From positions 1,364,001-1,428,000 of the forward strand of contig NZ_CP019285.1 of NCBI RefSeq assembly GCF_000226975.2: a stretch of DNA of 64,000 nt, given 5' to 3'. Of this stretch, positions 1-64,000 are shown in pieces. The notes below the pieces were generated by a model. The model ran no database searches. It saw only the letters and a list, made by a program, of their open reading frames with translations, and had not been told where the DNA came from. How positions within the stretch are numbered: position 1 is the stretch's first letter; every line of letters begins with the position of its first letter. Made by a program: the position numbers and the translations under genes. Origin of the DNA: Halobiforma lacisalsi AJ5. GTDB lineage: Archaea > Halobacteriota > Halobacteria > Halobacteriales > Natrialbaceae.

Positions 1-897
1 GGCGTCATCGGACTCGGACGCATGGGCCGGATCGTCGTCGATCGACTCCTCGCGGCGGATCACGACGTCGTCGCCTTCGATATCGACGACGACGCGGTCG
101 ACGCGGCTGCGGACGCCGGTGCGGAGCCGGCCGACTCGATCCCGAATCTCGCGACGCGACTGGACGACGGCGGAAACCACAAGCGCATCTGGCTCATGGT
201 CCCCGCCGGTGACCCCGTCGACGCCGCCCTCGAGGAACTCGAGCCCCACCTGGAGCCCGAGGACGTGGTCGTCGACGGCGGCAACTCCTACTTCGAGGAC
301 TCCGTTCGGCGTGCGGAGTCCTGTCCGGCGGCGTACCTCGACTGTGGGACCTCCGGCGGCCCCGCGGGCGCCGAACTGGGCTTCTCGCTGATGATCGGCG
401 GTCCCGAGGACGCCTACGCGGACCTCGAGCCCGCTTTCGACGCCGTCGCCACCGGTCCCGATGGCCACGAGCGGATGGGGCCCTCGGGCTCGGGTCACTA
501 CGTGAAGATGATACACAACGGCGTCGAGTACGCGCTGATGCAGGCCTACGGCGAGGGCTTCGAGTTACTCCACGAGGGCCGGTACGACCTGGACCTCGAG
601 TCGGTCGCCTCCGTCTGGAACAACGGCGCGGTGATCCGCTCGTGGCTGTTGGAACTCTGCGAGGAGGCGTTCCGCGAGGAGGGCAACGACCTCGGCGACG
701 TCGCCGACCGGGTCGAGGGCGGTTCGACGGGTACCTGGACGGTCCAGGAGGGCTTGGAGCAAGAGGTACCGCTGCCGTTGATCTACACGGCCCTGGGCGA
801 ACGGTTCGGTTCCCGGGCGGAGGACGGGCGGTTCTCCCGTCGGCTCGCCAGCCGGCTCCGGTACGGGTTCGGTCGCCACGACGTCCCGCGGCGGTAA
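1..897 (+). CDS. gndA: 6-phosphogluconate dehydrogenase (5'-truncated by window edge)
   Basis: Oxidative decarboxylation of 6-phosphogluconate to ribulose 5-phosphate in the cytoplasmic oxidative pentose phosphate pathway. The reading frame is open from base 1 and begins within the Rossmann motif GVIGLGRMG, so only a few N-terminal codons are missing; the ATG at 22 is internal to that motif and is not the start. Family signatures seen are DGGNS, the GTSGGPAGAELG substrate loop, and GHYVKMIHNGVEY with the catalytic Lys. The length (about 300 aa) fits the short 6PGDH type rather than the 470-aa form. Cofactor preference (NAD or NADP) cannot be read safely. The function is certain from the motifs; the gene symbol follows haloarchaeal usage. 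Confidence 0.93.
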   Translation, partial: GVIGLGRMGRIVVDRLLAADHDVVAFDIDDDAVDAAADAGAEPADSIPNLATRLDDGGNHKRIWLMVPAGDPVDAALEELEPHLEPEDVVVDGGNSYFEDSVRRAESCPAAYLDCGTSGGPAGAELGFSLMIGGPEDAYADLEPAFDAVATGPDGHERMGPSGSGHYVKMIHNGVEYALMQAYGEGFELLHEGRYDLDLESVASVWNNGAVIRSWLLELCEEAFREEGNDLGDVADRVEGGSTGTWTVQEGLEQEVPLPLIYTALGERFGSRAEDGRFSRRLASRLRYGFGRHDVPRR

Positions 898-1079
898 TTC
901 GTCTCTCACGAAAGATTTCCGCTCGGGGGAGACCCGACGAATTCCGAAACGGCTAAACCAACTCTCGTATTATCCTTCCTAAGGACGCTCTGTGACGCTA
1001 TATCACGGTGGCTTCCCGAACTGTCACGAAACTCTGAGGGTAATTCGATCGATACAGTTCGGCTCGGAATTTTGAGGAA

Positions 1080-1090
1080 CATACTTTACT
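1080..1090 (+). promoter_or_regulatory. TATA-like element of the HalOD1 gene
   Basis: CATACTTTACT lies centred about 28 nt before the ATG at 1113, and no Shine-Dalgarno sequence intervenes. This spacing fits a leaderless transcript. Inferred from position only. Confidence 0.4.
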
Positions 1091-1112
1091 GGTGCTGCCG
1101 TGAGCAGTAGTT

Positions 1113-1427
1113 ATGAACTCTCCCTCTCCCCAGTCCGCGGCGACGGTAGCGGTCGACGGCGACCGACGACCGAGTATGGCCATCGTCGAACTCGTCGCGC
1201 GGGAAACCGGTACCGACGTCGTCGAACTCGCGCCGCTCTACGACGCCATCGATCCCGACGTACTCGACTCGCTTCTTCGATCGGACGGCTTCTCCTCCCT
1301 CGAGTTCCGCTACGAGGGGCGAACAGTCGTTCTAGAGGACGCCAGTGACGAGGTTCGAATTTCGCTGCAAAACGACGCCACCGCGGACGCCAGCGGAGAC
1401 GTCGTCGATACCGAGTCCTCGATTTAA
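1113..1427 (+). CDS. HalOD1 domain protein
   Basis: Stand-alone 104-aa protein with one HalOD1 output domain, a small module found almost only in Halobacteria, often attached to or near signal-transduction proteins. The domain covers roughly residues 20-90: a helix 'MAIVELVARETGTDVVEL', the hallmark APLYDAIDPDVLDSL, then the strand region FRYEGRTVVLEDASDEVRI. The acidic, Thr/Ser-rich tail is low complexity. The gene is monocistronic, with a TATA-like box close to the ATG. No partner gene sits beside it. The biochemical role of HalOD1 is unknown; involvement in signalling is a family-level inference. A second single-domain HalOD1 protein is at 55392-55751. Confidence 0.8.
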   Translation: MNSPSPQSAATVAVDGDRRPSMAIVELVARETGTDVVELAPLYDAIDPDVLDSLLRSDGFSSLEFRYEGRTVVLEDASDEVRISLQNDATADASGDVVDTESSI

Positions 1428-1476
1428 GCACGCGCGATTTTTCCGGACGCTTCGATCGGTTTACCAGCGACGGTGC

Positions 1477-2690
1477 TCACACCGGCTCGCGGAGCGCCCA
1501 GACGTCTTCGGTCGGCTCGAGGTCGCTGGGCTCGCTGCCCCGCTCGGTCAGTATTCCTGTGTGGTACAGCATCGCCTTCAACTGGAAGACGGTCGGCGAG
1601 TGATAGATCTCGCCCCGCTCGAGAGGTCCTCGCCGGAGGTTGCCGTCCTCGGTGAGTACCCGTCGGCGGACGTCGTCGTCGCCCCGGACGAACAGTTCGA
1701 CGGCGAAGGCGGGGAACTGCTCGTGGAGCCACTCGACGACGTCGACGAGCGACGGCTCCGTGATCCCGTGGTCGTGCATGGCCTGGAGTTCCCCCACGAG
1801 CAGTTCCGTCGCCTCGTAGTCGAACACCACGCGGCGGGCCAGCCTGCCCCACGCCGGGGCCAGGTCGACGAACCGCTTCGGCGAGCCGTGCCACGCCGCG
1901 AACTCCTCGAGGGCGGACTCGACGCCACCGTGCCGGGACTTCGCGAACCGAATCACTTCCGCGCCCAGCGACGTGGGTTCGATCCGTGGGCCGTCCTCGA
2001 TCAGTCCGAGGAACGCGGCCCCGCGCCGGGCGTCCGCGACGGCGTCGACCACGTCGTGAGTCGACAGTACGGTTGCGGTGTCGCCGTCGGCGTACTCCGC
2101 GAGGACGTAACCGAGGTAGTTCTTCGGGTGGTTCAGCCCGAACGACTGGTCCGCGACGCCCCGGGCGCCGGCCTGGAACCGCAGCGCCCGCGCCTCGGTC
2201 GTCGTCCGGTTGCCGACGACGCGGGGCACCTCGAGGGCGTCCACGTTCCCCGCGGCGTCGACGCCGAGCACGCCGACGTTCAGCTCCCGGGCGAGCGTCC
2301 GATCCGTCTCCGAGACCGACCCGGCGGGGACGGCGACGTACGCGACGTTCGCCTCGCCGAGCCGATCGTGGGCCTGGACGATCCCCCGCTGGGTGTCGAC
2401 GCCGCCGCTTGCGAACCCCTTGGCCTCGACGGCGATCAGCGGCGGCTCGTCGCCGAGCCGAGTGTCCGGACGCCGACGAGGTCGGGGTAGCCGCCGCCGA
2501 CCCGGACGTGGTTGAACGGCGCCAGCAGGTCGCGAACCGCCGGCTCGATCGGCCGTCCGGGGCGCCACTCGTCCTGCGAGAACTGCGTGTCGGCGACGGC
2601 GTAGGAGCCGTCGTCCTCGCCCGGGAAGAGGCGCTGCTTGGTGTGGGCGAGCACCTGTGGTTCCGACAGCGACTCTGCCGCGCTGCTCAT
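1477..2690 (-). pseudogene. PD-(D/E)XK nuclease-like protein, frameshifted by a 5-bp tandem duplication
   Basis: The N-terminal part starts at ATG 2690 (MSSAAESLSEPQVL) and runs in one frame to about 2453; the rest continues in the neighbouring frame to the stop at 1477. The junction holds a direct duplication of 5 bp (coding strand CTCGG CTCGG; plus strand 2453-2462). Removing one copy joins the frames exactly as VGVRTLGDEPPLIAVEAKG and gives about 402 aa. This join also completes a PD-(D/E)XK-like core: GGYPDLVGV (Asp) followed by IAVEAKG (E-x-K), so a nuclease or restriction-endonuclease fold is plausible. The remaining about 300 residues hold no motif I recognise. The frameshift could be a real mutation, a reversible slippage or a sequencing error. 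No methylase partner is adjacent. Confidence 0.7.
2453..2462. repeat. 5-bp tandem duplication causing a frameshift
   Basis: CCGAG CCGAG on the plus strand. One unit is in excess relative to the reading frame of the nuclease-like gene: deleting either copy restores a continuous ORF across the predicted catalytic core. Confidence 0.75.
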
Positions 2691-2760
2691 ACGAGCTGGC
2701 TTGCGACCGCGCCCCCATAACAGTACCTGGCTCCGCCGGTACCGAACGCGGTGGACGTGC

Positions 2761-2937
2761 CTACCGGCGGGCGGACAGAGCCAGCGCTATCGAGCCGCTC
2801 AGGATCGCTCCGGCAGCCGCGGACGATACCAGTCCGAGCACGAGGCTCCCCTCGGTTATCGCCGCGATCGCACCACCGGCCACGGCACCGGCGCCGCCCG
2901 CAGCCCCGATTACCGTCTCATCCGGAACGTCGCTCAT
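2761..2937 (-). CDS. Small Gly/Ala-rich hydrophobic protein
   Basis: Predicted 58-aa protein, MSDVPDETVIGAAGGAGAV at the N-terminus, followed by two hydrophobic Gly/Ala/Leu segments separated by a short 'TEGS' turn. It would be a membrane hairpin. I start it at ATG 2937; an upstream in-frame start at 2967 would add ten residues of non-hydrophobic sequence. It is adjacent to another small membrane gene (3054-3239) on the same strand. No family is recognised, and the composition could also arise by chance in GC-rich DNA, so confidence is moderate. Confidence 0.45.
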   Translation of the reverse strand: MSDVPDETVIGAAGGAGAVAGGAIAAITEGSLVLGLVSSAAAGAILSGSIALALSARR

Positions 2938-3053
2938 ACCCGGACCGTTCGACTGGAGCACAGTCAACGTGGCGATCGAACGACATGTCCGCGGTGGATC
3001 GCCACACGGGCTCTCTATCTAGCTGCGCCGGGTGCTCCGGTAACTACAGTCGC

Positions 3054-3239
3054 TTACGGTTCGGACGTAACGAACAGAACAACGAGTGCGAGACCCATCG
3101 TTACCGCGGACAGCGGTTCCCAGTTACCCGTCTTTCCCACGTAGTAGGTCGCTGTACAGGCCGCCATAATTCCGAGCAAAGAGACAGCTATCTCCACTTT
3201 CTCGTCGACGACGATCTTCGGTACGGTGTGCTCGCTCAC
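3054..3239 (-). CDS. Small two-helix membrane protein
   Basis: 61-aa protein with a charged N-terminus (MSEHTVPKIVVDEKVEIAV) and two predicted membrane helices, around residues 17-34 and 43-58. The start codon is GTG at 3239. An AT-rich stretch with TATATTTTATTTAA-like sequence lies 20-30 nt upstream (3255-3270), suggesting leaderless expression. That promoter placement is the main support for a real gene. No homologous family is recognised and no function is assigned. It may share a transcript with the hydrophobic ORF at 2761-2937. Confidence 0.55.
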   Translation of the reverse strand: MSEHTVPKIVVDEKVEIAVSLLGIMAACTATYYVGKTGNWEPLSAVTMGLALVVLFVTSEP

Positions 3240-3636
3240 GGGCGGGTTTTATTCATATATTTTATTTAACCATTATGATTGCTGGAGGGTGTGATCCGAT
3301 TTCCCGTCCGGACTGAACGCGAGTGTTCCCCTCTCCGAATACAACTACTCACCGTTCGCGCTTCCCCGGGGAGGACTACCCGCTGACGGTCACCGCAGCG
3401 ACGACGCTCCCTCGAGTTCGCTCCGGCTCCGGCTCCGGCCAGCGAGCCGATCGGCCCGAGCGCGGCGAGCGCGAGGCCCGCCCCCGGATGACCGACCCGG
3501 GATCGAACAGGGGGCCAGCCAGAGTCCGACGACCGCCGCTCGAGGGGAGCGGGAGCGACCGTCGGGACGTCCCTTGGTGACTCCACTCACCGAGACCGGG
3601 ACGCCTGTTTTGTACCTCGAGCCCGTCTATCCCCAC
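3240..3636. other. Gene-free region with promoter-like AT tract
   Basis: About 400 bases without a convincing gene. The first 50 bases are AT-rich (ATTCATATATTTTATTTAACC) and probably hold the promoter of the minus-strand gene at 3054-3239. Bases 3418-3440 carry a short (CTCCGG)n-like run. The open frame at 3266-3586 has no recognisable features and looks like GC-rich noise. Confidence 0.5.
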
Positions 3637-4047
3637 GTGACCGACACCCAGGACACGTTCGTCTTCGACGACGACTGCGGGTTCTGTACCTGGTGGGCCG
3701 ACTTCTTCGACGAGCACACCGACCTTCGGATCGTCGGCTTCAGCGACCTGTCCCCCGAGTTGCGCGACCGCCTGCCGGAAAACTACGAGGCCTGCTCACA
3801 TCTGGTGACCGACGACCGGGTCTACTCCTGTGGCGCGTCGATCGAGGAGGCGTTCGTCCGCTCGGACGTCGCCGGACCGCTCCGGGACGTCGTCCCGTTT
3901 CTCCGGAACTTCGAGGACTACGAACGGCTCCGCGAGCGATGGTATCGGTCGATCGCCGACGAGCGGGACCGCTGGGGCCAGTTCGTCTCGAAGACGCCGC
4001 CGGCGAGCGGCGACGGCGACGAGGCGGACGACTCGACCTCGAGCTAG
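3637..4047 (+). CDS. DCC-family (DUF393) thiol-disulfide oxidoreductase-like protein
   Basis: Member of the DCC family, named for an N-terminal D-C-x-x-C motif seen here as FDDDCGFC just after the start. The family is predicted to have a thioredoxin-like fold; enzymatic activity is unproven. I choose GTG 3637 (VTDTQDTFVFDDDCGFC) because the family normally begins a few residues before the motif; an upstream TTG at 3574 would add 21 residues without family similarity. The body contains the usual second half: SCGASIEEAFVR, and FLRNFEDYERLRERWYRSIADERDRWG. The C-terminus is an acidic/serine tail. It is transcribed towards the convergent aldolase gene. Confidence 0.75.
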   Translation: MTDTQDTFVFDDDCGFCTWWADFFDEHTDLRIVGFSDLSPELRDRLPENYEACSHLVTDDRVYSCGASIEEAFVRSDVAGPLRDVVPFLRNFEDYERLRERWYRSIADERDRWGQFVSKTPPASGDGDEADDSTSS

Positions 4048-4177
4048 CTCCCCGGTGCCGTCCCCTCGGAACCCGCATCCGGGGGTCCTCGAGGACCGCC
4101 GGCTGGACCTGGCTCCCGACCCGTTCCTGCCGCCACGAGTCGCCCTTCCCGTTTTTCGGATGCCGCCCCGATACCGA

Positions 4178-4984
4178 TCACTCTTCGTCCCTTTCGCGTT
4201 CACCCTCGTACTCGGTCAGCCACGACCGCACGACCCCCTGTACCGCGCCGGTTGTACTCCCGAGGTTCAGCAACTGGTAACCCGCATCGGCCTTCTCGTT
4301 GACGTCGTCCATTCCGAACCCGAGGCCGCCCAGCGGGACGTCCGCCTCGAGCGCCCCCGTCCGGATCTCCTCGACCAGTTCCTCGACGTCCTCGTGGGCC
4401 GGCTCGCCGGGGTGGCCCGTCGCGACGGCCAGATCAAGCGGCCCGGCGAAGACGAACCCGAGTTCCGGCACCGACAGGATCTCCTCGAGGTTCTCGACCG
4501 CGGTCGGGTGTTCGATCGTCGCGCCGACGACGATTTCGTCGTCCTCGGTCGCCGCGTAGTCCGCGGTCGTCCCCCAGCGGCTCGCCCGCGGGTTCGCAAA
4601 GCCCCGCCGGCCCGGCTCGCCGTCGTACTCGAACCGGGCCGCACGCACCGCCTGCCGGACGTCGTCGGCACTCTCGACCCGCGAGACGAACAGGTTTCGG
4701 ACGCCCGCGTCGAGGACCTTCCTGACCGTCCCGGGATCGGGGTCGGGCAACCGGACGAGCAGTTCCGTCCCCGACGTGTCCGCGGCCCGCAGGAGCTCCT
4801 CGAGGCGGTCGCCGTCCCGCGGGCTCGGACCGCCGTGTTCCAGATCGATCCAGACGAAATCCAGCCCGAGTTCGCCGTACAGTTCGACCAGCGCCGGCGA
4901 GTAGGTACTCTCGAGAACGCCCAGCGCGACGGTATCGGACTCGAGCGTCCGGCGGAGCGAGTTGATCCGCGGTGAACTCGTCAT
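4178..4984 (-). CDS. HpcH/HpaI-family aldolase
   Basis: Class II, metal-dependent aldolase of the 4-hydroxy-2-oxoheptanedioate / 2-dehydro-3-deoxyglucarate aldolase family, cleaving or forming 2-keto-3-deoxy acids in the cytoplasm. Motifs in a TIM barrel: FVWIDLEHGG (near residues 43-52), LLVRLPD, the metal-site Glu region VGATIEHPTAVENLEEI, and FAGPLDLAVATG. Length (268 aa) is standard. The true substrate cannot be inferred: no hydroxyphenylacetate or glucarate degradation genes are nearby. It is divergent from the cupin gene at 5068; the two starts are 83 bp apart and may share a promoter region. Confidence 0.85.
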   Translation of the reverse strand: MTSSPRINSLRRTLESDTVALGVLESTYSPALVELYGELGLDFVWIDLEHGGPSPRDGDRLEELLRAADTSGTELLVRLPDPDPGTVRKVLDAGVRNLFVSRVESADDVRQAVRAARFEYDGEPGRRGFANPRASRWGTTADYAATEDDEIVVGATIEHPTAVENLEEILSVPELGFVFAGPLDLAVATGHPGEPAHEDVEELVEEIRTGALEADVPLGGLGFGMDDVNEKADAGYQLLNLGSTTGAVQGVVRSWLTEYEGERERDEE

Positions 4985-5067
4985 GGGCGACGGACACCGG
5001 TGGCGAAAATAAACGTTGGCGGCGAGGCTGCGGGGGACTATTTGTGGCGGGGCGACCGAGCGAGTCC

Positions 5068-5577
5068 ATGGAGCGACTCTCGATCGACGACCTCGAGCCC
5101 GACCCGTACGACGACGACCTCCACACCGACCGCCGCGACCTCACGGGGCCGCTGTCGCTCGCGAACGTCTCGATCGTCCGGTACGCCCTCGAACCGGGCG
5201 AGCGGTTCAGCGGCGCGGCCCACGCCCATCCCGATCAGGAGGAGGTCTTCGTCGTCCTCGAGGGGGAGGCGACGTTCGAGGTCGGGCAGGCGACGGACGA
5301 CGGTGGCCCGCGGACGGTCACGGTCTGCGAGAACGAGGCGATCAGGTTCGCGCCCGGGGAGTTCCAGACGGGGTGGAACGACGTCGACAACGACGAGCGA
5401 CTGGTCGCGCTGGGGCTGGGCGCACCCCGGGAGAGCGGGGACGTCCTGGTCGATCGGATTCCCGTCCTCGGCGAGGGGTCGGTGATCTGTCCGGATTGCG
5501 GGCACGAACACCTGCGGATTGGCGAGGATGGACTCGTCTGTCCCGCGTGTGGGGCGACGACGACCGTCGAGGAGTAA
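5068..5577 (+). CDS. Cupin protein with C-terminal zinc ribbon
   Basis: 169 aa starting at ATG 5068 (MERLSIDDLEPDPYDDD); the open frame extends upstream but without family-like sequence. Residues about 30-115 form a single cupin barrel: motif 1 contains HAHPDQEEVFVVLEGEATFEVG with the HxH and Glu metal ligands; motif 2 (RFAPGEFQTGWND) lacks the usual His, so metal binding may be incomplete. The last 35 residues form a four-Cys zinc ribbon (CPDCG ... CPACG). A cupin-ribbon fusion of this type suggests a small-molecule or regulatory binding role, not a defined enzyme. Convergent with the sulfatase-like gene, 19 bp apart. Confidence 0.78.
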   Translation: MERLSIDDLEPDPYDDDLHTDRRDLTGPLSLANVSIVRYALEPGERFSGAAHAHPDQEEVFVVLEGEATFEVGQATDDGGPRTVTVCENEAIRFAPGEFQTGWNDVDNDERLVALGLGAPRESGDVLVDRIPVLGEGSVICPDCGHEHLRIGEDGLVCPACGATTTVEE

Positions 5578-5596
5578 ATCCGACGACGTCGACGGG

Positions 5597-7126
5597 TCAG
5601 AGGTAGCCGAGATCCGCGAGCCGTTCTTTCGTTCCGGCCCCCATCTCGACGTCCTCGCCTGTAGCCTCCCCGGACAGGGATCCGAGTTCCTCCTCGAGTC
5701 GGTTCCGTACCCTCCGAACCTGCTCCCGGTTCTCGTCGCTGCGGTCCGTCCGCTCGCTGGGATCTGTCGGTACGTGGTGTAACCGCTCGTAGCCGTCGCT
5801 GCCCTGGACGTACTTGTACTCGAGCGTGCGGACCGCCCGGAGCCGACGGTCGAACTGCCGGACGCGCTCGGGGATCGCGTCCTCGCCGAACCTGGCCTCG
5901 AGGCGCTCGATCGACGGCTGCGGGGCGACGTATTCGGCGAAGGCGGCTTCGCGGACGTTTGCGGTACCGCTCGTTCCCACACCCTGGTCCCCCGCTGCCG
6001 TCACCGCGGGCAACATCGACCGCCCCGCCCCCTGGTCGCGAAGCGCCGGGTCGTCGACGCCGGCGGCCTCGAGCAGCGTGAGCGGGAGGTCGAGCAACTG
6101 GACGAGGTCGGACCGCCGGCCGACGCCCGTGAAGGGGCCGCCGTGTGCGACCAGCGGGACGTTCAACAGCGTGTCGTAGAGGTTGTACTGGTGGCCGAAG
6201 AAGTCCCGCTCGCCGATGTGCTCGCCGTGGTCGCCACAGACGACCAGCAAGGTGTCCTCCCACTCGTCCGCATCCTCGAGGGCCGCACGGAGCTCGGCGA
6301 GCTGGTCGTCGACGTAGGCCAGTTCGGCCCGGTACAGGCCACGGAGGGCGGCGAACTCGCGGTCGGAGAGTTCGTAGTCCCCGCAGTCGTAGGCGCGGGG
6401 ATCCTGCCGGACGTCGACGGCCTCCTCGTAGCTCGTGTGGTCGGGGAGAAACCGCTCGGCGTACTCGCGCGGCGGATCGTACTCGACGTGGGGTTCGATG
6501 AAGTTACAGAACAGGAAGAAGGGTCGGTCGTCGTCCCGGCCGGCGAGCCAGTCGCCGATCCAGGTCGTCGTCCGGTCCGCGCCGTCGTCGCCGGCCGGCT
6601 GGAGCAACTCGCTGTAGAGGACGTTCGCGGCGTTGACGAAGGGATTCCCATCGAAGAGCCGATCGCGGGCCGCCTGGAGCTTCTCCCGTCGGTCCTCTCC
6701 CCGAACGACCGCTCCCATGTCGGTGTCGGACTGGATGTACTGCCACCCTTTCCGCAACTCGTCGAAGCCCCGGTGGAAGCCGAACTCCTCTGTCAGCCAC
6801 GTGTTGTTCGAGACGCCTATCGTCCGAAACCCGGCTTCGGAAAACGCCTCGGGGAGCGTCCGGAGGTCGCCGTCGAGGTAGGTGTGTCCGCCGTGAGCGC
6901 CGTGCTCCGACGGGTAGGTTCCGGTGAACATCGAGGCGTGAGAAGGCAGCGTCCACGGGGCCGTCGCGAAGGCGTTGTCGAAGGCCGTCCCCTCCTCGGC
7001 GAGTTGTATCAGGGTCGGCGTCGTCCGTTCCCCCACGCTCGCGGCGCGAGCCGTGTCGAGGACGACAAGCGCCACGTTATTGACAGTCTCATGTGACTCG
7101 GAGTCACGTCCGTTGGATTCCGACAT
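5597..7126 (-). CDS. Sulfatase-like hydrolase, alkaline-phosphatase superfamily (Thr nucleophile type)
   Basis: 509-aa protein with the N-terminal metal site VVLDTARA (Asp near 24), the nucleophile region APWTLPSHASMFTGTYPSEHG near residues 56-76, and the distal metal motif CGDHGEHIGE. True sulfatases carry C/S-x-P-x-R for formylglycine; here the equivalent is T-L-P-S-H, so formylglycine cannot form and Thr59 is the likely nucleophile. That pattern fits phosphatase or phosphotransferase members of the superfamily (phosphodiesterase or LtaS-like), annotated as 'sulfatase' in many haloarchaea. No signal peptide is seen, so it appears cytoplasmic. Possible roles include metabolism of sulfated or phosphorylated glycans; the substrate is unknown. 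Confidence 0.82.
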   Translation of the reverse strand: MSESNGRDSESHETVNNVALVVLDTARAASVGERTTPTLIQLAEEGTAFDNAFATAPWTLPSHASMFTGTYPSEHGAHGGHTYLDGDLRTLPEAFSEAGFRTIGVSNNTWLTEEFGFHRGFDELRKGWQYIQSDTDMGAVVRGEDRREKLQAARDRLFDGNPFVNAANVLYSELLQPAGDDGADRTTTWIGDWLAGRDDDRPFFLFCNFIEPHVEYDPPREYAERFLPDHTSYEEAVDVRQDPRAYDCGDYELSDREFAALRGLYRAELAYVDDQLAELRAALEDADEWEDTLLVVCGDHGEHIGERDFFGHQYNLYDTLLNVPLVAHGGPFTGVGRRSDLVQLLDLPLTLLEAAGVDDPALRDQGAGRSMLPAVTAAGDQGVGTSGTANVREAAFAEYVAPQPSIERLEARFGEDAIPERVRQFDRRLRAVRTLEYKYVQGSDGYERLHHVPTDPSERTDRSDENREQVRRVRNRLEEELGSLSGEATGEDVEMGAGTKERLADLGYL

Positions 7127-7197
7127 GGTTGGTACACCCCCACTCCACCCCTCATGGAAAAGGCCGTCCGCCCGGACTATGCAGGTGCTTCACGGTA

Positions 7198-7211
7198 TCA
7201 CGATATCGTGA
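7198..7211. promoter_or_regulatory. 14-bp perfect palindrome in a divergent promoter region
   Basis: TCACGATATCGTGA is a perfect palindrome located between the divergent starts of the sulfatase-like gene (7126) and the CMD gene (7274). Its position and symmetry suggest an operator for a dimeric regulator. No regulator gene is adjacent. Confidence 0.45.
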
Positions 7212-7273
7212 CGCGACGCTCGCGCGACTTCTCGACCCCGAACGTTAACGCCCTCCGCGTTGACGCTGCGGCC

Positions 7274-7645
7274 ATGTCAGAGGAGACCGAGAACCCGATA
7301 GACCCCGAGGAACTGCCGTCGACCGCCGGCGAGTTCGCCGTGGAGTACCCCGACGTCTGGGACCGGTACGCCGATCTCGGCGAAGTCTGTGCCGCCAGCG
7401 GCCCGATCGACGGCGAAACGAAGCGACTGGTCAAACTCGCGCTCGCGGTCGCCGCCCAGTCGGAGGGCGCGGTCCACTCCCACGTCCGGCGTGCCCGCGA
7501 CGAAGGCGTCCCGCCGGAGACGCTGCGCCACGTCGCCGTGCTCTCGATCCCGACGATCGGGTTCCCGCAGGCGATGGCTGCACTGAGCTGGATCGACGAC
7601 CTGGTCGACGAAGGGGACGATACGGGGTCCGGAGCCCGAGAGTAG
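7274..7645 (+). CDS. Carboxymuconolactone decarboxylase (CMD/AhpD-like) family protein
   Basis: 123 aa from ATG 7274 (MSEETENPIDPEEL); an upstream start at 7154 is possible but the extension is not family-like and would cross the palindrome. The single all-alpha CMD domain covers residues about 20-110 (YPDVWDRYADLGEV, then DGETKRLVKLALAVAAQSEGAVHSHVRRA). AhpD-type peroxidases have C-x-x-C in the helix before the conserved His; here the segment is EGAVHSH with no Cys in the core, so a disulfide peroxidase mechanism is ruled out. The Glu and His residues are kept. Function is unknown; a decarboxylase or binding role is possible. Confidence 0.8.
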   Translation: MSEETENPIDPEELPSTAGEFAVEYPDVWDRYADLGEVCAASGPIDGETKRLVKLALAVAAQSEGAVHSHVRRARDEGVPPETLRHVAVLSIPTIGFPQAMAALSWIDDLVDEGDDTGSGARE

Positions 7646-7784
7646 CCTCGCCCGCGCCCCCGGCTTCGACGCCCCTAACTCCGTGGCCCCAGTCCCTCGA
7701 GTCGAGAACATGCCCGCGCCACGGTTTCCGGCCTCGATCTCGGAGTCGAACGACGGGGGAGACGCCGACGGCACCGCCGGTTCC

Positions 7785-7820
7785 GATGCCAATGCTGATG
7801 CCGATGCCAATGCCGATGCC
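7785..7820 (+). repeat. Hexanucleotide tandem repeat (GATGCC/AATGCC)6 before truA
   Basis: Six consecutive 6-mers of GATGCC or AATGCC/T, translated in the truA frame as alternating DA and NA. It lies upstream of the conserved TruA start but within a frame that is open from ATG 7710. Confidence 0.8.
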
Positions 7821-7856
7821 GCTTCCGGTACCGACGGCGACTCGAGTTCCGGGTCC

Positions 7857-8810
7857 ATGCGCGCCTACCGGATCGCCTACGATGGCACCGATTATCACGG
7901 GTTCCAGCGCCAGCCCTCGGTCCCGACCGTCGAGGGAGCGATCTTCGCCGCGTTGCGCTCGCTCGGGGTGTTCGATCCGGACGCCGCCGACGACAGCGGT
8001 CCCGCGGTCAGACCCGCCGGCTATGCCGCCGCCGGCCGGACCGACAAAGGTGTCTCAGCGATCGCGCAGACGATCGCTTTCGAGGCCCCAGACTGGCTCA
8101 CTCCGCGGGCGCTGAACGGGGAGCTGCCCGCCGACGTCCGCGCGTGGGCCGTCGCCGACGCGCCCGACGGGTTCCACGCAACCCACCATGCCCGGAGGCG
8201 GGAGTACACCTACCAGCTGTACGCGCCGCCGCTCGAGGACGACACCGACGGTTCGACTCCGGGTGGCGGCTCCGAACGGCGGACCCCGCCGATCCCGCCC
8301 GTCGCGCCCGCCGACGCGGCTCGCGTCTCCGACGAGCGGATCCAGGCCGCCTGTCGTGCGCTCTCCGGTGAACACGACTACCACAATCTCGCCGCCGACG
8401 ACGATCCGGACCGTACCGAACGGTCGCTGACCGTCGAGGCGACCCGCGACGGGGACTATCTCGTCTGTACGGTCGAGGCGGACGGCTTCGCCCGGCAACT
8501 GGTCCGGCGACTCGTCTCGCTCGTCCGCGAGATCGGAGCCGGCGACTCGCCCCTCGAGAAGGTCGATCGCGTCCTCGCGGACGAGCCCCTTCCCGGCCCC
8601 GAGGGGGTCGGTCCCGCGCCGCCGGAACCGCTCGTGCTCACCGGCGTCGAATACCCCGATCCACTCGAGTTCCGGGTCGACCCGGTCGCGGCCGAGAGCG
8701 CTCGCGACGTCTTCGGCGCGCGGTCGGTCGAACGGGAGACTGGCGCGCGGGTCGCGGGGCAACTGGCGGCCGGGGTCGACGCCCCGGACGTGGATTCCTC
8801 CCTCGAGTGA
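7857..8810 (+). CDS. truA: tRNA pseudouridine synthase A
   Basis: Converts uridines 38-40 of the tRNA anticodon arm to pseudouridine. The conserved start MRAYRIAYDGTDYHGFQRQ is at ATG 7857. The catalytic Asp lies in AAGRTDKGVSA; other family motifs are GFHATHHARRREYTYQLY and GEHDYHN, and DGFARQLVRRLVSLV in the C-terminal domain. Length from this ATG (317 aa) is a little above the bacterial norm owing to a Gly/Ser/Pro-rich insert (around residues 125-150). The frame is open further upstream to ATG 7710, adding a 49-residue acidic (DANADA)-rich leader; whether it is translated is undecided. It lies 211 bp downstream of the CMD gene on the same strand. Confidence 0.92.
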   Translation: MRAYRIAYDGTDYHGFQRQPSVPTVEGAIFAALRSLGVFDPDAADDSGPAVRPAGYAAAGRTDKGVSAIAQTIAFEAPDWLTPRALNGELPADVRAWAVADAPDGFHATHHARRREYTYQLYAPPLEDDTDGSTPGGGSERRTPPIPPVAPADAARVSDERIQAACRALSGEHDYHNLAADDDPDRTERSLTVEATRDGDYLVCTVEADGFARQLVRRLVSLVREIGAGDSPLEKVDRVLADEPLPGPEGVGPAPPEPLVLTGVEYPDPLEFRVDPVAAESARDVFGARSVERETGARVAGQLAAGVDAPDVDSSLE

Positions 8811-8874
8811 TCGGTCCTCGAGTGCCGTCGATGTGAGAGGGAGGCTTTTTATCTCGCGGCACACAGGTCGGCCC

Positions 8875-9117
8875 ATGGAACTGTCGCCGGAGGAGTACGG
8901 TGCGTACTGGCGCGCGTCGATCCGGGTCGCCGGGGGCGCGTTGATCCTCTTTCTCTCGGTGCGTCTCACTGCGCCGCTGCTCTCTCACCCCAATCCCGGC
9001 GCGGTCGGCCTGGGGATCTTCCTGCTCGTCGCCCTGTTTTTCGCCGGCTCGTTCGCCGCGATGCTCGGGGTCGCCCGGGTCGTCCGGACGGCCGTCGACG
9101 CCGAGATGCGGGGGTAG
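8875..9117 (+). CDS. Small two-helix membrane protein
   Basis: 80 aa starting at ATG 8875 (MELSPEEYGAYWRASIRVAGG). Two predicted membrane helices: residues about 17-35 and about 43-65 (GLGIFLLVALFFAGSFAA). A soluble acidic end follows (AVDAEMRG). The gene lies between truA and the NifU-like gene on the same strand. An AT-rich run GGCTTTTTATCTC at 8842-8854 lies about 27 nt before the start and can serve as a TATA box. No function is recognised. Confidence 0.65.
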   Translation: MELSPEEYGAYWRASIRVAGGALILFLSVRLTAPLLSHPNPGAVGLGIFLLVALFFAGSFAAMLGVARVVRTAVDAEMRG

Positions 9118-9183
9118 GTGGAAGACGAAGACCAAGACCAAAACGAAGACAGGTATATCCATTTCGAGTCCCTCCCCGTTCGC

Positions 9184-9498
9184 ATGAGCGATTCCGACCG
9201 GGAGGACGAGGTGCGAACCGCCGTCGCCAGCTTTCTCGAGCGGAACTTCCCCCAGATCCGGGGCCACGGCGGCGACTTCGCGATCACCGAGGTGGACCTC
9301 GAGGACGGGAACGGGAGCGTCTCGATCACCCTCTCGGGAGCCTGCAGCGGCTGTGGCGTGAGTTCGATGACGACCCAGGCGATCCAGCAGCGACTGCCGT
9401 CCGAGGTCGAAGCCATCGACGTCGTCTCGGTGTCGACCGGATTCGACGGTCTCGCGGAGGGGACCTCCCGCGACGTGCCACCGGACGTCCCGTTCTAG
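9184..9498 (+). CDS. NifU C-terminal-domain-like Fe-S cluster scaffold/carrier
   Basis: 104 aa from ATG 9184 (MSDSDREDEVRTAVASFLERNF). A single NifU-like domain carries the paired-Cys motif GACSGCGVSSMTTQAIQQRL that binds a transferable [4Fe-4S] cluster in NfuA/NifU proteins, preceded by the family strand GGDFAITEVDLEDGNGSVSI. It likely acts in cytoplasmic Fe-S cluster assembly or delivery. An upstream in-frame ATG-less extension from 9118 is rich in Asp/Gln and unlikely to be translated. Its stop codon overlaps the 3' end of the convergent M28 peptidase gene by 4 bp. Confidence 0.85.
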   Translation: MSDSDREDEVRTAVASFLERNFPQIRGHGGDFAITEVDLEDGNGSVSITLSGACSGCGVSSMTTQAIQQRLPSEVEAIDVVSVSTGFDGLAEGTSRDVPPDVPF

Positions 9499-10898
9499 CG
9501 TTCGTCCCACTCCTCGGGCCAGATATCCGCCGCCCGCATCCCCGGCTCGTACTCCTGTTCTCGAAGCCGCTCGCGGAGGTCCTCGACCGCGATCCGCGAC
9601 ACCGACGTCCCCGCGATCTCGAGAGTCACCAGTGCGGTCAGCATGGCATGTTCCCGCAGGTTCCGGGGGTCGACCTTGTCCCGGGTGTCGGCCGCGGTGT
9701 GGCCCCAGCCCCGTCCACGGTCGCCGCCTTCGGGCGGATCGCTGTGTAACTGTAGCGAGGGCACGCCCGCCCGGAGGAACGGCCAGTGGTCGCTGAACGG
9801 GTGCGGATCGTCGTCGCGGACGACCGGCTGGCCCGCCTCGCCGGTCACGCGCTCGGCCAGGTCGCCGAGGTCGTCCGACCCGTGGGCTATCGCCACCAGG
9901 TTCCGGAACCGGCCCGCCCCGTCGACGTTGACCACGGCGTGGACCGACTCGAGGTCGAGTTCCTCGGCCAGCGCCTCGGCGCCTAACAGGCCGATCTCCT
10001 CGCAGCCGACGCCGACGAGTCGGACCCGGCGTTCGAGGTCGTCCTCGAGGGCCGCGAGGATCGGGGCCGCGCCGGCGACCGTCGCGATCCCACAGCCGTT
10101 GTCGAGAGCACCCTCCGCGACGTCGTGGCTGTCGTAGTGGGCGAGGACGACGACCTCCTCGTCGGTGTCCGGGCCGACCACGCCGGAGACGTTCCGGCTC
10201 GTGGCGTCTTCCGTCGTCGCCTCGACCGAGATCCGCGCGCGGGCGCCGCGGTCGGCGTACTCCGCGAGCCAGTCGCCGGTCTCGGCGCTGACCCCGATCC
10301 CCGGGGCGTCGGCCTCGTCGGCGAACTCGAGCGCGCCCGTCGGCGGAAGTTGCCCCTCGACGTGGTTGACGAAGACGAACGCGTCCGCGCCGGCGTCGAC
10401 GGCGTGTCCGAACTTCTCCATCCGGTGGACGAACCGCTCGCCCGAGGGCGTGGTCGTACTCGCGACGGCGATCGCCCCCTCGAGGCCCGCGTCGTTGCCG
10501 GCCTCCGCGATCTCTTCCGGCGTGCCGTAGCCGACGTCGACCAGCGGTCCTTCCACGTCACCAGCCGGCGAGTACGGCAGCGCGATCGCCGCGAACGGTC
10601 GATCGCGCTCGGGAGCGTCCTCCCGGACGACCGTGAACTCGGTGCGACCGCGGTGCCAGCGACGCATCGGGAACTCACGGTGCTCGACGGCCTCGAGACC
10701 CGCGTTCTCGAACGCCTCGGCGACCAGCTCCGCCGCGCGGCGTTCGTGTTCGGAGCCACCCATCCGGTGAGGGAGTTCGGTCAACCGGGTCAGCAGTTCC
10801 CAGGGCCGGTCGTCGCGCCAGGCCCGGCCGAGCGCCCGCTCGAGCGTGGGATTCGTATCGGGTTCGCCGGAGTCGTCGGTCGCGTCGCGTTCGCTCAT
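9495..10898 (-). CDS. M28-family metallopeptidase (aminopeptidase) with PA-type insert
   Basis: 467 aa. Di-zinc peptidase of family M28: H254 and D266 in AHYDSHDVAEGALDNG, the catalytic/metal pair GCEEIG near 299-303, Asp in NVDGAG near 326, and the last His in GWGHTAADT. Residues about 120-230 resemble a protease-associated (PA) domain (EGPLVDVGYGTPEEI ... GAIAVASTTTPSGE). No signal peptide or Tat motif is present, so it should act on peptides inside the cell. C-terminal residues (EEWDER) are unremarkable. It is divergent from pepF: the two peptidase genes share a 99-bp intergenic region and may serve the same peptide-turnover pathway. Confidence 0.88.
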   Translation of the reverse strand: MSERDATDDSGEPDTNPTLERALGRAWRDDRPWELLTRLTELPHRMGGSEHERRAAELVAEAFENAGLEAVEHREFPMRRWHRGRTEFTVVREDAPERDRPFAAIALPYSPAGDVEGPLVDVGYGTPEEIAEAGNDAGLEGAIAVASTTTPSGERFVHRMEKFGHAVDAGADAFVFVNHVEGQLPPTGALEFADEADAPGIGVSAETGDWLAEYADRGARARISVEATTEDATSRNVSGVVGPDTDEEVVVLAHYDSHDVAEGALDNGCGIATVAGAAPILAALEDDLERRVRLVGVGCEEIGLLGAEALAEELDLESVHAVVNVDGAGRFRNLVAIAHGSDDLGDLAERVTGEAGQPVVRDDDPHPFSDHWPFLRAGVPSLQLHSDPPEGGDRGRGWGHTAADTRDKVDPRNLREHAMLTALVTLEIAGTSVSRIAVEDLRERLREQEYEPGMRAADIWPEEWDER

Positions 10899-10997
10899 GC
10901 GTTAGCTCCCCGTTGTCGGCCGACCGACAAAAGCCGTCGGCCGATCCGGGACGGGGACTCCGATACGTTTTACCACATTCGTTTCGAAACCCGTGGC

Positions 10998-12842
10998 ATG
11001 AGTTCAGTCCCCGAACGCTCGGAGATCGACGAGCAGTACACCTGGGATCTCGAGAGCATCTACGCGACCGACGACGACTGGGAAGAGGCCTACGAGACCG
11101 TCTCGGAACGGATCGAGGACCTCCAGTCCTACGAGGGACGTGTCACCGAGGACGCCGGGACGCTCCTCGAGGTCTTCGAACGCTACGAGGAGATCATGCG
11201 CGAGGTCGAGATGGTGTCGGCCTACGCCCGAATGCGCCGCGACGAGGACACGACCGACCAGCACTACCAGGCGCTGACCGCACGCGCCCAGTCGCTGTCG
11301 GCCGACGCACAGTCCGCGGCCTCGTTCATCGAGCCCGAACTCCAGGAACTGACCCGCGAGGAGTTCGACGAGATGGTCGACGAAGCGCCGGACCTCGAGA
11401 CCTACGACCACTACGTCGACGACGTCCTCCGGATGAAACCCCACACGCGCTCGGCGGAGGTCGAGGAACTGCTCGCGGACCTGGGCGAGGTCACGGGCGC
11501 GACCGGGGAGGTCTACACCCTGCTCTCGAACGCGGACATGGCATTCCCGACCGTCGAGGGGCCGGACAGCGAGGCGCCACGCGCCTCGGACGAGTCGAGC
11601 GGCGACGAGCCGCGAGATGGCGAGGGCGTCGAGATCACCCAGAGCAACTTCACGAACCTGCTCAAGCGGCCCGATCGGGAGTTCCGCCGGCGGGTCTACG
11701 AGGAGTACTTCGACGAGTGGGAGTCGATGCGAAACACCGTCGCGACGGCCTACAAGAACAGTGTCAAGGCCGACGTGAAACTCGCGCAGGCCCGCAACTA
11801 CGACACCGCCCGCGAAGCCGCCCTCGACGGGCCCAACGTGCCGGTCGACGTCTACGACACGCTCGTCGACACCGTCCACGACAACCTCGACAAACTCCAT
11901 CGCCACGCCGACCTCAAACGCGAGGCCCTCGAGGTCGACGAACTCCGGATGTGGGACCTCTACATGCCCCTGACGGGTGACGGAGGCCCGGACCTCGAGT
12001 ACGACCAGGCCGCCGAGTACGTCGTCGAGGCGCTCGAACCGCTCGGCGAGGAGTACCAGTCCCGCGTCGCCGAGGGGCTGGAGTCCCGGTGGGTCGACGT
12101 CTACGAGAACGAGGGTAAACAGTCCGGCGCGTACTCGGGCGGCACCTACGACACCCAGCCGTTCATCCTGATGAACTACCAGGACGACGTCGCCTCGATG
12201 TACACGCTGGCCCACGAACTCGGCCACTCGATGCACTCCGAACTCACCACCGAGGAACAGCCCTACGTCTACTCGAGCTACGAGATCTTCGTGGCCGAGG
12301 TGGCCAGCACGGTCAACGAGGCGCTGCTCACGAACCACCTCCTCGAGACGGTCGACGACCCCGAGTTCAAACAACACGTCCTCAACGAGTTCTTAGAGCG
12401 GGTGCGCTCGACGCTCTATCGGCAGACGCTGTTCGCGGAGTTCGAACACGAGGCCCACCGGCTCGAGGAGGAGGGCGAACCGCTGACCGCGGACCGGCTG
12501 GACGACCTCTACCGGGGGCTCAAGGCCGACTACTACGAACCCGCGGCGATCGACGACCGTATCGCCCGCGAGTGGATGCGCATTCCGCACTTCTACCGGG
12601 CGTTCTACGTCTACCAGTACGCGACCGGGATCTCCGCCGCGCTGGCGATCACCGACCGCATCTTCGAGGAGGGCGAGACCGCCGCCGAGGACTACCTCGA
12701 GTTCCTCCGCCAGGGCTCCCGCGAGTACCCCCTCGAGTTGCTGCGGGTCGCTGGCGTCGACATGAGCACGTCGGATCCGATCGACCGCGCGCTCGAGACC
12801 TACGGCGACCGGCTCGACGAGATGGACGACCTACTCGGCTGA
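10998..12842 (+). CDS. pepF: Oligoendopeptidase F
   Basis: 614-aa cytoplasmic M3-family zinc peptidase that cleaves oligopeptides. The start is ATG 10998 (MSSVPERSEIDEQYTWDLESIY), the conserved PepF N-terminus; the frame is open for nearly 900 nt upstream, but that part is antisense to the M28 peptidase gene. HELGH (residues 406-410) supplies the zinc ligands and catalytic Glu, with E434 in FVAEVAS as third ligand. The family block EGKQSGAYSGGTYDTQPFI precedes it. A short Ser/Glu/Asp-rich insert at about 188-212 is typical of halophilic loops. TATA-like CGATACGTTTTACC lies about 30 nt before the start. Confidence 0.93.
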   Translation: MSSVPERSEIDEQYTWDLESIYATDDDWEEAYETVSERIEDLQSYEGRVTEDAGTLLEVFERYEEIMREVEMVSAYARMRRDEDTTDQHYQALTARAQSLSADAQSAASFIEPELQELTREEFDEMVDEAPDLETYDHYVDDVLRMKPHTRSAEVEELLADLGEVTGATGEVYTLLSNADMAFPTVEGPDSEAPRASDESSGDEPRDGEGVEITQSNFTNLLKRPDREFRRRVYEEYFDEWESMRNTVATAYKNSVKADVKLAQARNYDTAREAALDGPNVPVDVYDTLVDTVHDNLDKLHRHADLKREALEVDELRMWDLYMPLTGDGGPDLEYDQAAEYVVEALEPLGEEYQSRVAEGLESRWVDVYENEGKQSGAYSGGTYDTQPFILMNYQDDVASMYTLAHELGHSMHSELTTEEQPYVYSSYEIFVAEVASTVNEALLTNHLLETVDDPEFKQHVLNEFLERVRSTLYRQTLFAEFEHEAHRLEEEGEPLTADRLDDLYRGLKADYYEPAAIDDRIAREWMRIPHFYRAFYVYQYATGISAALAITDRIFEEGETAAEDYLEFLRQGSREYPLELLRVAGVDMSTSDPIDRALETYGDRLDEMDDLLG

Positions 12843-12939
12843 GTGAACGCTGGTGCCGTGACCGGAGCAGAACTAACGACCGACCACCGTCTATCAACCA
12901 GTCCAATGCCGATATGAGATCAGTACGTCCTCTGGGCGA

Positions 12940-13866
12940 CTATATCAACGAAACTCGGCCGTTGTGATCGAGAAGATCATCTCCGGTTCCGGGATGCTGA
13001 TCATTCTCCGCGTCGAAGAGATCATCTTCGCCGTCCATCATATCCGTGATCTCTTCTTCGGCCTCCAAGTAGGAGACGGCTTCGTGGGGGACGGCATCGT
13101 CGATATGTGCGGCTACGATACCGTAGAAATCGACCGGTCCGCTCCAAATTCGGCCGTGAGTACGTCCGATAATCCCGAACGGACCGGACGCGACCGATGC
13201 TTCGTTTTCGACCCACTCTCCGTCGAGGTACATGTGGCGCCCCCACTCGATAGGGAACGTATTCCAGAGACTCCCTCCCTCGTCGGCTATTTCACTCGCA
13301 AGATCGTCGGCATCAGCGGTCGAATTAGAAAGAATGTTTACCGGTCCTTTCAATTCGTACCCGCCGTCATCTTCAGCGTGGTAGTATTTTGGGATGAATG
13401 AAGGATACGATTCTTGAGTGCGAAGACCGTCCCCTGTGAAATCACTAATAACTAACTCAGTTGGTTCAGACTCGAAAAGGGAGGCCCACTCGCCACCTCG
13501 CGCGTAATACGCTTTCCACTCTCTTCGCTCCTTCCGTTCAGCAGTTTTTGGGAGGTCATCGTTCGTCGGGTCACGACGAGATACCGTCGTTTCTTCGATG
13601 ACCTCCTCCCTCCCATACCGTTCTTCCAGGTCAGGACTGATTTTCCGTTTCTCAATTACGACTTCTTCTGGAGTGATCGTCGCCTTCGTGATCTGTTCTC
13701 CGGTTACATAGAAATCGTCGATAGCCCGGCTTGGATTCTCTTCTTCAGCAGTCGTAGTTCCGGATACTCCGATACCCGTAGCTATGAGCGCAATTCCCGC
13801 ATTACTCAGCACTTTCCGACGGCTAACCTCGTATTTTTCTCGACTATCGGTATTGGTTTCTTTCAT
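12940..13866 (-). CDS. Tat-type exported protein of unknown function
   Basis: 308 aa with a twin-arginine-like signal: SRRKVLSNAGIALIATGIG around residues 15-33, followed by TTTAEEEN as a probable cleavage region. The mature part is hydrophilic, with WKAYYARGGEWASLF, a central DDGGYELKGPVNILSNS, and PIEWGRHMYLDGEWVENEASVA. It ends with a Glu/Asp-rich tail and a DHNG-type terminus. I recognise no catalytic motif. Base composition is clearly more AT-rich than neighbouring genes, with more Lys and Ile codons, which suggests recent acquisition. GGATATAAAG at 13882-13891 lies about 21 nt upstream and fits a TATA box. Confidence 0.72.
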   Translation of the reverse strand: MKETNTDSREKYEVSRRKVLSNAGIALIATGIGVSGTTTAEEENPSRAIDDFYVTGEQITKATITPEEVVIEKRKISPDLEERYGREEVIEETTVSRRDPTNDDLPKTAERKERREWKAYYARGGEWASLFESEPTELVISDFTGDGLRTQESYPSFIPKYYHAEDDGGYELKGPVNILSNSTADADDLASEIADEGGSLWNTFPIEWGRHMYLDGEWVENEASVASGPFGIIGRTHGRIWSGPVDFYGIVAAHIDDAVPHEAVSYLEAEEEITDMMDGEDDLFDAENDQHPGTGDDLLDHNGRVSLI

Positions 13867-14268
13867 CCGATCTTTACTATAGGATATAAAGTTATGTATT
13901 TATCCAAATGATTTATGTCGGTAAATAGTTGCAATACCACAGATTCCAGTGTGTTGAGAGATACCGTAAGCCCGGTCACCAGCTGCTTATATCGAGTCTC
14001 GCGCACGGACGATTGGGTTCGGTATCTCTCACTACAAGAGATAAACCAACCAAGTGAATCGGTCTCGTCGGCCGATATAGTTCGAAAGAGCGTCGCTCTT
14101 TCGTCATTATGAAAGGCACTCTGCTCCTTTCGAACGACAAAACGAGATACATCGAAGTCTCATCACGGGGTACGAGTGTTGGAATTGTAACAAAGTTAGT
14201 ACCGTCAAAATGGCCTGCCCGGCGATATCTGGTGTGGGGCTCGCACCCTTTGACGCGGGAGGACGTCA
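13867..14268. other. AT-rich gene-poor region with a promoter and a hairpin
   Basis: About 400 bases with no convincing gene. The right-hand promoter of the exported protein is at 13880-13895. Two short frames (13915-14112 plus; 14109-14420 plus) and one minus frame (13976-14269) are open but have no recognisable sequence and overlap each other. Confidence 0.5.
14083..14103. other. 9-bp stem, 3-nt loop inverted repeat
   Basis: CGAAAGAGC-GTC-GCTCTTTCG is a perfect hairpin in the gene-poor AT-rich patch. It has no T-tract on either side, so a terminator role is not supported; it could be a regulatory or mobile-element relic. Confidence 0.5.
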
Positions 14269-14580
14269 CTACTGGCTCACTAATTCAATTACAACGCCAA
14301 AAGCAACTGAAACTGCGTAGAAATATGCTAATAGAAGAAGATATCCGATTGCCGTCCCGAAAACACTTCCTCGAAAGAAGTCACCGACCCTGTGGACAAG
14401 CACGTTTATCGGCGCCATGAGGATACCGAGTATCAGTTCGAGGATCTGAAACGGAAGCGAAGCTTCACCGGCATCTACCAGCAGGAACGCGAAATAGGCA
14501 GCGATGACTGTCCAAATAAATGCGAACGGAACGAGAACTGTCCGTCTCGGCCTGATGACGTCTGAAAGGTTTTCATACAT
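14269..14580 (-). CDS. Integral membrane protein, probably three to four helices
   Basis: 103 aa, start ATG 14580 (MYENLSDVIRPRRTVLVPFAF). Predicted helices at about 15-35, 43-60 and 73-98 (FGTAIGYLLLLAYFYAVSVAF). It overlaps the upstream winged-helix gene by 8 bp, so the two are translationally coupled. A small regulator/membrane-protein pair of this form is common in accessory haloarchaeal DNA, but no transport or toxin family is recognised. Like its neighbours it is AT-richer than the chromosome average here. Confidence 0.65.
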   Translation of the reverse strand: MYENLSDVIRPRRTVLVPFAFIWTVIAAYFAFLLVDAGEASLPFQILELILGILMAPINVLVHRVGDFFRGSVFGTAIGYLLLLAYFYAVSVAFGVVIELVSQ

Positions 14581-14875
14581 CGTTCGACTCTCCTACCTTT
14601 CTGGTTGAAATATCATCAATCATTTTCATTTGATTGTTATACCCTGTGTATACGATAAATGCTATTGCACCGCGTTTCGTTAAGTGATACTTACTGTCTT
14701 GTTTCGTTATGAACCCTCTATCTTTGAGTTTTTGATGGATATTATACACTGTACTTTTCGAAATGCCGCGATCGTTCGCCAATTCTCGTTTATATTTGGG
14801 GGACTCCCAGAGCGATTCGAGTATGTCTGCATGTTGGCAGACCAGTTGGAGGGTTCGGTTATCCGCCACGTTCAA
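14573..14875 (-). CDS. Winged-helix transcriptional regulator
   Basis: 100 aa, start ATG 14875 (MNVADNRTLQLVCQHADILESL). Helix-turn-helix: SPKYKRELANDRGISKSTVYNIHQKLKDRGFI (about residues 25-57), followed by the wing KQDSKYHLTKRGAIAFIVY. The layout matches small MarR/ArsR-like archaeal regulators that carry only the DNA-binding part. It overlaps the start of the membrane-protein gene at 14580 by 8 bp, so it probably controls that operon, perhaps itself. The upstream region 14876-14935 is very AT-rich (TTAAAGATAAATATATTTATTGG on the minus strand is a likely promoter). The target and signal are unknown. Confidence 0.78.
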   Translation of the reverse strand: MNVADNRTLQLVCQHADILESLWESPKYKRELANDRGISKSTVYNIHQKLKDRGFITKQDSKYHLTKRGAIAFIVYTGYNNQMKMIDDISTRKVGESNDV

Positions 14876-15202
14876 TGATGTTCTCTACTGTTTATTAACT
14901 TTAACCAATAAATATATTTATCTTAAAGATGATCTCGCTGATTGCTCGATACGCGTTTATATTTTCTCATCACGCGGCGAATTCTCTCACGAAACAGACG
15001 TATCGGTGGGTGAAAATCTGCCGTTTCGTCATTGGCGTCAGTGATTCAGTTAGACCTACACTCGATCAGTCGTCGTTTCACGTTCAGGCACCCGTGACTA
15101 CATTCGATGAAATCCGATCGAGTTTCCCGAACGGTGTGGGGTGAAATCCGTCCGCGACCCAAAGGCACATTTATCGTCGGGGCCGTATCGGCGAACGTCA
15201 GG
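14876..15202. other. Divergent promoter region, AT-rich half then GC-rich half
   Basis: Bases 14879-14935 are AT-rich with several TATA-like strings serving the minus-strand regulator. The remainder leads into PAN; GGCACATTTATCG at 15161-15173 is a possible TATA box about 30-40 nt before the PAN start at 15203. No gene is supported in between. Confidence 0.5.
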
Positions 15203-16435
15203 ATGTCTCGAAGTCCGTCTATCCCCGACCGACCTCATCGCGATATCGATCCGGATCTCCCCGACGACGAGCGACTCGAGGCGCTCCGGGGCCATTTCGA
15301 GGATCTCGTCGACGTGAACGACCAGCTCTCGGAGCAACTCGAGGAGGCCGAGGACCGCCGAACGCGGCTGCGGGAGAAAGTCGACCGCGTCGAACGGGAA
15401 AACGAGACGCTCAAGAGTTCCTCGCTGTACATCGCGACCGTCGAGGACGTGATGGACGACGACGAGGTCGTCGTCAAACAGCACGGGAACAACCAGGAGG
15501 TACTCACCGAGGTCTCCCCGCGGGTCGCGGACCGCGTCGAACCCGGCGACCGCGTCGCCGTCAACGACTCCTTCGCGATCCAGACGGTCCTCGATGCTGA
15601 GACCGACGCCCGCGCACAGTCGATGGAGATTACCGAACGCCCCGAGGTCGGTTACGAGGACATCGGCGGTATCGACGAACAGGTCCGCGAAGTCCGCGAA
15701 GCCGTCGAACAGCCGCTGGCCGAGCCCGAACGCTTCGAGGAGGTCGGTATCGATCCCCCGAGTGGCGTTCTGCTATACGGCCCGCCGGGCACCGGGAAGA
15801 CGATGCTCGCGAAGGCCGTCGCGAACAAGACCGACGCCACCTTCATCAAGATGGCCGGCTCCGAACTCGTCCGCAAGTTCATCGGTGAAGGGTCCCGGCT
15901 CGTCCGTGACCTCTTCGAGATGGCCCGCGAGCGCGAACCCGCCATCATCTTCATCGACGAGATCGACGCCATCGCCACGACTCGCTCCGAGTCAAAGACC
16001 TCCGGCGACGCCGAGGTCCAGCGGACGATGATGCAACTGCTTAGCGAGATGGACGGCTTCGAGCCCCGCGGCGAGATCCGGATCATCGCCGCCACGAACC
16101 GATTCGACATGCTCGACCGCGCTATCCTCCGTCCCGGCCGGTTCGACCGCCTCATCGAGGTGCCCAAGCCGAACGCGGAGGGCCGCGAGATCATCTTCGA
16201 CATCCACACCCGCGGGATGAACGTCAGCGACGACGTCGACTTCGCGGAACTGGCCGACGAGACCGACGAGTACTCCGGGGCCGACATCGAGAGCCTCGCC
16301 ACCGAGGCCGGGATGTTCGCGATCCGGAACGAACGCGACGAGGTCCGCCACGAGGACTTCCTCGAGGCCTTAGAGAAACTCGAAGACGAGGACTCGAGCG
16401 ACGTCGTCTCCTCGGCCGGGTACTTCTACCAGTAA
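15203..16435 (+). CDS. pan: Proteasome-activating nucleotidase (PAN)
   Basis: 410-aa AAA+ ATPase that forms the hexameric ring unfolding proteins for the archaeal 20S proteasome. Start ATG 15203 (MSRSPSIPDRPH); the ORF opens earlier but only with non-family sequence. Layout: N-terminal coiled coil about 38-70 (QLSEQLEEAEDRRTRLREKV), OB domain about 75-130, Walker A GPPGTGKT at 193-200, pore loop KFIGEG at 225-230, Walker B IIFIDEID at 248-255, and RPGRFDR. The extreme C-terminus YFYQ contains the HbYX motif (F-Y-Q) that docks into and opens the 20S gate. No proteasome subunit gene is in this window. A (GTTTCCC)n tract lies 60 bp beyond the stop. Confidence 0.96.
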   Translation: MSRSPSIPDRPHRDIDPDLPDDERLEALRGHFEDLVDVNDQLSEQLEEAEDRRTRLREKVDRVERENETLKSSSLYIATVEDVMDDDEVVVKQHGNNQEVLTEVSPRVADRVEPGDRVAVNDSFAIQTVLDAETDARAQSMEITERPEVGYEDIGGIDEQVREVREAVEQPLAEPERFEEVGIDPPSGVLLYGPPGTGKTMLAKAVANKTDATFIKMAGSELVRKFIGEGSRLVRDLFEMAREREPAIIFIDEIDAIATTRSESKTSGDAEVQRTMMQLLSEMDGFEPRGEIRIIAATNRFDMLDRAILRPGRFDRLIEVPKPNAEGREIIFDIHTRGMNVSDDVDFAELADETDEYSGADIESLATEAGMFAIRNERDEVRHEDFLEALEKLEDEDSSDVVSSAGYFYQ

Positions 16436-16496
16436 GTCTCGGATCGAACTCGAGTCCGGATTTGATCGCGCTCGTTCGGGTTCGGTCGGCGACTCC

Positions 16497-16534
16497 GTTT
16501 CCCGTTTCCCGTTTCCCGTTTCTCGTTTCCTCTT
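16497..16534 (+). repeat. (GTTTCCC)n pyrimidine-rich tandem repeat after pan
   Basis: Three exact GTTTCCC units followed by GTTTCTC and GTTTCCTC. Because the transcript of pan would be T/C-rich here, it could also act as a U-rich transcription terminator. The same repeat occurs at 55264-55312. Confidence 0.8.
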
Positions 16535-16631
16535 TCACCTTCCTTCCCTTGTTCCGTTGCCCGCGAACGTCTCACGTTCCAAGCAGGACTCGAATCGCAA
16601 CCCCTTACGTCGGCTGTCCGCAAGGAGGGCT

Positions 16632-17129
16632 ATGAGCACGATCAGAGTCGTCTGGGGGTCGGCGACCGCGCCGACCGAGATGGCGTCGTACGACGCGGCC
16701 CTCGCGGATGCCGGCGTCGAGAACTACAACCTCGTCGCGGTCTCGTCGGTCATTCCAGCCGTCGCCGACGTCGAGGCCGTCGGCACTGCGCCCGACCTCG
16801 GACCCGCGGGGCAGCGATTGACCGTCGTAGAGGGACGAGCGACCACGGCAGGCCCGGGAAGCGTCAGCGCCGCGCTCGCCTGGTCGCAGTCCGCGGGTGA
16901 CGACGGGGTCCCCGGCTCCGGCCCCGGACTGTTCTACGAGGCTGCCGGCGAGACCGACCCCGACGACGTCGAGCGTCGCGTCCGGGAGGGACTGGCAGCC
17001 GGACAGGAGCTCCGCGAGTGGTCGTTCGGGGAGACGAACGTCGCCGTCGAGAACAGTCGCGCCGAGCCGGGGGAGTACGCCACCGCGCTCGTCCTCGCGG
17101 TCTACGGCGACAGCGACCCGATCGTATAG
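16632..17129 (+). CDS. pdaD: Pyruvoyl-dependent arginine decarboxylase
   Basis: 165-aa proenzyme that self-cleaves to make a pyruvoyl cofactor and decarboxylates arginine to agmatine, needed in archaea for agmatidine in tRNA-Ile2 and for polyamines. Start ATG 16632 (MSTIRVVWGSATAPTEMASY). Processing site NLVAVSSVIPAVADV: cleavage is expected between the two serines at about residues 38 and 39, turning the second into the pyruvoyl group. Family features further on are the EGRATTAGPGSVSAALAWS block and GLFYEAAG. The length matches the family. It lies on the same strand as pan and ends about 90 bp before the next gene. Confidence 0.9.
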   Translation: MSTIRVVWGSATAPTEMASYDAALADAGVENYNLVAVSSVIPAVADVEAVGTAPDLGPAGQRLTVVEGRATTAGPGSVSAALAWSQSAGDDGVPGSGPGLFYEAAGETDPDDVERRVREGLAAGQELREWSFGETNVAVENSRAEPGEYATALVLAVYGDSDPIV

Positions 17130-17217
17130 CGCGTTCGGGCCTTGCAACGGCACAACGACGTTGAGCGAAGGCGAACCCTTTTGACCCACCGGCCCTTTGG
17201 TAGGGCATACGTTTCTC

Positions 17218-17610
17218 ATGAACGGAAATACGCCGTACGCAGGGCTGCCGGGTGAAACGGCCGCTGGTCAGCGCGCAGCGGCGGACATTCCCGATCTCTC
17301 GCGAACCCAGAAGCGTACGCTCCACCGGGACGTCTCCCGGATCGCCGCGCGCACGCGGGAGTACCTCCCCAACGAGTACGTCGTCGACGCCAACGTGTCG
17401 ACCAGCGCGACCGGTCCACAGGTGACCGTCGCCGTCCGGCCGCCGGTCGGTCACGCCGTCAGCGCCGGCTTCAGCCCGGACCTCGAGGACCGATCGGAGG
17501 AGCTCATCACGGCCGACGAACGCGACGAGGTCGCCCGCGGACTGGCCGCGAGCGCGGCGCTGCAGGTCAAACAGGCGATCGGCAGTAACGTGACGCCGAC
17601 GGCAAAGTAA
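17218..17610 (+). CDS. Conserved haloarchaeal protein, function unknown
   Basis: 130 aa, start ATG 17218 (MNGNTPYAGLPGETAAGQRAA). A central part (LSRTQKRTLHRDVSRIAARTREYLPNEY) is helical and basic, followed by a beta-rich VVDANVSTSATGPQVTVAV and a C-terminal helix TADERDEVARGLAASAALQVKQAI. It resembles a family of unknown function widely annotated in Halobacteria (possibly DUF5811; I cannot check). The basic N-terminal helix among acidic proteins might suggest a nucleic-acid or ribosome contact, but this is guesswork. It is near, and in line with, the arginine decarboxylase gene. Confidence 0.7.
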   Translation: MNGNTPYAGLPGETAAGQRAAADIPDLSRTQKRTLHRDVSRIAARTREYLPNEYVVDANVSTSATGPQVTVAVRPPVGHAVSAGFSPDLEDRSEELITADERDEVARGLAASAALQVKQAIGSNVTPTAK

Positions 17611-17701
17611 CCGTAACCCGCGTCTCGATTTCGGTTCCGTCTACTCGTTTCCCCGCGCCCAGCGCTCAGCGCCCTTCGTTCGGAGCATTGCTTCTCGACG
17701 A

Positions 17702-18130
17702 TCAGTACAGTAGCTGCTCGAGTTGATGACGTCGCCGCTCGAGGTCGATCGACGGGTCGACGCCGGGATCGTCGACGAGTCGATCGATCGCGAGCAACGG
17801 GTCGGCGCCAGCCCGTTCGACTGCCCGCAGGAGCGTCTCGATCGCTTCGCGGTTCGTCGCGAGCGAGGAACACCGGTCGATCGCGAGCGCGAGGGGGATC
17901 GCCCGGCTCGAGCGCGTGGGGAAGCCGTCGCCGATGCGTGAGAAGTCGGGGTCGGGTTCGGGGTCGGGGTCGGGATCGGAGTCCGTACCGGAATCGCTCC
18001 CTTCGGCCGCCTCGAGGCGAAGACAGCGAGTACAAACCGACACCACGGTAACGGTCTCGGGCGCGTATTCGCGGTACTCCTCGGGGACTACGAATTCGAT
18101 CGTCGGGGAGTCACACGCGGAACAGGACAT
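17702..18130 (-). CDS. Small Cys-pair (zinc-ribbon-like) protein with DP-repeat linker
   Basis: 142 aa. The N-terminus has two Cys pairs, CSACD at residues 3-7 and CTRC about residue 33, forming a probable zinc ribbon (MSCSACDSPTIEFVV). A linker of alternating Asp-Pro (SDPDPDPEPDPDF, residues about 50-65) follows, encoded by hexanucleotide repeats of the GGGGTC type at 17945-17985. The C-terminal half is helical (ALAIDRCSSLATNREAIETLLRAVER). No function is known. It is convergent to the 17218 gene and transcribed towards it; upstream sits the atpD gene on the same strand, 87 bp away. Confidence 0.65.
   Translation of the reverse strand: MSCSACDSPTIEFVVPEEYREYAPETVTVVSVCTRCLRLEAAEGSDSGTDSDPDPDPEPDPDFSRIGDGFPTRSSRAIPLALAIDRCSSLATNREAIETLLRAVERAGADPLLAIDRLVDDPGVDPSIDLERRRHQLEQLLY
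17945..17985. repeat. (GGGGTC)n-type hexanucleotide repeat inside a coding linker
   Basis: Imperfect GGGGTC/GGGTTC/GGGATC hexamers on the plus strand, read on the minus strand as an Asp-Pro run. It is in frame with the 17702-18130 gene. Confidence 0.75.
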
Positions 18131-18217
18131 GAACGTGAAGATCGGTAGTGGACGGATCGGTTCCGAGTCGGGGGAGACGCCGTGTGCGAAACTGACGGAA
18201 CGGGGCCGGCCGTCGGA

Positions 18218-18970
18218 TCAGTTACCCGTCGGCGACTGTGCGGCCGTATCCGGCTGGACCTCCTCGAGGTCCTCCTCGTCTTCCTCGTCTCCTTCTGGCG
18301 CTTCCGCTTCCTCGGCCGCCTCGCGTGCCGCTTCTTCGGCCTCTTCGGCCTCCTTCTTCTCCTTGATCTTCTTCAGGCGGAACGTCTCCTCGCGTTCCTG
18401 TTCCTCGAGTTTCTGCTCGATGTACTCCTGGTTCTCCTTGAGTTCGGGGAGGAGCTTGAACTCGAGGGCGTTGACGCGGCGCTTGGTGGTCTCGATTTCG
18501 CGGAGCATCTTCTTCATCGCCGTCTCGACCTCCGCGGCGAGGATGATGCTCTCGAGCAGGTCCTCGTAGGCTTCGGCGGCCTCGTCGATGCGCGCCGAGG
18601 TCCCCATGATCCCGTACCCGCGCTCGTCGAGGCTCTTGGAGACCCGCGAGGACTCGATCTGTGGGACGACGACGCCCATGATGTTCTTGGACTCGGTGGT
18701 GATCTCGGGGTGTTCCTGCAACGCGGCGGCCGCACCCCGGACCGCGACGTCGCCCTCCATTGCACGAGCCATGTTGATCTTCTTCTGGGCCTCCTCGTAG
18801 TCGTCGGCGAGGTCGCCACGGACGTCCTGGGCCTTGTCCAGGATGTCCATGAACTCCATGATCAGCCCGTCCCGTTTCTTCTCTAGGGTCCCGTGCCCGC
18901 GTTCGGAGAGTTCGATCCGGTCTTCGATCTCCATCAGGTTCTTGCGGGTGGGCTTTACGTCCTTGGCCAT
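18218..18970 (-). CDS. atpD: A-type ATP synthase subunit D (central stalk)
   Basis: 250 aa; part of the rotating central stalk linking the A3B3 head to the c-ring. Start ATG 18970 ([21 protein letters not shown]), the conserved N-terminus. Long antiparallel coiled coil throughout, with [14 protein letters not shown] and the conserved [26 protein letters not shown] block. After about residue 200 there is a Glu/Ala-rich tail ([21 protein letters not shown]). It is separated from atpB by a Zn-ribbon gene and a plus-strand membrane gene, so it is probably transcribed from its own promoter in front of 18970. Confidence 0.95.
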
Positions 18971-19054
18971 CTTGTCGGGGGATTGCGGACGCAGCCGGAT
19001 AACTGTTTACAGTTTTGCTGGCGACGGTAACCGACTCGAGACGGCAATCACGGA

Positions 19055-19258
19055 TTATCCGAGGAACAGGTCGACGATCTCGCCGGAGGACTGCGATCGA
19101 TACAGTTCGGAGTAGCCACAGTTCGTACAGCTCACGACGACGAACCGCCGGTTCTGAATGTCGAATATCCGCGAGAGACCGCTCCCCGTCGTCGAGATTT
19201 CGTCCATCTCCGTCTCCTCGTGACCACACTTCGGACAGCCGCGGTCGTCGTCTTTCAT
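19055..19258 (-). CDS. Small zinc-ribbon protein (COG3478-like)
   Basis: 67 aa. Two Cys pairs, CPKCG (residues 8-12) and CTNCG (about 44-48), flank GSGLSRIFDIQNRRFVVVS; the C-terminus SELYRSQSSGEIVDLFLG is typical of small nucleic-acid-binding Zn-ribbon proteins of the YpzJ/COG3478 type. A role in binding DNA or RNA is inferred from that family. It lies between atpB and atpD on the same strand. The plus-strand gene at 19322 diverges from it, with 63 bp between starts. The genomic setting does not explain a link to the ATP synthase. Confidence 0.75.
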   Translation of the reverse strand: MKDDDRGCPKCGHEETEMDEISTTGSGLSRIFDIQNRRFVVVSCTNCGYSELYRSQSSGEIVDLFLG

Positions 19259-19321
19259 ACGAACCTCTGTTCACTCCGGTAACAAATCCTTTGGATTCGC
19301 AGGCCCGATAATTGAACACAA

Positions 19322-19579
19322 ATGTCCGCTGGTGCCGTCATCGTCGTCCTCCTGATCGGGCTCCTGATCACCGTCGCTCTGTGGGCCGCCATTCTCGACG
19401 AGACGTCCAACGCGACCGTTATGGATCGAGCGGAAGCCGAACGGTTCGCTCGGGAACGCGGCGGACGCGGTCCCAAGCAGTCCCAGTCTCGCTCGAGCGA
19501 AACCGGAGCCGACGCTAAGGACGGCCGAAACGACGGGTACGGATGGACTGATGAACCCAGCGAGGACGATCGGCGATAG
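19322..19579 (+). CDS. Small single-helix membrane protein
   Basis: 85 aa with a hydrophobic N-terminus MSAGAVIVVLLIGLLITVALWAAIL (residues 1-24) and a soluble hydrophilic tail rich in Arg, Gly, Ser and Asp (GRGPKQSQSRSSETGADAKD). The signal-anchor plus soluble domain suggests a membrane anchor protein with a cytoplasmic or external tail. It is the only plus-strand gene within the ATP synthase region, and its own promoter must lie in the 63-bp gap to the zinc-ribbon gene. No family recognised. Confidence 0.6.
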   Translation: MSAGAVIVVLLIGLLITVALWAAILDETSNATVMDRAEAERFARERGGRGPKQSQSRSSETGADAKDGRNDGYGWTDEPSEDDRR

Positions 19580-19638
19580 TATTCTCTATCGTACTCGTCG
19601 CTCGTCACCCGTTACTCGTCACCCTCCGCTCAGCGCAC

Positions 19639-19655
19639 AATTAAAGGCAAAAAGG
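19639..19655 (-). terminator. Probable terminator of the atpHIKECFAB transcript
   Basis: AATTAAAGGCAAAAAGG on the plus strand reads as a CCTTTTTGCCTTTAATT U-rich run about 30 nt after the atpB stop. U-rich tracts without strong stems are common archaeal terminators. Confidence 0.5.
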
Positions 19656-19681
19656 CGTCGAACGGATCGTAATCGGGCCGA

Positions 19682-21112
19682 TCAGTCGGCCTGAACCGCT
19701 TCTTCGCTTTCGGCGTCCGTCTCGGCGCCGTCCTCGCGGTAGTGCTCCTCGATGAGGTCCTCGTCGATACGGTTGAGTTCCTCCTTCGGGAGCATCGACA
19801 GCAGGTCCCAGCCGAGCTCGAGCGTCTCGTCGATCGAGCGGTTGGTGTCGTACCCCTGCTGGACGAACTCTTCCTCGAAGCGGTCCGCGAAGTCGAGGAA
19901 CTTGTTGTCCCGCTCCGACAGGGCCTCGCGACCGACGATGTTCACGAGGTCGCGCAGGTCCTCACCCTCCGCGTAGGCGGCGTACATCTGGTCGGAGACG
20001 TCGCCGTGGTCCCCGCGGGTCAGGCCCTCGCCGATACCGTCGTCCATCAGCCGCGACAGGCTGGGCAGGACGTTGATCGGCGGCTCGATGCCCTGGCTGT
20101 TTAAGTCCCGATCCATCATGATCTGACCCTCGGTAATGTAGCCGGTCAGGTCCGGAATCGGGTGGGTGTCGTCGTCGCCGGGCATCGTCAGGATCGGGAT
20201 CTGGGTGACCGATCCGTCCTTGCCTTCGATTCGACCGGCCCGCTCGTAGAGCTGGGCCAGGTCGGTGTACATGTACCCGGGGTAGCCACGGCGACCCGGG
20301 ACCTCCTCGCGTGCGGCGCCGATCTCGCGCAGCGCCTCACAGTAGTTGGTCATGTCCGTCAGGATGACCAGCACGTGATAGTCCTTCTCGAAGGCCAGGT
20401 ACTCGGCCGTAGTCAAGGCGAGTCGCGGGGTGACCTGCCGCTCGACTGCGGGGTCGTCCGCGAGGTTCATGAAGACGACCGAGCGCTCGAGTGCGCCGGT
20501 GCGCTCGAAGTCGTCCATGAACTCGTTTGCCTCTTCCTGGGTGATCCCCATCGCGCCGAAGATGACTGCGAACTCCGAGCCTTCTCCGCCTTCTTCTTCC
20601 TCTTCCGGGACGGTCGCCTGGCGGGCGATCTGGAGTGCGAGTTCGTTGTGGGGCAGCCCGGAACCGGAGAAGATCGGCAGCTTCTGGCCACGAACCAGCG
20701 TGTTCATGCCGTCGATGGCCGAGACCCCGGTCTGGATGAACTCCTCGGGGTACTCCCGGGAGAAGGGATTGATCGCCTTGCCGACGATGTCCTGTCGCTT
20801 GTCGGGGACGATCTCCGGGCCGTCGTCGATCGGGTTCCCGGAGCCGTCCAGCACCCGCCCGAGCAGATCCTCGGTGACGGGCATCTTCATCGTCTCGCCC
20901 AGGAAGCGAACGGAGGCGTTGCGGTCGATACCGCCCGTGCCTTCGAACACCTGGATCGAGACGATCCCCTCGCTCGATTCCAGTACCTGTCCGCGCAGGG
21001 TCTCGCCCTGTGGCGTCTCGATCTCGACGATCTCGTCGTACCCGACGGGCTCGTCGACCTCGGCGAACACCAGCGGACCGCTGATTTCCGTGATAGTCTG
21101 GTACTCTTTCAT
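19682..21112 (-). CDS. atpB: A-type ATP synthase subunit B (regulatory/non-catalytic)
   Basis: 476 aa; alternates with subunit A in the A3B3 head. Start ATG 21112 ([19 protein letters not shown]), the family N-terminus; an upstream extension to 21178 runs into the end of atpA and is not credible. Typical blocks are [18 protein letters not shown] (the non-canonical P-loop of B subunits), [30 protein letters not shown] and the [12 protein letters not shown] loop. The Glu/Asp-rich tail [11 protein letters not shown] is extended. It ends 2 bp before the atpA stop codon, which signals tight coupling in the operon. Confidence 0.97.
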
Positions 21113-21114
21113 CG

Positions 21115-22878
21115 TTAGTACAGTTCGCGCAGTTGTTCTTTGAGGTCGTTCTCGATCTCGTCGATGAACTCCTCCCACTCCTCGGCCGTGCCCATCCGGT
21201 TGAGCTTCGGCGCAGCCTCGACGTCCGTGATCTCTTCCGGTGGCACACCGGCGTCGAGCGCGTCGAAGGCCTCGTCGTTGAACGTCTTGATGGCCGTCAG
21301 CATGCGGTAGGTCTTCTCGGGTTCACAGTAGGTGTCGACGTCGTGCAGGGCGTTCTGCTGGAGCCAGGCCTCGCGGAGGTAGCGTGCGACCTCCAGCGTG
21401 AGCTGCTGGTCCTCCGGCAGCGCGTCCTTCCCGACGAGCTGGACGATCTCCTGCAGTTCGTCCTCCTCGTCGAGAACGTCGACGGCCCACTGACGGGTTT
21501 CCGCCCAGTCGTCGGCGACGTTGTCCGTCCACCAGGGGTCGAGTTGGTCCTTGTACAGCGAGTAGGACTCGTTCCAGTTGATCGACGGGAAGTGTCGACG
21601 TTCCGCGAGGTCGGCGTCCAGCGCCCAGAACGTCTTGACGATACGCAGCGTGTTCTGAGTGACCGGCTCGGAGAAGTCCCCGCCCGGCGGCGAGACGGCG
21701 CCGACGACCGAAATCGATCCCTCGTCGCCGTTGATCAGCTGGAACTTGCCGGCTCGCTCGTAGAACTCGGAGAGCGCGGCGGCGAGGTACGCGGGGTACC
21801 CCTCCTCGCCGGGCATCTCCTCGAGTCGGCTCGAGATCTCGCGCATGGCCTCTGCCCACCGGGAGGTGGAGTCGGCCATCAGCGCGACGTCGTAGCCCAT
21901 GTCGCGGTAGTACTCGGCGATCGTAATTCCCGTGTAGATACAGGACTCACGGGCTGCGACGGGCATATTCGACGTGTTCGCGATGAGGCACGTCCGGGCC
22001 ATCAGCGGGTTCCCGGTCTGCGGGTCGGGCAGTTCCGGGAAGTCCTCGATGACCTCGGTCATCTCGTTGCCACGCTCGCCACAGCCGATGTAGACGACGA
22101 TGTCCGCGTCGGACCACTTGGCGAGTTGCTGCTGGGTGACGGTCTTCCCGGAGCCGAACGGACCGGGAATCGCCGCCGTCCCGCCCTTCGCGAGCGGGAA
22201 GAGGCCGTCCTGGACGCGCTGACCGGTGACCAGCGGCTCGGTCGGCGTCTCCTTGTTGCCCGCGGGTCGGGCCTCACGGACCGGCCACTCCTGGTGCATC
22301 TGGATCTCCTCGCCGGAGGAGAGTTCGACGACGGTCTCCTCGACCGTGAACTCGCCGCTCTCGACGGCGGTCACTTCACCGCCCTCGTAGTCCGGCGGCA
22401 CCATGACCTTGTGGTCGATGGTAACCGTCTCGGGGACGATCCCGACGACGTCGCCGGGCTCGACCTCGTCGCCTTCCTCGACTTCGGGCTCGAACTCCCA
22501 CTCCTTCTCGAGGTCGATACCGGGCGCGTCGACCCCGCGGTCGAGGAATGCCGTTCCCATCTTGTCCTCGAGGACGTCCAGCGGACGCTGGACGCCGTCG
22601 TAAATGGAGTCGAGCATGCCGGGTCCGAGGTCGACCGAGAGGGGCTCGCCCGTGTTCTCGACGGGTTCGCCCGGGCCGACGCCGGACGTCTCCTCGTACA
22701 CCTGAATGGTGGTCAGGTTCCCTTCGATCTCGATGACCTCGCCCATCAGTCCTTCGTCGCCGACGTAGACGACGTCGTTCATCCGGGCGTCGAGGTCCGT
22801 GGCGGTCACGACCGGACCGCTCACGCTTTCGATTACACCGTCTTCGTCGACGGATTCGATGTCTTCTGCCTGGCTCAT
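21115..22878 (-). CDS. atpA: A-type ATP synthase subunit A (catalytic)
   Basis: 587 aa; catalytic subunit. Start ATG 22878 ([19 protein letters not shown]). The Walker A motif is [11 protein letters not shown] in the middle third of the chain, with the A-type non-homologous insertion before it ([21 protein letters not shown]). Further blocks: [53 protein letters not shown] and [18 protein letters not shown]. There is no intein interruption: length and motif spacing are normal. Genes F and B flank it in the operon with 2-4 bp spacing. Confidence 0.97.
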
Positions 22879-22881
22879 AGT

Positions 22882-23217
22882 TTAGTCGCTGTCTTCGTCC
22901 TCTTCCATCAGGTCGATACCGATCGCTCGCTTGATCTGGTCGCGCAGCCCGCCGCCACCGGTGCCGCTCCCGATGGTCACGACGACCGGCTCGACGCTCG
23001 TCTCGACGTTCTGTCGAACGCCCCGCGAGAGGTAGTCGAGGTCGTCGTCGTGCATGACGACGATCCCGACGCCCTCGTCCTCGAGCACGTCGGCCACCGC
23101 ATCGTCTAGCTCGGCGTCTTTCTCCTCGTCCGGGACGTTCTCGAACCGGCGAACGCCGGCGAGGCGGAAGCCGGTCGTGAACTCCGGACTGCCGACGACC
23201 GCGATTTCCTGGCTCAT
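22882..23217 (-). CDS. atpF: A-type ATP synthase subunit F
   Basis: 111 aa; the small central-stalk subunit that helps regulate rotation. Start ATG 23217 (MSQEIAVVGSPEFTTGFRLAG), typical Rossmann-like beginning. The middle VADVLEDEGVGIVVMHDDDLDYL is the usual core; a Gly-rich SGTGGGGLRDQIKRAIGIDLME ends the fold, with an acidic tail. Four bases overlap atpC at its start (ATG at 23217 and atpC stop at 23214), implying translational coupling. Confidence 0.94.
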   Translation of the reverse strand: MSQEIAVVGSPEFTTGFRLAGVRRFENVPDEEKDAELDDAVADVLEDEGVGIVVMHDDDLDYLSRGVRQNVETSVEPVVVTIGSGTGGGGLRDQIKRAIGIDLMEEDEDSD

Positions 23218-24314
23218 AGGATCACCAGCTCCTCTTCGATCTCGCTCTCGTCGAGTCCGACCTCTCGACCGCGCGCGATCGCGCGGATGTTCTCGACCTC
23301 GCGCTCTTTCGCGAGGATGTACGACAGCACGGCCGAAACCGAGACCGGGTAGATGCTCGAGAGCGTATCGGAGTACTGGAGCAACGCAGCATCCACTGCG
23401 TGCTCGAACTGGATAAGGCTGTCAGCATCGCGCAGCCGATCCAGTGCTCCCGAGAGTCGATCCCCGTATCGCTTGTTCTCGGCGATGTGATCGATCAACT
23501 CGTCTTGATCCGCGACGAGGCGGTTCAGCTCCGATTCGTCGAACAGGACACCGCCCTCGATGTAGTAGCTGGCGGGATCGAGGTCGGTCCCGCTTCGCGC
23601 GAGTCGTAGTGCGTTACGGGCGTTGCGGAAGTCGATCTCGGCCTGGAGGAACTCGATGTACTTCGCTTCCGGACCCTCCTGGGGCTGTTCCTGGCCCGGC
23701 GGACGGCTGACGTCCTCGAGCAGGCGTTCGTAGAACGCCCGGTCGAGGGCGTTCTCGAGCGGCACGAGCGCGCCGGTCTCCTCGAACTCATCGTAGGCCG
23801 CCATGAGCGGCTCGTAGTAGGTGGTTCGGGAGAGCATCTCGATCGCGTCCTCGATTTCGTCGGCCTCCATGAGCCGGTCGAGGGTGCGATCGTCGAGTTC
23901 GCCGGCGCGGATGAGGTCCGTCTGGTACTCCTCGGGATCGGTATCGGTGTAGATCCCGCGAATGATCGTCTTGAGGTTCCAGACGTCGAACTTCCGGAGA
24001 TATCGGGCGATGAGGTCGTACAGTCGACCCTCGGACCAGTCGAGCAGATCCTGGAAGTGCTTCGCGAGGTTCCGGTTGAGGGCGTGCTCGATCAGGTCGA
24101 CGCCCGAAAAGCGCGTTCCGAGTTCGTTGATCTCGCGTTCGTACTCCGATTCCTCCATGAACCGCGCGATCCCGCTCGGCCCCATCCGGATCAGCTTCCG
24201 ATAGTCCTCGTCCGCAAACAGCGACGCTCGGCGCGAACGGACGCGACCGACGACGTACTCCGGATTCGACGCACCGAGAGTCCCGGATTCCGGATTCGAG
24301 CCACTCGCGTTCAT
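23214..24314 (-). CDS. atpC: A-type ATP synthase subunit C
   Basis: 366 aa; funnel-shaped adaptor between the central stalk and the c-ring, made of three similar helical bundles. Start ATG 24314 (MNASGSNPESGTLGASNPEYVV). Recognisable blocks are YVVGRVRSRRASLF, FRNARNALRLARSG and SYILAKEREVENIRAIARGREVGLDE near the C-terminus. It overlaps atpE by 4 bp at its start and atpF at its end, so the three genes are translated as a unit. Confidence 0.95.
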   Translation of the reverse strand: MNASGSNPESGTLGASNPEYVVGRVRSRRASLFADEDYRKLIRMGPSGIARFMEESEYEREINELGTRFSGVDLIEHALNRNLAKHFQDLLDWSEGRLYDLIARYLRKFDVWNLKTIIRGIYTDTDPEEYQTDLIRAGELDDRTLDRLMEADEIEDAIEMLSRTTYYEPLMAAYDEFEETGALVPLENALDRAFYERLLEDVSRPPGQEQPQEGPEAKYIEFLQAEIDFRNARNALRLARSGTDLDPASYYIEGGVLFDESELNRLVADQDELIDHIAENKRYGDRLSGALDRLRDADSLIQFEHAVDAALLQYSDTLSSIYPVSVSAVLSYILAKEREVENIRAIARGREVGLDESEIEEELVIL

Positions 24315-24898
24315 TGCTCGAAGAGTCGGTTACTGATCTCCCGGAGGTTGTCTTCCCACACGTCCTCGAGCACGGAGTCGAAGGTGTTGTTGACTCGAAC
24401 GCGGGACCCCTCGCTCTCGACGACGACGCCGCCGAGACAATCGTACTCGCCGGCGTACTCGTAGTCGTCGTACTCGGCGTCCTCGAGGATCGACTCGATC
24501 AGCTCGCGGTCGCTCTCGCGACCGTAAACGCTGACGTCGTCGCCGTCGTCGAACTCGACGCTTGCAGCCTCGAGGAGGGCACGAGTCAGTTCCTCGCGGC
24601 TGTCCCCTTCGAGGGTGGCGAGCTCTTCTTCGACCTGCTCGTGGACGTCCTCGAGGACGTCACGACGAGCCTCCAGGCGCTTCTGTTTCGCCTCCAGTTT
24701 GGCGCTGGAGAGACGCTGTTCGCGCAGTTGCTCGATCTCGCGCTCGACGTCTCGCTCGGCGCTCTCGACGATCTCCTCGGCGTCCGCTTCCGCGGCCGAT
24801 TCGATCTCCTCGGCGCGAGCCTCGCCCTCGTTACGGATTTCCTCCGCACGCGCGTGGGCCTCTTCTCGAATGTCTTCTACGACTGTGTCCAAACTCAT
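24311..24898 (-). CDS. atpE: A-type ATP synthase subunit E (peripheral stalk)
   Basis: 195 aa; forms the outer stalk as a heterodimer with H. Start ATG 24898 (MSLDTVVEDIREEAHARAEEI) chosen over the longer frame, because this begins the helical peripheral-stalk sequence. The N-terminal 100 residues are one long charged helix (AERDVEREIEQLREQRLSSAKLEAKQKRLEARRD), the rest a globular domain with EYDCLGGVVVESEGSRVRVNNTFDSVL that binds the head. It overlaps atpC by 4 bp and lies 20 bp after atpK. Confidence 0.94.
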   Translation of the reverse strand: MSLDTVVEDIREEAHARAEEIRNEGEARAEEIESAAEADAEEIVESAERDVEREIEQLREQRLSSAKLEAKQKRLEARRDVLEDVHEQVEEELATLEGDSREELTRALLEAASVEFDDGDDVSVYGRESDRELIESILEDAEYDDYEYAGEYDCLGGVVVESEGSRVRVNNTFDSVLEDVWEDNLREISNRLFEQ

Positions 24899-24918
24899 TG
24901 GTGGGAGAAAGGGGGTGG

Positions 24919-25182
24919 TTATTGGACCAGGAAGATGGCGACGATCGCGAAAATGACGAGCGTCTCCGGGAGAACCGTCATGACAATCCCGGGGACGAAC
25001 ATGTCGTCGTCTTCGGCGATCGCGCCAACGGCGGCAGCCCCGATACCACGCTCGGCGTAACCTGCGGCGAGCGCCGAGAGACCGACGGCGAGTGCCGCGG
25101 CACCGATGTCGGTGAGGAAGGGGGATTCTTCGACGGTTTCCTGCAGTACAAGGCCGGTCGTATCCGCTAGGGCTTCGATCAT
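24919..25182 (-). CDS. atpK: A-type ATP synthase subunit K (proteolipid, c-ring)
   Basis: 87 aa, two-helix hairpin of the membrane rotor ring. Start ATG 25182 (MIEALADTTGLVLQETVEESP). Helix 1 about residues 26-50 (AAALAVGLSALAAGYAERGIG) with the Gly-rich packing face; helix 2 about residues 62-86 (GIVMTVLPETLVIFAIVAIF) carries the ion-binding Glu in LPET. The sequence suggests one carboxylate per hairpin and thus standard H+ or Na+ coupling. It is set apart from atpI by 348 bp that contain likely promoter elements. Confidence 0.93.
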   Translation of the reverse strand: MIEALADTTGLVLQETVEESPFLTDIGAAALAVGLSALAAGYAERGIGAAAVGAIAEDDDMFVPGIVMTVLPETLVIFAIVAIFLVQ

Positions 25183-25530
25183 GGTTAGACGTGTTGTGAG
25201 TTCGATTGCTCCGAACAGCCGTATCTGGCCCTGCCCTCCCCATAAAACTCTCGAAAAAATCCGATATGGATAAACGATAGCAGCCAGCGCCGGGGATCTC
25301 CGACGGGCTAGTCAATATAATGTCCTTATATATTGGCCCTCGTTGAACGGTCGGCTGTTGCCTCCCGGAGAGGACGTTTTCCAGACGCGTAAAATCGGAA
25401 CCGACGGGGATGGGTGGCGATGGGTGGCGTCAGTGTCGCGCCGTCGCTACCGTGTCGGCGTTCGATAGAAGAGACGAGACCGCCGCGAGTTGCGAGCGGC
25501 AGGCCGAGGGTCAGTCGACGGGCTTCGTCG
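25183..25530 (-). promoter_or_regulatory. Long spacer between atpI and atpK with TATA-like elements
   Basis: This 348-bp gap has no gene and splits the operon. On the minus strand, CCAATATATAAGG (plus 25330-25342) and a second TATA-like GACATTATATTGAC (plus 25315-25328) lie 130-160 bp upstream of atpK, so an internal promoter for K-E-C-F-A-B is likely. A direct 10-bp repeat GATGGGTGGC sits at 25409-25418 and 25419-25428. Confidence 0.5.
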
Positions 25531-27816
25531 TCAGTCGGCAGGTTGGGTGTCGGTCTCCTCGTGGCCGAACGGATCGTACTCCTCGCCGCCGCCTTCGTAG
25601 AACTTCTGGAAGAACTCCACGTACTCGAGGCGGAGCATCTGGATCCCTGCCGCGGTAATCCCCAGCAGGAGGACCAGAACGTGCCCGAACACGAACACGA
25701 GGATGGCAAGCGGGATGCCGATCCACATCGGGTCCATCCAAATCAGACCGACGAAATCCTGTTCGTAGCCGGTCACGTCGTACGTCGGGAGGTTGAACAC
25801 GGTGTACCCGTGGTCAGTGTAGCCGCCGAACACGAGCAGGTTCACCGCGAACGCCATCCCGGCTTTCGCGAGTAGGACGGCGACCAGCCGCAGGTACGAG
25901 AGGACGTGCCCGAACGCCCATGCCGGAATCTCGAAGACGCCTGAGATCCCCTCGCCGATGCCGACCATCACGGCGCCGACGAAGAAGGCCCCGATCGCCG
26001 CGAGACCGACGGCCTCCGGCACGACGGCGTAGTTTGCGACGAAATCCGGCTTCTGAGAGACCGCGTGGCCACTGAAGATCCAGACGAACAGCCCGTTCAT
26101 CGTGAGGATCCACGAAAGCCGTTCGTAGACTGCGGCCTTGAGGCCGTGGCTGAGTTCGTTGATGAACCCCAGGATCAACCCGATGTTGAGGTGGATCAGG
26201 CCGAAGACCAGGCTGAAGACGATCCACAGCATCGCCCACTCGGTCGACTGCAGCCCCTTGTCGAGCGTATCCATGAACAGGTACGTCGACAGAACGCTGT
26301 GGATCCCTTCGGGCATCCAGTACTCGATGTGGACGCCGAACATCTCGTCGTACAGCCAGCCGAACAGCACCGTGAATCCGCCGGCCCAGAGACCGATCGT
26401 CCCGACCGCCTTGCCGGCGTCGGAGTCGAAGGCCTTCCAGGCGCCATAGCCCATCAGCATGTACAGCAGACCGTAGCCGATGTCGCCGATCATGTACCCG
26501 AACGCGAACGGGTACGTGAGGAAGACCAGCACCGTCGGGTCGAGTTCGCTGTACTTGGGTTGGGCGACCATCTTGACCAGCAACTCGAACGGCTTGGCCG
26601 GCGTGATGTTGTCCAGAATCACCGGCGGCTCGTCGTCCATGGTAACGGCGCCGCTACCGTGGCCGTCAGCCCGGACGCCGCCGTCGGTCGCAGCTTTGCG
26701 CTCGACCGGCTCTTCGTCCTCGTCGGGTTCGGCGGTCGGACCCGTCTCGGCTTCGGTCTCCTCGCCGCCCTCACCGTCACCGCTTCCGGTGTGGGCTTCA
26801 GCACCGTGCTCGTACTCGTCGTAGTCGGCCTGTTCGAGTTCCTCGATTTCGACGCTGTCCCCGACGGTCTCTCGCAGGGCAGTGACGAGTCGGTCGTACT
26901 CCGAGCGGGGCAGCCACCCTTCGGCGATAAAGGCCCGTTCGCTCGTCGCGAACTGGAGCGGCGCCTCCGCCCGCTGGACCTCGATCGAGAGCCGTCCCTC
27001 GAGCGTCTGGAGGAACTCGCCGTGTGCCGCCGCGATCTCGTCGAGTTCCGCGTCGATGCTCTCGATCTCGGATTCGAGTTCGCGCTTGCGCGACTCGAGG
27101 TCGGTGACGTACGCGTCGGGGCTCTGATCCGTATCTGGCACCTCGTGGCGAGTGAAGTCGACGCCGACGATCGCGTCGCCCACGAAATCGGGGTCGGCGT
27201 CTTCGGCCGGCGCGGCCACGATGGCCACGACGTCGCCGCCGGTAAACGTCTCGAACGCCCGCACGTCGTCGGACGCCTCGAGCGCGTCGTCGATCTCGTC
27301 GACCGACCCTTCGCCGACGACGACGTCGACCGAGTCGTATCCCGACAGCAGGTCGAGGTCGATTCCGAGTTCGGCGAACGGAGCGATGCGATCGATCCGG
27401 TCCGTGACCTCCCGGAGTTCAGCCTCGACGTCGCTGCGCTGGTCGTCGAGTTCGTTGACCCGCGTGCGGACCTCCTCGAGGTGGGCCTCCCAGTCGTCGT
27501 CGACCTGTCCCAGCGGCGTCGCCGACGTGTCCTCGTCCAGGTCCGGTACGGGGGCGACGACCTCGGCGGCCTGCTGACCCGCGGTCTTGGTTTCTTCGTC
27601 CAGACCGAGCGTGCTCTCGAGGGCCCGGACGGTCACCAGTTTCTCGGAGGCGTCGTCGGCCCCCTCGATCGGGTTCCCGTTGTCGAACCCCTCCCACGAG
27701 CCGTCGTAGTCCGAGAGGTGGACCAGATTCAGGTCGTGGATCGTCTCGATGACCGTGGGCATGACGCCCTTGGAGCCGGTCACCGAGACCTTGCTCATCT
27801 TCTCAGGTCTGAGCAT
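25531..27816 (-). CDS. atpI: A-type ATP synthase subunit I (membrane subunit a)
   Basis: 761 aa; the stator membrane subunit forming the proton path with the c-ring. Start ATG 27816 (MLRPEKMSKVSVTGSKGVMP). Residues 1-320 form the cytoplasmic part with coiled coils (LEEVRTRVNELDDQRSDVEAEL). Residues about 333-385 are a highly acidic Gly/Glu/Asp insertion. The rest has about eight membrane helices; the essential Arg lies in AFGHVLSYLRLVAVLLA. It overlaps atpH by 14 bp. The long plus-strand frame opposite it (26065-27978) is a shadow. Confidence 0.95.
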   Translation of the reverse strand: MLRPEKMSKVSVTGSKGVMPTVIETIHDLNLVHLSDYDGSWEGFDNGNPIEGADDASEKLVTVRALESTLGLDEETKTAGQQAAEVVAPVPDLDEDTSATPLGQVDDDWEAHLEEVRTRVNELDDQRSDVEAELREVTDRIDRIAPFAELGIDLDLLSGYDSVDVVVGEGSVDEIDDALEASDDVRAFETFTGGDVVAIVAAPAEDADPDFVGDAIVGVDFTRHEVPDTDQSPDAYVTDLESRKRELESEIESIDAELDEIAAAHGEFLQTLEGRLSIEVQRAEAPLQFATSERAFIAEGWLPRSEYDRLVTALRETVGDSVEIEELEQADYDEYEHGAEAHTGSGDGEGGEETEAETGPTAEPDEDEEPVERKAATDGGVRADGHGSGAVTMDDEPPVILDNITPAKPFELLVKMVAQPKYSELDPTVLVFLTYPFAFGYMIGDIGYGLLYMLMGYGAWKAFDSDAGKAVGTIGLWAGGFTVLFGWLYDEMFGVHIEYWMPEGIHSVLSTYLFMDTLDKGLQSTEWAMLWIVFSLVFGLIHLNIGLILGFINELSHGLKAAVYERLSWILTMNGLFVWIFSGHAVSQKPDFVANYAVVPEAVGLAAIGAFFVGAVMVGIGEGISGVFEIPAWAFGHVLSYLRLVAVLLAKAGMAFAVNLLVFGGYTDHGYTVFNLPTYDVTGYEQDFVGLIWMDPMWIGIPLAILVFVFGHVLVLLLGITAAGIQMLRLEYVEFFQKFYEGGGEEYDPFGHEETDTQPAD

Positions 27817-28135
27817 GGACGTCCTCCTGGAACAGGGAGACGACGTAGTCGGTTACCTCGTCGATCCGGTCTTCGGCCTGTCCGGCGAGTTCTTCCCGTT
27901 CCTGCTCGCCTTCCTCGAGGATCCGTTCGCACTCCTCGTCGATTTCGTCGCGCGCCTCCTCGAGTTGGCGCTCTTTGAGTTCCTGTGCCTCTCGTTGCGC
28001 GTCCGTGCGAATTTCCTCGGCTCGTTCCCGGGCCTCGGCTATTCGCTCGTCGCGCTCTTCCTCCGCCTCTGCGACGATCTCGTCGGCCTCTTGCTCCGCC
28101 GACTTAATTCGTTCGAGAACCTGTGGCCTCGGCAT
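27803..28135 (-). CDS. atpH: A-type ATP synthase subunit H (peripheral stalk)
   Basis: 110 aa of almost continuous charged helix (MPRPQVLERIKSAEQEADEIV), AhaH type, which pairs with subunit E as the outer stalk. Heptad patterns with Glu/Arg predominate; the C-terminus (DYVVSLFQEDVHAQT) contacts the membrane subunit. It is the first gene of the cluster and the first of the transcript, with a promoter expected in the 233-bp gap between it and the divergent methyltransferase gene at 28369. A start at the ATG at 28135 matches the family. Confidence 0.9.
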   Translation of the reverse strand: MPRPQVLERIKSAEQEADEIVAEAEEERDERIAEARERAEEIRTDAQREAQELKERQLEEARDEIDEECERILEEGEQEREELAGQAEDRIDEVTDYVVSLFQEDVHAQT

Positions 28136-28368
28136 ACTCTAAGCAAGCGAACGTTTGAAAGAGCGCGTATATGGTAGTTGCGAAACCACCTCGCCGGCCG
28201 CGATGTCCCGACGCCGGTATGGATCGATTACTCCGTTCCCGGTCGACGGTGTTCGACTTCCGAGACCCGGGAGCTGGAACGACGACCGGTCGCCGCGCCG
28301 ATCGCAGAGCCACAGCCCCGCCGACTGGAACAGTAGACATATCCCGATCGGATCGCAATCCCTGAGTA

Positions 28369-28992
28369 ATGGGAATCCTCGAGAACAAGGCCAGGGCCCG
28401 GCTGTTCTACAAGTACCTCTCGAAGGTGTACGATCAGGTCAACCCGTTCATCTGGAACGAGGAGATGCGCGCCGACGCCCTCGAGTTGCTCGAGTTCGAG
28501 GACGACATGACCGTCCTCGACGTCGGCTGTGGCACCGGCTTCGCGACCGAAGGGCTGCTCGAACACGTCGACGAGGTGTACGGGCTCGACCAGAGCCGCC
28601 ACCAGCTCGAGCAGGCCTACGAGAAGTTCGGCAAACGCGCGCCGCCGGTCCACTTCCACCGCGGCGACGCCGAACGCCTGCCGTTCGCGACCGATACGTT
28701 CGACGTCGTCTGGTCGTCGGGCTCGATCGAGTACTGGCCAAACCCGATCCTCGCGCTCCGGGAGTTCCGCCGCGTGCTGAAACCCGGCGGACAGGTGCTG
28801 GTCGTCGGCCCCAACTACCCCGACAGTTTCCTCGCTCAGCGGCTCGCGGACTCGATAATGCTGTTTTACGACGAGTACGAGGCTGACGCGATGTTCAAAC
28901 GGGCCGGCTTCGAGGACGTGAAACACGCCTTCATGGGACCGTCCTACGATCCCGACGTCGCGATCACGACGGTCGGTCGCGCGCCGGAGTAA
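28369..28992 (+). CDS. SAM-dependent methyltransferase, quinone-biosynthesis-like
   Basis: 207 aa class I methyltransferase. SAM-binding motif I VLDVGCGTGFATEG (about residues 48-61), acidic residue in GLDQSRHQLEQAYEKF, motif GDAERLPFATDTFDVVWSSGSIEYWPNP and RVLKPGGQVLVVGPNYPDSF. The N-terminal ARARLFYKYLSKVYDQVNPFIW resembles MPBQ/MSBQ- or menaquinone-methylating enzymes rather than the UbiE type, so a step in menaquinone methylation is plausible. The gene is divergent from the ATP synthase cluster, which is of interest because both belong to respiratory energy metabolism. The substrate is an inference. Confidence 0.78.
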   Translation: MGILENKARARLFYKYLSKVYDQVNPFIWNEEMRADALELLEFEDDMTVLDVGCGTGFATEGLLEHVDEVYGLDQSRHQLEQAYEKFGKRAPPVHFHRGDAERLPFATDTFDVVWSSGSIEYWPNPILALREFRRVLKPGGQVLVVGPNYPDSFLAQRLADSIMLFYDEYEADAMFKRAGFEDVKHAFMGPSYDPDVAITTVGRAPE

Positions 28993-29084
28993 CGACTCGA
29001 CTCGTACGGTTTACCGTCGGTCAGTTCCGGCCCAACCGCGACCCGGGCGGCGGGTGCGCCGGTACATCGGGACAGGGATCCGTC

Positions 29085-29627
29085 TCAGGCTGTCGCCTCG
29101 AGTTCCGCGAGGAGTTGCCCGTCGACGACCAGCCCGACGTTCACCGTGTCGCCGACCTCGATCGTCGGATCGTTCGTCTCGGCCACCCGAAAGCTCGCCC
29201 GTTCGCCGGGCCGCCAGTGCGGGCTCGCCTCCGCGTTGAACGGTCCGGTCGGCGCGCCGTCGAACCCCACAGCGCCGACGAACGGCACCGGCGGCTGTTC
29301 GGACAGTTCCTCGCCGTCGACGGCCACCGTCAGGGAGAGTTCCCGAACGTCGATAGCGTCGCCGGTCGCGTGCTCGATGGTGATTTCGGATCCTCCGCCG
29401 TCGATCGTAAGTTCGAACGCGGCCATCGTCGGGGCGTCGACTGGCCCTGTGACGAAACCGACGGCAATCACCGCAACGAGACAGATCGTGATTCCGACCA
29501 GGAGGACTGTCCCGAGGAGCGGGCTTATGCCTCGATCTTCCCATCGGCCGCGTTCGCACAGGTTCCGTGTTTGGCGACCGGGATGCTGGTCGAGATCAGC
29601 CCTCCGGGGACGCGATGACCGTGCCAC
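29085..29627 (-). CDS. Archaeal type IV pilin N-domain protein
   Basis: 180 aa if started at GTG 29627; the true start may be nearer the motif, but no ATG is found there. The class III signal sequence is DRGISPLLGTVLLVGITICLVAVIAVG: prepilin peptidase would cut before the hydrophobic stretch, leaving a pilin-type helix. After it comes a beta-rich domain (AAFELTIDGGGSEITIEHAT, LTVAVDGEELSE) with no Cys. Such proteins form pili or pilus-like adhesion structures, or carry extracellular ligand-binding domains. No pilus assembly ATPase or prepilin peptidase gene is in the window, so it would be assembled by machinery encoded elsewhere. Confidence 0.75.
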   Translation of the reverse strand: MARSSRPRRADLDQHPGRQTRNLCERGRWEDRGISPLLGTVLLVGITICLVAVIAVGFVTGPVDAPTMAAFELTIDGGGSEITIEHATGDAIDVRELSLTVAVDGEELSEQPPVPFVGAVGFDGAPTGPFNAEASPHWRPGERASFRVAETNDPTIEVGDTVNVGLVVDGQLLAELEATA

Positions 29628-29753
29628 GGGGCGTTCTGCTCCTCCGTTACTATATAAACTGAAGCAATGACGGGTATATTATGGGTTCCGGTTGTTCCCG
29701 CCCGAAAACCCCGCGAGCGACCGTTCAACAGGCCGTGGCGGGACTGAAATCAC

Positions 29754-31022
29754 TCATCCGTCTTCGCTCTCGACCCCGTCGTTCTCGATCGTCGGACTGA
29801 TGGCTCGAGTCGACGTCTCTACTCCGAGTTCGTAGTCGTCGGTCGGCGGGACGTACCAGAGCGTCCCGTCCTCACCATCGGTTTCGCCGATTTCGACGCC
29901 GTCAATGGAGATCGTCGCCCGCTGTGGGTCGCCACTCGAGGCTTCGCGGACCGTGATCTCCGTCGGACCGTCGGCCGGTGTCTCGTTCAACGTGATCTCG
30001 AGTCCGGCTTCGCTCCACTGGTCTTCGGCGGTGATCGGGAGTTCGTCGACCGACAGCTTCTGGATCTCGCGGTAGACGTTCCCGGTCCCGGCGTCGAGGT
30101 AGACCTCGAGGTTGCCCTGGTCGTGAACGTACTCGAGCCAGTAGAAGTGTCGCTCCGAGCTATGGTCGTGGAAGGTTGGACTGTCACCGGTCGCTTCCGA
30201 GGCCCACGGATACAGTTCGTTACTGTGGTAGAACGATTCGAACTCCTGGAACTGATCGGGTTGCGTGGTATCCCGATTGTCGAACCGAATCGTTTCGACG
30301 AGGTACGTCTGGTCTTCGATCGTCGCGATACTGTACCCGTTCTCGGTGGTCCGAAGCGCAAACTCGTATTCCGTCCCTGGTTGGGTATTTTGCGTCGCAA
30401 TGGCCAGGTTCGTGCGGGGTTGGGTCTGATATGCCTCGAGCACTGCGCGATCCGCCCGGAGCTCGTTCCGTGAAAGCGAGTACCCGGATACTCGTCTCGC
30501 ACGATTCTCTAACTGATCGAGCGCGGCCTCGAGTTCGTTCGCTTCGTTGTAGCTGCGCAGCAGGGTCTGTGTCAATTCGACGGTCGATCGCTCGCCGTTG
30601 GCGTGCGATCGAACTGCCTCGTGTTCGCGCTCCTCGAGTTCGTCGATCCGATCCTGGATCCGCTCGTGTGCTCGCTCGGCCATCTCTCTTCGTTCGGTCG
30701 TATTGGCCTCGTCGAACGCCCCATCCGACAGAACGTAAAGCTCGTGATCGATTCGCAGGGCGTCGTCGGTACTCGCGAGGCCCAGGCCGAGATCCGATCC
30801 GTGCTCGACACGCTCCGTTTCGCCGGCGTTCGGGAGCGTGAGACGGTTCGTGGTGTTTTCGACCGAGATCGGATCCGAGGGTGCTTGCTGGACGGCGCTC
30901 ATCTGATCGGTCGTCCCGACTCCTCCGTGGGCCTCGCCGCTGGGACCGGCTGCGACGAGGGGCATCGCGAACAGGGAGGACAGGAGAACCGCAGCGAGGA
31001 CAGCGGGGATCGCGCCCTTCAT
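29754..31022 (-). CDS. Secreted protein of unknown function with coiled-coil middle
   Basis: 422 aa, start ATG 31022 (MKGAIPAVLAAVLLSSLFAMP), a Sec-type signal peptide ending around residue 25. The middle (residues about 100-200) is a charged helical region (RERIQDRIDELEEREHEAVRSHANGERSTVELTQTLLRSYNEANELEAALDQLENRA type) that could dimerise. The C-terminal half is beta-rich with RHFYWLEYVHDQGNLEVYLD. No catalytic motif is recognised. It is divergently transcribed from the membrane-HTH gene at 31174, with starts 151 bp apart, so the two may be co-regulated. The family looks haloarchaea-specific. Confidence 0.72.
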   Translation of the reverse strand: MKGAIPAVLAAVLLSSLFAMPLVAAGPSGEAHGGVGTTDQMSAVQQAPSDPISVENTTNRLTLPNAGETERVEHGSDLGLGLASTDDALRIDHELYVLSDGAFDEANTTERREMAERAHERIQDRIDELEEREHEAVRSHANGERSTVELTQTLLRSYNEANELEAALDQLENRARRVSGYSLSRNELRADRAVLEAYQTQPRTNLAIATQNTQPGTEYEFALRTTENGYSIATIEDQTYLVETIRFDNRDTTQPDQFQEFESFYHSNELYPWASEATGDSPTFHDHSSERHFYWLEYVHDQGNLEVYLDAGTGNVYREIQKLSVDELPITAEDQWSEAGLEITLNETPADGPTEITVREASSGDPQRATISIDGVEIGETDGEDGTLWYVPPTDDYELGVETSTRAISPTIENDGVESEDG

Positions 31023-31043
31023 CGGCCCACCGTACGGGCTCCT

Positions 31044-31052
31044 GATATAAAA
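31044..31052 (-). promoter_or_regulatory. TATA box of the secreted-protein gene
   Basis: On the minus strand TTTTATATC lies 22-30 nt before the ATG at 31022, giving a leaderless transcript. The plus-strand neighbour at 31174 must use a separate promoter on the other side of the same gap. Confidence 0.6.
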
Positions 31053-31173
31053 GACGGTCGCACCCGTCGTAATGAACGTATTCGCCACTCGATCGGCCGT
31101 CTGCCGATAGTAAATGGCGTCTTGTCTTCTATGGAAAGGGTTTTTTCCCCCGGGAAACCACCCGTTGGTAGGT

Positions 31174-32547
31174 ATGCGGTTATCCACCGCCGTTACGCTC
31201 GCCCTCATAGCCCTCCTCGTTACGCCCGCCGTGGGGGCGGTGGCCGCCGTACCGTCGGACTCGGGGTTCGTTTCCGAACCGAACCCCGATGTCGGATCCG
31301 AACTGGACCCGGTCCCGGCCCCAGCACCGGATTCGGCGCTATCGCCGACGGTGACCGAGCGGTCTCCGTCCACGCTGTCCGAGACAGGGACAGCGGATGC
31401 GATGTCTTCTCCACGCATCCAAGCTGATACCGTCGCTTCCGACCGCGAACCGCTCGAGCCCGCCGATCCCGGACAGATAATTCGGCTGTCCGTTCGCGAT
31501 GACGGCGACGTCAACTGGTCGATCGAGAGCCGGTTCCTGCTGGTCGGTGAGGAAGACGAAGAGACGTTCCAGGAACACGCCCAGGCCGTCGTCTCCGGTC
31601 AGCGGGGCGTCGGCTACGACATCCAGTCGTTCGAGACCGCGCTCGAGGCGGCGGAGGCGGAGACCGACCGCGACATGGAGATCGTCGACGCAGGCTGGGA
31701 CGAACCGCGAACGGAGCCGTACGAACCGGTCGAAGGCGGCGGTGACGACGCGCTCTTCGGCACCGGGAATTCGGAAAACGAGACCGTCAAAGTCGGCATC
31801 ATCTCCTACTCGCTGACCTGGGAGAACTTCGCTACGGTCGACGACGAGCGCGTCTACTTCGGAGACGCGTTCCAGTCCCCGCAGGGGACCTGGTTCCCGA
31901 GCCTGACAGACGATCAACGGCTCGTCGTCGAGTCGCCCCCGGGATACGCCCTCGAGACGCCGACCAACCTCACCTGGGACGGCCCACACCAGTTCGAGGA
32001 CGGCGAACTCGAGATCGTCTTCGTCCGTGGACCGTCTACGTCTACGGGGGCGTGGCTCGACTGGTCGGTCGCCGGTGGACTCCTGATCGCTATCGTCGGC
32101 GCTGTGGGCGGGTACGCGCTCTACCGCTATGCGGGGGGCGACGGGGACGGCTCGCCGCTCGAGCGACTCCCGGTCGTCGGGGGCGCGGAATCGGACGGCG
32201 GAGCAGTAGCGGACAGCCGTCGTTCCGATACCGCCGACGACCCAACGGAAGCGGCGTCGGTCGACGCCGCTACTCGAGAGCCGGACACACAGTTCCAGTA
32301 CGAGGAAGATATCGACGACGACATCGATCCCGAACTGCTGGCGGACGAGGAGCGCGTTCATCGACTGCTCAAGCAAAACGGCGGCCGGATGAAACAGGCC
32401 AACATCGTCACGGAGACCGGCTGGTCGAACGCGAAAGTCTCGCAACTGCTCTCGCAGATGGACGAGGACGGCGAGATCGAGAAACTCCGGATCGGCCGCG
32501 AGAACCTGATCACGCTGCCGGACGTGGATCCGACGGAGATCGACTGA
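31174..32547 (+). CDS. Membrane-anchored protein with signal peptide and C-terminal winged helix
   Basis: 457 aa, start ATG 31174 (MRLSTAVTLALIALLVTPAVG) with a Sec-type signal peptide. Extracytoplasmic domain about residues 25-285, then one membrane helix (WSVAGGLLIAIVGAVGGYALYRY), then a cytoplasmic domain. The end (residues about 390-457) is a winged helix: LADEERVHRLLKQNGGRMKQANIVTETGWSNAKVSQLLSQMDEDGEI, with the wing REN LITLPD. This topology, an external sensing domain plus cytoplasmic DNA-binding domain, suggests a one-component membrane regulator. It sits beside a divergent secreted protein and a convergent lipoprotein gene, possible targets. The regulatory role is inference. Confidence 0.75.
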   Translation: MRLSTAVTLALIALLVTPAVGAVAAVPSDSGFVSEPNPDVGSELDPVPAPAPDSALSPTVTERSPSTLSETGTADAMSSPRIQADTVASDREPLEPADPGQIIRLSVRDDGDVNWSIESRFLLVGEEDEETFQEHAQAVVSGQRGVGYDIQSFETALEAAEAETDRDMEIVDAGWDEPRTEPYEPVEGGGDDALFGTGNSENETVKVGIISYSLTWENFATVDDERVYFGDAFQSPQGTWFPSLTDDQRLVVESPPGYALETPTNLTWDGPHQFEDGELEIVFVRGPSTSTGAWLDWSVAGGLLIAIVGAVGGYALYRYAGGDGDGSPLERLPVVGGAESDGGAVADSRRSDTADDPTEAASVDAATREPDTQFQYEEDIDDDIDPELLADEERVHRLLKQNGGRMKQANIVTETGWSNAKVSQLLSQMDEDGEIEKLRIGRENLITLPDVDPTEID

Positions 32548-32583
32548 TCCTCCCGACCGACGGAGCCGATCCGCAGGTACGGG

Positions 32584-33336
32584 TTACGTGTCGTTCGAGT
32601 CCGATTCGTCGTCGGTCGGACTCGAGTTCTCGTCGCCCGTGTCCGGGTTGAACTGAACGTCTTTGCCGACGGCATCGTAGATGTCGTCCCAGTCCTTGTC
32701 CTCGTCCATCAGGAAGACCTCGACGGTCAGCGCCCCTTCTCCGAACTCCTCGATTCCGGCCGGACGAACCTCGATGTGGTACGTGCCGTTCTCCTCCATG
32801 CGAACGTGTCCCGTCCGTTCGACGATCTTCTGTTCGTCCTCGTTGATCTTGACGAAGAAGTAGGGCTCGCCCACAACGTCGCCGTGTTCCGGCGGATCGA
32901 CGTTCTCCATGCTGGTGTTGGCGACGACCTCGAGGTTGAAGTTCGAGTAGCCTTCCCCGTCCTCTGCGGGCTCCTTGTCGACGAACTCGACGCGCTCGAT
33001 TCGGTCCTCACGCTTGTCCTCGAGCGGTCGGTTCGGTTCCTCCGGCGGGGTCCACTCCGCGTCCGCGGTGGTGTTTCCACTGTCCCCGCCCCCGTCATCG
33101 TCCGTTTCGTTCTCGGTCCCGTTCGGCTCGACGCCCTCGTCGAGCTGCTCGGTCTCTTCGTCTTCTCCGTCTTCTTGTTTTTCCGCTTCGTCTTCTCCGT
33201 CTTCCACGTCTTCCATCCCGTTCGCGTCCGTCTCGGAGTCGTTCGACGGCTCCGCCCCGGTCCCCCCGAAGGCGCTGCACCCAGAGAGGACCACGAGCAA
33301 CGCAACCGCGACGACGGCGACGTTTCGAAATCGCAT
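32584..33336 (-). CDS. Lipoprotein with acidic low-complexity N-terminal region
   Basis: 250 aa, start ATG 33336 (MRFRNVAVVAVALLVVLSGCS); LSGC at residues 17-20 is a lipobox. Residues 21-95 are very acidic and low-complexity (NGMEDVEDGEDEAEKQEDGEDE, Gln/Glu/Asp/Thr) as often in haloarchaeal cell-surface linkers. The C-terminal domain (about 100-230) is beta-rich: YSNFNLEVVANTSMENVDPP, GEPYFFVKINEDEQKIVERTG, GTYHIEVRPAGIEEFGEGALTVEVFLMDED. No enzyme motif. The IS66 element lies just 121 bp upstream of its start codon, on the same strand, and may influence its expression. Confidence 0.72.
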   Translation of the reverse strand: MRFRNVAVVAVALLVVLSGCSAFGGTGAEPSNDSETDANGMEDVEDGEDEAEKQEDGEDEETEQLDEGVEPNGTENETDDDGGGDSGNTTADAEWTPPEEPNRPLEDKREDRIERVEFVDKEPAEDGEGYSNFNLEVVANTSMENVDPPEHGDVVGEPYFFVKINEDEQKIVERTGHVRMEENGTYHIEVRPAGIEEFGEGALTVEVFLMDEDKDWDDIYDAVGKDVQFNPDTGDENSSPTDDESDSNDT

Positions 33337-33449
33337 CGTGGCTCCCGTTTCTGACGGGGTGCCCATTATTACAATCCCGATAAGCGCCGACGACCGGTTG
33401 GCCGACGGACGGGCCTGCACGGCCCTGTGATCGACGTTTCCGTGGTTTG

Positions 33450-33457
33450 CGTCGCGC
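33450..33457. repeat. Left target-site duplication of the IS66 element
   Basis: CGTCGCGC, exactly matching the eight bases after the right end at 35063-35070. Eight base pairs is the known target duplication length of the IS66 family. Confidence 0.9.
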
Positions 33458-33465
33458 GTACGTGT

Positions 33466-34914
33466 TTACCCCGAAGTCTCAACAGCCGGTTCAGTGTGAG
33501 CCCGTGATATCATCTCATTGTTGTTGACGACTCGGCGAAGTTCTTCGTAGGGATTGCGTCCCTGCTGGCGCCATGTCGCCAGCAGGGACAAGATCGTCTC
33601 GTGAACGAACATACCTCGATCGTTACGGAGTGTCCCGATGATTTTCCGGAGAACGACTGGTTCACGAAGTGCGTTCTCAGCTGCGTTGTTCGTCGGGGAG
33701 ACCGCTGGCTCACCGACGAAGGTGAGCCAGTGGTCGATCCCTCCTTCGATTTTCCCGAGTAGTGTTGCCACTGGTTCGTCGGTTACTGACCGCCCCACGA
33801 GCGATCTAAGCCCGTTCTGGCATGAGCGGTGCATCTGTGCTCTCTCACGAAGACTCGGGTCGGTCTCCAGCCACGACTGGAGACCGACGAACATCTGCTT
33901 GAGATACCGGTAAACGGGTTCTGCCTCCTCGTGGTCACTAGCAGCGTCTTCAGCTTCTCGGAGAAGATGTGCCCAGCACCGCTGAAGGTTACTGCTGAAC
34001 GCTGGATACGCCGTCCACCCATCGCAGATGACCGTTCCCGGGAAGTCCTCGCCGAGGACTTCCGCGGGAACATCACTTCCACGACTCTCCCTTACGGCGT
34101 ATAGCGTGTGCTCGCTCGTCCGAAACGTCCAAATCCACGCCTGCTCACCCTCGCGTTTGATACCGGTTTCGTCAACGTGAACGATCTCTGCTTGCTGAAT
34201 CTGTCTTCGAATCTGTTCGTATTCGCAGCGACCGGCGCGCGCAGCGCGCTCGGTCGCGTGCCACGCGGACGCGCCCGAGAGTTCTAATCCATGCAGTTGC
34301 TCGAACCGGTCAGCGATTTTCCGGTAGGGGAGGCGGTGATCGTACCGAGAAAGTGCTGCTTGAGAGATGACGTTCACCCCGAACTGCCCCTCATCGGGGC
34401 AGTCGGGGTGTGTAGCAACGGTTTCTGTTCCACAAGAGCTGCACTGGTAGTAGTGACGGTTGTACCGGGTGATTTCTGGTGGCTGTGGATCGGGAACCTC
34501 CTCGACGAGTCGGGGGCTGACGCCCACCGACTCGTCGAAGTGTTCGCCACACTCGGGACAACAGTCACAGGTGACATCGATCTCTTTGTCGGGATCTGCT
34601 GTTGCACGCCACTCAGGGTCGTGACCGTCCTTCCGTCCGGGAGTACCGCCATCGGTTCGAACATTCTCGTCTTCGTCGTCCTGCGAGGTCGGGGACTCGT
34701 CAGTCCCCGACCGTCGCTTACTGGGCGGTGTATGCGGATTTTCGTATTTGCGAAGGCGTGTTTCGAGTTCTTCTATCCGCTCGTCCTTCTGATCGATTTT
34801 CTTGTCCTTTCGCTTGTTCTCCCGTTCGAGTTCTTCGACTCGTTGCTCAAGTTGGAGAAGCCGAGAAAGGAGCTCTTCTTTGGTGAAATCGTCTGCGTTC
34901 ACAGACTCCACCAA
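33466..34914 (-). CDS. tnp: IS66-family transposase
   Basis: 482 aa, start ATG 34914. N-terminal leucine-zipper-like coiled coil (residues about 15-56, LLSRLLQLEQRVEELERENKRKDKK), then a Zn-binding Cys-rich region (CDCCPECG near 116-122 and CSSCG near 158-162), then the DDE core. Catalytic residues: D248 in IVHVDETG, D298 in VICDGWTAY, E413 in NNAAENALR. The length is full and no frameshift is present. The stop lies 8 bp inside the left terminal repeat. Expressed from inside the element towards the lipoprotein gene, so read-through is possible. Confidence 0.95.
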   Translation of the reverse strand: MVESVNADDFTKEELLSRLLQLEQRVEELERENKRKDKKIDQKDERIEELETRLRKYENPHTPPSKRRSGTDESPTSQDDEDENVRTDGGTPGRKDGHDPEWRATADPDKEIDVTCDCCPECGEHFDESVGVSPRLVEEVPDPQPPEITRYNRHYYQCSSCGTETVATHPDCPDEGQFGVNVISQAALSRYDHRLPYRKIADRFEQLHGLELSGASAWHATERAARAGRCEYEQIRRQIQQAEIVHVDETGIKREGEQAWIWTFRTSEHTLYAVRESRGSDVPAEVLGEDFPGTVICDGWTAYPAFSSNLQRCWAHLLREAEDAASDHEEAEPVYRYLKQMFVGLQSWLETDPSLRERAQMHRSCQNGLRSLVGRSVTDEPVATLLGKIEGGIDHWLTFVGEPAVSPTNNAAENALREPVVLRKIIGTLRNDRGMFVHETILSLLATWRQQGRNPYEELRRVVNNNEMISRAHTEPAVETSG

Positions 34915-34937
34915 CCAGTAGTGACAGCAGAAGTAAC

Positions 34938-34966
34938 GGGATGGGCTCCGGTGCGGAGCCCATCCC
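34938..34966. other. Perfect 13-bp hairpin upstream of the transposase start
   Basis: GGGATGGGCTCCG-GTG-CGGAGCCCATCCC, 13-bp stem with 3-nt loop, located in the 150-bp leader between the right IS end and the transposase start at 34914. It is inside the element. Such hairpins can block read-in transcription or translation and limit transposase synthesis. Confidence 0.8.
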
Positions 34967-35062
34967 TGAGAATCGTATCCGAGGTCTGCTGCCTGTTCAT
35001 ATCGCGTCCGTTGAACGCTTCCTACGAGAGAGTACCGAAATCAGCCCGGGCTAAACACATAC

Positions 35063-35070
35063 CGTCGCGC
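35063..35070. repeat. Right target-site duplication of the IS66 element
   Basis: CGTCGCGC, exact copy of bases 33450-33457. Confidence 0.9.
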
Positions 35071-35094
35071 GAAACGGTCGTTATACTGTGCACA

Positions 35095-35117
35095 ACCGAT
35101 ACCGATACCGATACCGT
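35095..35117. repeat. (ACCGAT)n tandem repeat
   Basis: Three exact ACCGAT units and a partial fourth, ending in ACCGTA, 33 bp outside the right end of the IS element, in a gap without genes. Confidence 0.75.
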
Positions 35118-35251
35118 AGAACCGATCGACCCCGTGCGACGACGGAGGAAAGGCTGGGGACCGCACGTCACGAGATATCACCGACTCGAGCCTCGAAAAC
35201 CACGCTCCAAAGCGTTGGGCGAGCACTGCGCCCGCGGTCCCCGTCCGGTAG

Positions 35252-36247
35252 CTACGCCAGGGGGGTCCGTTCGACGACCTGCCCCTCGTAATTCGGATAC
35301 TGCTCGACGATCTCCCCGTCGTCGACGTCGCCCTCCTCGATCATCTCCTCGAGCAGCCACCAGGCGACCTCGACGTGGTTCGATTTGACCGTGTAGAACT
35401 CCTCGGGGACGCCGAGTTCCTCGAAGCGCTCGGGATCGGCGTAGGTCTTCCCGTAGACGATGGTGCCGTCGTCGGTGACGTCGTCGAACTCCCGGCGGAC
35501 GTTACGGGCCATTCGTTTGAGCCGACGGCGGTGCTGGGCGGCGTCCTTGAAGACGGAGGTACAGAAGTAGACTTTCTCGTGGTCGCCCATCACCTCGAGG
35601 ATCTCGTCGCGGGAGCCATCGACCGCGCTCATGTGGTCCTCCTTCAGTTCGTACCCCTGCTTTTGCATCCGCCGGTAGTTGCCCTGGGACATCTCGAACT
35701 CGTTGACGTTACAGAAGTCGGCGGCGCCTTCGTCTAAGAACTCGAGGAACTCCTCCTCGGCGCGGATGCCGGGGATCTCGAACGCGGGGGTCAGTCCTTC
35801 TTCACGGGCGATATAGAGGATGTCTTCCCACTCTGTGCCGTGGAGGTCACCCCACTGTTCGTACGGCGGGTGGAACCGAATCTCGTCGAGGCCGGCTTCC
35901 GAGAGGCGGCGCATGTTCTCGCGGCCGCCGGTGATGCCGGTGTAGAGGTGGGTGTGGTGGTCCTCGCCGAACTCGTCTTTGACGAGCTCGAGGTAGTGGC
36001 AGGTTCGTTCGAGCGCTTCCTGGGGTTCCCCGCCCGTGATCGACGTCCCGAGGGCGTCCATCCGATGGGCCTCCTCGAGGACGTCCTCGTCGCTTTCGAC
36101 GCGGCGCTCGTTGGCGTAGACGTCGGTGACGTTCTTGCGGTTCTCACCGAGCGGGCAGTAAAAGCAGTCGCGCTGATCGCAGTAACCGTAGACGAACAGG
36201 ACCATCTTGCCGCCCTTGGCGCACTGCTCACACCCCTTCGAAATCAT
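35252..36247 (-). CDS. Radical SAM protein with non-canonical CX4CX2C cluster motif
   Basis: 331 aa, start ATG 36247 (MISKGCEQCAKGGKMVLFVYG). The Fe-S binding loop is CDQRDCFYC: Cys, four residues, Cys, two residues, Cys, versus the usual CX3CX2C. An extra N-terminal CEQC pair precedes it. Other family features are SITGGEPQEAL (the GGE motif), YTGITGG, the PPYEQW segment, and a hydrophobic barrel. Radical SAM enzymes use the [4Fe-4S] cluster to cleave SAM. The substrate is not recognisable. No peptide precursor or partner enzyme is adjacent. A homologous protein is probably widespread in Halobacteria and methanogens, where the loop is CX3CX2C. Confidence 0.85.
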   Translation of the reverse strand: MISKGCEQCAKGGKMVLFVYGYCDQRDCFYCPLGENRKNVTDVYANERRVESDEDVLEEAHRMDALGTSITGGEPQEALERTCHYLELVKDEFGEDHHTHLYTGITGGRENMRRLSEAGLDEIRFHPPYEQWGDLHGTEWEDILYIAREEGLTPAFEIPGIRAEEEFLEFLDEGAADFCNVNEFEMSQGNYRRMQKQGYELKEDHMSAVDGSRDEILEVMGDHEKVYFCTSVFKDAAQHRRRLKRMARNVRREFDDVTDDGTIVYGKTYADPERFEELGVPEEFYTVKSNHVEVAWWLLEEMIEEGDVDDGEIVEQYPNYEGQVVERTPLA

Positions 36248-36440
36248 TCGACCGTTCCTACCCGTCCGAGCCTCAAAAGCCGTGCGAAACGGGGCCGACG
36301 AATGCGGGGTGGCTTCAGTTTGCCGTCGGCTTTCCTCGGAGCGAGGCGTCCGGGCGTCCGGAACCGCCGACCGCGACGACCGCTCGATAATTCCGTCGGT
36401 CCCAGAAAAGGGAAATACCACGCCGTCCAACGACGAATCG

Positions 36441-37697
36441 ATGCTGCTGGTCCTCTGTGTCGATCTCGACGACGACCTCGGTCGCAAGACCGGCTTCTCC
36501 ACGCCGGTCATCGGCCGGGAACCCGTCGAAGAGGCGGCGATCGCCCTCGCGACTGCGGACCCGGAGGACTCCGACGTCAACGTGATCTTCCAGGGGCTGC
36601 ACGTCTACGACGACCTCGCCGAACGCGACGAGAGCGTCGAGGTCGCGGTCGTCACGGGCAACGACGACAGCGACGTCGCCGCCAATCGCGAAGTCGGCGA
36701 GGAGGTCGACACCGTCCTCGCGAGCCTCTCGACCGCGGAGGACGTCACCGCACTGGTGATCACCGACGGCGCCCAGGACGAGTCGGTCATCCCCATCATC
36801 CGCTCGCGGGTGCCGATCGACGGCGTCCGCCGGGTCGTCGTCCGCCAGGCCCAGAACCTCGAGTCGATGTACTACACCTTCAAGCAGGTGCTGGACGACC
36901 CCGAGACCCGCGGCACGGTACTCATTCCGCTCGGCATCCTCCTGTTGATCTACCCGCTCGCGCTGGTCGGCAGCGCCCTCGAGATGCCGGGGTTCGTCCT
37001 CGGAACGACCTCGGCGCTCCTGGGGCTGTACCTCATCTCCAGGGGACTGGGACTGGGGGACCGCATCGACGCGGCCGCCGAGCACGCCCGCCGCTCCCTC
37101 TATGCGGGCCGAACGACGCTGCTCGCGTACGTCGTGGCTACGACGCTGTTCGTCCTCGGCGGGGTCAGCGGAATGGACGAACTCGAGGCGGTCCAGGAGT
37201 CGACGCCGGGGGAGGTCGGCGTTCCGGTCATGCTTGCGGCGCTGGTCTACGGCTCGATCCAGTGGCTCGCCGCGGCGGGCGTCACCACGAGCCTCGGCCA
37301 GATCACCGACGAGTACATCGCCGGCGACCTCGAGTGGCGGTACCTCAACGCGCCGTTCTACGTCGTCTCGATCGCCATCGTGTTGCACGCTGTCAGCGCC
37401 TACTTCCTCGGCCGGGTCGGCGTCAGCTACCTGGCGACGGCCCTGACGGCGGGGACGCTGCTCGGCATCGCCAGCACCCTGGCCTTCGCGGTAGCGGAAT
37501 CGCGCTTTTCGGAGACGGACCGGGGTCCGGGTTCGGGTCCTGACGCTCGAGACCGCAGTGGCGGACGGAGTCGGGGTCGGGGTCGAGATCGAGGTCGGGG
37601 TCGGGGTCGGGATCGGCAGGAGCGCGATCCGGACCGTGACCACGATGCGGATTCCGACGCCGAGAGCCGGCCGGCCGCGGAAGGCGCGCGCTCGTAG
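36441..37697 (+). CDS. DUF373-family membrane protein with Arg-Gly tail
   Basis: 418 aa, start ATG 36441 (MLLVLCVDLDDDLGRKTGFST). N-terminal soluble domain about 1-155 with the conserved VDLDDDLG and HVYDDLAERDE, then about six membrane helices (RGTVLIPLGILLLIYPLALVG, PVMLAALVYGSIQWLAAAGV and others), then a C-terminal region from about residue 365 rich in Arg, Gly, Asp. The tail (SRGRGRDRGRGRGRDRQ) is encoded by eight GTCGGG-type hexamers at 37570-37617. DUF373 is an archaeal family of unknown function. A basic RG tail is unusual in an acidic haloarchaeal proteome. Confidence 0.82.
   Translation: MLLVLCVDLDDDLGRKTGFSTPVIGREPVEEAAIALATADPEDSDVNVIFQGLHVYDDLAERDESVEVAVVTGNDDSDVAANREVGEEVDTVLASLSTAEDVTALVITDGAQDESVIPIIRSRVPIDGVRRVVVRQAQNLESMYYTFKQVLDDPETRGTVLIPLGILLLIYPLALVGSALEMPGFVLGTTSALLGLYLISRGLGLGDRIDAAAEHARRSLYAGRTTLLAYVVATTLFVLGGVSGMDELEAVQESTPGEVGVPVMLAALVYGSIQWLAAAGVTTSLGQITDEYIAGDLEWRYLNAPFYVVSIAIVLHAVSAYFLGRVGVSYLATALTAGTLLGIASTLAFAVAESRFSETDRGPGSGPDARDRSGGRSRGRGRDRGRGRGRDRQERDPDRDHDADSDAESRPAAEGARS
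37570..37617 (+). repeat. Hexanucleotide tandem repeat encoding an Arg-Gly/Arg-Asp tail
   Basis: Eight tandem 6-mers based on GTCGGG, with the variants GTCGAG, ATCGAG and ATCGGC. Translated in the DUF373 frame as repeated Gly-Arg and Asp-Arg pairs. Confidence 0.85.
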
Positions 37698-37726
37698 CCA
37701 CCGCCGGGATTCGTGGGCCCCGTGTC

Positions 37727-38569
37727 CTACCGCTCTCGCTCCACGACGAACTCGGCCAGTTCGAGGAGGTACTCCTTCGCCTCCGGATCGACGACATCGA
37801 CACGCTCCAGGGCGTCGATCGCTCGATCCGCCTCCGTCCGGGCGCGCGCGTTCGCTTCTTCGGGCGTGAGATCGGTCACCTGGACGACGGAGGGCCGCTC
37901 GAGGGCGGCGTCGTGGCCCGTCGGCTTCCCCAGTTCGTCGGGGTCGGCGACGGCGTCGAGCACGTCGTCCCGGATCTGGAAGGCGACGCCGACGCGCTCG
38001 GCGTATTCGCCGAGGGCCTCGACGGTGAACGGGTCGGAGTCGGCGGCGATCGCACCCAGTTCGGCGGCGGCCCGGAAGAGCGCGCCCGTTTTCCGGCGTG
38101 CGAGAGTCATGTACTCTTCCTCGTTTCCGGGTTTGGCCGACAGTTCCGTCGCCTCGCCGATGCCCAGTTCCACCATCGCCTCCGCGACGACCTGCGTCGC
38201 GCGCGGATCGGTCGAGAAGAGCGCGAACGCTTCACCGAGGAGTCCGTCGCTCGTGATGATCGCCGGCCCGTGGCCGAACTCGGCCCACGCGCTGGCGGTG
38301 CCTCGACGGAGCTCGGAGCGGTCGATGATGTCGTCGATCACCAGCGAGGCGTTGTGGACGAGTTCGATGCCGACGCCGAACTCGACGGCCTCCTCCGCGG
38401 TGCCGCCGACCGTCTCGCAGGCAAGCAGAGTGATCATCGGTCGAACACGCTTTCCGCCGGAGAGCGTCACGTGGCGAACTTCCTCGTTGAGCGTCTCGGG
38501 CTCGAGTCCGTCAACGACGTCGGTGAGGCGCTCTTCGATCAGCGCCCGACGGCGCTCGAGAAGTTCCAT
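37727..38569 (-). CDS. idsA: Geranylgeranyl/farnesyl diphosphate synthase
   Basis: 280 aa short-chain trans-prenyl transferase giving C20 (and C15) chains for archaeal ether lipids and quinone tails. Start ATG 38569 (MELLERRRALIEERLTDVV). First Asp-rich motif DDIID in VIDDIIDRSELRRG, second DDVLD in QIRDDVLDAV, plus GGKRVRP at residues about 38-44 for substrate binding. The residues before the first motif are small, consistent with C20 chain length. The gene and its 50-bp upstream region have a degenerate copy at 42597-42655, on the other side of the transducer operon. Confidence 0.93.
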   Translation of the reverse strand: MELLERRRALIEERLTDVVDGLEPETLNEEVRHVTLSGGKRVRPMITLLACETVGGTAEEAVEFGVGIELVHNASLVIDDIIDRSELRRGTASAWAEFGHGPAIITSDGLLGEAFALFSTDPRATQVVAEAMVELGIGEATELSAKPGNEEEYMTLARRKTGALFRAAAELGAIAADSDPFTVEALGEYAERVGVAFQIRDDVLDAVADPDELGKPTGHDAALERPSVVQVTDLTPEEANARARTEADRAIDALERVDVVDPEAKEYLLELAEFVVERER

Positions 38570-38622
38570 TACCCGCGCTTAGGACGGGGGTGAAAAATAC
38601 GTGACGGTTCGGAAAGGTCCGA
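38563..38622. repeat. Copy 1 of a duplicated idsA promoter/start segment
   Basis: 60 bp that include the idsA start codon (CAT at 38567-38569) and the following upstream region with a TATA-like GTATTTTTC on the minus strand. By eye 51 of 60 positions match copy 2 at 42597-42655, with one single-base gap. Both copies are in the same orientation. Confidence 0.85.
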
Positions 38623-38731
38623 ATTCCTTCGTTTCGTCCGTGTCACTACCGACAGAGTCCTCGGGTCGTTCTCTATTATATCACTGTTCAGCCAACATTC
38701 TTATCCCATTTTTGTCATCGTTGTCTGTCGG

Positions 38732-41092
38732 TTAGTCGTCCGCGTCTTCTCCGAGACCCGGCTCGATAACACTGGGTCGGTCGCCGTCGTCTCCCGTCCC
38801 GCGATCGTCCGCCCCTCTTCCGAGTTCGAAGTGGTCGAGCGTTTCACTCAGTTGCGACGCTTGATCGGCAAGCGAACTGGCACTTTCCGAGACCTCCGAG
38901 AGCGCGGACGTCTGTTCCTCGGCTGCGGCGGCGACGCTCTGTGACTCTTCGGCGGTCGATTCGGCGATTTCCGTCGCCGAGGAGATCATTGCAAGGATCT
39001 CCTGTGTCGAAGCGGCCTGCTGTTGGGTGGCGGCGGAAATCTCCTGGACGCCATCGTTGGTGTTTTCGGCGCGATCGGCGATTTCGTCCAGTGCAGTGGC
39101 TGCGTCCTCGACCGAATCGACGTGTTCGGAGATGCGAGTTGCCGTTCGCTCGACGTCCGCGACGGTTTCCGACGTCCGATCGTTGATGCGGTCCAGCCGA
39201 TCCTCGATGTCTTCGGCAGTCGATCTGGTGTCCTCTGCCAACTCTTTGACCTGGGTTGCAACGACATCGAAGCCGGCACCGTCAGCGGTGTCACCGCGTG
39301 CTGCCTCGATGTTCGCGTTCAACGCGAGCATGTTCGTCTCACGAGCGATATCCGTAATCAACTCGACCAGTTCGTCGACCTGTGCCATCTTCGTCTCGAG
39401 GTCCCGAATTGCCTCGACCGCCTCCTCGGATTCGGCTTCGATCTCGTGCATGCCGTCGATCGCCTCTTTGGCGGCTTCCCGACCGTTACGGCCCGTTTCA
39501 GCCATTTGAGAGGCCATCTCGGCGACCTCGCTCGAGGAGGCAGCGATCTCCTCGGTCGTCGTCGACAGGTTCTCCATCTCTCGGTCGACCGTCTGCAGGG
39601 ACTCGTTCTGGTTTTCGGCCCCGTCGGAAATCTCCTGGATCGATTCGGAAACCTGCTGAGACGCCGCTTGCACTTCCTGTGTACTCGCAGTCACCTGTTC
39701 ACTGGCTGCTGCAACCTCGTCCGCGAACGCTCTGACGTCCGCCGTCGTCTCCTCGAGTCGTCCGACCATCTCGTTGAACGCGACCGCGATGTCGGTCATC
39801 GCATCGCTCTCGCTTTCGGGATCGAGTCGCCGGGTGAGGTCACCGTCAGCACAGGCAGCCATCGTCGTACTGAATTCCTCGGCTTTTCGCTCCAGATGAC
39901 GCGTCATCCGCTCGATCTCCTCGCGTTCCTCCTCGGCCTCGCGTTCGGCCGCTTCCGCCTCACGCTGTGCCTCGGTCGCCTCTTCGCGCTTCTGTTCGGC
40001 CTCTTCCCGGGCCGCCTCGGCTTCCTCGATTTGCTCGCGAAGCGACGTTCGCATCGCATCGAAGCCGTCGAACAACTGTCCGATCTCGTCGGTTCGGGTC
40101 GTCTCGAGATCGACCTCGAGGTCGCCAGCCTCCATCGATGCTGCCCGGTCACGGAGGGTCGTTACCGGCCCGACGGTCTGTCGGCCGAGAACGACCCCGA
40201 TCAGACTCAGGACACCCAGGTTCAGGGCGAGCATGAGCAGGATGTTGTTTCCGACGCTGGCTGCGACGCCGTACGCTTCCTCGGTCGGGACGCTCGAGAC
40301 GGCGATCCACTGGGTGTCACTCACCGGGACGTACGAGTGGACTCGCTGTTCGTCGGTCACCAACTGTGATCGACCACCGAGAGCCGCCTCGAGGGCCTCT
40401 TCGTCGGCATCGACTGCGGCGTGGTCGGCCTGGAACACGTCGTTGCCCTCCGCATCGAGGATGAGCGTCGACTGTGCTGTGTCGTCTTCCTGTAACTGTT
40501 CGATCTGGTACTCGAGCGTACCGATCACGACGACGACCCGGTCGTCGCGGTCCTGGACTGGGCTGGCAAACGCCATCACCTGGTCTTCCAGGGTGGGTGA
40601 TTCGTACGCCTCCGGCGTGTGCCAGACCTCCTCGTCCAGCATGAACTCCGAGTCGAAGTCGTGATCGCTCCATGGCTCCTCGAGATCCGCGAGCGGCCTG
40701 TCGCGGTAGGCGGCGGTCGTGCTAGTGACGATTTCGTCCGATTCGGTGTCGAGGTAGTGGATCGCGCGGACGTTGACGCCCATTCGGGCCTGTTCTTCGA
40801 CGAGGTGGGCCTGTACCTCCTGTGGGTTGCCCTCCTGGAGGACGGGCGAGGCCGAGGCGGTACGGGTTTGGACGGAGAGTGACTCCATCCAGGAACTGAT
40901 TTCGTCGGCCTGCATTTCGGCGGTCGTTTTCAACTGCGTGTTGGCGTCGTCCTGGACGGTGTTGTCGACGTAGACGTAGCTGCCAGCGCCGACGACGCTC
41001 ATGACGAGGACGACGACAAGTATAGCGAGCACGAACTTGGCGAGATAACTGCGCCTGATGAACGACGGGACGAGTGTTGTTGCGAGTGACAT
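38732..41092 (-). CDS. Methyl-accepting chemotaxis transducer (Htr type)
   Basis: 786 aa. Membrane helix 1 about residues 17-41, external sensing domain about 42-280 (Cache-like), helix 2 about 282-303, HAMP about 304-355, an EEA-rich coiled coil 352-400, a second HAMP-like segment about 400-450, then the signalling domain. The conserved tip is ITDIARETNMLALNANIEAARG (about residues 579-600), which binds CheA and CheW, plus adaptation helices rich in Glu/Gln pairs. The gene sits 9 bp downstream of a substrate-binding lipoprotein gene, matching the BasB-BasT and CosB-CosT arrangement of Halobacterium, in which the binding protein presents the ligand to the transducer. Start ATG 41092. No che genes are nearby. 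Confidence 0.9.
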   Translation of the reverse strand: MSLATTLVPSFIRRSYLAKFVLAILVVVLVMSVVGAGSYVYVDNTVQDDANTQLKTTAEMQADEISSWMESLSVQTRTASASPVLQEGNPQEVQAHLVEEQARMGVNVRAIHYLDTESDEIVTSTTAAYRDRPLADLEEPWSDHDFDSEFMLDEEVWHTPEAYESPTLEDQVMAFASPVQDRDDRVVVVIGTLEYQIEQLQEDDTAQSTLILDAEGNDVFQADHAAVDADEEALEAALGGRSQLVTDEQRVHSYVPVSDTQWIAVSSVPTEEAYGVAASVGNNILLMLALNLGVLSLIGVVLGRQTVGPVTTLRDRAASMEAGDLEVDLETTRTDEIGQLFDGFDAMRTSLREQIEEAEAAREEAEQKREEATEAQREAEAAEREAEEEREEIERMTRHLERKAEEFSTTMAACADGDLTRRLDPESESDAMTDIAVAFNEMVGRLEETTADVRAFADEVAAASEQVTASTQEVQAASQQVSESIQEISDGAENQNESLQTVDREMENLSTTTEEIAASSSEVAEMASQMAETGRNGREAAKEAIDGMHEIEAESEEAVEAIRDLETKMAQVDELVELITDIARETNMLALNANIEAARGDTADGAGFDVVATQVKELAEDTRSTAEDIEDRLDRINDRTSETVADVERTATRISEHVDSVEDAATALDEIADRAENTNDGVQEISAATQQQAASTQEILAMISSATEIAESTAEESQSVAAAAEEQTSALSEVSESASSLADQASQLSETLDHFELGRGADDRGTGDDGDRPSVIEPGLGEDADD

Positions 41093-41101
41093 GGTGTTAG
41101 G

Positions 41102-42379
41102 TTAGTATGGATCGAGACGGTCGATTTCCGTGATACCGGTGTCGGCAGTGCTGTCGAACTCCCAGTACTCGAAGGTCGTGTCGGTTGGGTCGCCGTTGTC
41201 GTCGAAGCCGGTTTCGTTGGCCGCGCCGCGGTATTCGACGGCGGAGCCCTGTGCGGCGAGTCTGATCCCGTCGGCGATCGTCTCAGGGGTGATCTCTTCG
41301 CCGCCTGGGCTCGTGACGGTGTGGATGGCGTTCTGGATCGCCTGGCCGTCGTTTTGGCCGGCATATGCGTTTGCGAGCAAGAGCACGGCGGTCGCGTCGT
41401 AAGCGTAGAATTCGAAGAGATCGGGGTCGCCGGTGTGGGCGTCGGCGTACAGATCGGTGAAGGTGTCGATGCCGGGACCGTCGATGAGTGGTGCGATTCC
41501 CCTGATCCCATCGAGCGGGTAGTCGACCCGTTCGTGAAGGTCACCCAGGCGGATGGCGTCGGTACACAACAGGTCGAAGGTGCTGTCGGGGTCGAGATCG
41601 GTAAACAGCGTCCGGGCCATTTCGGGGTAGATCGCCGGGATCACCAGGTCCGGATCCGATTCAGTGAGTCGGTCGATAGCGCTGTCGTAGGAGTCTGCGG
41701 TGACGTCGACGGGGACGTGATCGGTGATCGTCCCGTCGTGAGTGGTTTCGAACGCGCGCTCGAAGGCCTGGCTGAGTTGCCAGCCGTAGTCGTTGTTGAC
41801 GTACAGCGTCGCAGCGGTATCGACGCCCCGGTCGGTCGCAGCAACGTCGGCCATGACTGTTCCTTGAACGGCATCGGAGAGTGCCGTTCGAAAGACGAAC
41901 CCCCCGTCGTTGAGCGTGGTGAGAGTCGGGGTCGTCGCCGCAGGCGAACAGGCGGTAATCTGGTACGGAATGAGCACCTGCTGGGTCGCCTGCAGGACGA
42001 TATCGGAGTCGAGCGGACCCGTCACCATCGGATACCCGTCGTCGACGAGCGATGCCGCCGCCTGTGCAGCGGTCACCGGATCGCTTTCGGTATCCGCTTC
42101 GGTGTACTCGATTTCGATCTCGAGATCGGGATCGTCGCGGACCTGCTGGATAGGGAGGGTCGCGGCGGCGAGGATGTCTTCGCCGACGGCACTGCGTGGA
42201 CCGCTAAGCGGGAGCAAGATACCGAGTTTGATCGTCCGATCGGTGCTACGAGTTCCGACGCCAGAACCGGTCGTCCCGGAATCGGTGCCGGGAAGCGTGC
42301 CGGTACAACCTGCGAGGCCGGCGAGGGAACCACCGGCGAGCCCCGAAAGTAGTCGTCGTCTGTTCGGATTGCTGCCCAT
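41102..42379 (-). CDS. Substrate-binding lipoprotein for the adjacent transducer (branched-chain amino acid/amide type)
   Basis: 425 aa, start ATG 42379 (MGSNPNRRRLLSGLAGGSLAG) with RR motif and lipobox LAGC, indicating Tat export and lipid anchoring. The mature part has the type I periplasmic-binding fold of LivJ/amide-binding proteins: IKLGILLPLSGPRSAVGEDIL, AAATLPIQQVRDDPDLEIEIEYTEADTES, GPLDSDIVLQATQQV, TLYVNNDYGWQLSQAFE, and a C-terminal TIADGIRLAAQG. There is no ABC permease or ATPase gene nearby, so a chemotactic, not transport, role is inferred. It is the first gene of the pair; the transducer starts 9 bp after its stop codon. A specific ligand cannot be told. Confidence 0.85.
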   Translation of the reverse strand: MGSNPNRRRLLSGLAGGSLAGLAGCTGTLPGTDSGTTGSGVGTRSTDRTIKLGILLPLSGPRSAVGEDILAAATLPIQQVRDDPDLEIEIEYTEADTESDPVTAAQAAASLVDDGYPMVTGPLDSDIVLQATQQVLIPYQITACSPAATTPTLTTLNDGGFVFRTALSDAVQGTVMADVAATDRGVDTAATLYVNNDYGWQLSQAFERAFETTHDGTITDHVPVDVTADSYDSAIDRLTESDPDLVIPAIYPEMARTLFTDLDPDSTFDLLCTDAIRLGDLHERVDYPLDGIRGIAPLIDGPGIDTFTDLYADAHTGDPDLFEFYAYDATAVLLLANAYAGQNDGQAIQNAIHTVTSPGGEEITPETIADGIRLAAQGSAVEYRGAANETGFDDNGDPTDTTFEYWEFDSTADTGITEIDRLDPY

Positions 42380-42860
42380 ATTACTGGGGTAAATTTTGCT
42401 GCATGTAGTTCTGGTGGCCATTTTGGAGCTATCTGCCACTAATTGTGTGTATGTGTGAAGGGAACCATCAACTCAAATACTATTCCGGAGCCATTTTAGC
42501 TCTCTCCGGTGTGTTTGGATATAGCTACTTTTTGCTTGCTGGTAACTCTACAGTGGTGGTGCGTAGTCACGGCTGGCAGCCGAAGCCGTGACGACAGTTC
42601 CATTACCCGCGCTTCGGAGGGGACAAAAAGTACGCGACGGTTCGCAAAGTTCCGAGTTTTCGTGCCCTTCCGCTGGGGAACGCGGTTCCATTCTACCCTC
42701 CCTTCCCGTCCTGTCGCTGTCACGCTGTTTACTGCATCGACGGTTTCGCCGACGAACCGTTCGGTTCGCGTACGTTCCTGACGTCGCTCGCCTCGAGACG
42801 GTCGAACGCATCGAGTGCCGTCCCGAACGCTTCTTTCTACGGGGGGTCGTAACACAGATC
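42380..42860. other. Intergenic region with promoter, hairpin and duplicated idsA segment
   Basis: About 480 bases without genes. Holds the promoter of the binding-protein gene (near 42383-42400, AATTTACCCC on the minus strand), the hairpin GTCACGGCT-N9-AGCCGTGAC at 42566-42592, the second copy of the idsA start region (42597-42655), and the promoter of the cytochrome-molybdopterin gene at 42861. The small frames here are noise; the one reading MELSSRLRLP is the duplicated idsA start. Confidence 0.6.
42597..42655. repeat. Copy 2 of the duplicated idsA promoter/start segment
   Basis: 59 bp, about 85 percent identical by eye to 38563-38622. On the minus strand it contains an ATG followed by GAACTG, as in idsA (ATGGAACTT), but similarity ends there: no prenyl-synthase coding sequence follows. 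Confidence 0.85.
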
Positions 42861-43952
42861 ATGGAAGACAGCCCGTCGGCCACCGTGCGGAGTGCCCTGG
42901 CTGCCGTCAGACCACCGCCCCGACTCGTCGACTGGTCGATCTTCACGGTCGTCGTGCTCGAGGCTGTTTCCGGGCTGGTCTCGTTTACTGTCGGCTCGCC
43001 GGCCGGCTGGCCGCTGTTCTGGCTCCACCGGATCTTCGGACTGACGCTCGTCGCGCTGCTGGGGTTCAAACTCGCTCGCGTTCGCCACCGGGTTCTCGAG
43101 ACCGAACGATGGCGCGCCTCGACGCTCCTGTCGGTCTGCACCGTGATCGCGGCGACGGGAGCGATCGCGACCGGTGTCCTCTGGACGTTCGGGCTAGACG
43201 TGCGACTCTCCTACTGGACGCTGTTGAGCGTCCACGTCGGGTTCGGTCTCGCCCTGGTTCCGCTGATGGTGTGGCACCTCTCGACCCGGTTCCGGCTCCC
43301 GAAACGGCGTGATTTCGATCGCCGGCGGACGACGCTCAAGTACACGGCGCTGCTGGCCGGTGGGGCAGCCGTCTATCGCACCCAGGTGTTCCTCAATCGT
43401 GCCCTCGAGACGCCCGGGGCGGACCGCCGGTTCACCGGGTCCCAGCCCCGGGAAGGGAGCGGCAACGGGAGTTTTCCGGTCACGTCGTGGGTCGCGGACG
43501 ACCCCGATCCGATCGACCCGTCGGCGTGGACGCTAACGATCGAGGGCGAGGTCGAAACCCCGCTCGAGTACTCCTACGACGGGGTGGCGCCGAACAGCGA
43601 CGAACGGGCGCTTTTGGACTGTACGAGCGGCTGGTACACCGTCCAGCGGTGGCGCGGCATCCGCGTGGGGGACCTGCTCGCGGCGGCCGACGTTCGAGAC
43701 GGGGCGGCGTTCGTGCGGTTCGTCTCGGTGACCGGCTACCGGTGGTCGCTGCCGCTCGAGGAGGCGCGAGAGGCGTTGCTCGCGACCCACGTCGGCGACG
43801 AACGGTTGAGCCACGGCCATGGCGCGCCGATGCGCCTTGTCGCCCCCGGACGGCGCGGGTTCCAGTGGGTCAAGTGGCTCGAGCGGGTGGAGGTCCGCCG
43901 GCGGTCCGATCCGGCACAGTGGGTCGTGACGCTGGTCAGCGGGTTCGAGTGA
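42861..43952 (+). CDS. Cytochrome b561-like membrane domain fused to a sulfite-oxidase-family molybdopterin domain
   Basis: 363 aa, start ATG 42861 (MEDSPSATVRSALAAVRPPPR). N-terminal half: about four membrane helices with paired His (LHRIFGLTLVALLGFKLARVRH; LLSVHVGFGLALVPLMVWH), a probable di-heme b561-type domain. C-terminal half from about residue 195: molybdopterin domain of the sulfite oxidase/MsrP family, with the Mo-ligand Cys in ALLDCTSGWYTVQRWRGIRVGDLL and the end WVKWLERVEV. The fusion would pass electrons between quinone pool and substrate at the molybdenum centre within one polypeptide; separate subunits are more usual. Substrate unknown (sulfite, sulfoxide or a nitrogen oxide are possible). 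It lacks a Tat signal, so the catalytic domain may face either side. Confidence 0.8.
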   Translation: MEDSPSATVRSALAAVRPPPRLVDWSIFTVVVLEAVSGLVSFTVGSPAGWPLFWLHRIFGLTLVALLGFKLARVRHRVLETERWRASTLLSVCTVIAATGAIATGVLWTFGLDVRLSYWTLLSVHVGFGLALVPLMVWHLSTRFRLPKRRDFDRRRTTLKYTALLAGGAAVYRTQVFLNRALETPGADRRFTGSQPREGSGNGSFPVTSWVADDPDPIDPSAWTLTIEGEVETPLEYSYDGVAPNSDERALLDCTSGWYTVQRWRGIRVGDLLAAADVRDGAAFVRFVSVTGYRWSLPLEEAREALLATHVGDERLSHGHGAPMRLVAPGRRGFQWVKWLERVEVRRRSDPAQWVVTLVSGFE

Positions 43953-43980
43953 GGGAACCGTTCCTCGAAAAATTTGGACC

Positions 43981-44001
43981 AAAAAAGCCGCCCGTGGGCG
44001 G
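43981..44001 (-). terminator. Terminator of the etfBA operon
   Basis: On the minus strand, immediately after the etfA stop, CCGCCC-AC-GGGCGG forms a 6-bp stem followed by CTTTTTTGG. The T-run and stem look like a rho-independent-type terminator; archaea can also use the T-tract alone. Confidence 0.6.
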
Positions 44002-44955
44002 TTACTGGAACTCCTCGGTCAGCGCCGGAACGACATCGAACAGGTCGTCCGTGATCGCGTAATCGGCGATGTCCATGATCGGCGCGTTCGGGTCGGTATT
44101 GATCGCGACGATCGTATCGGAGCCTTTCATGCCGGCGACGTGCTGGACCGCGCCGGAGATGCCGATCGCGATGTAGACGTCGGGCGTGACGACCTTCCCG
44201 GACTGGCCGACCTGCCGGTTCTTCGGCAGCCAGCCGTTGTCGACGATCGGGCGGGAGGCGGAAACAGTCGCGTCCAGGGCATCCGCGAGTTCCTCGATGA
44301 TCTCGAGGTTCTCCTCTTCCTCGATGCCGCGGCCGACCGAGACGAGCACGTCGGCCTCGCCGATGTCGACGTCGCCGCCGCCGACCTCCTCGAAGCCGTT
44401 GACCGTCGTGCCGAGCGCGTCCTCGTCGATACCGGCGTCGAAGGCCTCGATCGTGGCGTCGCCGGTGCCCTCCGCGGCGGGCCACTCGGCGCTGCGGATC
44501 GTCACGACCGCGGGCCCCTCGAGTTCGCTCGTCGTCTCGACCTTGCCGCCGTACATCTCGCGGGTCGCCGTCAGTGTCTCGCCGTCGGTCTCGAGGGCGA
44601 CGGTGTCGGTGACGATCGGCAGGTCGAGTTCGTTCGCGACGGCCGGCGCGTAGTCGAGGCCGTTGACGCTGTTGGGCGTCAGGACGTACTGGGGGGCCAG
44701 TTCGTCGTACAGCTGGGTCGTCGCCTGGGTGTAGACGCCGTGGTTGAACTCCTCGCCGTAGTCGACGGTGTGGACGGCGTCGACGCCGTCGCGATTGAGT
44801 TTGTCGGCGAACTCGTCGACGGTGCCGCTGATGACCGCGACGTGGAGGTCGCCGCCGGTTTCGTCCGCGAGTTCGCGGCCGGTGGTGACGAGTTCGTAGC
44901 TGACGTCGCGGAGGTCGCCGCGGCGGTGGTCCGCCACTGCCAGGACGTCCGTCAT
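44002..44955 (-). CDS. etfA: Electron transfer flavoprotein alpha subunit
   Basis: 317 aa, start ATG 44955 ([21 protein letters not shown]). N-terminal domain I has the adenine nucleotide alpha-hydrolase-like fold; the C-terminal FAD domain has the signature [35 protein letters not shown] (FAD pyrophosphate) and [15 protein letters not shown]. It passes electrons from acyl-CoA dehydrogenases or amino acid oxidation to a quinone reductase. It overlaps etfB by 4 bp, typical for the coupled genes. No EtfQO or acyl-CoA dehydrogenase gene is in the window. Confidence 0.95.
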
Positions 44956-45743
44956 GGTGCCACCCCCTTGTCGCGGAGGAGATCACCGAGCTCTCCGGCG
45001 GTTTCCTCTGCACTGCCCTCCCAGACGGTGACGTCGCTCTCGCTTTCGGGCTCGTACATGTCGGTCAGTTCGAGGTCCGAGTCGACGACCCCCTCGTCGA
45101 CGCCGACGTCGGCCAGCGACTGGACGTCGAGTTCCTTGCGCTGGGCCTGTCGGATGCCACGCAGGCTGGCGTAGCGTGGCTCGTTGATCCCGGTCTGGAT
45201 CGTCAACACGGCCGGCAGTTCGACGTCGGTCAGCTCCTCGACGCCGCCCTCGAGTTCCCGGCGGACGGAGGCGATGCCGTCCTCGAGGTCGTGCTCGAGG
45301 TGGTTGACGACGGCGGCCCACTCGAAGCCGAGGTCTTCGGCCAGCGAGACGCCGGTCGCACCCCAACTGTCGTCGCCCGACTGGACGCCCGAGAGGACGA
45401 GGTCGGGGTCTTCCTCCTCGACGACACCGCGCAGGATCTCGGTCTTGGCCTCGACGTCGAGCAGGTCGACGCCCTCGAGGGCGTCGTCCCAGACGCGGAT
45501 CGCACGGTCCGCGCCCTTGGCGAGCGCCTGCCGGATGGTCTGTTCGCAGTCTTCCGGACCGATCGTGACCGTGACGACTTCGTCGGCGATCCCGGCCTCC
45601 TGAAGCTGGACGGCCTCCTCGACGGCGTAGTCGTCCCACTCGTTCAGGTCGGCACCGAGGTACTGATCCGCGATCTCAGTCCCCTCGATTTCGAACTCGT
45701 CTTCCACGGTCGCGACCTCTTTGACCGTAACGAGGATTTTCAT
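44952..45743 (-). CDS. etfB: Electron transfer flavoprotein beta subunit
   Basis: 263 aa, start ATG 45743 (MKILVTVKEVATVEDEFEIEG), beta subunit that pairs with EtfA. Typical blocks: MKILVTVKEV, NEWDDYAVEEAVQLQEAG, VSGVQSGDDSWGATGVSLAE-like nucleotide-binding stretch, and TIQTGINEPRYASLRGIRQAQRKEL, the signature region near the AMP site. First gene in the operon, with etfA beginning in its last codons. The upstream 45744-45970 region is a divergent promoter shared with the TRAM protein gene. Confidence 0.95.
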   Translation of the reverse strand: MKILVTVKEVATVEDEFEIEGTEIADQYLGADLNEWDDYAVEEAVQLQEAGIADEVVTVTIGPEDCEQTIRQALAKGADRAIRVWDDALEGVDLLDVEAKTEILRGVVEEEDPDLVLSGVQSGDDSWGATGVSLAEDLGFEWAAVVNHLEHDLEDGIASVRRELEGGVEELTDVELPAVLTIQTGINEPRYASLRGIRQAQRKELDVQSLADVGVDEGVVDSDLELTDMYEPESESDVTVWEGSAEETAGELGDLLRDKGVAP

Positions 45744-45941
45744 CGTTGATCACTCACACGCCCCTCCCGTAAACGTTTTCGAAACATTGTTTTGCGGAGT
45801 CGTCGTTCATTTATCGATTCCCCTGGCTTCCTCGCGTTCGTCGGTCGCGCTTTCGACAGCCCGACTGCCGGTCGACCTCATCTGCCCCGCCTGTCCCGGA
45901 CAGGCCCCAAAGGGTCCCTACTCGGGAGTAAGACGGAAACG

Positions 45942-45948
45942 GTTTAAC
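45942..45948 (+). promoter_or_regulatory. TATA box of the TRAM-protein gene
   Basis: GTTTAAC centred about 26 nt before ATG 45971, with no Shine-Dalgarno site; suggests a leaderless transcript. Confidence 0.5.
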
Positions 45949-45970
45949 GACGCCGCCGGTACTACGCGGC

Positions 45971-46471
45971 ATGGCAGACTGTCCGCTCGCCGACGATTGT
46001 CCGAGTTTCTCCGAACGGATCTCGGGAATGGGATGTCAACACTACGGTGACAGGGGTGGCAAGGAGTGGTGCAAACACTACAACCAGCCCATCGAGGATC
46101 TGAAGACCCAGCCCGTCAAATCCGGCGAGGAGGTCGTCATCGACGTCGTCGACATGCACGAGAGCGGCGCCGGTGTCGGGCGGACCGACGACGGCTTCAT
46201 CGTCATGGTCGACGGCCTCCTCCCGGAGGCCCGGGCTCGCGTCGAGATCACTGAGGTCCACAGCAACCACGCCCGCGCGGAGGAACTCGAGCAGTTGCCG
46301 ATGGAACCGGAGGAAGACGCCGAGGAGGACTCGGCGGACGACGACGAGGCGGCGGCCGACGACGCCCCCGAAGACGCCGAGGGCGACGAGGACGCCGAAG
46401 AGAGCGCCGGGGACGACACGAACAAGCACCGCGAACGGCTCGGCAGTCGCGAGAACTTCTGGGGCTCGTAA
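45971..46471 (+). CDS. TRAM-domain RNA-binding protein
   Basis: 166 aa. N-terminal Cys-rich segment (MADCPLADDCPSFSERISGMGCQHYGDRGGKEWCKHY) with five Cys that may bind zinc or a Fe-S cluster, then a TRAM beta-barrel, residues about 52-105: PVKSGEEVVIDVVDMHESGAGVGRTDDGFIVMVDGLLPEARARVEITEV. TRAM domains bind RNA and occur in tRNA/rRNA-modifying enzymes and in small archaeal RNA chaperones. The C-terminal tail (about 106-166) is a long acidic Ala/Asp/Glu stretch. It is probably an RNA chaperone or ribosome-assembly factor; this is family inference. Confidence 0.85.
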   Translation: MADCPLADDCPSFSERISGMGCQHYGDRGGKEWCKHYNQPIEDLKTQPVKSGEEVVIDVVDMHESGAGVGRTDDGFIVMVDGLLPEARARVEITEVHSNHARAEELEQLPMEPEEDAEEDSADDDEAAADDAPEDAEGDEDAEESAGDDTNKHRERLGSRENFWGS

Positions 46472-46746
46472 GCCCTCGAGTGGACAGTCACGGTTTCGGT
46501 TGCAGCGCGGTCACGGGTCCGATCACGGTCGTAGTCCGTGGAACGATTCGTTGGGCGGTACCCCTTCCTTTCTCCCGCCGTCGCTGATCGTCTTGCGTTC
46601 ATCCCTATCTGCGGTTCTCGCCACGCTCGTAAGCGGCGGCCCCGGCGAGGGAGGCCACGGTTCGGTGACCGGGGTCTGACCGGGACTCAAGTGGCCGGTC
46701 GTGCCGGAACGACTTGTTTTAACTACCGATGGGACAACAGACAACC

Positions 46747-48285
46747 ATGTCACGCTCGCTTTCGGACTCGGTCGCCGCGGTCGTCGCGGTGTTTCGCCGC
46801 CGACCCGGGGATCTCCTCCCGCTGTACGTACTCGGGACCGCGATTCCGGCGGTCGCCCGCGTCATCCCGTTTCTCGCGGCCGCCGTCGCCTATCTCCACC
46901 TCGAGACGACGGGCCGACTCCGGGCGGTCCGGGACGAACTCTCCGGGATCGAGACGGCGCCGCCCGACCCGGAAGCCGACCCGGCGGCCTTCGAGGCGTG
47001 GGCCGAGGAACTCGTCCCCGTCGTCGAACAGTTGCTGACCCCTACGACGGGTGCGCTCGCGGCCGCCGCCGTGCTCGGGCTCGTCCTCCTCGGTATCGTG
47101 CTCGTCCCGATCGTCTCCGCGGCGCAACTGTCGGCCTGTTACGGGCGCTTGCGCGACGAACGCGGGCTGGTCGCTGGCATCGCGGGCGGGAGGCGGTACG
47201 CCCTCCGGTTCCTGGCGCTGTACGTCCTCGAGGTCGTCCTCTGGATCGTCGTCATCGCGGGCGTTGGGGCCGTCGTCGCGGCGCTGGTCGGCGGCTTCTC
47301 GCTGGCCGGAGTGCCCCTGGCCGGCGCGCTCGCGGCCCTCCTCGCGGCCCTCGCCGGTATCGCGGCACTTGCCGCCGTCCGGGCCGTGTTCGCCTTCGCG
47401 CCGGTCGCGGTCGTCGTCGACGACGCGGGCGTGTTCGGCTCGCTGTCCGCGACGGCCTCGTTCGTCCGCGCCCGGCCGGTCGGAGCAGCCTTCTACTACG
47501 TGATCGCGATCGGCTCGCTGATCGCGCTCTCGACCGTTGGCGGACTGTTCGCGCTGTTCGAGGTCGCGTCGCTCGTCCCGGTCCTCTCGACGCTGCTCGT
47601 GCTCCCCGCGCTCGACCTGCTGAAGACGGCACTGTACTGCGACCACCGGGGTCGGCTGACGCCGCCGGCGACCCCGGACCGGTCGGCCTGGACACAGTTC
47701 CGGGCCGGCCTCGGCCGGGGCTGGGGCGAGATGTGGTCGTTCGTCCGTGCGACGCCGTTGCTCCACGCCGCCGTCGTCGCGCTGGCGCTGGTCGGCTTCT
47801 GGCTCGGCTGGCGCGCCGCTGCGCCGTTCGTCGGCCTCGAGGCGTTCGAGGCGTCGATTTCGGGGCGACTCGAGGGTCACGTCCCGCCCGCGGCCGCGCT
47901 GGAGTTCTTCGGGAACAACTGGATGGTTGCGCTCTCGACCGCCCTCTCGGGGGTCGCCTTCGCCGTGCCGGCGATCGTCTCCGTGCTGTTCAACGGGGTG
48001 TTCTTCGGGATCTACGCTCGCCTCGAGGCCGACCCCCTCGAACTGGTCGCGTTCGTGGTCCCCCACGGAATCCTCGAGATCCCGGCAATCTTCATCGCGG
48101 GCGCGCTCGGGATCTCCCTCGGCGTCGCCTTCTGGCGACGGCTCCGGGGCCGGCTCCCGCGGGTCGCGTTCGCCGACGACCTCGAGCGGGCGTTCTGGGT
48201 GCTGGTCGGCGTGGGCATCCTGCTCGCGGTCGCGGCCGCGACCGAGGGGTTCGTCAGCCCGTACTACTACCAGCCGTTCCTCTGA
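46747..48285 (+). CDS. SpoIIM-domain integral membrane protein
   Basis: 512 aa from ATG 46747 (MSRSLSDSVAAVVAVFRRRPG); an upstream ATG at 46729 adds only six residues. The chain contains around ten membrane helices. Residues about 1-330 resemble a haloarchaeal membrane domain of unknown function; residues about 345-510 match the SpoIIM/DUF95 family: FFGNNWMVALSTALSGVAFAVPAIVSVLFNGVFFGIYARLE, VVPHGILEIPAIFIAGALGISLG. The latter family includes a bacterial sporulation membrane protein, but in archaea it has no spore role. Function unknown. Confidence 0.78.
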   Translation: MSRSLSDSVAAVVAVFRRRPGDLLPLYVLGTAIPAVARVIPFLAAAVAYLHLETTGRLRAVRDELSGIETAPPDPEADPAAFEAWAEELVPVVEQLLTPTTGALAAAAVLGLVLLGIVLVPIVSAAQLSACYGRLRDERGLVAGIAGGRRYALRFLALYVLEVVLWIVVIAGVGAVVAALVGGFSLAGVPLAGALAALLAALAGIAALAAVRAVFAFAPVAVVVDDAGVFGSLSATASFVRARPVGAAFYYVIAIGSLIALSTVGGLFALFEVASLVPVLSTLLVLPALDLLKTALYCDHRGRLTPPATPDRSAWTQFRAGLGRGWGEMWSFVRATPLLHAAVVALALVGFWLGWRAAAPFVGLEAFEASISGRLEGHVPPAAALEFFGNNWMVALSTALSGVAFAVPAIVSVLFNGVFFGIYARLEADPLELVAFVVPHGILEIPAIFIAGALGISLGVAFWRRLRGRLPRVAFADDLERAFWVLVGVGILLAVAAATEGFVSPYYYQPFL

Positions 48286-48385
48286 GCCGACGAACCGGCG
48301 ACACCCGCCGTATTTCCCGTCCGTCCCGTTCCCTCCGTGCGAACAGACCGAACCAATAAAGGCCGGCCGGTCCGTCGTAGGTGAC

Positions 48386-49345
48386 ATGACGACGAGGCTC
48401 GGAACGGCGAGTGCGGGGCCCGGTGAGGTCGATACGGGCCGTCTCGAGGTCGGCGAGACCCGGGACGGGAGCACGTTCGGCCTCCCCGTCGCCGTCGTGA
48501 ACGGTGCGAAGCCGGGGCAGACGCTCTACATGCAGGCGGCAAGCGACGGCGACGAACTCAACGGCGTCGGCGTCCTCCAGCAGGTCGTCCCGCAACTCGA
48601 CCCCGCCGAGATTGCGGGCACGATCCTGATCGTCGGAATCGTCAACTACCACGCGTTCCAGGTCGCCGAGCACCGCAACCCCATCGACGACACGAAGATG
48701 AACCGGGCCTATCCCGGTTCGGAGAACGGCACCTCGAGCGAGCGCATCGCCGCCACAACGTTCGACGTGGCGACCCGCGCCGATCTCATTCTCGATCTCC
48801 ACCAGGGGTCGACCAGCCGGATGATCGACGAGGTCCGGGTTCGCTGTGGGACCCGCCACCGTCTTCACGACGAGTGTCTCGAGCTCGCGAAGGCCTTCGG
48901 CTGTGGCTACGTCCTCGACCAGAAAGGGCCGGACGGCCAGCTCGCCCGCGCCGCACCGGACGAGGGGATCCCGACCGTCGACCCCGAACTCGGCGGCTGC
49001 GTCGGCTGGGACGAGACGAGCATCCGGAAGGGCGTCGAGGGCGTCTTCAACGTCCTCACCTACTACGACTTCCTCGAGGGGACGGTCGACCTCGAGCGCC
49101 AGACCCGCGCCAACGGGTTCGAACAGTACGGCGCGTCCCGCGGCGGCCTCATCGACTTCGAGAAGGACCTCGGCGATGAGGTCGCCCGCGGCGAGACGCT
49201 GTACCGGATCACCACGCCTTTCGGGGAGACGAAAGAGACTGTCACCGCCGACAGCGACGGGATCCTCTGGCGGACCCGCCGGCTCCCCCAGGTCGCCACC
49301 GGGGAGTACGTCTGTTCGCTCGGCACGGACCTCGACTCCTACTGA
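48386..49345 (+). CDS. Succinylglutamate desuccinylase/aspartoacylase (AstE/AspA) family protein
   Basis: 319 aa, start ATG 48386 (MTTRLGTASAGPGEVDTGRLE). M14-like zinc-dependent amidohydrolase fold. The usual HxxE zinc motif is ASDGDELNG here, so the first His ligand is replaced by Asp (D-G-D-E); the last His, in LILDLHQGS, is kept. The substrate-binding Arg/Asn pair, RNPIDDTKMNRAYPG, is also kept. Metal binding may be altered or a different metal used. Its gene ends 2 bp before the threonine-synthase-like gene, so the two form an operon. The substrate is probably an N-acyl amino acid or a similar amide. Confidence 0.82.
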   Translation: MTTRLGTASAGPGEVDTGRLEVGETRDGSTFGLPVAVVNGAKPGQTLYMQAASDGDELNGVGVLQQVVPQLDPAEIAGTILIVGIVNYHAFQVAEHRNPIDDTKMNRAYPGSENGTSSERIAATTFDVATRADLILDLHQGSTSRMIDEVRVRCGTRHRLHDECLELAKAFGCGYVLDQKGPDGQLARAAPDEGIPTVDPELGGCVGWDETSIRKGVEGVFNVLTYYDFLEGTVDLERQTRANGFEQYGASRGGLIDFEKDLGDEVARGETLYRITTPFGETKETVTADSDGILWRTRRLPQVATGEYVCSLGTDLDSY

Positions 49346-49347
49346 TC

Positions 49348-50451
49348 ATGCCCTCGGATCTCACCTGTCCCGCCTGCGGGACCACGTACGCCGCCGGACC
49401 GGACGAACCGTGGCGTTGCGAGTGCGGACGCGCCCTCGAGTACGTCGAACGGCCGCTCCCGGAGGGCGATCCGCTCCCGCTCTCGCGGCTCGACACCAGC
49501 GACGGCCTGTGGACGTTCTTCGAGTTCCTGCCGATCGAACCGCACGTCACCTTCCACGAGGGCTTTACCCCGCTCGTCGATGCGCCACAGTGGGACGCCG
49601 AGTTCAAACTCGAGTACGTGTTCCCGACGGGGTCGTTCAAGGACCGCGGCGCGACGACGACCCTCTCGCGGGCGGTCGAACTCGGCGTCGAGAAGGTCAT
49701 CGAGGACTCCTCGGGCAACGCCGGCGCGGCGATCGCGACCTACGCGGCCCGTGCGGGCCTCGAGGCGGACATCTACGTCCCCGCGGACGTCAAGCAGTCG
49801 AAACTGATGACGATCCAGCGCGCCGACGCCCGTCCGGTCCGGATCGAGGGCACCCGCCAGGACGTGACCGACGCCTGCATCGAGGCCGTCGAGGCGGGCG
49901 AGGGCTGGTACGCCAGCCACGCCTGGAACCCGGCATTCTACGCGGGGACGATGACCTTCGCCTTCGAGGTGGCCGCCCAGCGGGGATGGACGGTCCCCGA
50001 CGCGGTCGTGCTCCCGGTCGGGCACGGCACCCTCTTCCTGGGCGCCTACCAGGGGTTCGCCCGGCTCAACGAGGCCGGGATCGTCGACGGGATGCCGAAA
50101 CTGCTCGCCGGTCAGGCCCAGGGCTATGCCCCGATCGTCGAGGAACTCGACGGCGCCGGGGTCGCCGACGGCACCGAGCCCAGCGAGATCGCCGACGGCA
50201 TTCAGATCACCACGCCCGCACGCGGGACGGAGATCCTCGAGGCGATCGAGGAAACCGACGGGGACGCGATCGCAGTCGACGACGACGAGATCGAGACCGC
50301 GATCGACCGACTCCACCGTGGGGGGTTCTACGTCGAACCGACGAGCGCCGTCGCCCCGGCAGCGCTCTCCCGGTACCGCGAGGAAGGGGTCGTCGATCCG
50401 GACGACGACGTCGTCGTCCCGCTGACGGGGAGCGGACTGAAGACGTTGTAA
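49348..50451 (+). CDS. Threonine-synthase-like PLP-dependent enzyme
   Basis: 367 aa, start ATG 49348 (MPSDLTCPACGTTYAAGPDEP). N-terminal zinc ribbon (CPAC at 7-10, CEC at 24-26), then the fold-type II PLP domain: K98 in GSFKDRGA binds PLP; SSGNAGAA binds phosphate/substrate; PVGHGTLFLGAYQGF and TSAVAPAAL complete the site, with LTGSGLKTL at the end. Threonine synthase (O-phosphohomoserine to threonine) is the best-fitting function, but cysteate synthase or threonine dehydratase relatives share these motifs. Located 2 bp after the aspartoacylase-like gene. Because of the pairing and the lack of homoserine genes, I keep the gene symbol blank. Confidence 0.82.
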   Translation: MPSDLTCPACGTTYAAGPDEPWRCECGRALEYVERPLPEGDPLPLSRLDTSDGLWTFFEFLPIEPHVTFHEGFTPLVDAPQWDAEFKLEYVFPTGSFKDRGATTTLSRAVELGVEKVIEDSSGNAGAAIATYAARAGLEADIYVPADVKQSKLMTIQRADARPVRIEGTRQDVTDACIEAVEAGEGWYASHAWNPAFYAGTMTFAFEVAAQRGWTVPDAVVLPVGHGTLFLGAYQGFARLNEAGIVDGMPKLLAGQAQGYAPIVEELDGAGVADGTEPSEIADGIQITTPARGTEILEAIEETDGDAIAVDDDEIETAIDRLHRGGFYVEPTSAVAPAALSRYREEGVVDPDDDVVVPLTGSGLKTL

Positions 50452-50670
50452 CCCCGCGTCGTCCCGCGAGGCTGGGCCGAATCAACGCGAGCCAACGGCC
50501 ACGCCGGCGGCCGGGGACTCGCCGCTCACCGCACGTGTCTCGTCGCCGAAAAACGAAAACCGAAGCCGAGGACGACCTCGTCCGACAGTTCTCCGCTCTC
50601 CTGGGACCGAGTTGCGGGTTGCGAGCCACGCCTGTGTGCTCGCGACCGCGACGTCGAGGAGGTCGTCGCG

Positions 50671-51216
50671 TTACTCCTCTTTCGCGTCGAGGACCTTCTG
50701 GATGTACTCGTCTTCGCTGAGTTCGTTCTTGATGTAGTCGACGACCCACTCGACGTCGACCAGGACGGCGAGGACGTGGCTGCCCTCGTACTCGAGGACC
50801 CACTCGACGGTGCTGATCTCGGCCTTGAAGCTGTCGGGATCCGTGACCGCTTCCGCGATGTCGAGGGCGACGGTCTCGAGTTCCTGCGAGAGCACTTCGG
50901 GGTCGGTGGTCTCGGTCTGCGTAACGACGTAGAGACGGTCGTCCTCACGGTCGACCTCCATGACCGTCATCACGTCGCTCTCGGAGTCCATATCGTCGTC
51001 GAACCCGGGGACGTCGTCGTCCCCGTCGTCTCCGTCGTCTCCGTCGTCGCCGTCGCTGCCGTCGTCACCGTTGTCATCGTACCCGTCGTCTCCGTTGTCG
51101 TCCATGCCGTCGTCCCCGTCGTCGGGGTTTTCGTCGCCGGTTTCGGTACTTGAACAGCCCGCAAGCACGGTTGCGAGCGCGGCTCCACTGCCGAGGAGGA
51201 TCTTACGTCGCTCCAT
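50671..51216 (-). CDS. Lipoprotein with Asp/Gly-rich linker
   Basis: 181 aa, start ATG 51216 (MERRKILLGSGAALATVLAGC); ERRKILLGSG is a Tat-like N-region and LAGC a lipobox, so export and lipid anchoring are likely. Residues 22-75 are a linker of repeated Asp-Asp-Gly and Asn-Gly-Asp-Asp, encoded by repeats of the GTCGTCTCC type. The soluble domain, about 76-181, has TVMEVDREDDRLYVVTQTETTD and SHVLAVLVDVEWVVDYIKNEL and is predicted alpha/beta; its function is unknown. The expression is likely tied to the cell surface. Confidence 0.72.
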   Translation of the reverse strand: MERRKILLGSGAALATVLAGCSSTETGDENPDDGDDGMDDNGDDGYDDNGDDGSDGDDGDDGDDGDDDVPGFDDDMDSESDVMTVMEVDREDDRLYVVTQTETTDPEVLSQELETVALDIAEAVTDPDSFKAEISTVEWVLEYEGSHVLAVLVDVEWVVDYIKNELSEDEYIQKVLDAKEE

Positions 51217-51603
51217 GCTCGAGCGGTCGAGGGACTCCGGGATTAGTAATTAGCTCGTACTGTCATCGTGGTTGATGTTGTCGTGCGACCCCCTCGAGGA
51301 CGCCGTTAGATGTGCCTCTGGCCGATATAACGCCACCAGAACACGCCTGTCGTACGTTCACGAACGCTTACCAGTTTCGACCGCCCACAGTCTCGAGCGA
51401 TCGAATCTCCGGATCGCGCGGTAGTCATCGGTTTCGACAAATAATCGGTTGTAGGCCCCGTAGCGGCCGTTACAGGCGGGGCCTACCCCGAGGTAAGGGT
51501 TGCTGGACGATCGACGGCGGTCGACGACGGGGATCGAGCGGGGACGGCGTCGTCGCGGGGTGGCCGAGGACGGCGAGGAGAGAAAGAGACGGCTGGTCGG
51601 GAG
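51217..51603. other. Gene-free region with a 10-bp hairpin
   Basis: About 390 bases with no credible gene between the lipoprotein promoter and the 3' end of the MinD-like gene. The strong inverted repeat at 51451-51486 is the main feature; the short open frames overlap and are GC-driven. Confidence 0.5.
51451..51486 (-). terminator. 10-bp inverted repeat downstream of the MinD-like gene, possible terminator
   Basis: GTAGGCCCCG-N16-CGGGGCCTAC. On the minus strand it lies about 120 nt after the MinD-like stop and is followed by AACCGATTATTTGTCG, an AT-rich stretch. It may end that transcript or be an operator; the loop of 16 nt is long for a terminator. Confidence 0.4.
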
Positions 51604-52503
51604 TCAGGAGTCGGATTCCGCTTCTGTAATCGCGCTCGAGACTTCGTCGTGTGCGGCTTCGCGGCCGTCGCCGTCACCGTCGCCGTCGCTGTCGTTCGCC
51701 TCGTCCCGGGAGTCGGACACGGGCGCGTCCGCGTCGCCTCCGTCCGACGTGTCCGTCGTCTCTCCGCGACGGCGTTTGGCACGTTCCTCGAGATCGATGC
51801 CCGCCAGGTCGGCGGCGATCCGGCGGTACGCGCTCGCTGCGGGTCCGTCGGGTTCGTAGACGACGAGCGGCGTCCCGGCGTAGACGCTCTCGCGGGCCGC
51901 GGGGTCGTCGGGGACGGCACCGATCAGGGGAACGCCGAGCTGGGCGGCGATCTCCTCGTAGGAGACGTCGCTGTCGGCGTGCGTGCGTGTGACGATCAGG
52001 CCTTCGACCTCGCCGTCGGCGCGGTCGGTCAACTCGATCGTCTTCCGGGAGTCCTGGACCGCTGCGGGTTCGGGCGTCGAGACGACGAGGACGCCGTCGG
52101 CCAGCCCCAGCGGGAGGACGGTTTCGTGGCTGATGCCCGCGCCGACGTCGAGGAAGACGAAATCGTAGGTCTCCCGCAGTTCCGCGACGACGTCACGAAG
52201 TCCCTCGGGGGAGGCTTTCGCGTAGTCGTCCAGTCCCGTGCCGCTGGGAACCGCGACGATGTTATCCGCCAGCCGGTAGGTGGCGTCCTCGAGCGATGCG
52301 TCTTCGGTCAACACGTCGTGCAGGGTGGTCGCGTCGGGCGAGAGGCTTACGAACCCCGCGAGGTTCGCCATGCCGAGATCGACGTCGACGACGGCGACCC
52401 GCTCGCCCGCCTGTGCGAGCGCGGTCCCGAGGTTCACCGTCGACGTCGTCTTCCCGACGCCGCCCTTCCCGCTCGCGATGGCATACACCGTCTCCTGAGA
52501 CAT
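51604..52503 (-). CDS. MinD/ParA-family P-loop ATPase
   Basis: 299 aa, start ATG 52503 (MSQETVYAIASGKGGVGKTTS). Deviant Walker A GKGGVGKTT at residues 13-21 with the signature Lys; switch I/II VVDVDLGMANLAGF and VFLDVGAGISHETVLPL. The C-terminus (about residues 245-299) is a Ser/Asp/Gly-rich acidic tail (NDSDGDGDGDGREAAHDE) instead of the amphipathic membrane-targeting helix of bacterial MinD, so membrane binding by that route is not visible. Haloarchaea carry several MinD paralogues, with roles in positioning archaella, chemosensory arrays or other structures; which paralogue this is cannot be read from the sequence alone. Confidence 0.88.
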   Translation of the reverse strand: MSQETVYAIASGKGGVGKTTSTVNLGTALAQAGERVAVVDVDLGMANLAGFVSLSPDATTLHDVLTEDASLEDATYRLADNIVAVPSGTGLDDYAKASPEGLRDVVAELRETYDFVFLDVGAGISHETVLPLGLADGVLVVSTPEPAAVQDSRKTIELTDRADGEVEGLIVTRTHADSDVSYEEIAAQLGVPLIGAVPDDPAARESVYAGTPLVVYEPDGPAASAYRRIAADLAGIDLEERAKRRRGETTDTSDGGDADAPVSDSRDEANDSDGDGDGDGREAAHDEVSSAITEAESDS

Positions 52504-52671
52504 ACTCGAATACTGTCCGAACCGACGAACGGCAACACCTTAAATCGTCACCTCGAGTCCGACGCCCGCGGGTGGGAAAACAAGTCGGAATACTTCGGTT
52601 TTCGTGGGAGACTATCACGGTTCGTCGGCGTGTCAAAGAATACTTAGCCGCAGCACCGTTTTGTACGCCCA

Positions 52672-53931
52672 ATGAGCCAGGAGGGCGAGCAGGAGCAATC
52701 CGACCGGAAGAAATACGAGTTCCGGAAGGTCATCGAGGATCTCAAGGACTACGACGGGTCCGGGACGCAACTCGTCACCATCTACGTTCCCGAAGACCGC
52801 CAGATCAGCGACGTCGTTCAACACGTCACCCAGGAGCACAGCGAAGCGGCCAACATCAAGTCAAAGCAGACGCGGACGGCCGTCCAGGACGCGCTGACCA
52901 GCATCAAAGACCGGCTGCGCTACTACGACACGTACCCACCGGAAAACGGCATCGTGCTGTTCTCCGGTGCCGTCGACTCCGGCGGCGGCCGCACCGAGAT
53001 GGTCACCAAGGTACTCGAGAGCCCGCCCCAGCCGATCGAGTCGTTCCGCTATCACTGCGATTCGGACTTCCTCACCGAGCCACTCGAGGAGATGATGGCG
53101 GACAAGGGCCTGTACGGCCTGGTCGTCCTCGACCGGCGCGAGGCCAACGTCGGCTGGCTGAAAGGGAAACGCGTCGAGCCGGTCAAATCAGCCTCGTCGC
53201 TGGTCCCCGGCAAGCAGCGCAAAGGTGGCCAGTCCGCCCAGCGATTCGCCCGCCTGCGCCTCGAGGCGATCGATAACTTCTACCAGGAGGTTGCGGGGAT
53301 GGCAAACGATCTGTTCGTCCCCCGACGTCACGAACTCGATGGGATCCTCGTCGGCGGCCCGTCGCCGACGAAAGACGAGTTCCTGGACGGCGACTATCTC
53401 CACCACGAGATCCAGGACAATGTGATCGGCAAGTTCGACGTCGCCTACACCGACGAGTCGGGGCTGTACGACCTCGTCGACAACGCGGAGGACGCGCTGG
53501 CCGACGCGGAGGTAATGAAGGACAAGAAGCAGATGGAGGAGTTCTTCGAGGAACTCAACGCGGGCGACCTCGCGACCTACGGGTTCGAGCAGACCCGGCA
53601 AAATCTCGTGATGGGCGCGGTCGACCGGCTGCTGATCAGCGAGGACCTCCGGAAGGACGTCGTCACCTACGACTGTCCCGAGTGTGGCAACACCGACCGG
53701 GAAGTCATCGACCGCCGGAAGGCGACGCCCGACCACACCTGCAGCGACTGCGGGACCGAAATCGAGGCCGACGAGGAGGACCGCGAGGACGCGATCGACC
53801 ACCTCATCGAGATCGCCGAACAGCGCGGCACCGAGACGAAGTTCATCTCGACGGACTTCGAAAAGGGCGAACAGCTGTACAACGCCTTCGGCGGCTTCGC
53901 GGGTATCCTCCGGTACTCCACCGGCGTCTAA
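52672..53931 (+). CDS. prf1: Peptide chain release factor aRF1
   Basis: 419 aa, start ATG 52672 (MSQEGEQEQSDRKKYEFRKVI). Archaeal/eukaryotic-type class 1 release factor: NIKS at residues 61-64 (stop-codon recognition), GGQ at 185-187 in GKQRKGGQSAQRF (peptidyl-tRNA hydrolysis), then the third domain. The minidomain around residues 335-370 has a zinc-ribbon pair CPECG ... CSDCG. It also works with ABCE1 and aPelota in recycling. It is divergent from the MinD-like gene, with 168 bp between starts. Confidence 0.96.
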   Translation: MSQEGEQEQSDRKKYEFRKVIEDLKDYDGSGTQLVTIYVPEDRQISDVVQHVTQEHSEAANIKSKQTRTAVQDALTSIKDRLRYYDTYPPENGIVLFSGAVDSGGGRTEMVTKVLESPPQPIESFRYHCDSDFLTEPLEEMMADKGLYGLVVLDRREANVGWLKGKRVEPVKSASSLVPGKQRKGGQSAQRFARLRLEAIDNFYQEVAGMANDLFVPRRHELDGILVGGPSPTKDEFLDGDYLHHEIQDNVIGKFDVAYTDESGLYDLVDNAEDALADAEVMKDKKQMEEFFEELNAGDLATYGFEQTRQNLVMGAVDRLLISEDLRKDVVTYDCPECGNTDREVIDRRKATPDHTCSDCGTEIEADEEDREDAIDHLIEIAEQRGTETKFISTDFEKGEQLYNAFGGFAGILRYSTGV

Positions 53932-54018
53932 CGCCGGTCGCTTCGCTGTCTTCCTGGCTCACCTCGTTTTCCGACCCCCGTCGGCTACTGGTTCGGGCCG
54001 ACTCGAGGCCGCGACCGA

Positions 54019-54264
54019 TCAGAGCGTGCCGCGAAGATAGACCGCGTTCTCGGTGATCCGCTCGATACTCCCCTCGTCGAGCGGGTGCGCCCGCTCCGTG
54101 GCGTCGCCCCAGCCCAGTTTGGCCTTGATCGTGCCTGCGATCCCGGGGTTCGGATCGACGTAGCCGTGCCCGTTCCTGACTTCGACGATGCGACCGACTT
54201 CGATCCCATCGGGGTTCAGTACGCGTTTTCCTTCGTCGGCTTTCGTGATCGTGTCTCTGTTCAT
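54019..54264 (-). CDS. PRC-barrel domain protein
   Basis: 81 aa, start ATG 54264 (MNRDTITKADEGKRVLNPDGI). A single PRC-barrel: DEGKRVLNPDGIEVGRIVEVRNGHGYVDP, followed by AHPLDEGSIERITENAVYLRG. PRC-barrels bind other proteins or RNA in ribosome maturation (RimM) and photosynthesis; small single-domain archaeal ones are common and of unknown function. A longer frame upstream to 54462 has no family character. It is convergent with aRF1, 87 bp apart. Confidence 0.75.
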   Translation of the reverse strand: MNRDTITKADEGKRVLNPDGIEVGRIVEVRNGHGYVDPNPGIAGTIKAKLGWGDATERAHPLDEGSIERITENAVYLRGTL

Positions 54265-54507
54265 ATCGGGTCCGCCGTGTGGGTCGAGTAATCGCTTGGT
54301 AGCCGCTTGGTAGCGCCAGTGGATCGGTGGGTGTGACGCGTAATAAACGACCGAAACCGTTGTATTCCCCCACTGAACCGTTACCGCTCGCGGAACGGAC
54401 GGCGAACGACCTGTCGGTGTTTCTGACCGTTCTCGAGCGGTGTAACGACGTCCTACTCGCACACAACGGAAGGGTTATACCGGTAGTCCCGTATTACCAG
54501 GCGATCA

Positions 54508-55251
54508 ATGGACGCGTGCGAGTTCCCCGCCTCGATCGACGACCCCCGCGTTACCCGGCAGTTCTGTCGCCGCCTCCCCGGCGCGGACGGCGACGTTACC
54601 CTCCTCGGGGTCGTCCACGACCACCCCGCGAGCGTCGGCCGCGTCGAGCGCGTGCTCGAGGTCGTCGACCCCGAGACGGTCGCCCTCGAGTTGCCCCCCG
54701 CCGCGGTCCCGTTATACGAAGCCTACGCTCGCGACGCGGCCACCCAGTCGGCCCCGCCCCGGTTCGGCGGCGAGATGAGCGCGGCGATCCGGGCCGCTCC
54801 GGACGCCGAGGTCGTCGGCATCGACGCGCCGAACTGGTCGTTCCTCCGCCGGCTCCTGACCCGGCTGGTCGCGGACCGGGCCTCGGCCGAGACCGCCCGC
54901 CGCGTCGTCTCGAGTCTCGGCGCGGCGTCCCGCGAGGCGCTAACCTGCCGGATCGCCGCGACCGTGACGAACGCGACGTCGATGACGGTCGCCCGCGACG
55001 AGCACGAACCGATCGAGTACGACTGTGACCACGACGACCCGCCGGAACGCCAGGCCGCCCACGAACGATCCCACGTCGCCGGGGTCCGGGCCCTGCTGGG
55101 CGGCGTCGACGACGGTGCGCTCGCCTACCGGGACGACACCCGCGAAGAGTGTATGGTCGACCGACTCGAGACGTTGCGACACGAAGCGGGCGACGTCGTC
55201 GCGGTGGTCGGGATCGACCACCTCGAGACTATCGCCGACGAACTCGCCTGA
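54508..55251 (+). CDS. TraB/PrgY-family protein
   Basis: 247 aa, start ATG 54508 (MDACEFPASIDDPRVTRQFCR). TraB family features: GVVHDHPASVGRVERVLEVVDPETVALELPP (the N-terminal GxxH block and ELP), the Arg-rich REECMVDRLETL, and GDVVAVVGIDHLETI (C-terminal GxxH). The two conserved His-containing blocks and the Glu resemble a metal-dependent peptidase-like active site (Tiki/TraB superfamily). The usual C-terminal membrane part of longer TraB proteins is missing, so this may be a soluble short variant. Substrate unknown. A (GTTTCCC)n tract follows immediately after the stop. Confidence 0.75.
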   Translation: MDACEFPASIDDPRVTRQFCRRLPGADGDVTLLGVVHDHPASVGRVERVLEVVDPETVALELPPAAVPLYEAYARDAATQSAPPRFGGEMSAAIRAAPDAEVVGIDAPNWSFLRRLLTRLVADRASAETARRVVSSLGAASREALTCRIAATVTNATSMTVARDEHEPIEYDCDHDDPPERQAAHERSHVAGVRALLGGVDDGALAYRDDTREECMVDRLETLRHEAGDVVAVVGIDHLETIADELA

Positions 55252-55263
55252 CTGCGGGCCGTC

Positions 55264-55312
55264 GTTTTCCGTTTTCAGTTTCCCGTTTCCCGTTTCCCGT
55301 TTCCGTTTTCCG
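55264..55312 (+). repeat. (GTTTCCC)n pyrimidine-rich tandem repeat after the TraB-like gene
   Basis: Three exact GTTTCCC units flanked by GTTTTCC/GTTTTCA variants, starting 13 bp after the stop codon. Same motif and orientation as the tract behind pan at 16497-16534. Confidence 0.8.
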
Positions 55313-55391
55313 GACTACTGCCGGTAGCGACGCTGCCCTCGAGGCCGTCGCTGAGGGCGTGAAAAAGAAAAACTACGTCCGCGTCCGCACG

Positions 55392-55751
55392 TCAGCGCCG
55401 TCCCGTCGGCCGCCTCGAGCGCGAGTCCGCCGACCGGTACTCCTCGGTGGGTGGTTCGATCACGATGTCGCCGTCGGCCTCGATCGTGACGCGGTAGCCG
55501 GAGACGACGAACGAAACCCGCCCGCGCGTTCTGGCTGTGCCGTCGTAGCGCGGTCGAAAGAGTTTGTCGAGCGCGTCCGGATCGACGGCGTCGTACAGCG
55601 AGATGCGACCGTCGGTCGGATCCACTCCCATGCAGTCCGCGAGCGCGTGAACGACGGTCGTACTGAGCGCCGCCGGCCCGTCGGGGTCGTGCGTGACTCG
55701 GTAGACCTCCGGGGGTCGGGGCTGCGATGCGGGGGATGTGCGTTCGTGCAT
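55392..55751 (-). CDS. HalOD1 domain protein
   Basis: 119 aa, start ATG 55751 (MHERTSPASQPRPPEVYRVTH). Contains one HalOD1 domain, residues about 30-100: LSTTVVHALADCMGVDPTDGRISLYDAVDPDALDKLF then GRVSFVVSGYRVTIEADGDIVI. The N-terminal 25 residues are low complexity and the C-terminus is Arg/Ser-rich. A second HalOD1 protein is at 1113-1427; sequence similarity is limited to the domain. No signalling partner is adjacent. Its role is unknown. Confidence 0.78.
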   Translation of the reverse strand: MHERTSPASQPRPPEVYRVTHDPDGPAALSTTVVHALADCMGVDPTDGRISLYDAVDPDALDKLFRPRYDGTARTRGRVSFVVSGYRVTIEADGDIVIEPPTEEYRSADSRSRRPTGRR

Positions 55752-55911
55752 GACTGTCCTCCCTGCTACTCTCGAGTTGACTGGTAAAAGCGTACTCCTT
55801 CACGGATCCATCTCCGAGCCCGTCAGTCCGGCGTTCGTGACAGTTCGAACGCTCGATAGCTATCGCTCCGGCACCCGACGTCGATCGGCTGTGTCACACG
55901 CGGGGCGTACC

Positions 55912-56235
55912 CTACCGACGGAGCGTCGAAACGCAGTGCCAGCAGTAGGTATACGCCTGGTCGGACGCGTTGTGTGCCCCGCAGTGCGGACACCTGATCG
56001 TCTCCCCCTCGAGGTCGCGGTCCTCGTCGGGAGCGTCGAACTCGTCGACCTCGCGCGAACTCGGATAGCTGTCCGGTCCCGGCGAGGACGGCGAACTGGC
56101 ACGGTTCGGATCGGCGAACGACGGCGTTCCCGCCCCGTCACCGTCGCCGTCACGGCGGACGTACACGTAGTACAGTATCAGGTGCAGAAGGGCAAACAGC
56201 ACCAGGTAGCCGATGAGCCAGCCCCAGAGCTCCAT
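55912..56235 (-). CDS. Membrane-anchored zinc-ribbon protein
   Basis: 107 aa, start ATG 56235 (MELWGWLIGYLVLFALLHLIL). One membrane helix at residues 4-23 (GWLIGYLVLFALLHLILYYVYV), an acidic Gly/Asp/Ser/Pro linker (DGDGDGAGTPSFADPNRASS), then a C-terminal zinc ribbon IRCPHCGAHNASDQAYTYCWHCVSTLRR with two Cys pairs. Such anchor-ribbon proteins are common in haloarchaea and of unknown function; they may recruit partners at the membrane. A TATA-like ACATATACCAC lies close upstream. Confidence 0.75.
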   Translation of the reverse strand: MELWGWLIGYLVLFALLHLILYYVYVRRDGDGDGAGTPSFADPNRASSPSSPGPDSYPSSREVDEFDAPDEDRDLEGETIRCPHCGAHNASDQAYTYCWHCVSTLRR

Positions 56236-56324
56236 CAGTGTGGTATATGTTCTCAACACACTTGGGTATTCCCCGCGTCGCTCCACGGGACCGATCAGGG
56301 GAAGTGAAGGTTGCAAGACTCGAG

Positions 56325-56377
56325 CGCGGGGGCAGGGGCGGGGGCGGGAGCGGGGGCGAGAGCAGGGAGCGGAAGCG
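56325..56377. repeat. (GGGGCG/GGGAGC)n hexanucleotide repeat in an intergenic gap
   Basis: Degenerate G-rich hexamers on the plus strand. Located between the membrane zinc-ribbon gene and the acyltransferase gene, outside any supported reading frame. Runs of GGGG spaced every 6 bp could form G-quadruplexes. Confidence 0.7.
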
Positions 56378-56406
56378 GAAAACGAGCGACGAGGCCGGCG
56401 CGTCGA

Positions 56407-57306
56407 CTAGCGGGGCGGTTCCAGCTCCCGCTCGAACTCGTCGAAGACCTCGAGGTCGTCGGGGAGTTCGTACTCGATGTGGCGCTCCTCCTGGCGGTTG
56501 ACGCCGGCCTCTTCGATGGGCGTGGCGACGTCCTCCCAGCCGGGCTTGATCTTGACGCTTTTCGCGGGCATGCCGACGGCGATGTGGTGAGCGGGCACGT
56601 CGTGCTGGACGACGCCGCGCGCGCCGACGATGGCGTTCTCGCCGACCCTGTTGCCCGCACGGACCATCGAGTCGTAGGTGAGCCGGGCGTCGTCCTCGAC
56701 GATCGTGTGGTAGTTGCGGACTTCCGTCTGGTCGACGACGTCGTGGTCGTGGCTGTAGACGTGGACGCCGTCGGAGATCGAGACGCGGTCGCCGATGGTG
56801 AGCCGCCCGCGGTCGTCCAGGTGGACGTCGTCGTGGATCACCGCGTTGTCGCCGATCGTGATGTTGTGGCCGTAGGTGAACGTGATCCCCTTGAAAAAGC
56901 GGCAGCCGTCGCCACACTCCTCGAAGAGGTGGTCCGCAAGCATCCGCCGGAACCGCAGCGCGAACTCCACGTTGTCCGCGATCGGCAGGCTGTCGAACTG
57001 CCGCCAGAGCCACTGCAGGTGTTTCGATCGCCGGAACTGCTCCTCGTCTTTCTCGGCGTAGTACTCGCTCTCGAGGGTGGTGTTACAGGGGTCGTAGCTC
57101 TGTAGCCGAACGCGCTCGGCCGGCGAGACCGACGCGCCGTTCTGCCAGCGCTCGTAGGCCTCGCGGTCGCCGGAGAGGTCGATCAGGACGTCCTCGACCA
57201 CCGAACACGTGTCCTCGTCGCTCGAGAGCCGCCGGTCCACCTCGTCGATGAACGCTCGCATTCCCGCCTCCGCCTCGTCCGGGAGCGAGACGTACCGCTT
57301 TGTCAT
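56407..57306 (-). CDS. Hexapeptide-repeat acyltransferase (LbH)
   Basis: 299 aa, start ATG 57306 (MTKRYVSLPDEAEAGMRAFID). N-terminal helical domain (1-135), then a left-handed beta-helix, residues about 140-265: GITFTYGHNITIGDNAVIHDDVHLDD, TIGDRVSISDGVHVYSHDHD, GENAIVGARGVVQHDVPAHHIAVGMPAKSVK. This matches NodL/MaT-type O-acetyltransferases that acetylate sugars or other alcohols using acetyl-CoA. Glycan modification is a plausible role. The N-terminal extension is longer than usual and might serve for oligomerisation or protein contacts. Confidence 0.8.
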   Translation of the reverse strand: MTKRYVSLPDEAEAGMRAFIDEVDRRLSSDEDTCSVVEDVLIDLSGDREAYERWQNGASVSPAERVRLQSYDPCNTTLESEYYAEKDEEQFRRSKHLQWLWRQFDSLPIADNVEFALRFRRMLADHLFEECGDGCRFFKGITFTYGHNITIGDNAVIHDDVHLDDRGRLTIGDRVSISDGVHVYSHDHDVVDQTEVRNYHTIVEDDARLTYDSMVRAGNRVGENAIVGARGVVQHDVPAHHIAVGMPAKSVKIKPGWEDVATPIEEAGVNRQEERHIEYELPDDLEVFDEFERELEPPR

Positions 57307-57401
57307 ATCCCGACGTATCGCTCGCGGAGTTGATAGGGGTTCGGTTGTCCGTTCGTCTCGCCGGCTCTCGGCCGGTGACACGAGTGTTACCGGCCGCCGA
57401 G

Positions 57402-57635
57402 TTACGGCGATCGGTCCCGCTGGGCTCCCGCGTCGGCGTCCCACTTCGCGACGATGAGCGCGGGGAGCGCGATCGCACCCGTCAACAGTAACGCGGTGAC
57501 GACGACCGTTCCGGCCGTGACCCGATGGGGACTCACCTCGAGCCGGGTCGCGGCGATCGGGAGGGCAACGGCGACGCCGAGGACGACCGCGAGCAGGATC
57601 CGACTCGAGTCGCGACCGTCACGGGCTTCGACCAT
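57402..57635 (-). CDS. Small two-helix membrane protein
   Basis: 77 aa, start ATG 57635 (MVEARDGRDSSRILLAVVLGV). Two helices at about residues 13-30 and 44-64, with a short loop (EVSPHRVTAG). The ends are hydrophilic. No recognised family. It is on the minus strand upstream of the acyltransferase gene, 95 bp away from its start, so a shared transcript is possible. Confidence is moderate because of the short length. Confidence 0.5.
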   Translation of the reverse strand: MVEARDGRDSSRILLAVVLGVAVALPIAATRLEVSPHRVTAGTVVVTALLLTGAIALPALIVAKWDADAGAQRDRSP

Positions 57636-57723
57636 ACGGTCACTTCGCGGGTGGCGGTAAAGAAGGTTCGACTCGAACGGCAGGACCGACTTCGAGCCGC
57701 CGGTTCCGACCGCTCGAGCGATT

Positions 57724-57733
57724 CCTTATAAGC
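57724..57733 (+). promoter_or_regulatory. TATA box of the 46-aa Zn-ribbon gene
   Basis: CCTTATAAGC followed at 57737-57746 by CTCTATATCT. With the SD at 57786-57793 this predicts a leader of about 45-50 nt. A small hairpin GGAAC-GAC-GTTCC (57769-57781) falls inside that leader. Confidence 0.5.
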
Positions 57734-57800
57734 ACCTCTATATCTGGGTAATCTCGCTTTCCCGGTAGGGAACGACGTTCCACGTAGGAGGAACCCCACT

Positions 57801-57941
57801 ATGACGCCCCACGAGCGCGAATTCACCTGTCCGGACTGTGGCCGAGAGATACCCGTCACCGAGGCGATGCTCGAGGCGACGCTGCGCCACGGCTGTCCCG
57901 TCTGCGGAGCCGCGGTCGAGAGCAGCCAACCGACCGCATAG
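57801..57941 (+). CDS. 46-aa double-CxxC zinc-ribbon micro-protein
   Basis: Too short for usual cut-offs. ATG 57801, ending TAG 57939-57941: MTPHEREFTCPDCGREIPV, then a helix TEAMLEATLRHGC and PVCGAAVESSQPTA. Two CPxCG knuckles make a zinc ribbon. An unusually good Shine-Dalgarno (AGGAGGAA, 57786-57793) sits 7 nt before the ATG and a TATA box farther upstream, so the start is secure. Many haloarchaeal genomes encode such mini zinc-finger proteins with two CPxCG motifs, several of which act in regulation of biofilm, swarming or lipid phenotypes; which of these, if any, applies here is not known. Confidence 0.8.
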   Translation: MTPHEREFTCPDCGREIPVTEAMLEATLRHGCPVCGAAVESSQPTA

Positions 57942-58075
57942 TCAGTTACCCCTGGTTCTCCACCGCGACCGTTCGGGACCGACCCGACCGACGGGCGGAA
58001 CCGCCGGTTAGCTACATCGGCCCCAGGGAGAGCCGAGAACACCCTTAGATTCCTTTGATCCCCTTGTGGAACGCG

Positions 58076-58085
58076 CTTATATATT
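58076..58085 (+). promoter_or_regulatory. TATA box of the Nudix gene
   Basis: CTTATATATT centred about 26 nt before GTG 58106, supporting that GTG as the start of a leaderless mRNA. Confidence 0.6.
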
Positions 58086-58105
58086 GTGCCGTGGTGGCAT
58101 GTAGC

Positions 58106-58558
58106 GTGACCGATCCCGAATACGTCCCCAAAGCGTGTGCGTACATCACCCGCACGACGGGAGAGTTGCTCGTGTTCGAGGGGCCCGGCCACGACGGCCT
58201 CCAGATCCCGAAAGGGACCCTCGAGCCCGGTGAGTCACCCAGAGAAGCCCTCTTCAGGGAAGTAATGGAGGAGAGCGGACTCTCCACACTCAACGCGACG
58301 TGTCATCTGACGACCGACGTCTGGACCCGCCGGAAGTCGCCGCCAAAACGATACGTCCGCCACTTCTTCCACGCGACGGTCCACGAGCCCCGCGACGGGT
58401 GGACCCACACCGTGACCGACGGCGGGGAGGAACACGGTTCCGAGTTCGAACTGTACTGGGTACAGCCCTCGACCGGCCGCGAGTTCGTCCTCGATCTCGA
58501 CGACTACCTCCATCTCCTGCCCGCCGACGACGGCGGCGCAGCGGCAGCGTCGGACTGA
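58106..58558 (+). CDS. Nudix hydrolase
   Basis: 150 aa, GTG start at 58106 (VTDPEYVPKACAYITRTTGEL), favoured by the TATA box 26 nt upstream and by the family N-terminus. Perfect Nudix box GTLEPGESPREALFREVMEESGL: G-x5-E-x7-REVxEExGL, with the Glu pair that binds the metal. It would hydrolyse a nucleoside diphosphate linked to another moiety; substrate (ADP-ribose, dNTP, diadenosine) cannot be told. The 3' end lies 7 bp from the convergent FAU-1 gene end. Confidence 0.88.
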   Translation: MTDPEYVPKACAYITRTTGELLVFEGPGHDGLQIPKGTLEPGESPREALFREVMEESGLSTLNATCHLTTDVWTRRKSPPKRYVRHFFHATVHEPRDGWTHTVTDGGEEHGSEFELYWVQPSTGREFVLDLDDYLHLLPADDGGAAAASD

Positions 58559-58565
58559 CCGCAGG

Positions 58566-60026
58566 TTACGAGAGCGCGCGTTCGACCGCGTCGGCCACGC
58601 TTCGTGCTTTTTCCGCGAGTTCCTCCGAGACGAGCCCTTCGTCCACCGCGGCCTCGAGTTCGTCGGCGTCGACGATCTCGACGGCGCCGTCCGGCGTCCG
58701 GATCACGTCGACGTAGAGGTCGACGTACCGCACCGCATCGGGGAACAGTTCCACCGGCGTACAGACGTTGACGTACGTCCCTTTCGTCTCGCCGGCGGCC
58801 GACTTGTACGTCGTCGGGTACCACCACCGCCCCTCGCGGAACTTCGTGACCGCGACGTCGCCCTCCTCCTTGGGCGTCCCCAGCGCGTCGTAGGTCCCGC
58901 CGCCGCGCATCGATCGCTCGAGGGTGATCGAGCCGTCGGCGTCCCACTCGGTGACCTCGCCATAGCCCAGCGAGATCCGGCGGCCGTCGGGCTTGCCGTG
59001 ACCGATCTCGAGGCGGTCGCCGCTCGTCGGGCCGAACTGGCGGGAGACGGCGTCGAAGGGAAACGCGGTTTCCCCGTCGGCGCCGGACGCGCCGACCGCC
59101 TCCGCGAAGTCGACGGCCGCGCTCGCGGCCCGATCGGCCGCCTTGATCCGGTGGTGACCGGGCATCGTCGTCTCGACCGTGCGGCGGTGGTCGTCCAGGG
59201 CGAACCGAGACTCGCGGCCGAACCAGCACCACGCGGTCCGGCGCGGCGCGGCGATCCGTCCGGGTTCGCCGGGTTCGTCCGGCGCGTCTCCGATCGCCGC
59301 CTCGAGGTCCTCGGCGCGGTCGACGGCGCGGTCGACGGCTGCCTCCATCGCCTCGAGATCGGCGTCGGCCGCCGCGCGCTTCCAGCGCAGGCCCCACCCC
59401 TCGGGGATCGACGTCGAGAGCAGGTCCGTCATGCCGACGAGTTCGGTTCCGGTTTCGCCGCTCGCGGCCGCCGAGACGCCCGTTCGGTCCCGCGAGAGCG
59501 TACAGAGGCCGCCCCCGACCGCGAGGGTCGGCCGGACGCGCGGTTCGTCGCCGTCCCAGGGTGGCGTCGGTTCGTCGACCTGGACGCGGTACCGGTCGCC
59601 CTCGCCGACGTAGCCGTCGACGTCGTCGTACTTGAGATAGCCCCGCCGGCCGTCGCCCAGGTCGACGACCGCGCCGCTCCCGCCGCCGGCCTCGAGCACT
59701 TCGGCGTCGAAAACCGCGCCGCGTGGCGTCTCGTCGTCCCAGCGGAACGTGTCGATCGCGAGCCCCTCGAGTGCCGCGAGAACCCGCTCGAGGTCGTCGG
59801 GCGCGCCCGAGACCTCGATCCCCTGCCTGTCCCGGGTCGTCTCGATCCGGACGTCGGCGGGAACGGCCGCGAACGGGTCGTCGAACCGCTCCTCGATGGG
59901 GTCGGATGCCTGGACGACCTCGATCAGAGCGTTTTCGCTTTCGCTGCCACTCCCGTCGCTGTCTTCGAGTAGTTTGGTGAGCGCTGTCGTGTAGATGCCG
60001 CGGACGCGTACTGTGGTTCGGGTCAT
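58566..60026 (-). CDS. fau-1: FAU-1 / ribonuclease E/G-like RNA-binding protein
   Basis: 486 aa, start ATG 60026 (MTRTTVRVRGIYTTALTKLLE). Archaeal FAU-1 binds AU-rich RNA and is described as related to RNase E/G by its S1-like domain. Seen here: an N-terminal part (1-120), an S1-like segment GVFDAEVLEAGGGSGAVVDLGDGRRGYLKYDDVDGYVGEGDRYRVQV (about 105-155), an alpha-helical central part and a C-terminal DUF402 domain: GGGTYDALGTPKEEGDVAVTKFREGRWWYPTTYKS, DAVRYVDLYVDVIRTPDG. Its role in rRNA processing is known from related archaea. Confidence 0.88.
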   Translation of the reverse strand: MTRTTVRVRGIYTTALTKLLEDSDGSGSESENALIEVVQASDPIEERFDDPFAAVPADVRIETTRDRQGIEVSGAPDDLERVLAALEGLAIDTFRWDDETPRGAVFDAEVLEAGGGSGAVVDLGDGRRGYLKYDDVDGYVGEGDRYRVQVDEPTPPWDGDEPRVRPTLAVGGGLCTLSRDRTGVSAAASGETGTELVGMTDLLSTSIPEGWGLRWKRAAADADLEAMEAAVDRAVDRAEDLEAAIGDAPDEPGEPGRIAAPRRTAWCWFGRESRFALDDHRRTVETTMPGHHRIKAADRAASAAVDFAEAVGASGADGETAFPFDAVSRQFGPTSGDRLEIGHGKPDGRRISLGYGEVTEWDADGSITLERSMRGGGTYDALGTPKEEGDVAVTKFREGRWWYPTTYKSAAGETKGTYVNVCTPVELFPDAVRYVDLYVDVIRTPDGAVEIVDADELEAAVDEGLVSEELAEKARSVADAVERALS

Positions 60027-60312
60027 TGTCGTGTCATAGTGGATTCGGGTCGGTTCGCTCCGCCACCGTCCGGCCGAACCGTCCGTGGCCGGGTCCGGGA
60101 CGGTCGCCGTCGCCGGTCGGAACCGCCGATCGATCGTCGACCGAGTGCCGAAACGCGAACCGGCGTTCGTACACGTCGGTTCGCCCACCGGGCCTTTGTG
60201 GATTCCGAGTTTCGGCGACCGTCCGGGTCGCCCGTCCTTTTCGCTCGGCATACGTTCGTCCCGCGCTGACTCTCGCCCAACGCTTACCGTTCAGGAGCGA
60301 TAGCTAGCGGGT

Positions 60313-61335
60313 ATGGAACGCAGGCGCGATCCGGTCGAGCGGGCCGACGACGGCTCGAGCGACCTCTACGACGTCTCGACGTGGGAACCGAGATCGACGG
60401 TGGATCTGCTCGCGTACGCCCTCTACAACGGGATCAGCTACGGGTTACAGACGATCGTCCTTCTCGTCGCGGCGGTGATCACGCTCGCCTTGCTCGTCCA
60501 GCCGGCAGTGCTCGTCCTCGAGGACCCCCTGCTGGGTGCCTTCTTCGGTCTGTCGATCGTCCCCGCAGCCCTGCTGGCGGCGTTTATCTGGCGGACCGAC
60601 ATCACGAGCGAGGAACCGCTGACGCTGCTCGTGGCGACGTTCGTGCTGGCGATCCTCTTTGCGACGTTCGCCGCGCTCATCAATTCGGTCATGCGCCCGC
60701 GGTTCCAGGCGCTGTCACTGATCGGTCCCGTGCTCTTCTTCTATCTGATCGTCGGCCCCGTTGAGGAGGCGGTCAAACTGCTCGCCGTCCGGGTCTTCGC
60801 CTACCGGAGCGACACGTTCGACGCCGTCGTCGACGGCGCGGTCTACGGCGCGGTCGCCGGCCTCGGGTTCGCCGCGATCGAGAACGCGATCTACATCTCC
60901 GGGACCGTCGCCGAGGCCGAAGCGGGCCTGTTTGCGGCCGCGACCGGGATCACCACCGTCCGCGCGCTCGCGGGTCCGGGACACGTCATTTACTCGGCGA
61001 TCGCGGGCTACTATCTCGGCCTCGCGAAGTTCAACCCGCAACACGCCGGCCCCATCGTCGCGAAGGGGCTGCTCGTGGCTGCATTCGTCCACGCCACCTA
61101 CAACACGACGGTCGGGATCGTCCCCGGAATCGCCGCCGAACTCACCGCGCTCGGCCCCGACGCCGCGCTCGTCAGCTACATGATCGTCTTCGACGCCGCG
61201 GTCGGCTACTATCTCTACCGGAAGATCGCCCGGTATCGCCGCCGGTACCGCGACGCCGAGGCCGACGTTCCCGATTCGCCGTCGCCGGAACTCACCGAGT
61301 TCGATCCGCCGCGACGCCGTCGCTGGGAGCGGTAG
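60313..61335 (+). CDS. PrsW-family intramembrane metalloprotease
   Basis: 340 aa, start ATG 60313 (MERRRDPVERADDGSSDLYDV). About eight or nine membrane helices. Active-site elements of the PrsW/CPBP group: EExxK in IVGPVEEAVKLLAVRVF (about 149-165), AAIENA, H in RALAGPGHVIYSAIAGYYLGLA, and H in VAAFVHATYNTTVG. In bacteria PrsW cleaves an anti-sigma factor; the archaeal target is unknown. The soluble ends carry acidic and basic residues, with an Arg-rich C-terminus (RRRRWER). It lies opposite the fau-1 gene. Confidence 0.88.
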   Translation: MERRRDPVERADDGSSDLYDVSTWEPRSTVDLLAYALYNGISYGLQTIVLLVAAVITLALLVQPAVLVLEDPLLGAFFGLSIVPAALLAAFIWRTDITSEEPLTLLVATFVLAILFATFAALINSVMRPRFQALSLIGPVLFFYLIVGPVEEAVKLLAVRVFAYRSDTFDAVVDGAVYGAVAGLGFAAIENAIYISGTVAEAEAGLFAAATGITTVRALAGPGHVIYSAIAGYYLGLAKFNPQHAGPIVAKGLLVAAFVHATYNTTVGIVPGIAAELTALGPDAALVSYMIVFDAAVGYYLYRKIARYRRRYRDAEADVPDSPSPELTEFDPPRRRRWER

Positions 61336-61404
61336 CTCCCCCCGTCGTCCGATCGACGAGTTCGAATCAGCGCTGACTTCCTCGAATTCAGGACAGTTTC
61401 CCCG

Positions 61405-61416
61405 AAATATATATCC
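61405..61416 (+). promoter_or_regulatory. TATA box of the small membrane gene
   Basis: AAATATATATCC centred about 27 nt before ATG 61438; leaderless transcript likely. Confidence 0.65.
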
Positions 61417-61437
61417 GTTCCCGACGAACCCGCGGAC

Positions 61438-61785
61438 ATGGTCGCACTCATCGGTTCGCTGATCGCGTTCGTCGTCGCGTTGCTCGTCGGCGGTCTGGCG
61501 ATCTACCTCGGCGCGTCGACCGTCGTCGGCTCCGACGACTACTCACACGCTGTCTGGACGGCCCTGTTCGGTGCGATCGCGTGGGCCCTGACCGCGTGGA
61601 TCCCGCTTTTCGGCCCGCTGATCGCGCTGGTCGCCTGGGTCTGGGTGATCAACTGGCGCTACCCCGGCGGCTGGACCGACGCCGCGGTCATCGGGCTCGT
61701 CGCCTGGGTCGCGGCGCTCGCGATCCTGTTCGTCCTCAACCTCTTCGGTCTCGGTATCGGTGCGTTCGGCGTTCCCGGGCTCTGA
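61438..61785 (+). CDS. Four-helix membrane protein of unknown function
   Basis: 115 aa, start ATG 61438 (MVALIGSLIAFVVALLVGGLA). Four hydrophobic segments (about 3-25, 38-56, 58-72, 80-107) and almost no soluble part: AIWALTAWIPLFGPLIALVAWVWVINWRYPGGWTDAAVIGLVAWVAALAIL. Trp-rich and Gly-rich. The family is common and unnamed in haloarchaea. Preceded by a strong TATA element. The 3' end faces that of riboflavin synthase, 13 bp away. Confidence 0.75.
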   Translation: MVALIGSLIAFVVALLVGGLAIYLGASTVVGSDDYSHAVWTALFGAIAWALTAWIPLFGPLIALVAWVWVINWRYPGGWTDAAVIGLVAWVAALAILFVLNLFGLGIGAFGVPGL

Positions 61786-61798
61786 TCCCCCGCCCGCC

Positions 61799-62428
61799 TC
61801 ACTCGAAGCGCGCCTCGAGCAGTCGCTCGACGTATTTCGAGAGGACGTCGACCTCGAGGTGAACCGGATCGCCGGGTTCCTTCTCGGAGAGCGTCGTGAG
61901 TTCGTATGTCGCCGGGATGATCGCGACGGTGACGCTCGCGGCCCCAGCATCGGAGTCGGCGGTGTCTCCGCTCTCGAAGTCGGCGACGGTGAGGCTGATA
62001 CCGTCCAGCGTGATCGATCCCTTCTCGACGACGTACCGTTCGTAGCCCGCCGGAAGCTCGAATTCGAAGAACCAGTCCTCGTCGACGGACTCGATCCCCG
62101 TGACCGTCGCCACCGCGTCGACGTGACCCTGGACCACGTGGCCGTCGAACCGCCCGTCGGCCGGCATCGCCCGCTCGAGGTTGACCCCCTCGCCTTCCTC
62201 GAGGTCGCCCAGGTAGGTCCGTTCGACCGTCTCGGTCGCCAGGAAGACCTCGAACCAGTTGCCGTCCTCGAACCGCTCGACCGTGAGACACGCGCCGCTG
62301 ACACTGATGCTCTGGCCGTGCTCGAGTCCCGTCGCGACTTCGTCCGCGCCGATACGGAGCCGCAGTCCGTCCTCGGTCCGTTCGCGGCCGACGATCTCGC
62401 CGGTCTCCTCGACGATTCCCGTGAACAT
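61799..62428 (-). CDS. ribE: Riboflavin synthase (alpha-chain type)
   Basis: 209 aa, start ATG 62428 (MFTGIVEETGEIVGRERTED). Two tandem lumazine-binding repeats: MFTGIVEETG plus GACLTVERFEDGNWFEVFLATETVERTYLG, and RFDGHVVQGHVDAVATVTGI plus GSITLDGISLTVADFE. It dismutates two 6,7-dimethyl-8-ribityllumazine molecules into riboflavin. Notable because methanogens use an unrelated pentameric enzyme, while haloarchaea use this bacterial/eukaryotic type. A short acidic insertion sits between repeats (SGDTADSDAGAA). No other rib genes are in this window. Confidence 0.95.
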   Translation of the reverse strand: MFTGIVEETGEIVGRERTEDGLRLRIGADEVATGLEHGQSISVSGACLTVERFEDGNWFEVFLATETVERTYLGDLEEGEGVNLERAMPADGRFDGHVVQGHVDAVATVTGIESVDEDWFFEFELPAGYERYVVEKGSITLDGISLTVADFESGDTADSDAGAASVTVAIIPATYELTTLSEKEPGDPVHLEVDVLSKYVERLLEARFE

Positions 62429-62544
62429 GCTCTAGTCGAACGTGGCACGCTCGGGGCAAAGCCGTTCCGTTCCGCTCCGTTCCAGCAACCCCGCGACGGC
62501 GACGAACGCAACGCCTTTTGAGGTGGACCCGAAGAGTGAGTGCA

Positions 62545-63945
62545 ATGGATGCGGACCCGAATCCGGGCCCGGACGATCGAGTCTACTACGTCGTCAGCGA
62601 TCTCCACATCGGCGGCGACGAGCAACTCGAGGAGGCCGCGTTCCTCGGTGAGTTCCTGGAGTTCCTCGAGCGTCTCGAGCGGACCGACGAGGACGCCGAA
62701 TTGATCATCAACGGCGACGCGTTCGGCCTCTGGGAGTTCACGACGGTCGAGGGGATCGAGAAGTTCGACGTCCTCGAGGAGACGTATCCGGAGCTGTTCG
62801 AACAGCTCCGGGCGACGGGCGAGAACGTACAGATTACGCTGTTGCCGGGCAACCACGACCACGAACTCGCGGCCTACGACGAGTACGTCGACCGCCTGGC
62901 CGAGTACAACGTGGAGTTGCTCCCCGAACAGTCGATCTCCCGGCGGATCGGCGACCAGGTGATCCACTTCGAGCACGGCCATCAACGCGATCCGAACAAC
63001 CGGATCGAGGACTGGGGCAACCCCCACGCGACGCCGCTCGGCTACTACTACAATACCCTCGTTACGAGCCGTGCGGGCAAACTCTCCGACCGCGGCCGGT
63101 ACAACTGGCTGAAGGACGTCCAGGCGGTCACGCCGACCGAGCGGATGCCGGTCTGGCTGTTCTCGAAGTACTTCTACCGGGAGATGAACCCGGTGCTGCG
63201 GTACTCGCTGGTTCCCTTTCTCCTGCTTTTCAATATCAGCGCCATCCTCGCCGTCCTGGCAGGCCTGGACGTGGCCGGCGTCTGGTCGATGCCGATCGAC
63301 CGGACCGCGTCCTTTCTCGGCCAGTTCGGGCGGGCCGGGACCGCGGCGTGGTTCTTCCTCTCGCTCAACGTGACCGTCGCCGGCCTGCTCGTCCTCGTCG
63401 GCATTCCGTTGTATTTCATCCGCCGGGACGTCAGGCAGACGATCGATCGGTTCGGTATCTTCGAGACCGAACTCACCGTCGATCCCGAAATCCCCTACGT
63501 GGAGGCCGCTCGTGAGGTCTTCGACGAGCAACCGGAGACGACGATCTTCTGCTACGGGCACACCCACCGTCCGGGAATCCGGGAACTCGAGGGCGGGATC
63601 ATGGTCAACAGCGGCACGTGGCTCAAGCGCCTTCATCGCCGGGACGGGATCATCGGCATCCTGCCGCCGGTGTTTTACCCGTCCTACCAGCTCGCGGCGG
63701 TGCGGATCGAGCCGGTCGATGCGTCCGCCGAGCGATCGGAGCCGGCGACCGACGCCGCTTCCGATGCCTCGGGCGTCGCCGTCGAGTTCGAGCGGATCAG
63801 GAAGCCCAGCCCTGCGACGGAGGAACTCACCCGGACCGAGCGGTTCTTTACGGTCGGGCGGGAGCCCGAACCCGACCTGCCCGACCGCCACGTCGTCGAG
63901 TCGCCGTCCGAGCGGACGGCAGCGACCGTCGAAACGAGCGACTGA
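62545..63945 (+). CDS. Membrane-linked metallophosphoesterase
   Basis: 466 aa, start ATG 62545 (MDADPNPGPDDRVYYVVSDLH). Calcineurin-like phosphoesterase motifs: SDLHIGGDE (metal ligands), INGDAFGLWEF, LLPGNHDHE, FEHGHQRDPNN, and GHTHRPGI. In the middle two membrane helices, about 228-248 and 270-300 (AWFFLSLNVTVAGLLVLVGIPLYFI), split the catalytic domain, so the phosphoesterase is membrane-bound. The overall organisation resembles LpxH-type UDP-sugar pyrophosphatases; a phospholipid or nucleotide-sugar substrate is possible. The C-terminus (about 400-466) is acidic low-complexity. Only 55 bp of sequence remain after it before the window ends. Confidence 0.82.
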   Translation: MDADPNPGPDDRVYYVVSDLHIGGDEQLEEAAFLGEFLEFLERLERTDEDAELIINGDAFGLWEFTTVEGIEKFDVLEETYPELFEQLRATGENVQITLLPGNHDHELAAYDEYVDRLAEYNVELLPEQSISRRIGDQVIHFEHGHQRDPNNRIEDWGNPHATPLGYYYNTLVTSRAGKLSDRGRYNWLKDVQAVTPTERMPVWLFSKYFYREMNPVLRYSLVPFLLLFNISAILAVLAGLDVAGVWSMPIDRTASFLGQFGRAGTAAWFFLSLNVTVAGLLVLVGIPLYFIRRDVRQTIDRFGIFETELTVDPEIPYVEAAREVFDEQPETTIFCYGHTHRPGIRELEGGIMVNSGTWLKRLHRRDGIIGILPPVFYPSYQLAAVRIEPVDASAERSEPATDAASDASGVAVEFERIRKPSPATEELTRTERFFTVGREPEPDLPDRHVVESPSERTAATVETSD

Positions 63946-64000
63946 CTCTGCCGGACAAAACGATGCACACACACCGATCGCACTCGAGACGCCGTCACGT

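Follow-up and report, generated by a model that had tools for sequence, protein, structure and literature searches.

A LIV-type binding lipoprotein paired with a dCache transducer in Halobiforma lacisalsi: a probable two-part amino-acid receptor, similar in plan to BasB-BasT and apparently different in lineage

BasB and CosB, the binding proteins that work with the Halobacterium salinarum transducers BasT and CosT, were reportedly first described by Kokoeva et al. in 2002. A later study (Schlesinger et al., 2012; PMC3579733) states that BasB, CosB, OE2170R, and OE2196F co-purify with their transducers, and that OE3611R is BasT. By Pfam, CosB is of the OpuAC type (PF04069), and OE2170R, the neighbor of Htr6, is of the BMP/PnrA type (PF02608, 176 bits); OE2196F gave no Pfam match. 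We used as the H. salinarum reference the genome G140, whose bacteriorhodopsin is 100% identical (a further genome, G144, has the same genus code). It contains a single match to the LIV-type profile, adjoining a transducer whose position relative to HtrII and CosT fits that of OE3611R/BasT in the table of PMC3579733.

The window, i.e., the whole stretch of 64,000 nucleotides that was analysed (G000:C1:1364001-1428000, from the 4.38 Mb genome of H. lacisalsi AJ5), contains a pair of this kind. Its features, in window positions, are:

38732-41092, reverse strand: transducer of 786 aa, consisting of TM1, dCache ectodomain, TM2, HAMP, coil, HAMP, and MCP signalling domain (Pfam, ectodomain model, Foldseek)
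38972-39481, reverse strand: MCP signalling domain (residues 538-707) with the tip motif LALNANIEAA (PF00015, E 5e-30)
40034-40189, reverse strand: first HAMP domain (residues 302-353; PF00672)
40268-40975, reverse strand: dCache ectodomain (about residues 40-275; Foldseek), with no R-x-W-[YF] motif
41093-41101, reverse strand: intergenic gap of 9 nt, the widest among 49 measured junctions (from the coordinates)
41102-42379, reverse strand: LIV-type (Peripla_BP_6) substrate-binding lipoprotein, 425 aa from ATG (PF13458, E 1.9e-32; AF2 model)
42305-42379, reverse strand: Tat signal (RR at 7-8) followed by a lipobox whose last residue is Cys25 (alignment of relatives)
42596-42663, reverse strand: repeated idsA promoter with start codon, some 220 bp upstream of the lipoprotein gene (repeat alignment)

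The features of the functional class are thus present, namely a Tat lipoprotein and a two-TM transducer with HAMP and MCP domains; R7, R8, and C25 of the binding protein are invariant in all 13 aligned relatives. The AlphaFold (AF2) model of the mature binding protein has a mean pLDDT of 86, and its best PDB match is LivK (3td9, E 1.4e-23); both the profile match and the resemblance of the model to LivK/LivJ-type proteins bear out the branched-chain amino acid type that the earlier note had assigned from the letters of the sequence. That note's spacing of 9 bp between the two genes is exact, and the EEA-rich coil that it placed between HAMP-like segments does lie after the first HAMP domain and before a second HAMP-like stretch (the Pfam HAMP match, E 1.4e-19, covers two stretches). 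The dCache_1 match of the ectodomain (E 2.5e-07) is under the curated cut-off, but the fold confirms the assignment: the AlphaFold model (mean pLDDT 76.5) is matched by Foldseek to CtaA (6py3, E 1.3e-08), Mlp24, and PctA.

Several lines of evidence bear on whether the lipoprotein is a chemotaxis receptor subunit, as was first proposed, or a transport component. A profile search of the whole genome found 10 PF02653 permeases, arranged as five pairs, and each pair is adjoined by a binding protein of its own, of LIV or BMP type; none is near the lipoprotein-transducer pair, the closest of the 10 ending 343 kb off, so the reported absence of a neighboring ABC permease holds. In one scan of named relatives (L058-L090; 20 clade-A and 13 clade-D loci, with as much as 10 kb of flanking DNA on either side), the binding-protein gene is followed on its own strand by a receptor gene of the same family in 33 of 33 loci, with no LivH or LivM in these flanks; seven Haloarcula loci from the same scan are ABC-linked instead. 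The junction between the two genes was measured for 49 of 58 binding proteins: the genes overlap by 4 nt in 21 cases, by 1 nt in 21, and by 8 nt in one, and the remaining six have gaps of 1-9 nt. These start-stop overlaps, the conserved receptor adjacency, and the fact that every PF02653 permease pair already has its own binding protein all disfavor a role as an orphan transport component, supplying a remote ABC permease and adjoining a transducer only incidentally. We consider this highly improbable, even though the binding protein has its closest non-receptor relatives among ABC-linked LivJ proteins, whose pocket is the same. Lipoprotein anchoring does not discriminate between the two roles, since it is also usual among archaeal ABC binding proteins. 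The conserved loci, taken with the co-purification reported for the H. salinarum pairs, make a receptor subunit the most likely role of the lipoprotein, in a pair that would work like BasB-BasT and CosB-CosT. We regard a single two-part amino-acid receptor as the probable product of the two genes; that one binding protein can serve a distant transporter and a receptor alike counts against this reading.

The gene order etfB-etfA-binding protein-transducer-idsA is conserved across Natrialbaceae (idsA lies downstream in 18 of 20 clade-A loci, and etfB-etfA upstream in most), and because the pair recurs in this conserved synteny, it is not a chance arrangement. The pair is old: throughout Natrialbaceae it has etfBA on one side and idsA on the other, and its lineage is also present in Halorubrum and Halovenus. 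In the family survey, the binding protein has matches at E ≤ 0.001 in 111 of 125 genomes, a count that includes ABC-linked proteins. The pair also occurs as a unit outside its usual locus, in Halorhabdus (see below) and at a second locus of the H. lacisalsi AJ5 genome, and both trees agree on this. The second copy, at 1660-1668 kb, has a binding protein 72-73% and an ectodomain 79-81% identical to those described here; it is flanked by two further transducers, and another LIV-type lipoprotein gene is nearby. The promoter copy upstream of the binding-protein gene is 83% identical to 38562-38632 over 71 columns (local score 80, with a maximum of 29 in 300 shuffles). This flanking 71-bp repeat of the idsA promoter gave rise to the idea of a recent insertion of the pair, which is ruled out because the pair already occupied this place ancestrally; the newcomers at the locus are a molybdopterin oxidoreductase gene and the promoter copy, found in two of the five genomes of the genus (H. 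lacisalsi AJ5 and H. haloterrestris).

We compared the binding pocket with that of LivJ, whose reference positions we take to be Ser79, Thr102, Tyr150, Tyr202, and Glu226. An alignment with three PDB chains places their equivalents in the binding protein at S125, T149, Y198, Y251, and D274. Within clade A (n = 33) these positions are S in 27 proteins, T in 33, Y in 33, Y in 32, and D or E in 33, and within clade D (n = 21) they read S, T, Y, Y, D in 21 of 21; BasB and its relative in G144 read S, T, F, S, S. Because the LivJ-type pocket is intact, the ligand is likely to be an alpha-amino acid. The earlier view that the ligand cannot be inferred was therefore too pessimistic, as the pocket indicates the class, though not which amino acid. 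LivJ/LivK proteins (3td9, 4n0q, 4gnr) share both the fold and the alpha-amino-acid pocket, but they are named as components of ABC transporters, whereas the lipoprotein here has no adjacent permease.

Among the described pairs, BasB-BasT (L113) is alike in that a LIV-type Tat lipoprotein gene overlaps the gene of a dCache-HAMP-MCP transducer, and unlike in that the BasT ectodomain falls outside this lineage and the BasB pocket lacks the Tyr/Tyr/acid positions. The binding protein scores 66.6 bits with BasB as query (25.7% identity), compared with 256 bits for the ABC-linked LivJ encoded in the same genome and 267 bits for the one in G144. For the ectodomain, the closest H. salinarum match is Htr6 (118 bits), and BasT is absent from the 12 best matches. 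Htr6 with OE2170R (L115) has the same layout as well as the nearest H. salinarum ectodomain, but the partner is of BMP/PnrA type rather than LIV type. CosB-CosT (L116) is likewise a pair of binding lipoprotein and transducer; it differs in its OpuAC-type CosB, and CosT is distant in the ectodomain tree, on a long branch.

Sixty stretches were taken from a longer list of matches covering 255 genomes, and the 118 ectodomain rows were cut to 74 (by near-identity within partner class) before CosT was added, giving 75 rows. The resulting tree is a quick one in which CosT and some other rows have long branches. In it, a single LIV-partnered group unites clades A and D (support 91); ten BMP-partnered rows, among them Htr6, form another (support 100); and BasT and CosT fall outside a larger group of 61 rows (support 99). 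Partner class changes four times on this tree, vs. 30.8 times in shuffles. Partner classes were searched with a few representatives each, and for 42 of the 118 ectodomains no upstream binding-protein gene of the searched families was found (one of those scored in this way, L207, has a BMP-type gene just downstream). Some of the partnerless relatives are histidine kinases, L182 by Pfam and six more by their C-terminal sequence. Placing all LIV-partnered sensors, BasT included, in one clade, a grouping chosen once the score comparison was known, costs 39.7 log units and is rejected (AU p 0.019); forcing clades A, D, and the BMP group together is not (p 0.52). In the tree of binding proteins (75 rows cut to 49 by removing near-copies and partial rows), A and D are on one side of a weak branch (89/55), beside eight ABC-linked LivJ proteins, and a 42-row set of A, D, and LivJ is separated from BasB (support 90/96); a tree that unites A, D, and BasB is worse by 6.1 log units, which does not suffice for its rejection (p 0.177).

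If the pair were a strict orthologue of BasB-BasT, it would descend from the same ancestral pair and, for all its divergence, share the BasB-BasT ligands (Leu, Ile, Val, Met, Cys). The common Pfam family (PF13458) and gene order would agree with this, as would the single clade of A, D, and BasB that the AU test leaves standing. We nevertheless judge strict orthology very unlikely: the binding protein scores far lower against BasB than against LivJ of its own genome, Htr6 and not BasT is the best-matching H. salinarum sensor, BasB has F, S, S in the pocket where clade A has Y, Y, D/E, and the all-LIV sensor clade is rejected. The rejection thus comes from the transducer side, while the binding-protein side only disfavors orthology. 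The earlier description of the transducer as BasT/CosT-like is supported for the working plan and unsupported for the lineage, which lies nearer Htr6. The transducer side also argues that BasT and this lineage acquired their LIV-type partners separately, with which the binding-protein side agrees without proving it. Since sister sensors have a LIV partner here and a BMP/PnrA partner in Htr6, related dCache domains carry partners of different binding-protein families. Judged by its sequence, the pair follows a familiar plan in a new lineage: a putative amino-acid transducer that depends on a binding protein and is distinct from BasB-BasT.

The dCache domain might also sense a ligand directly, with the binding protein as an additional input; in Bacillus subtilis, McpC combines direct sensing with such an extra input. 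This would suit an ectodomain whose fold is shared with the dCache_1 amino-acid chemoreceptors CtaA, PctA, and Mlp24, and likewise the related ectodomains for which no upstream partner gene was found. The ectodomain here, unlike those of the three chemoreceptors, lacks the amino-acid motif R-x-W-[YF], which was found in 0 of 118 ectodomains by a regular expression applied without a PctA positive control; in this clade the conserved site mostly reads E-P-W instead. The motif residues in PctA are R126, W128, and Y129, according to PMC10104139. Direct sensing of amino acids by the dCache domain was rejected on this ground; another small ligand could still be recognized, and we consider direct sensing as a whole unlikely. 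The absence of the motif points to indirect sensing, presumably through the lipoprotein.

For the two-part receptor we propose the following mechanism. The LIV-type protein, exported by Tat and anchored by lipid, would bind an alpha-amino acid, as its pocket suggests, and then close; the closed lipoprotein would dock on the dCache ectodomain, as the gene pairing and the co-purification in H. salinarum suggest. The rod of dCache, TM2, HAMP, and HAMP, seen in the domain order, could then relay the change to the tip of the MCP hairpin, and the tip would control CheA via CheW and so the rotation of the archaellum. Genes for such an output are present in the H. lacisalsi AJ5 genome, which has 24 MCPsignal matches (23 above cut-off), six CheW-domain matches, and five archaellin matches (four above cut-off); the CheW-domain and archaellin genes closest to the pair are about 75-110 kb away. 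In this scheme the lineage would have taken its LIV-type partner independently of BasT, its nearest H. salinarum sister, Htr6, using one of BMP/PnrA type.

The pair is found in two Halorhabdus genomes, one of H. amylolytica (L060) and the other with the same genus code, and is nested in the group of the H. lacisalsi pair in both trees; there are no etf or idsA genes in the 10-kb flanks of the L060 pair. This fits a transfer of the pair as a unit. The Halorhabdus receptor has 595 aa and is 57% identical to the H. lacisalsi receptor along the first 560 residues, but neither an MCPsignal match nor the LALNA-x-IEA tip is present: the hairpin is shorter by about 190 aa, having lost the whole CheA/CheW-binding tip. 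(Three clade-A receptors were classed as "other": these two and a third that runs off its stretch; in addition, one BMP-partnered row contains masked letters.) Elsewhere in the two genomes, MCPsignal matches above cut-off number 11 and 13, and none lies at the locus of the pair. Between the two genomes, dN/dS is 0.127 in the receptor gene and 0.109 when only its shortened hairpin is counted; the binding-protein gene has 0.183. These low values, at a dS of about 0.4, indicate that the tipless receptor gene is kept by selection. The tipless receptor is not expected to bind CheA and CheW in the established manner, and since the tip is missing in both genomes, the module is not bound to chemotaxis everywhere. 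Tip loss, purifying selection, and a non-ancestral locus together suggest that the tipless form may drive another output or tune other receptors, while the occurrence of LIV or BMP partners within one ectodomain family, some of whose members are histidine kinases, suggests that one dCache surface may accept type-I binding proteins of different families. We advance only tentatively, and at somewhat less than even confidence, the resulting picture of the binding protein and dCache domain as a portable front end that is not tied to chemotaxis.

Neither the difference in partner family nor a tipless haloarchaeal receptor is described in the titles and abstract beginnings of the open-access literature searched, and it is these two, sister ectodomains with partners of different families and the receptor of Halorhabdus that has no tip, that merit follow-up. 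Little is known in archaea about what directs a binding protein to a transporter or to a receptor, or about the ways in which receptors acquire new ligands. The sensor domains here, though related, have partners from two binding-protein families; among the binding proteins, close relatives serve either a receptor or an ABC transporter; and a receptor that naturally lacks its tip would separate the detection of a ligand from the chemotactic output.

The genome that carries the window's pair, a LIV-type lipoprotein gene and its dCache-HAMP-HAMP-MCP transducer gene, contains a second locus of this kind, in which one lipoprotein/transducer pair is a paralogue of the window's pair:

L038 3221-14563 (G000:C1:1657220-1668562), two LIV-type lipoproteins and three transducers

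Next to the window's pair, the promoter and start codon of the downstream gene, idsA, occur twice, and the second copy (42596-42663) lies 5′ of the binding-protein gene, alongside a molybdopterin oxidoreductase gene that is found at this site only here and in H. haloterrestris. An ORF named from its sequence alone as a putative IS66-type transposase also lies near the transducer gene, about 3.8 kb away:

38562-38632 and 42596-42663, 71-bp repeat with the promoter and start codon of idsA
42588-43952, molybdopterin oxidoreductase gene
33466-34914 (reverse strand), ORF resembling an IS66-type transposase

Relatives of the ectodomain also occur on other proteins or in another gene order. In four genomes (L182, L195, L194, and L206), genes for dCache-HAMP histidine kinases (assigned by Pfam in L182, and by sequence in the other three) have genes encoding lipoprotein-like family-5 cellulases immediately downstream. 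At L207 the usual gene order is inverted, with a BMP-type (PnrA-like) binding-protein gene overlapping the 3′ end of the transducer gene:

L207 1913-5529 (reverse strand), related transducer with BMP-type partner gene

Genome G119 (L044) has only three MCPsignal matches, one of them accounted for by its pair of clade A, the lineage of the window's pair. The two Halorhabdus receptors that belong to this pair lack the entire MCP hairpin tip, the part that binds CheA/CheW; their dN/dS of 0.13 indicates purifying selection:

L168 4472-6259 (forward strand), tipless receptor of pair
L169 3662-5449 (reverse strand), tipless receptor of pair
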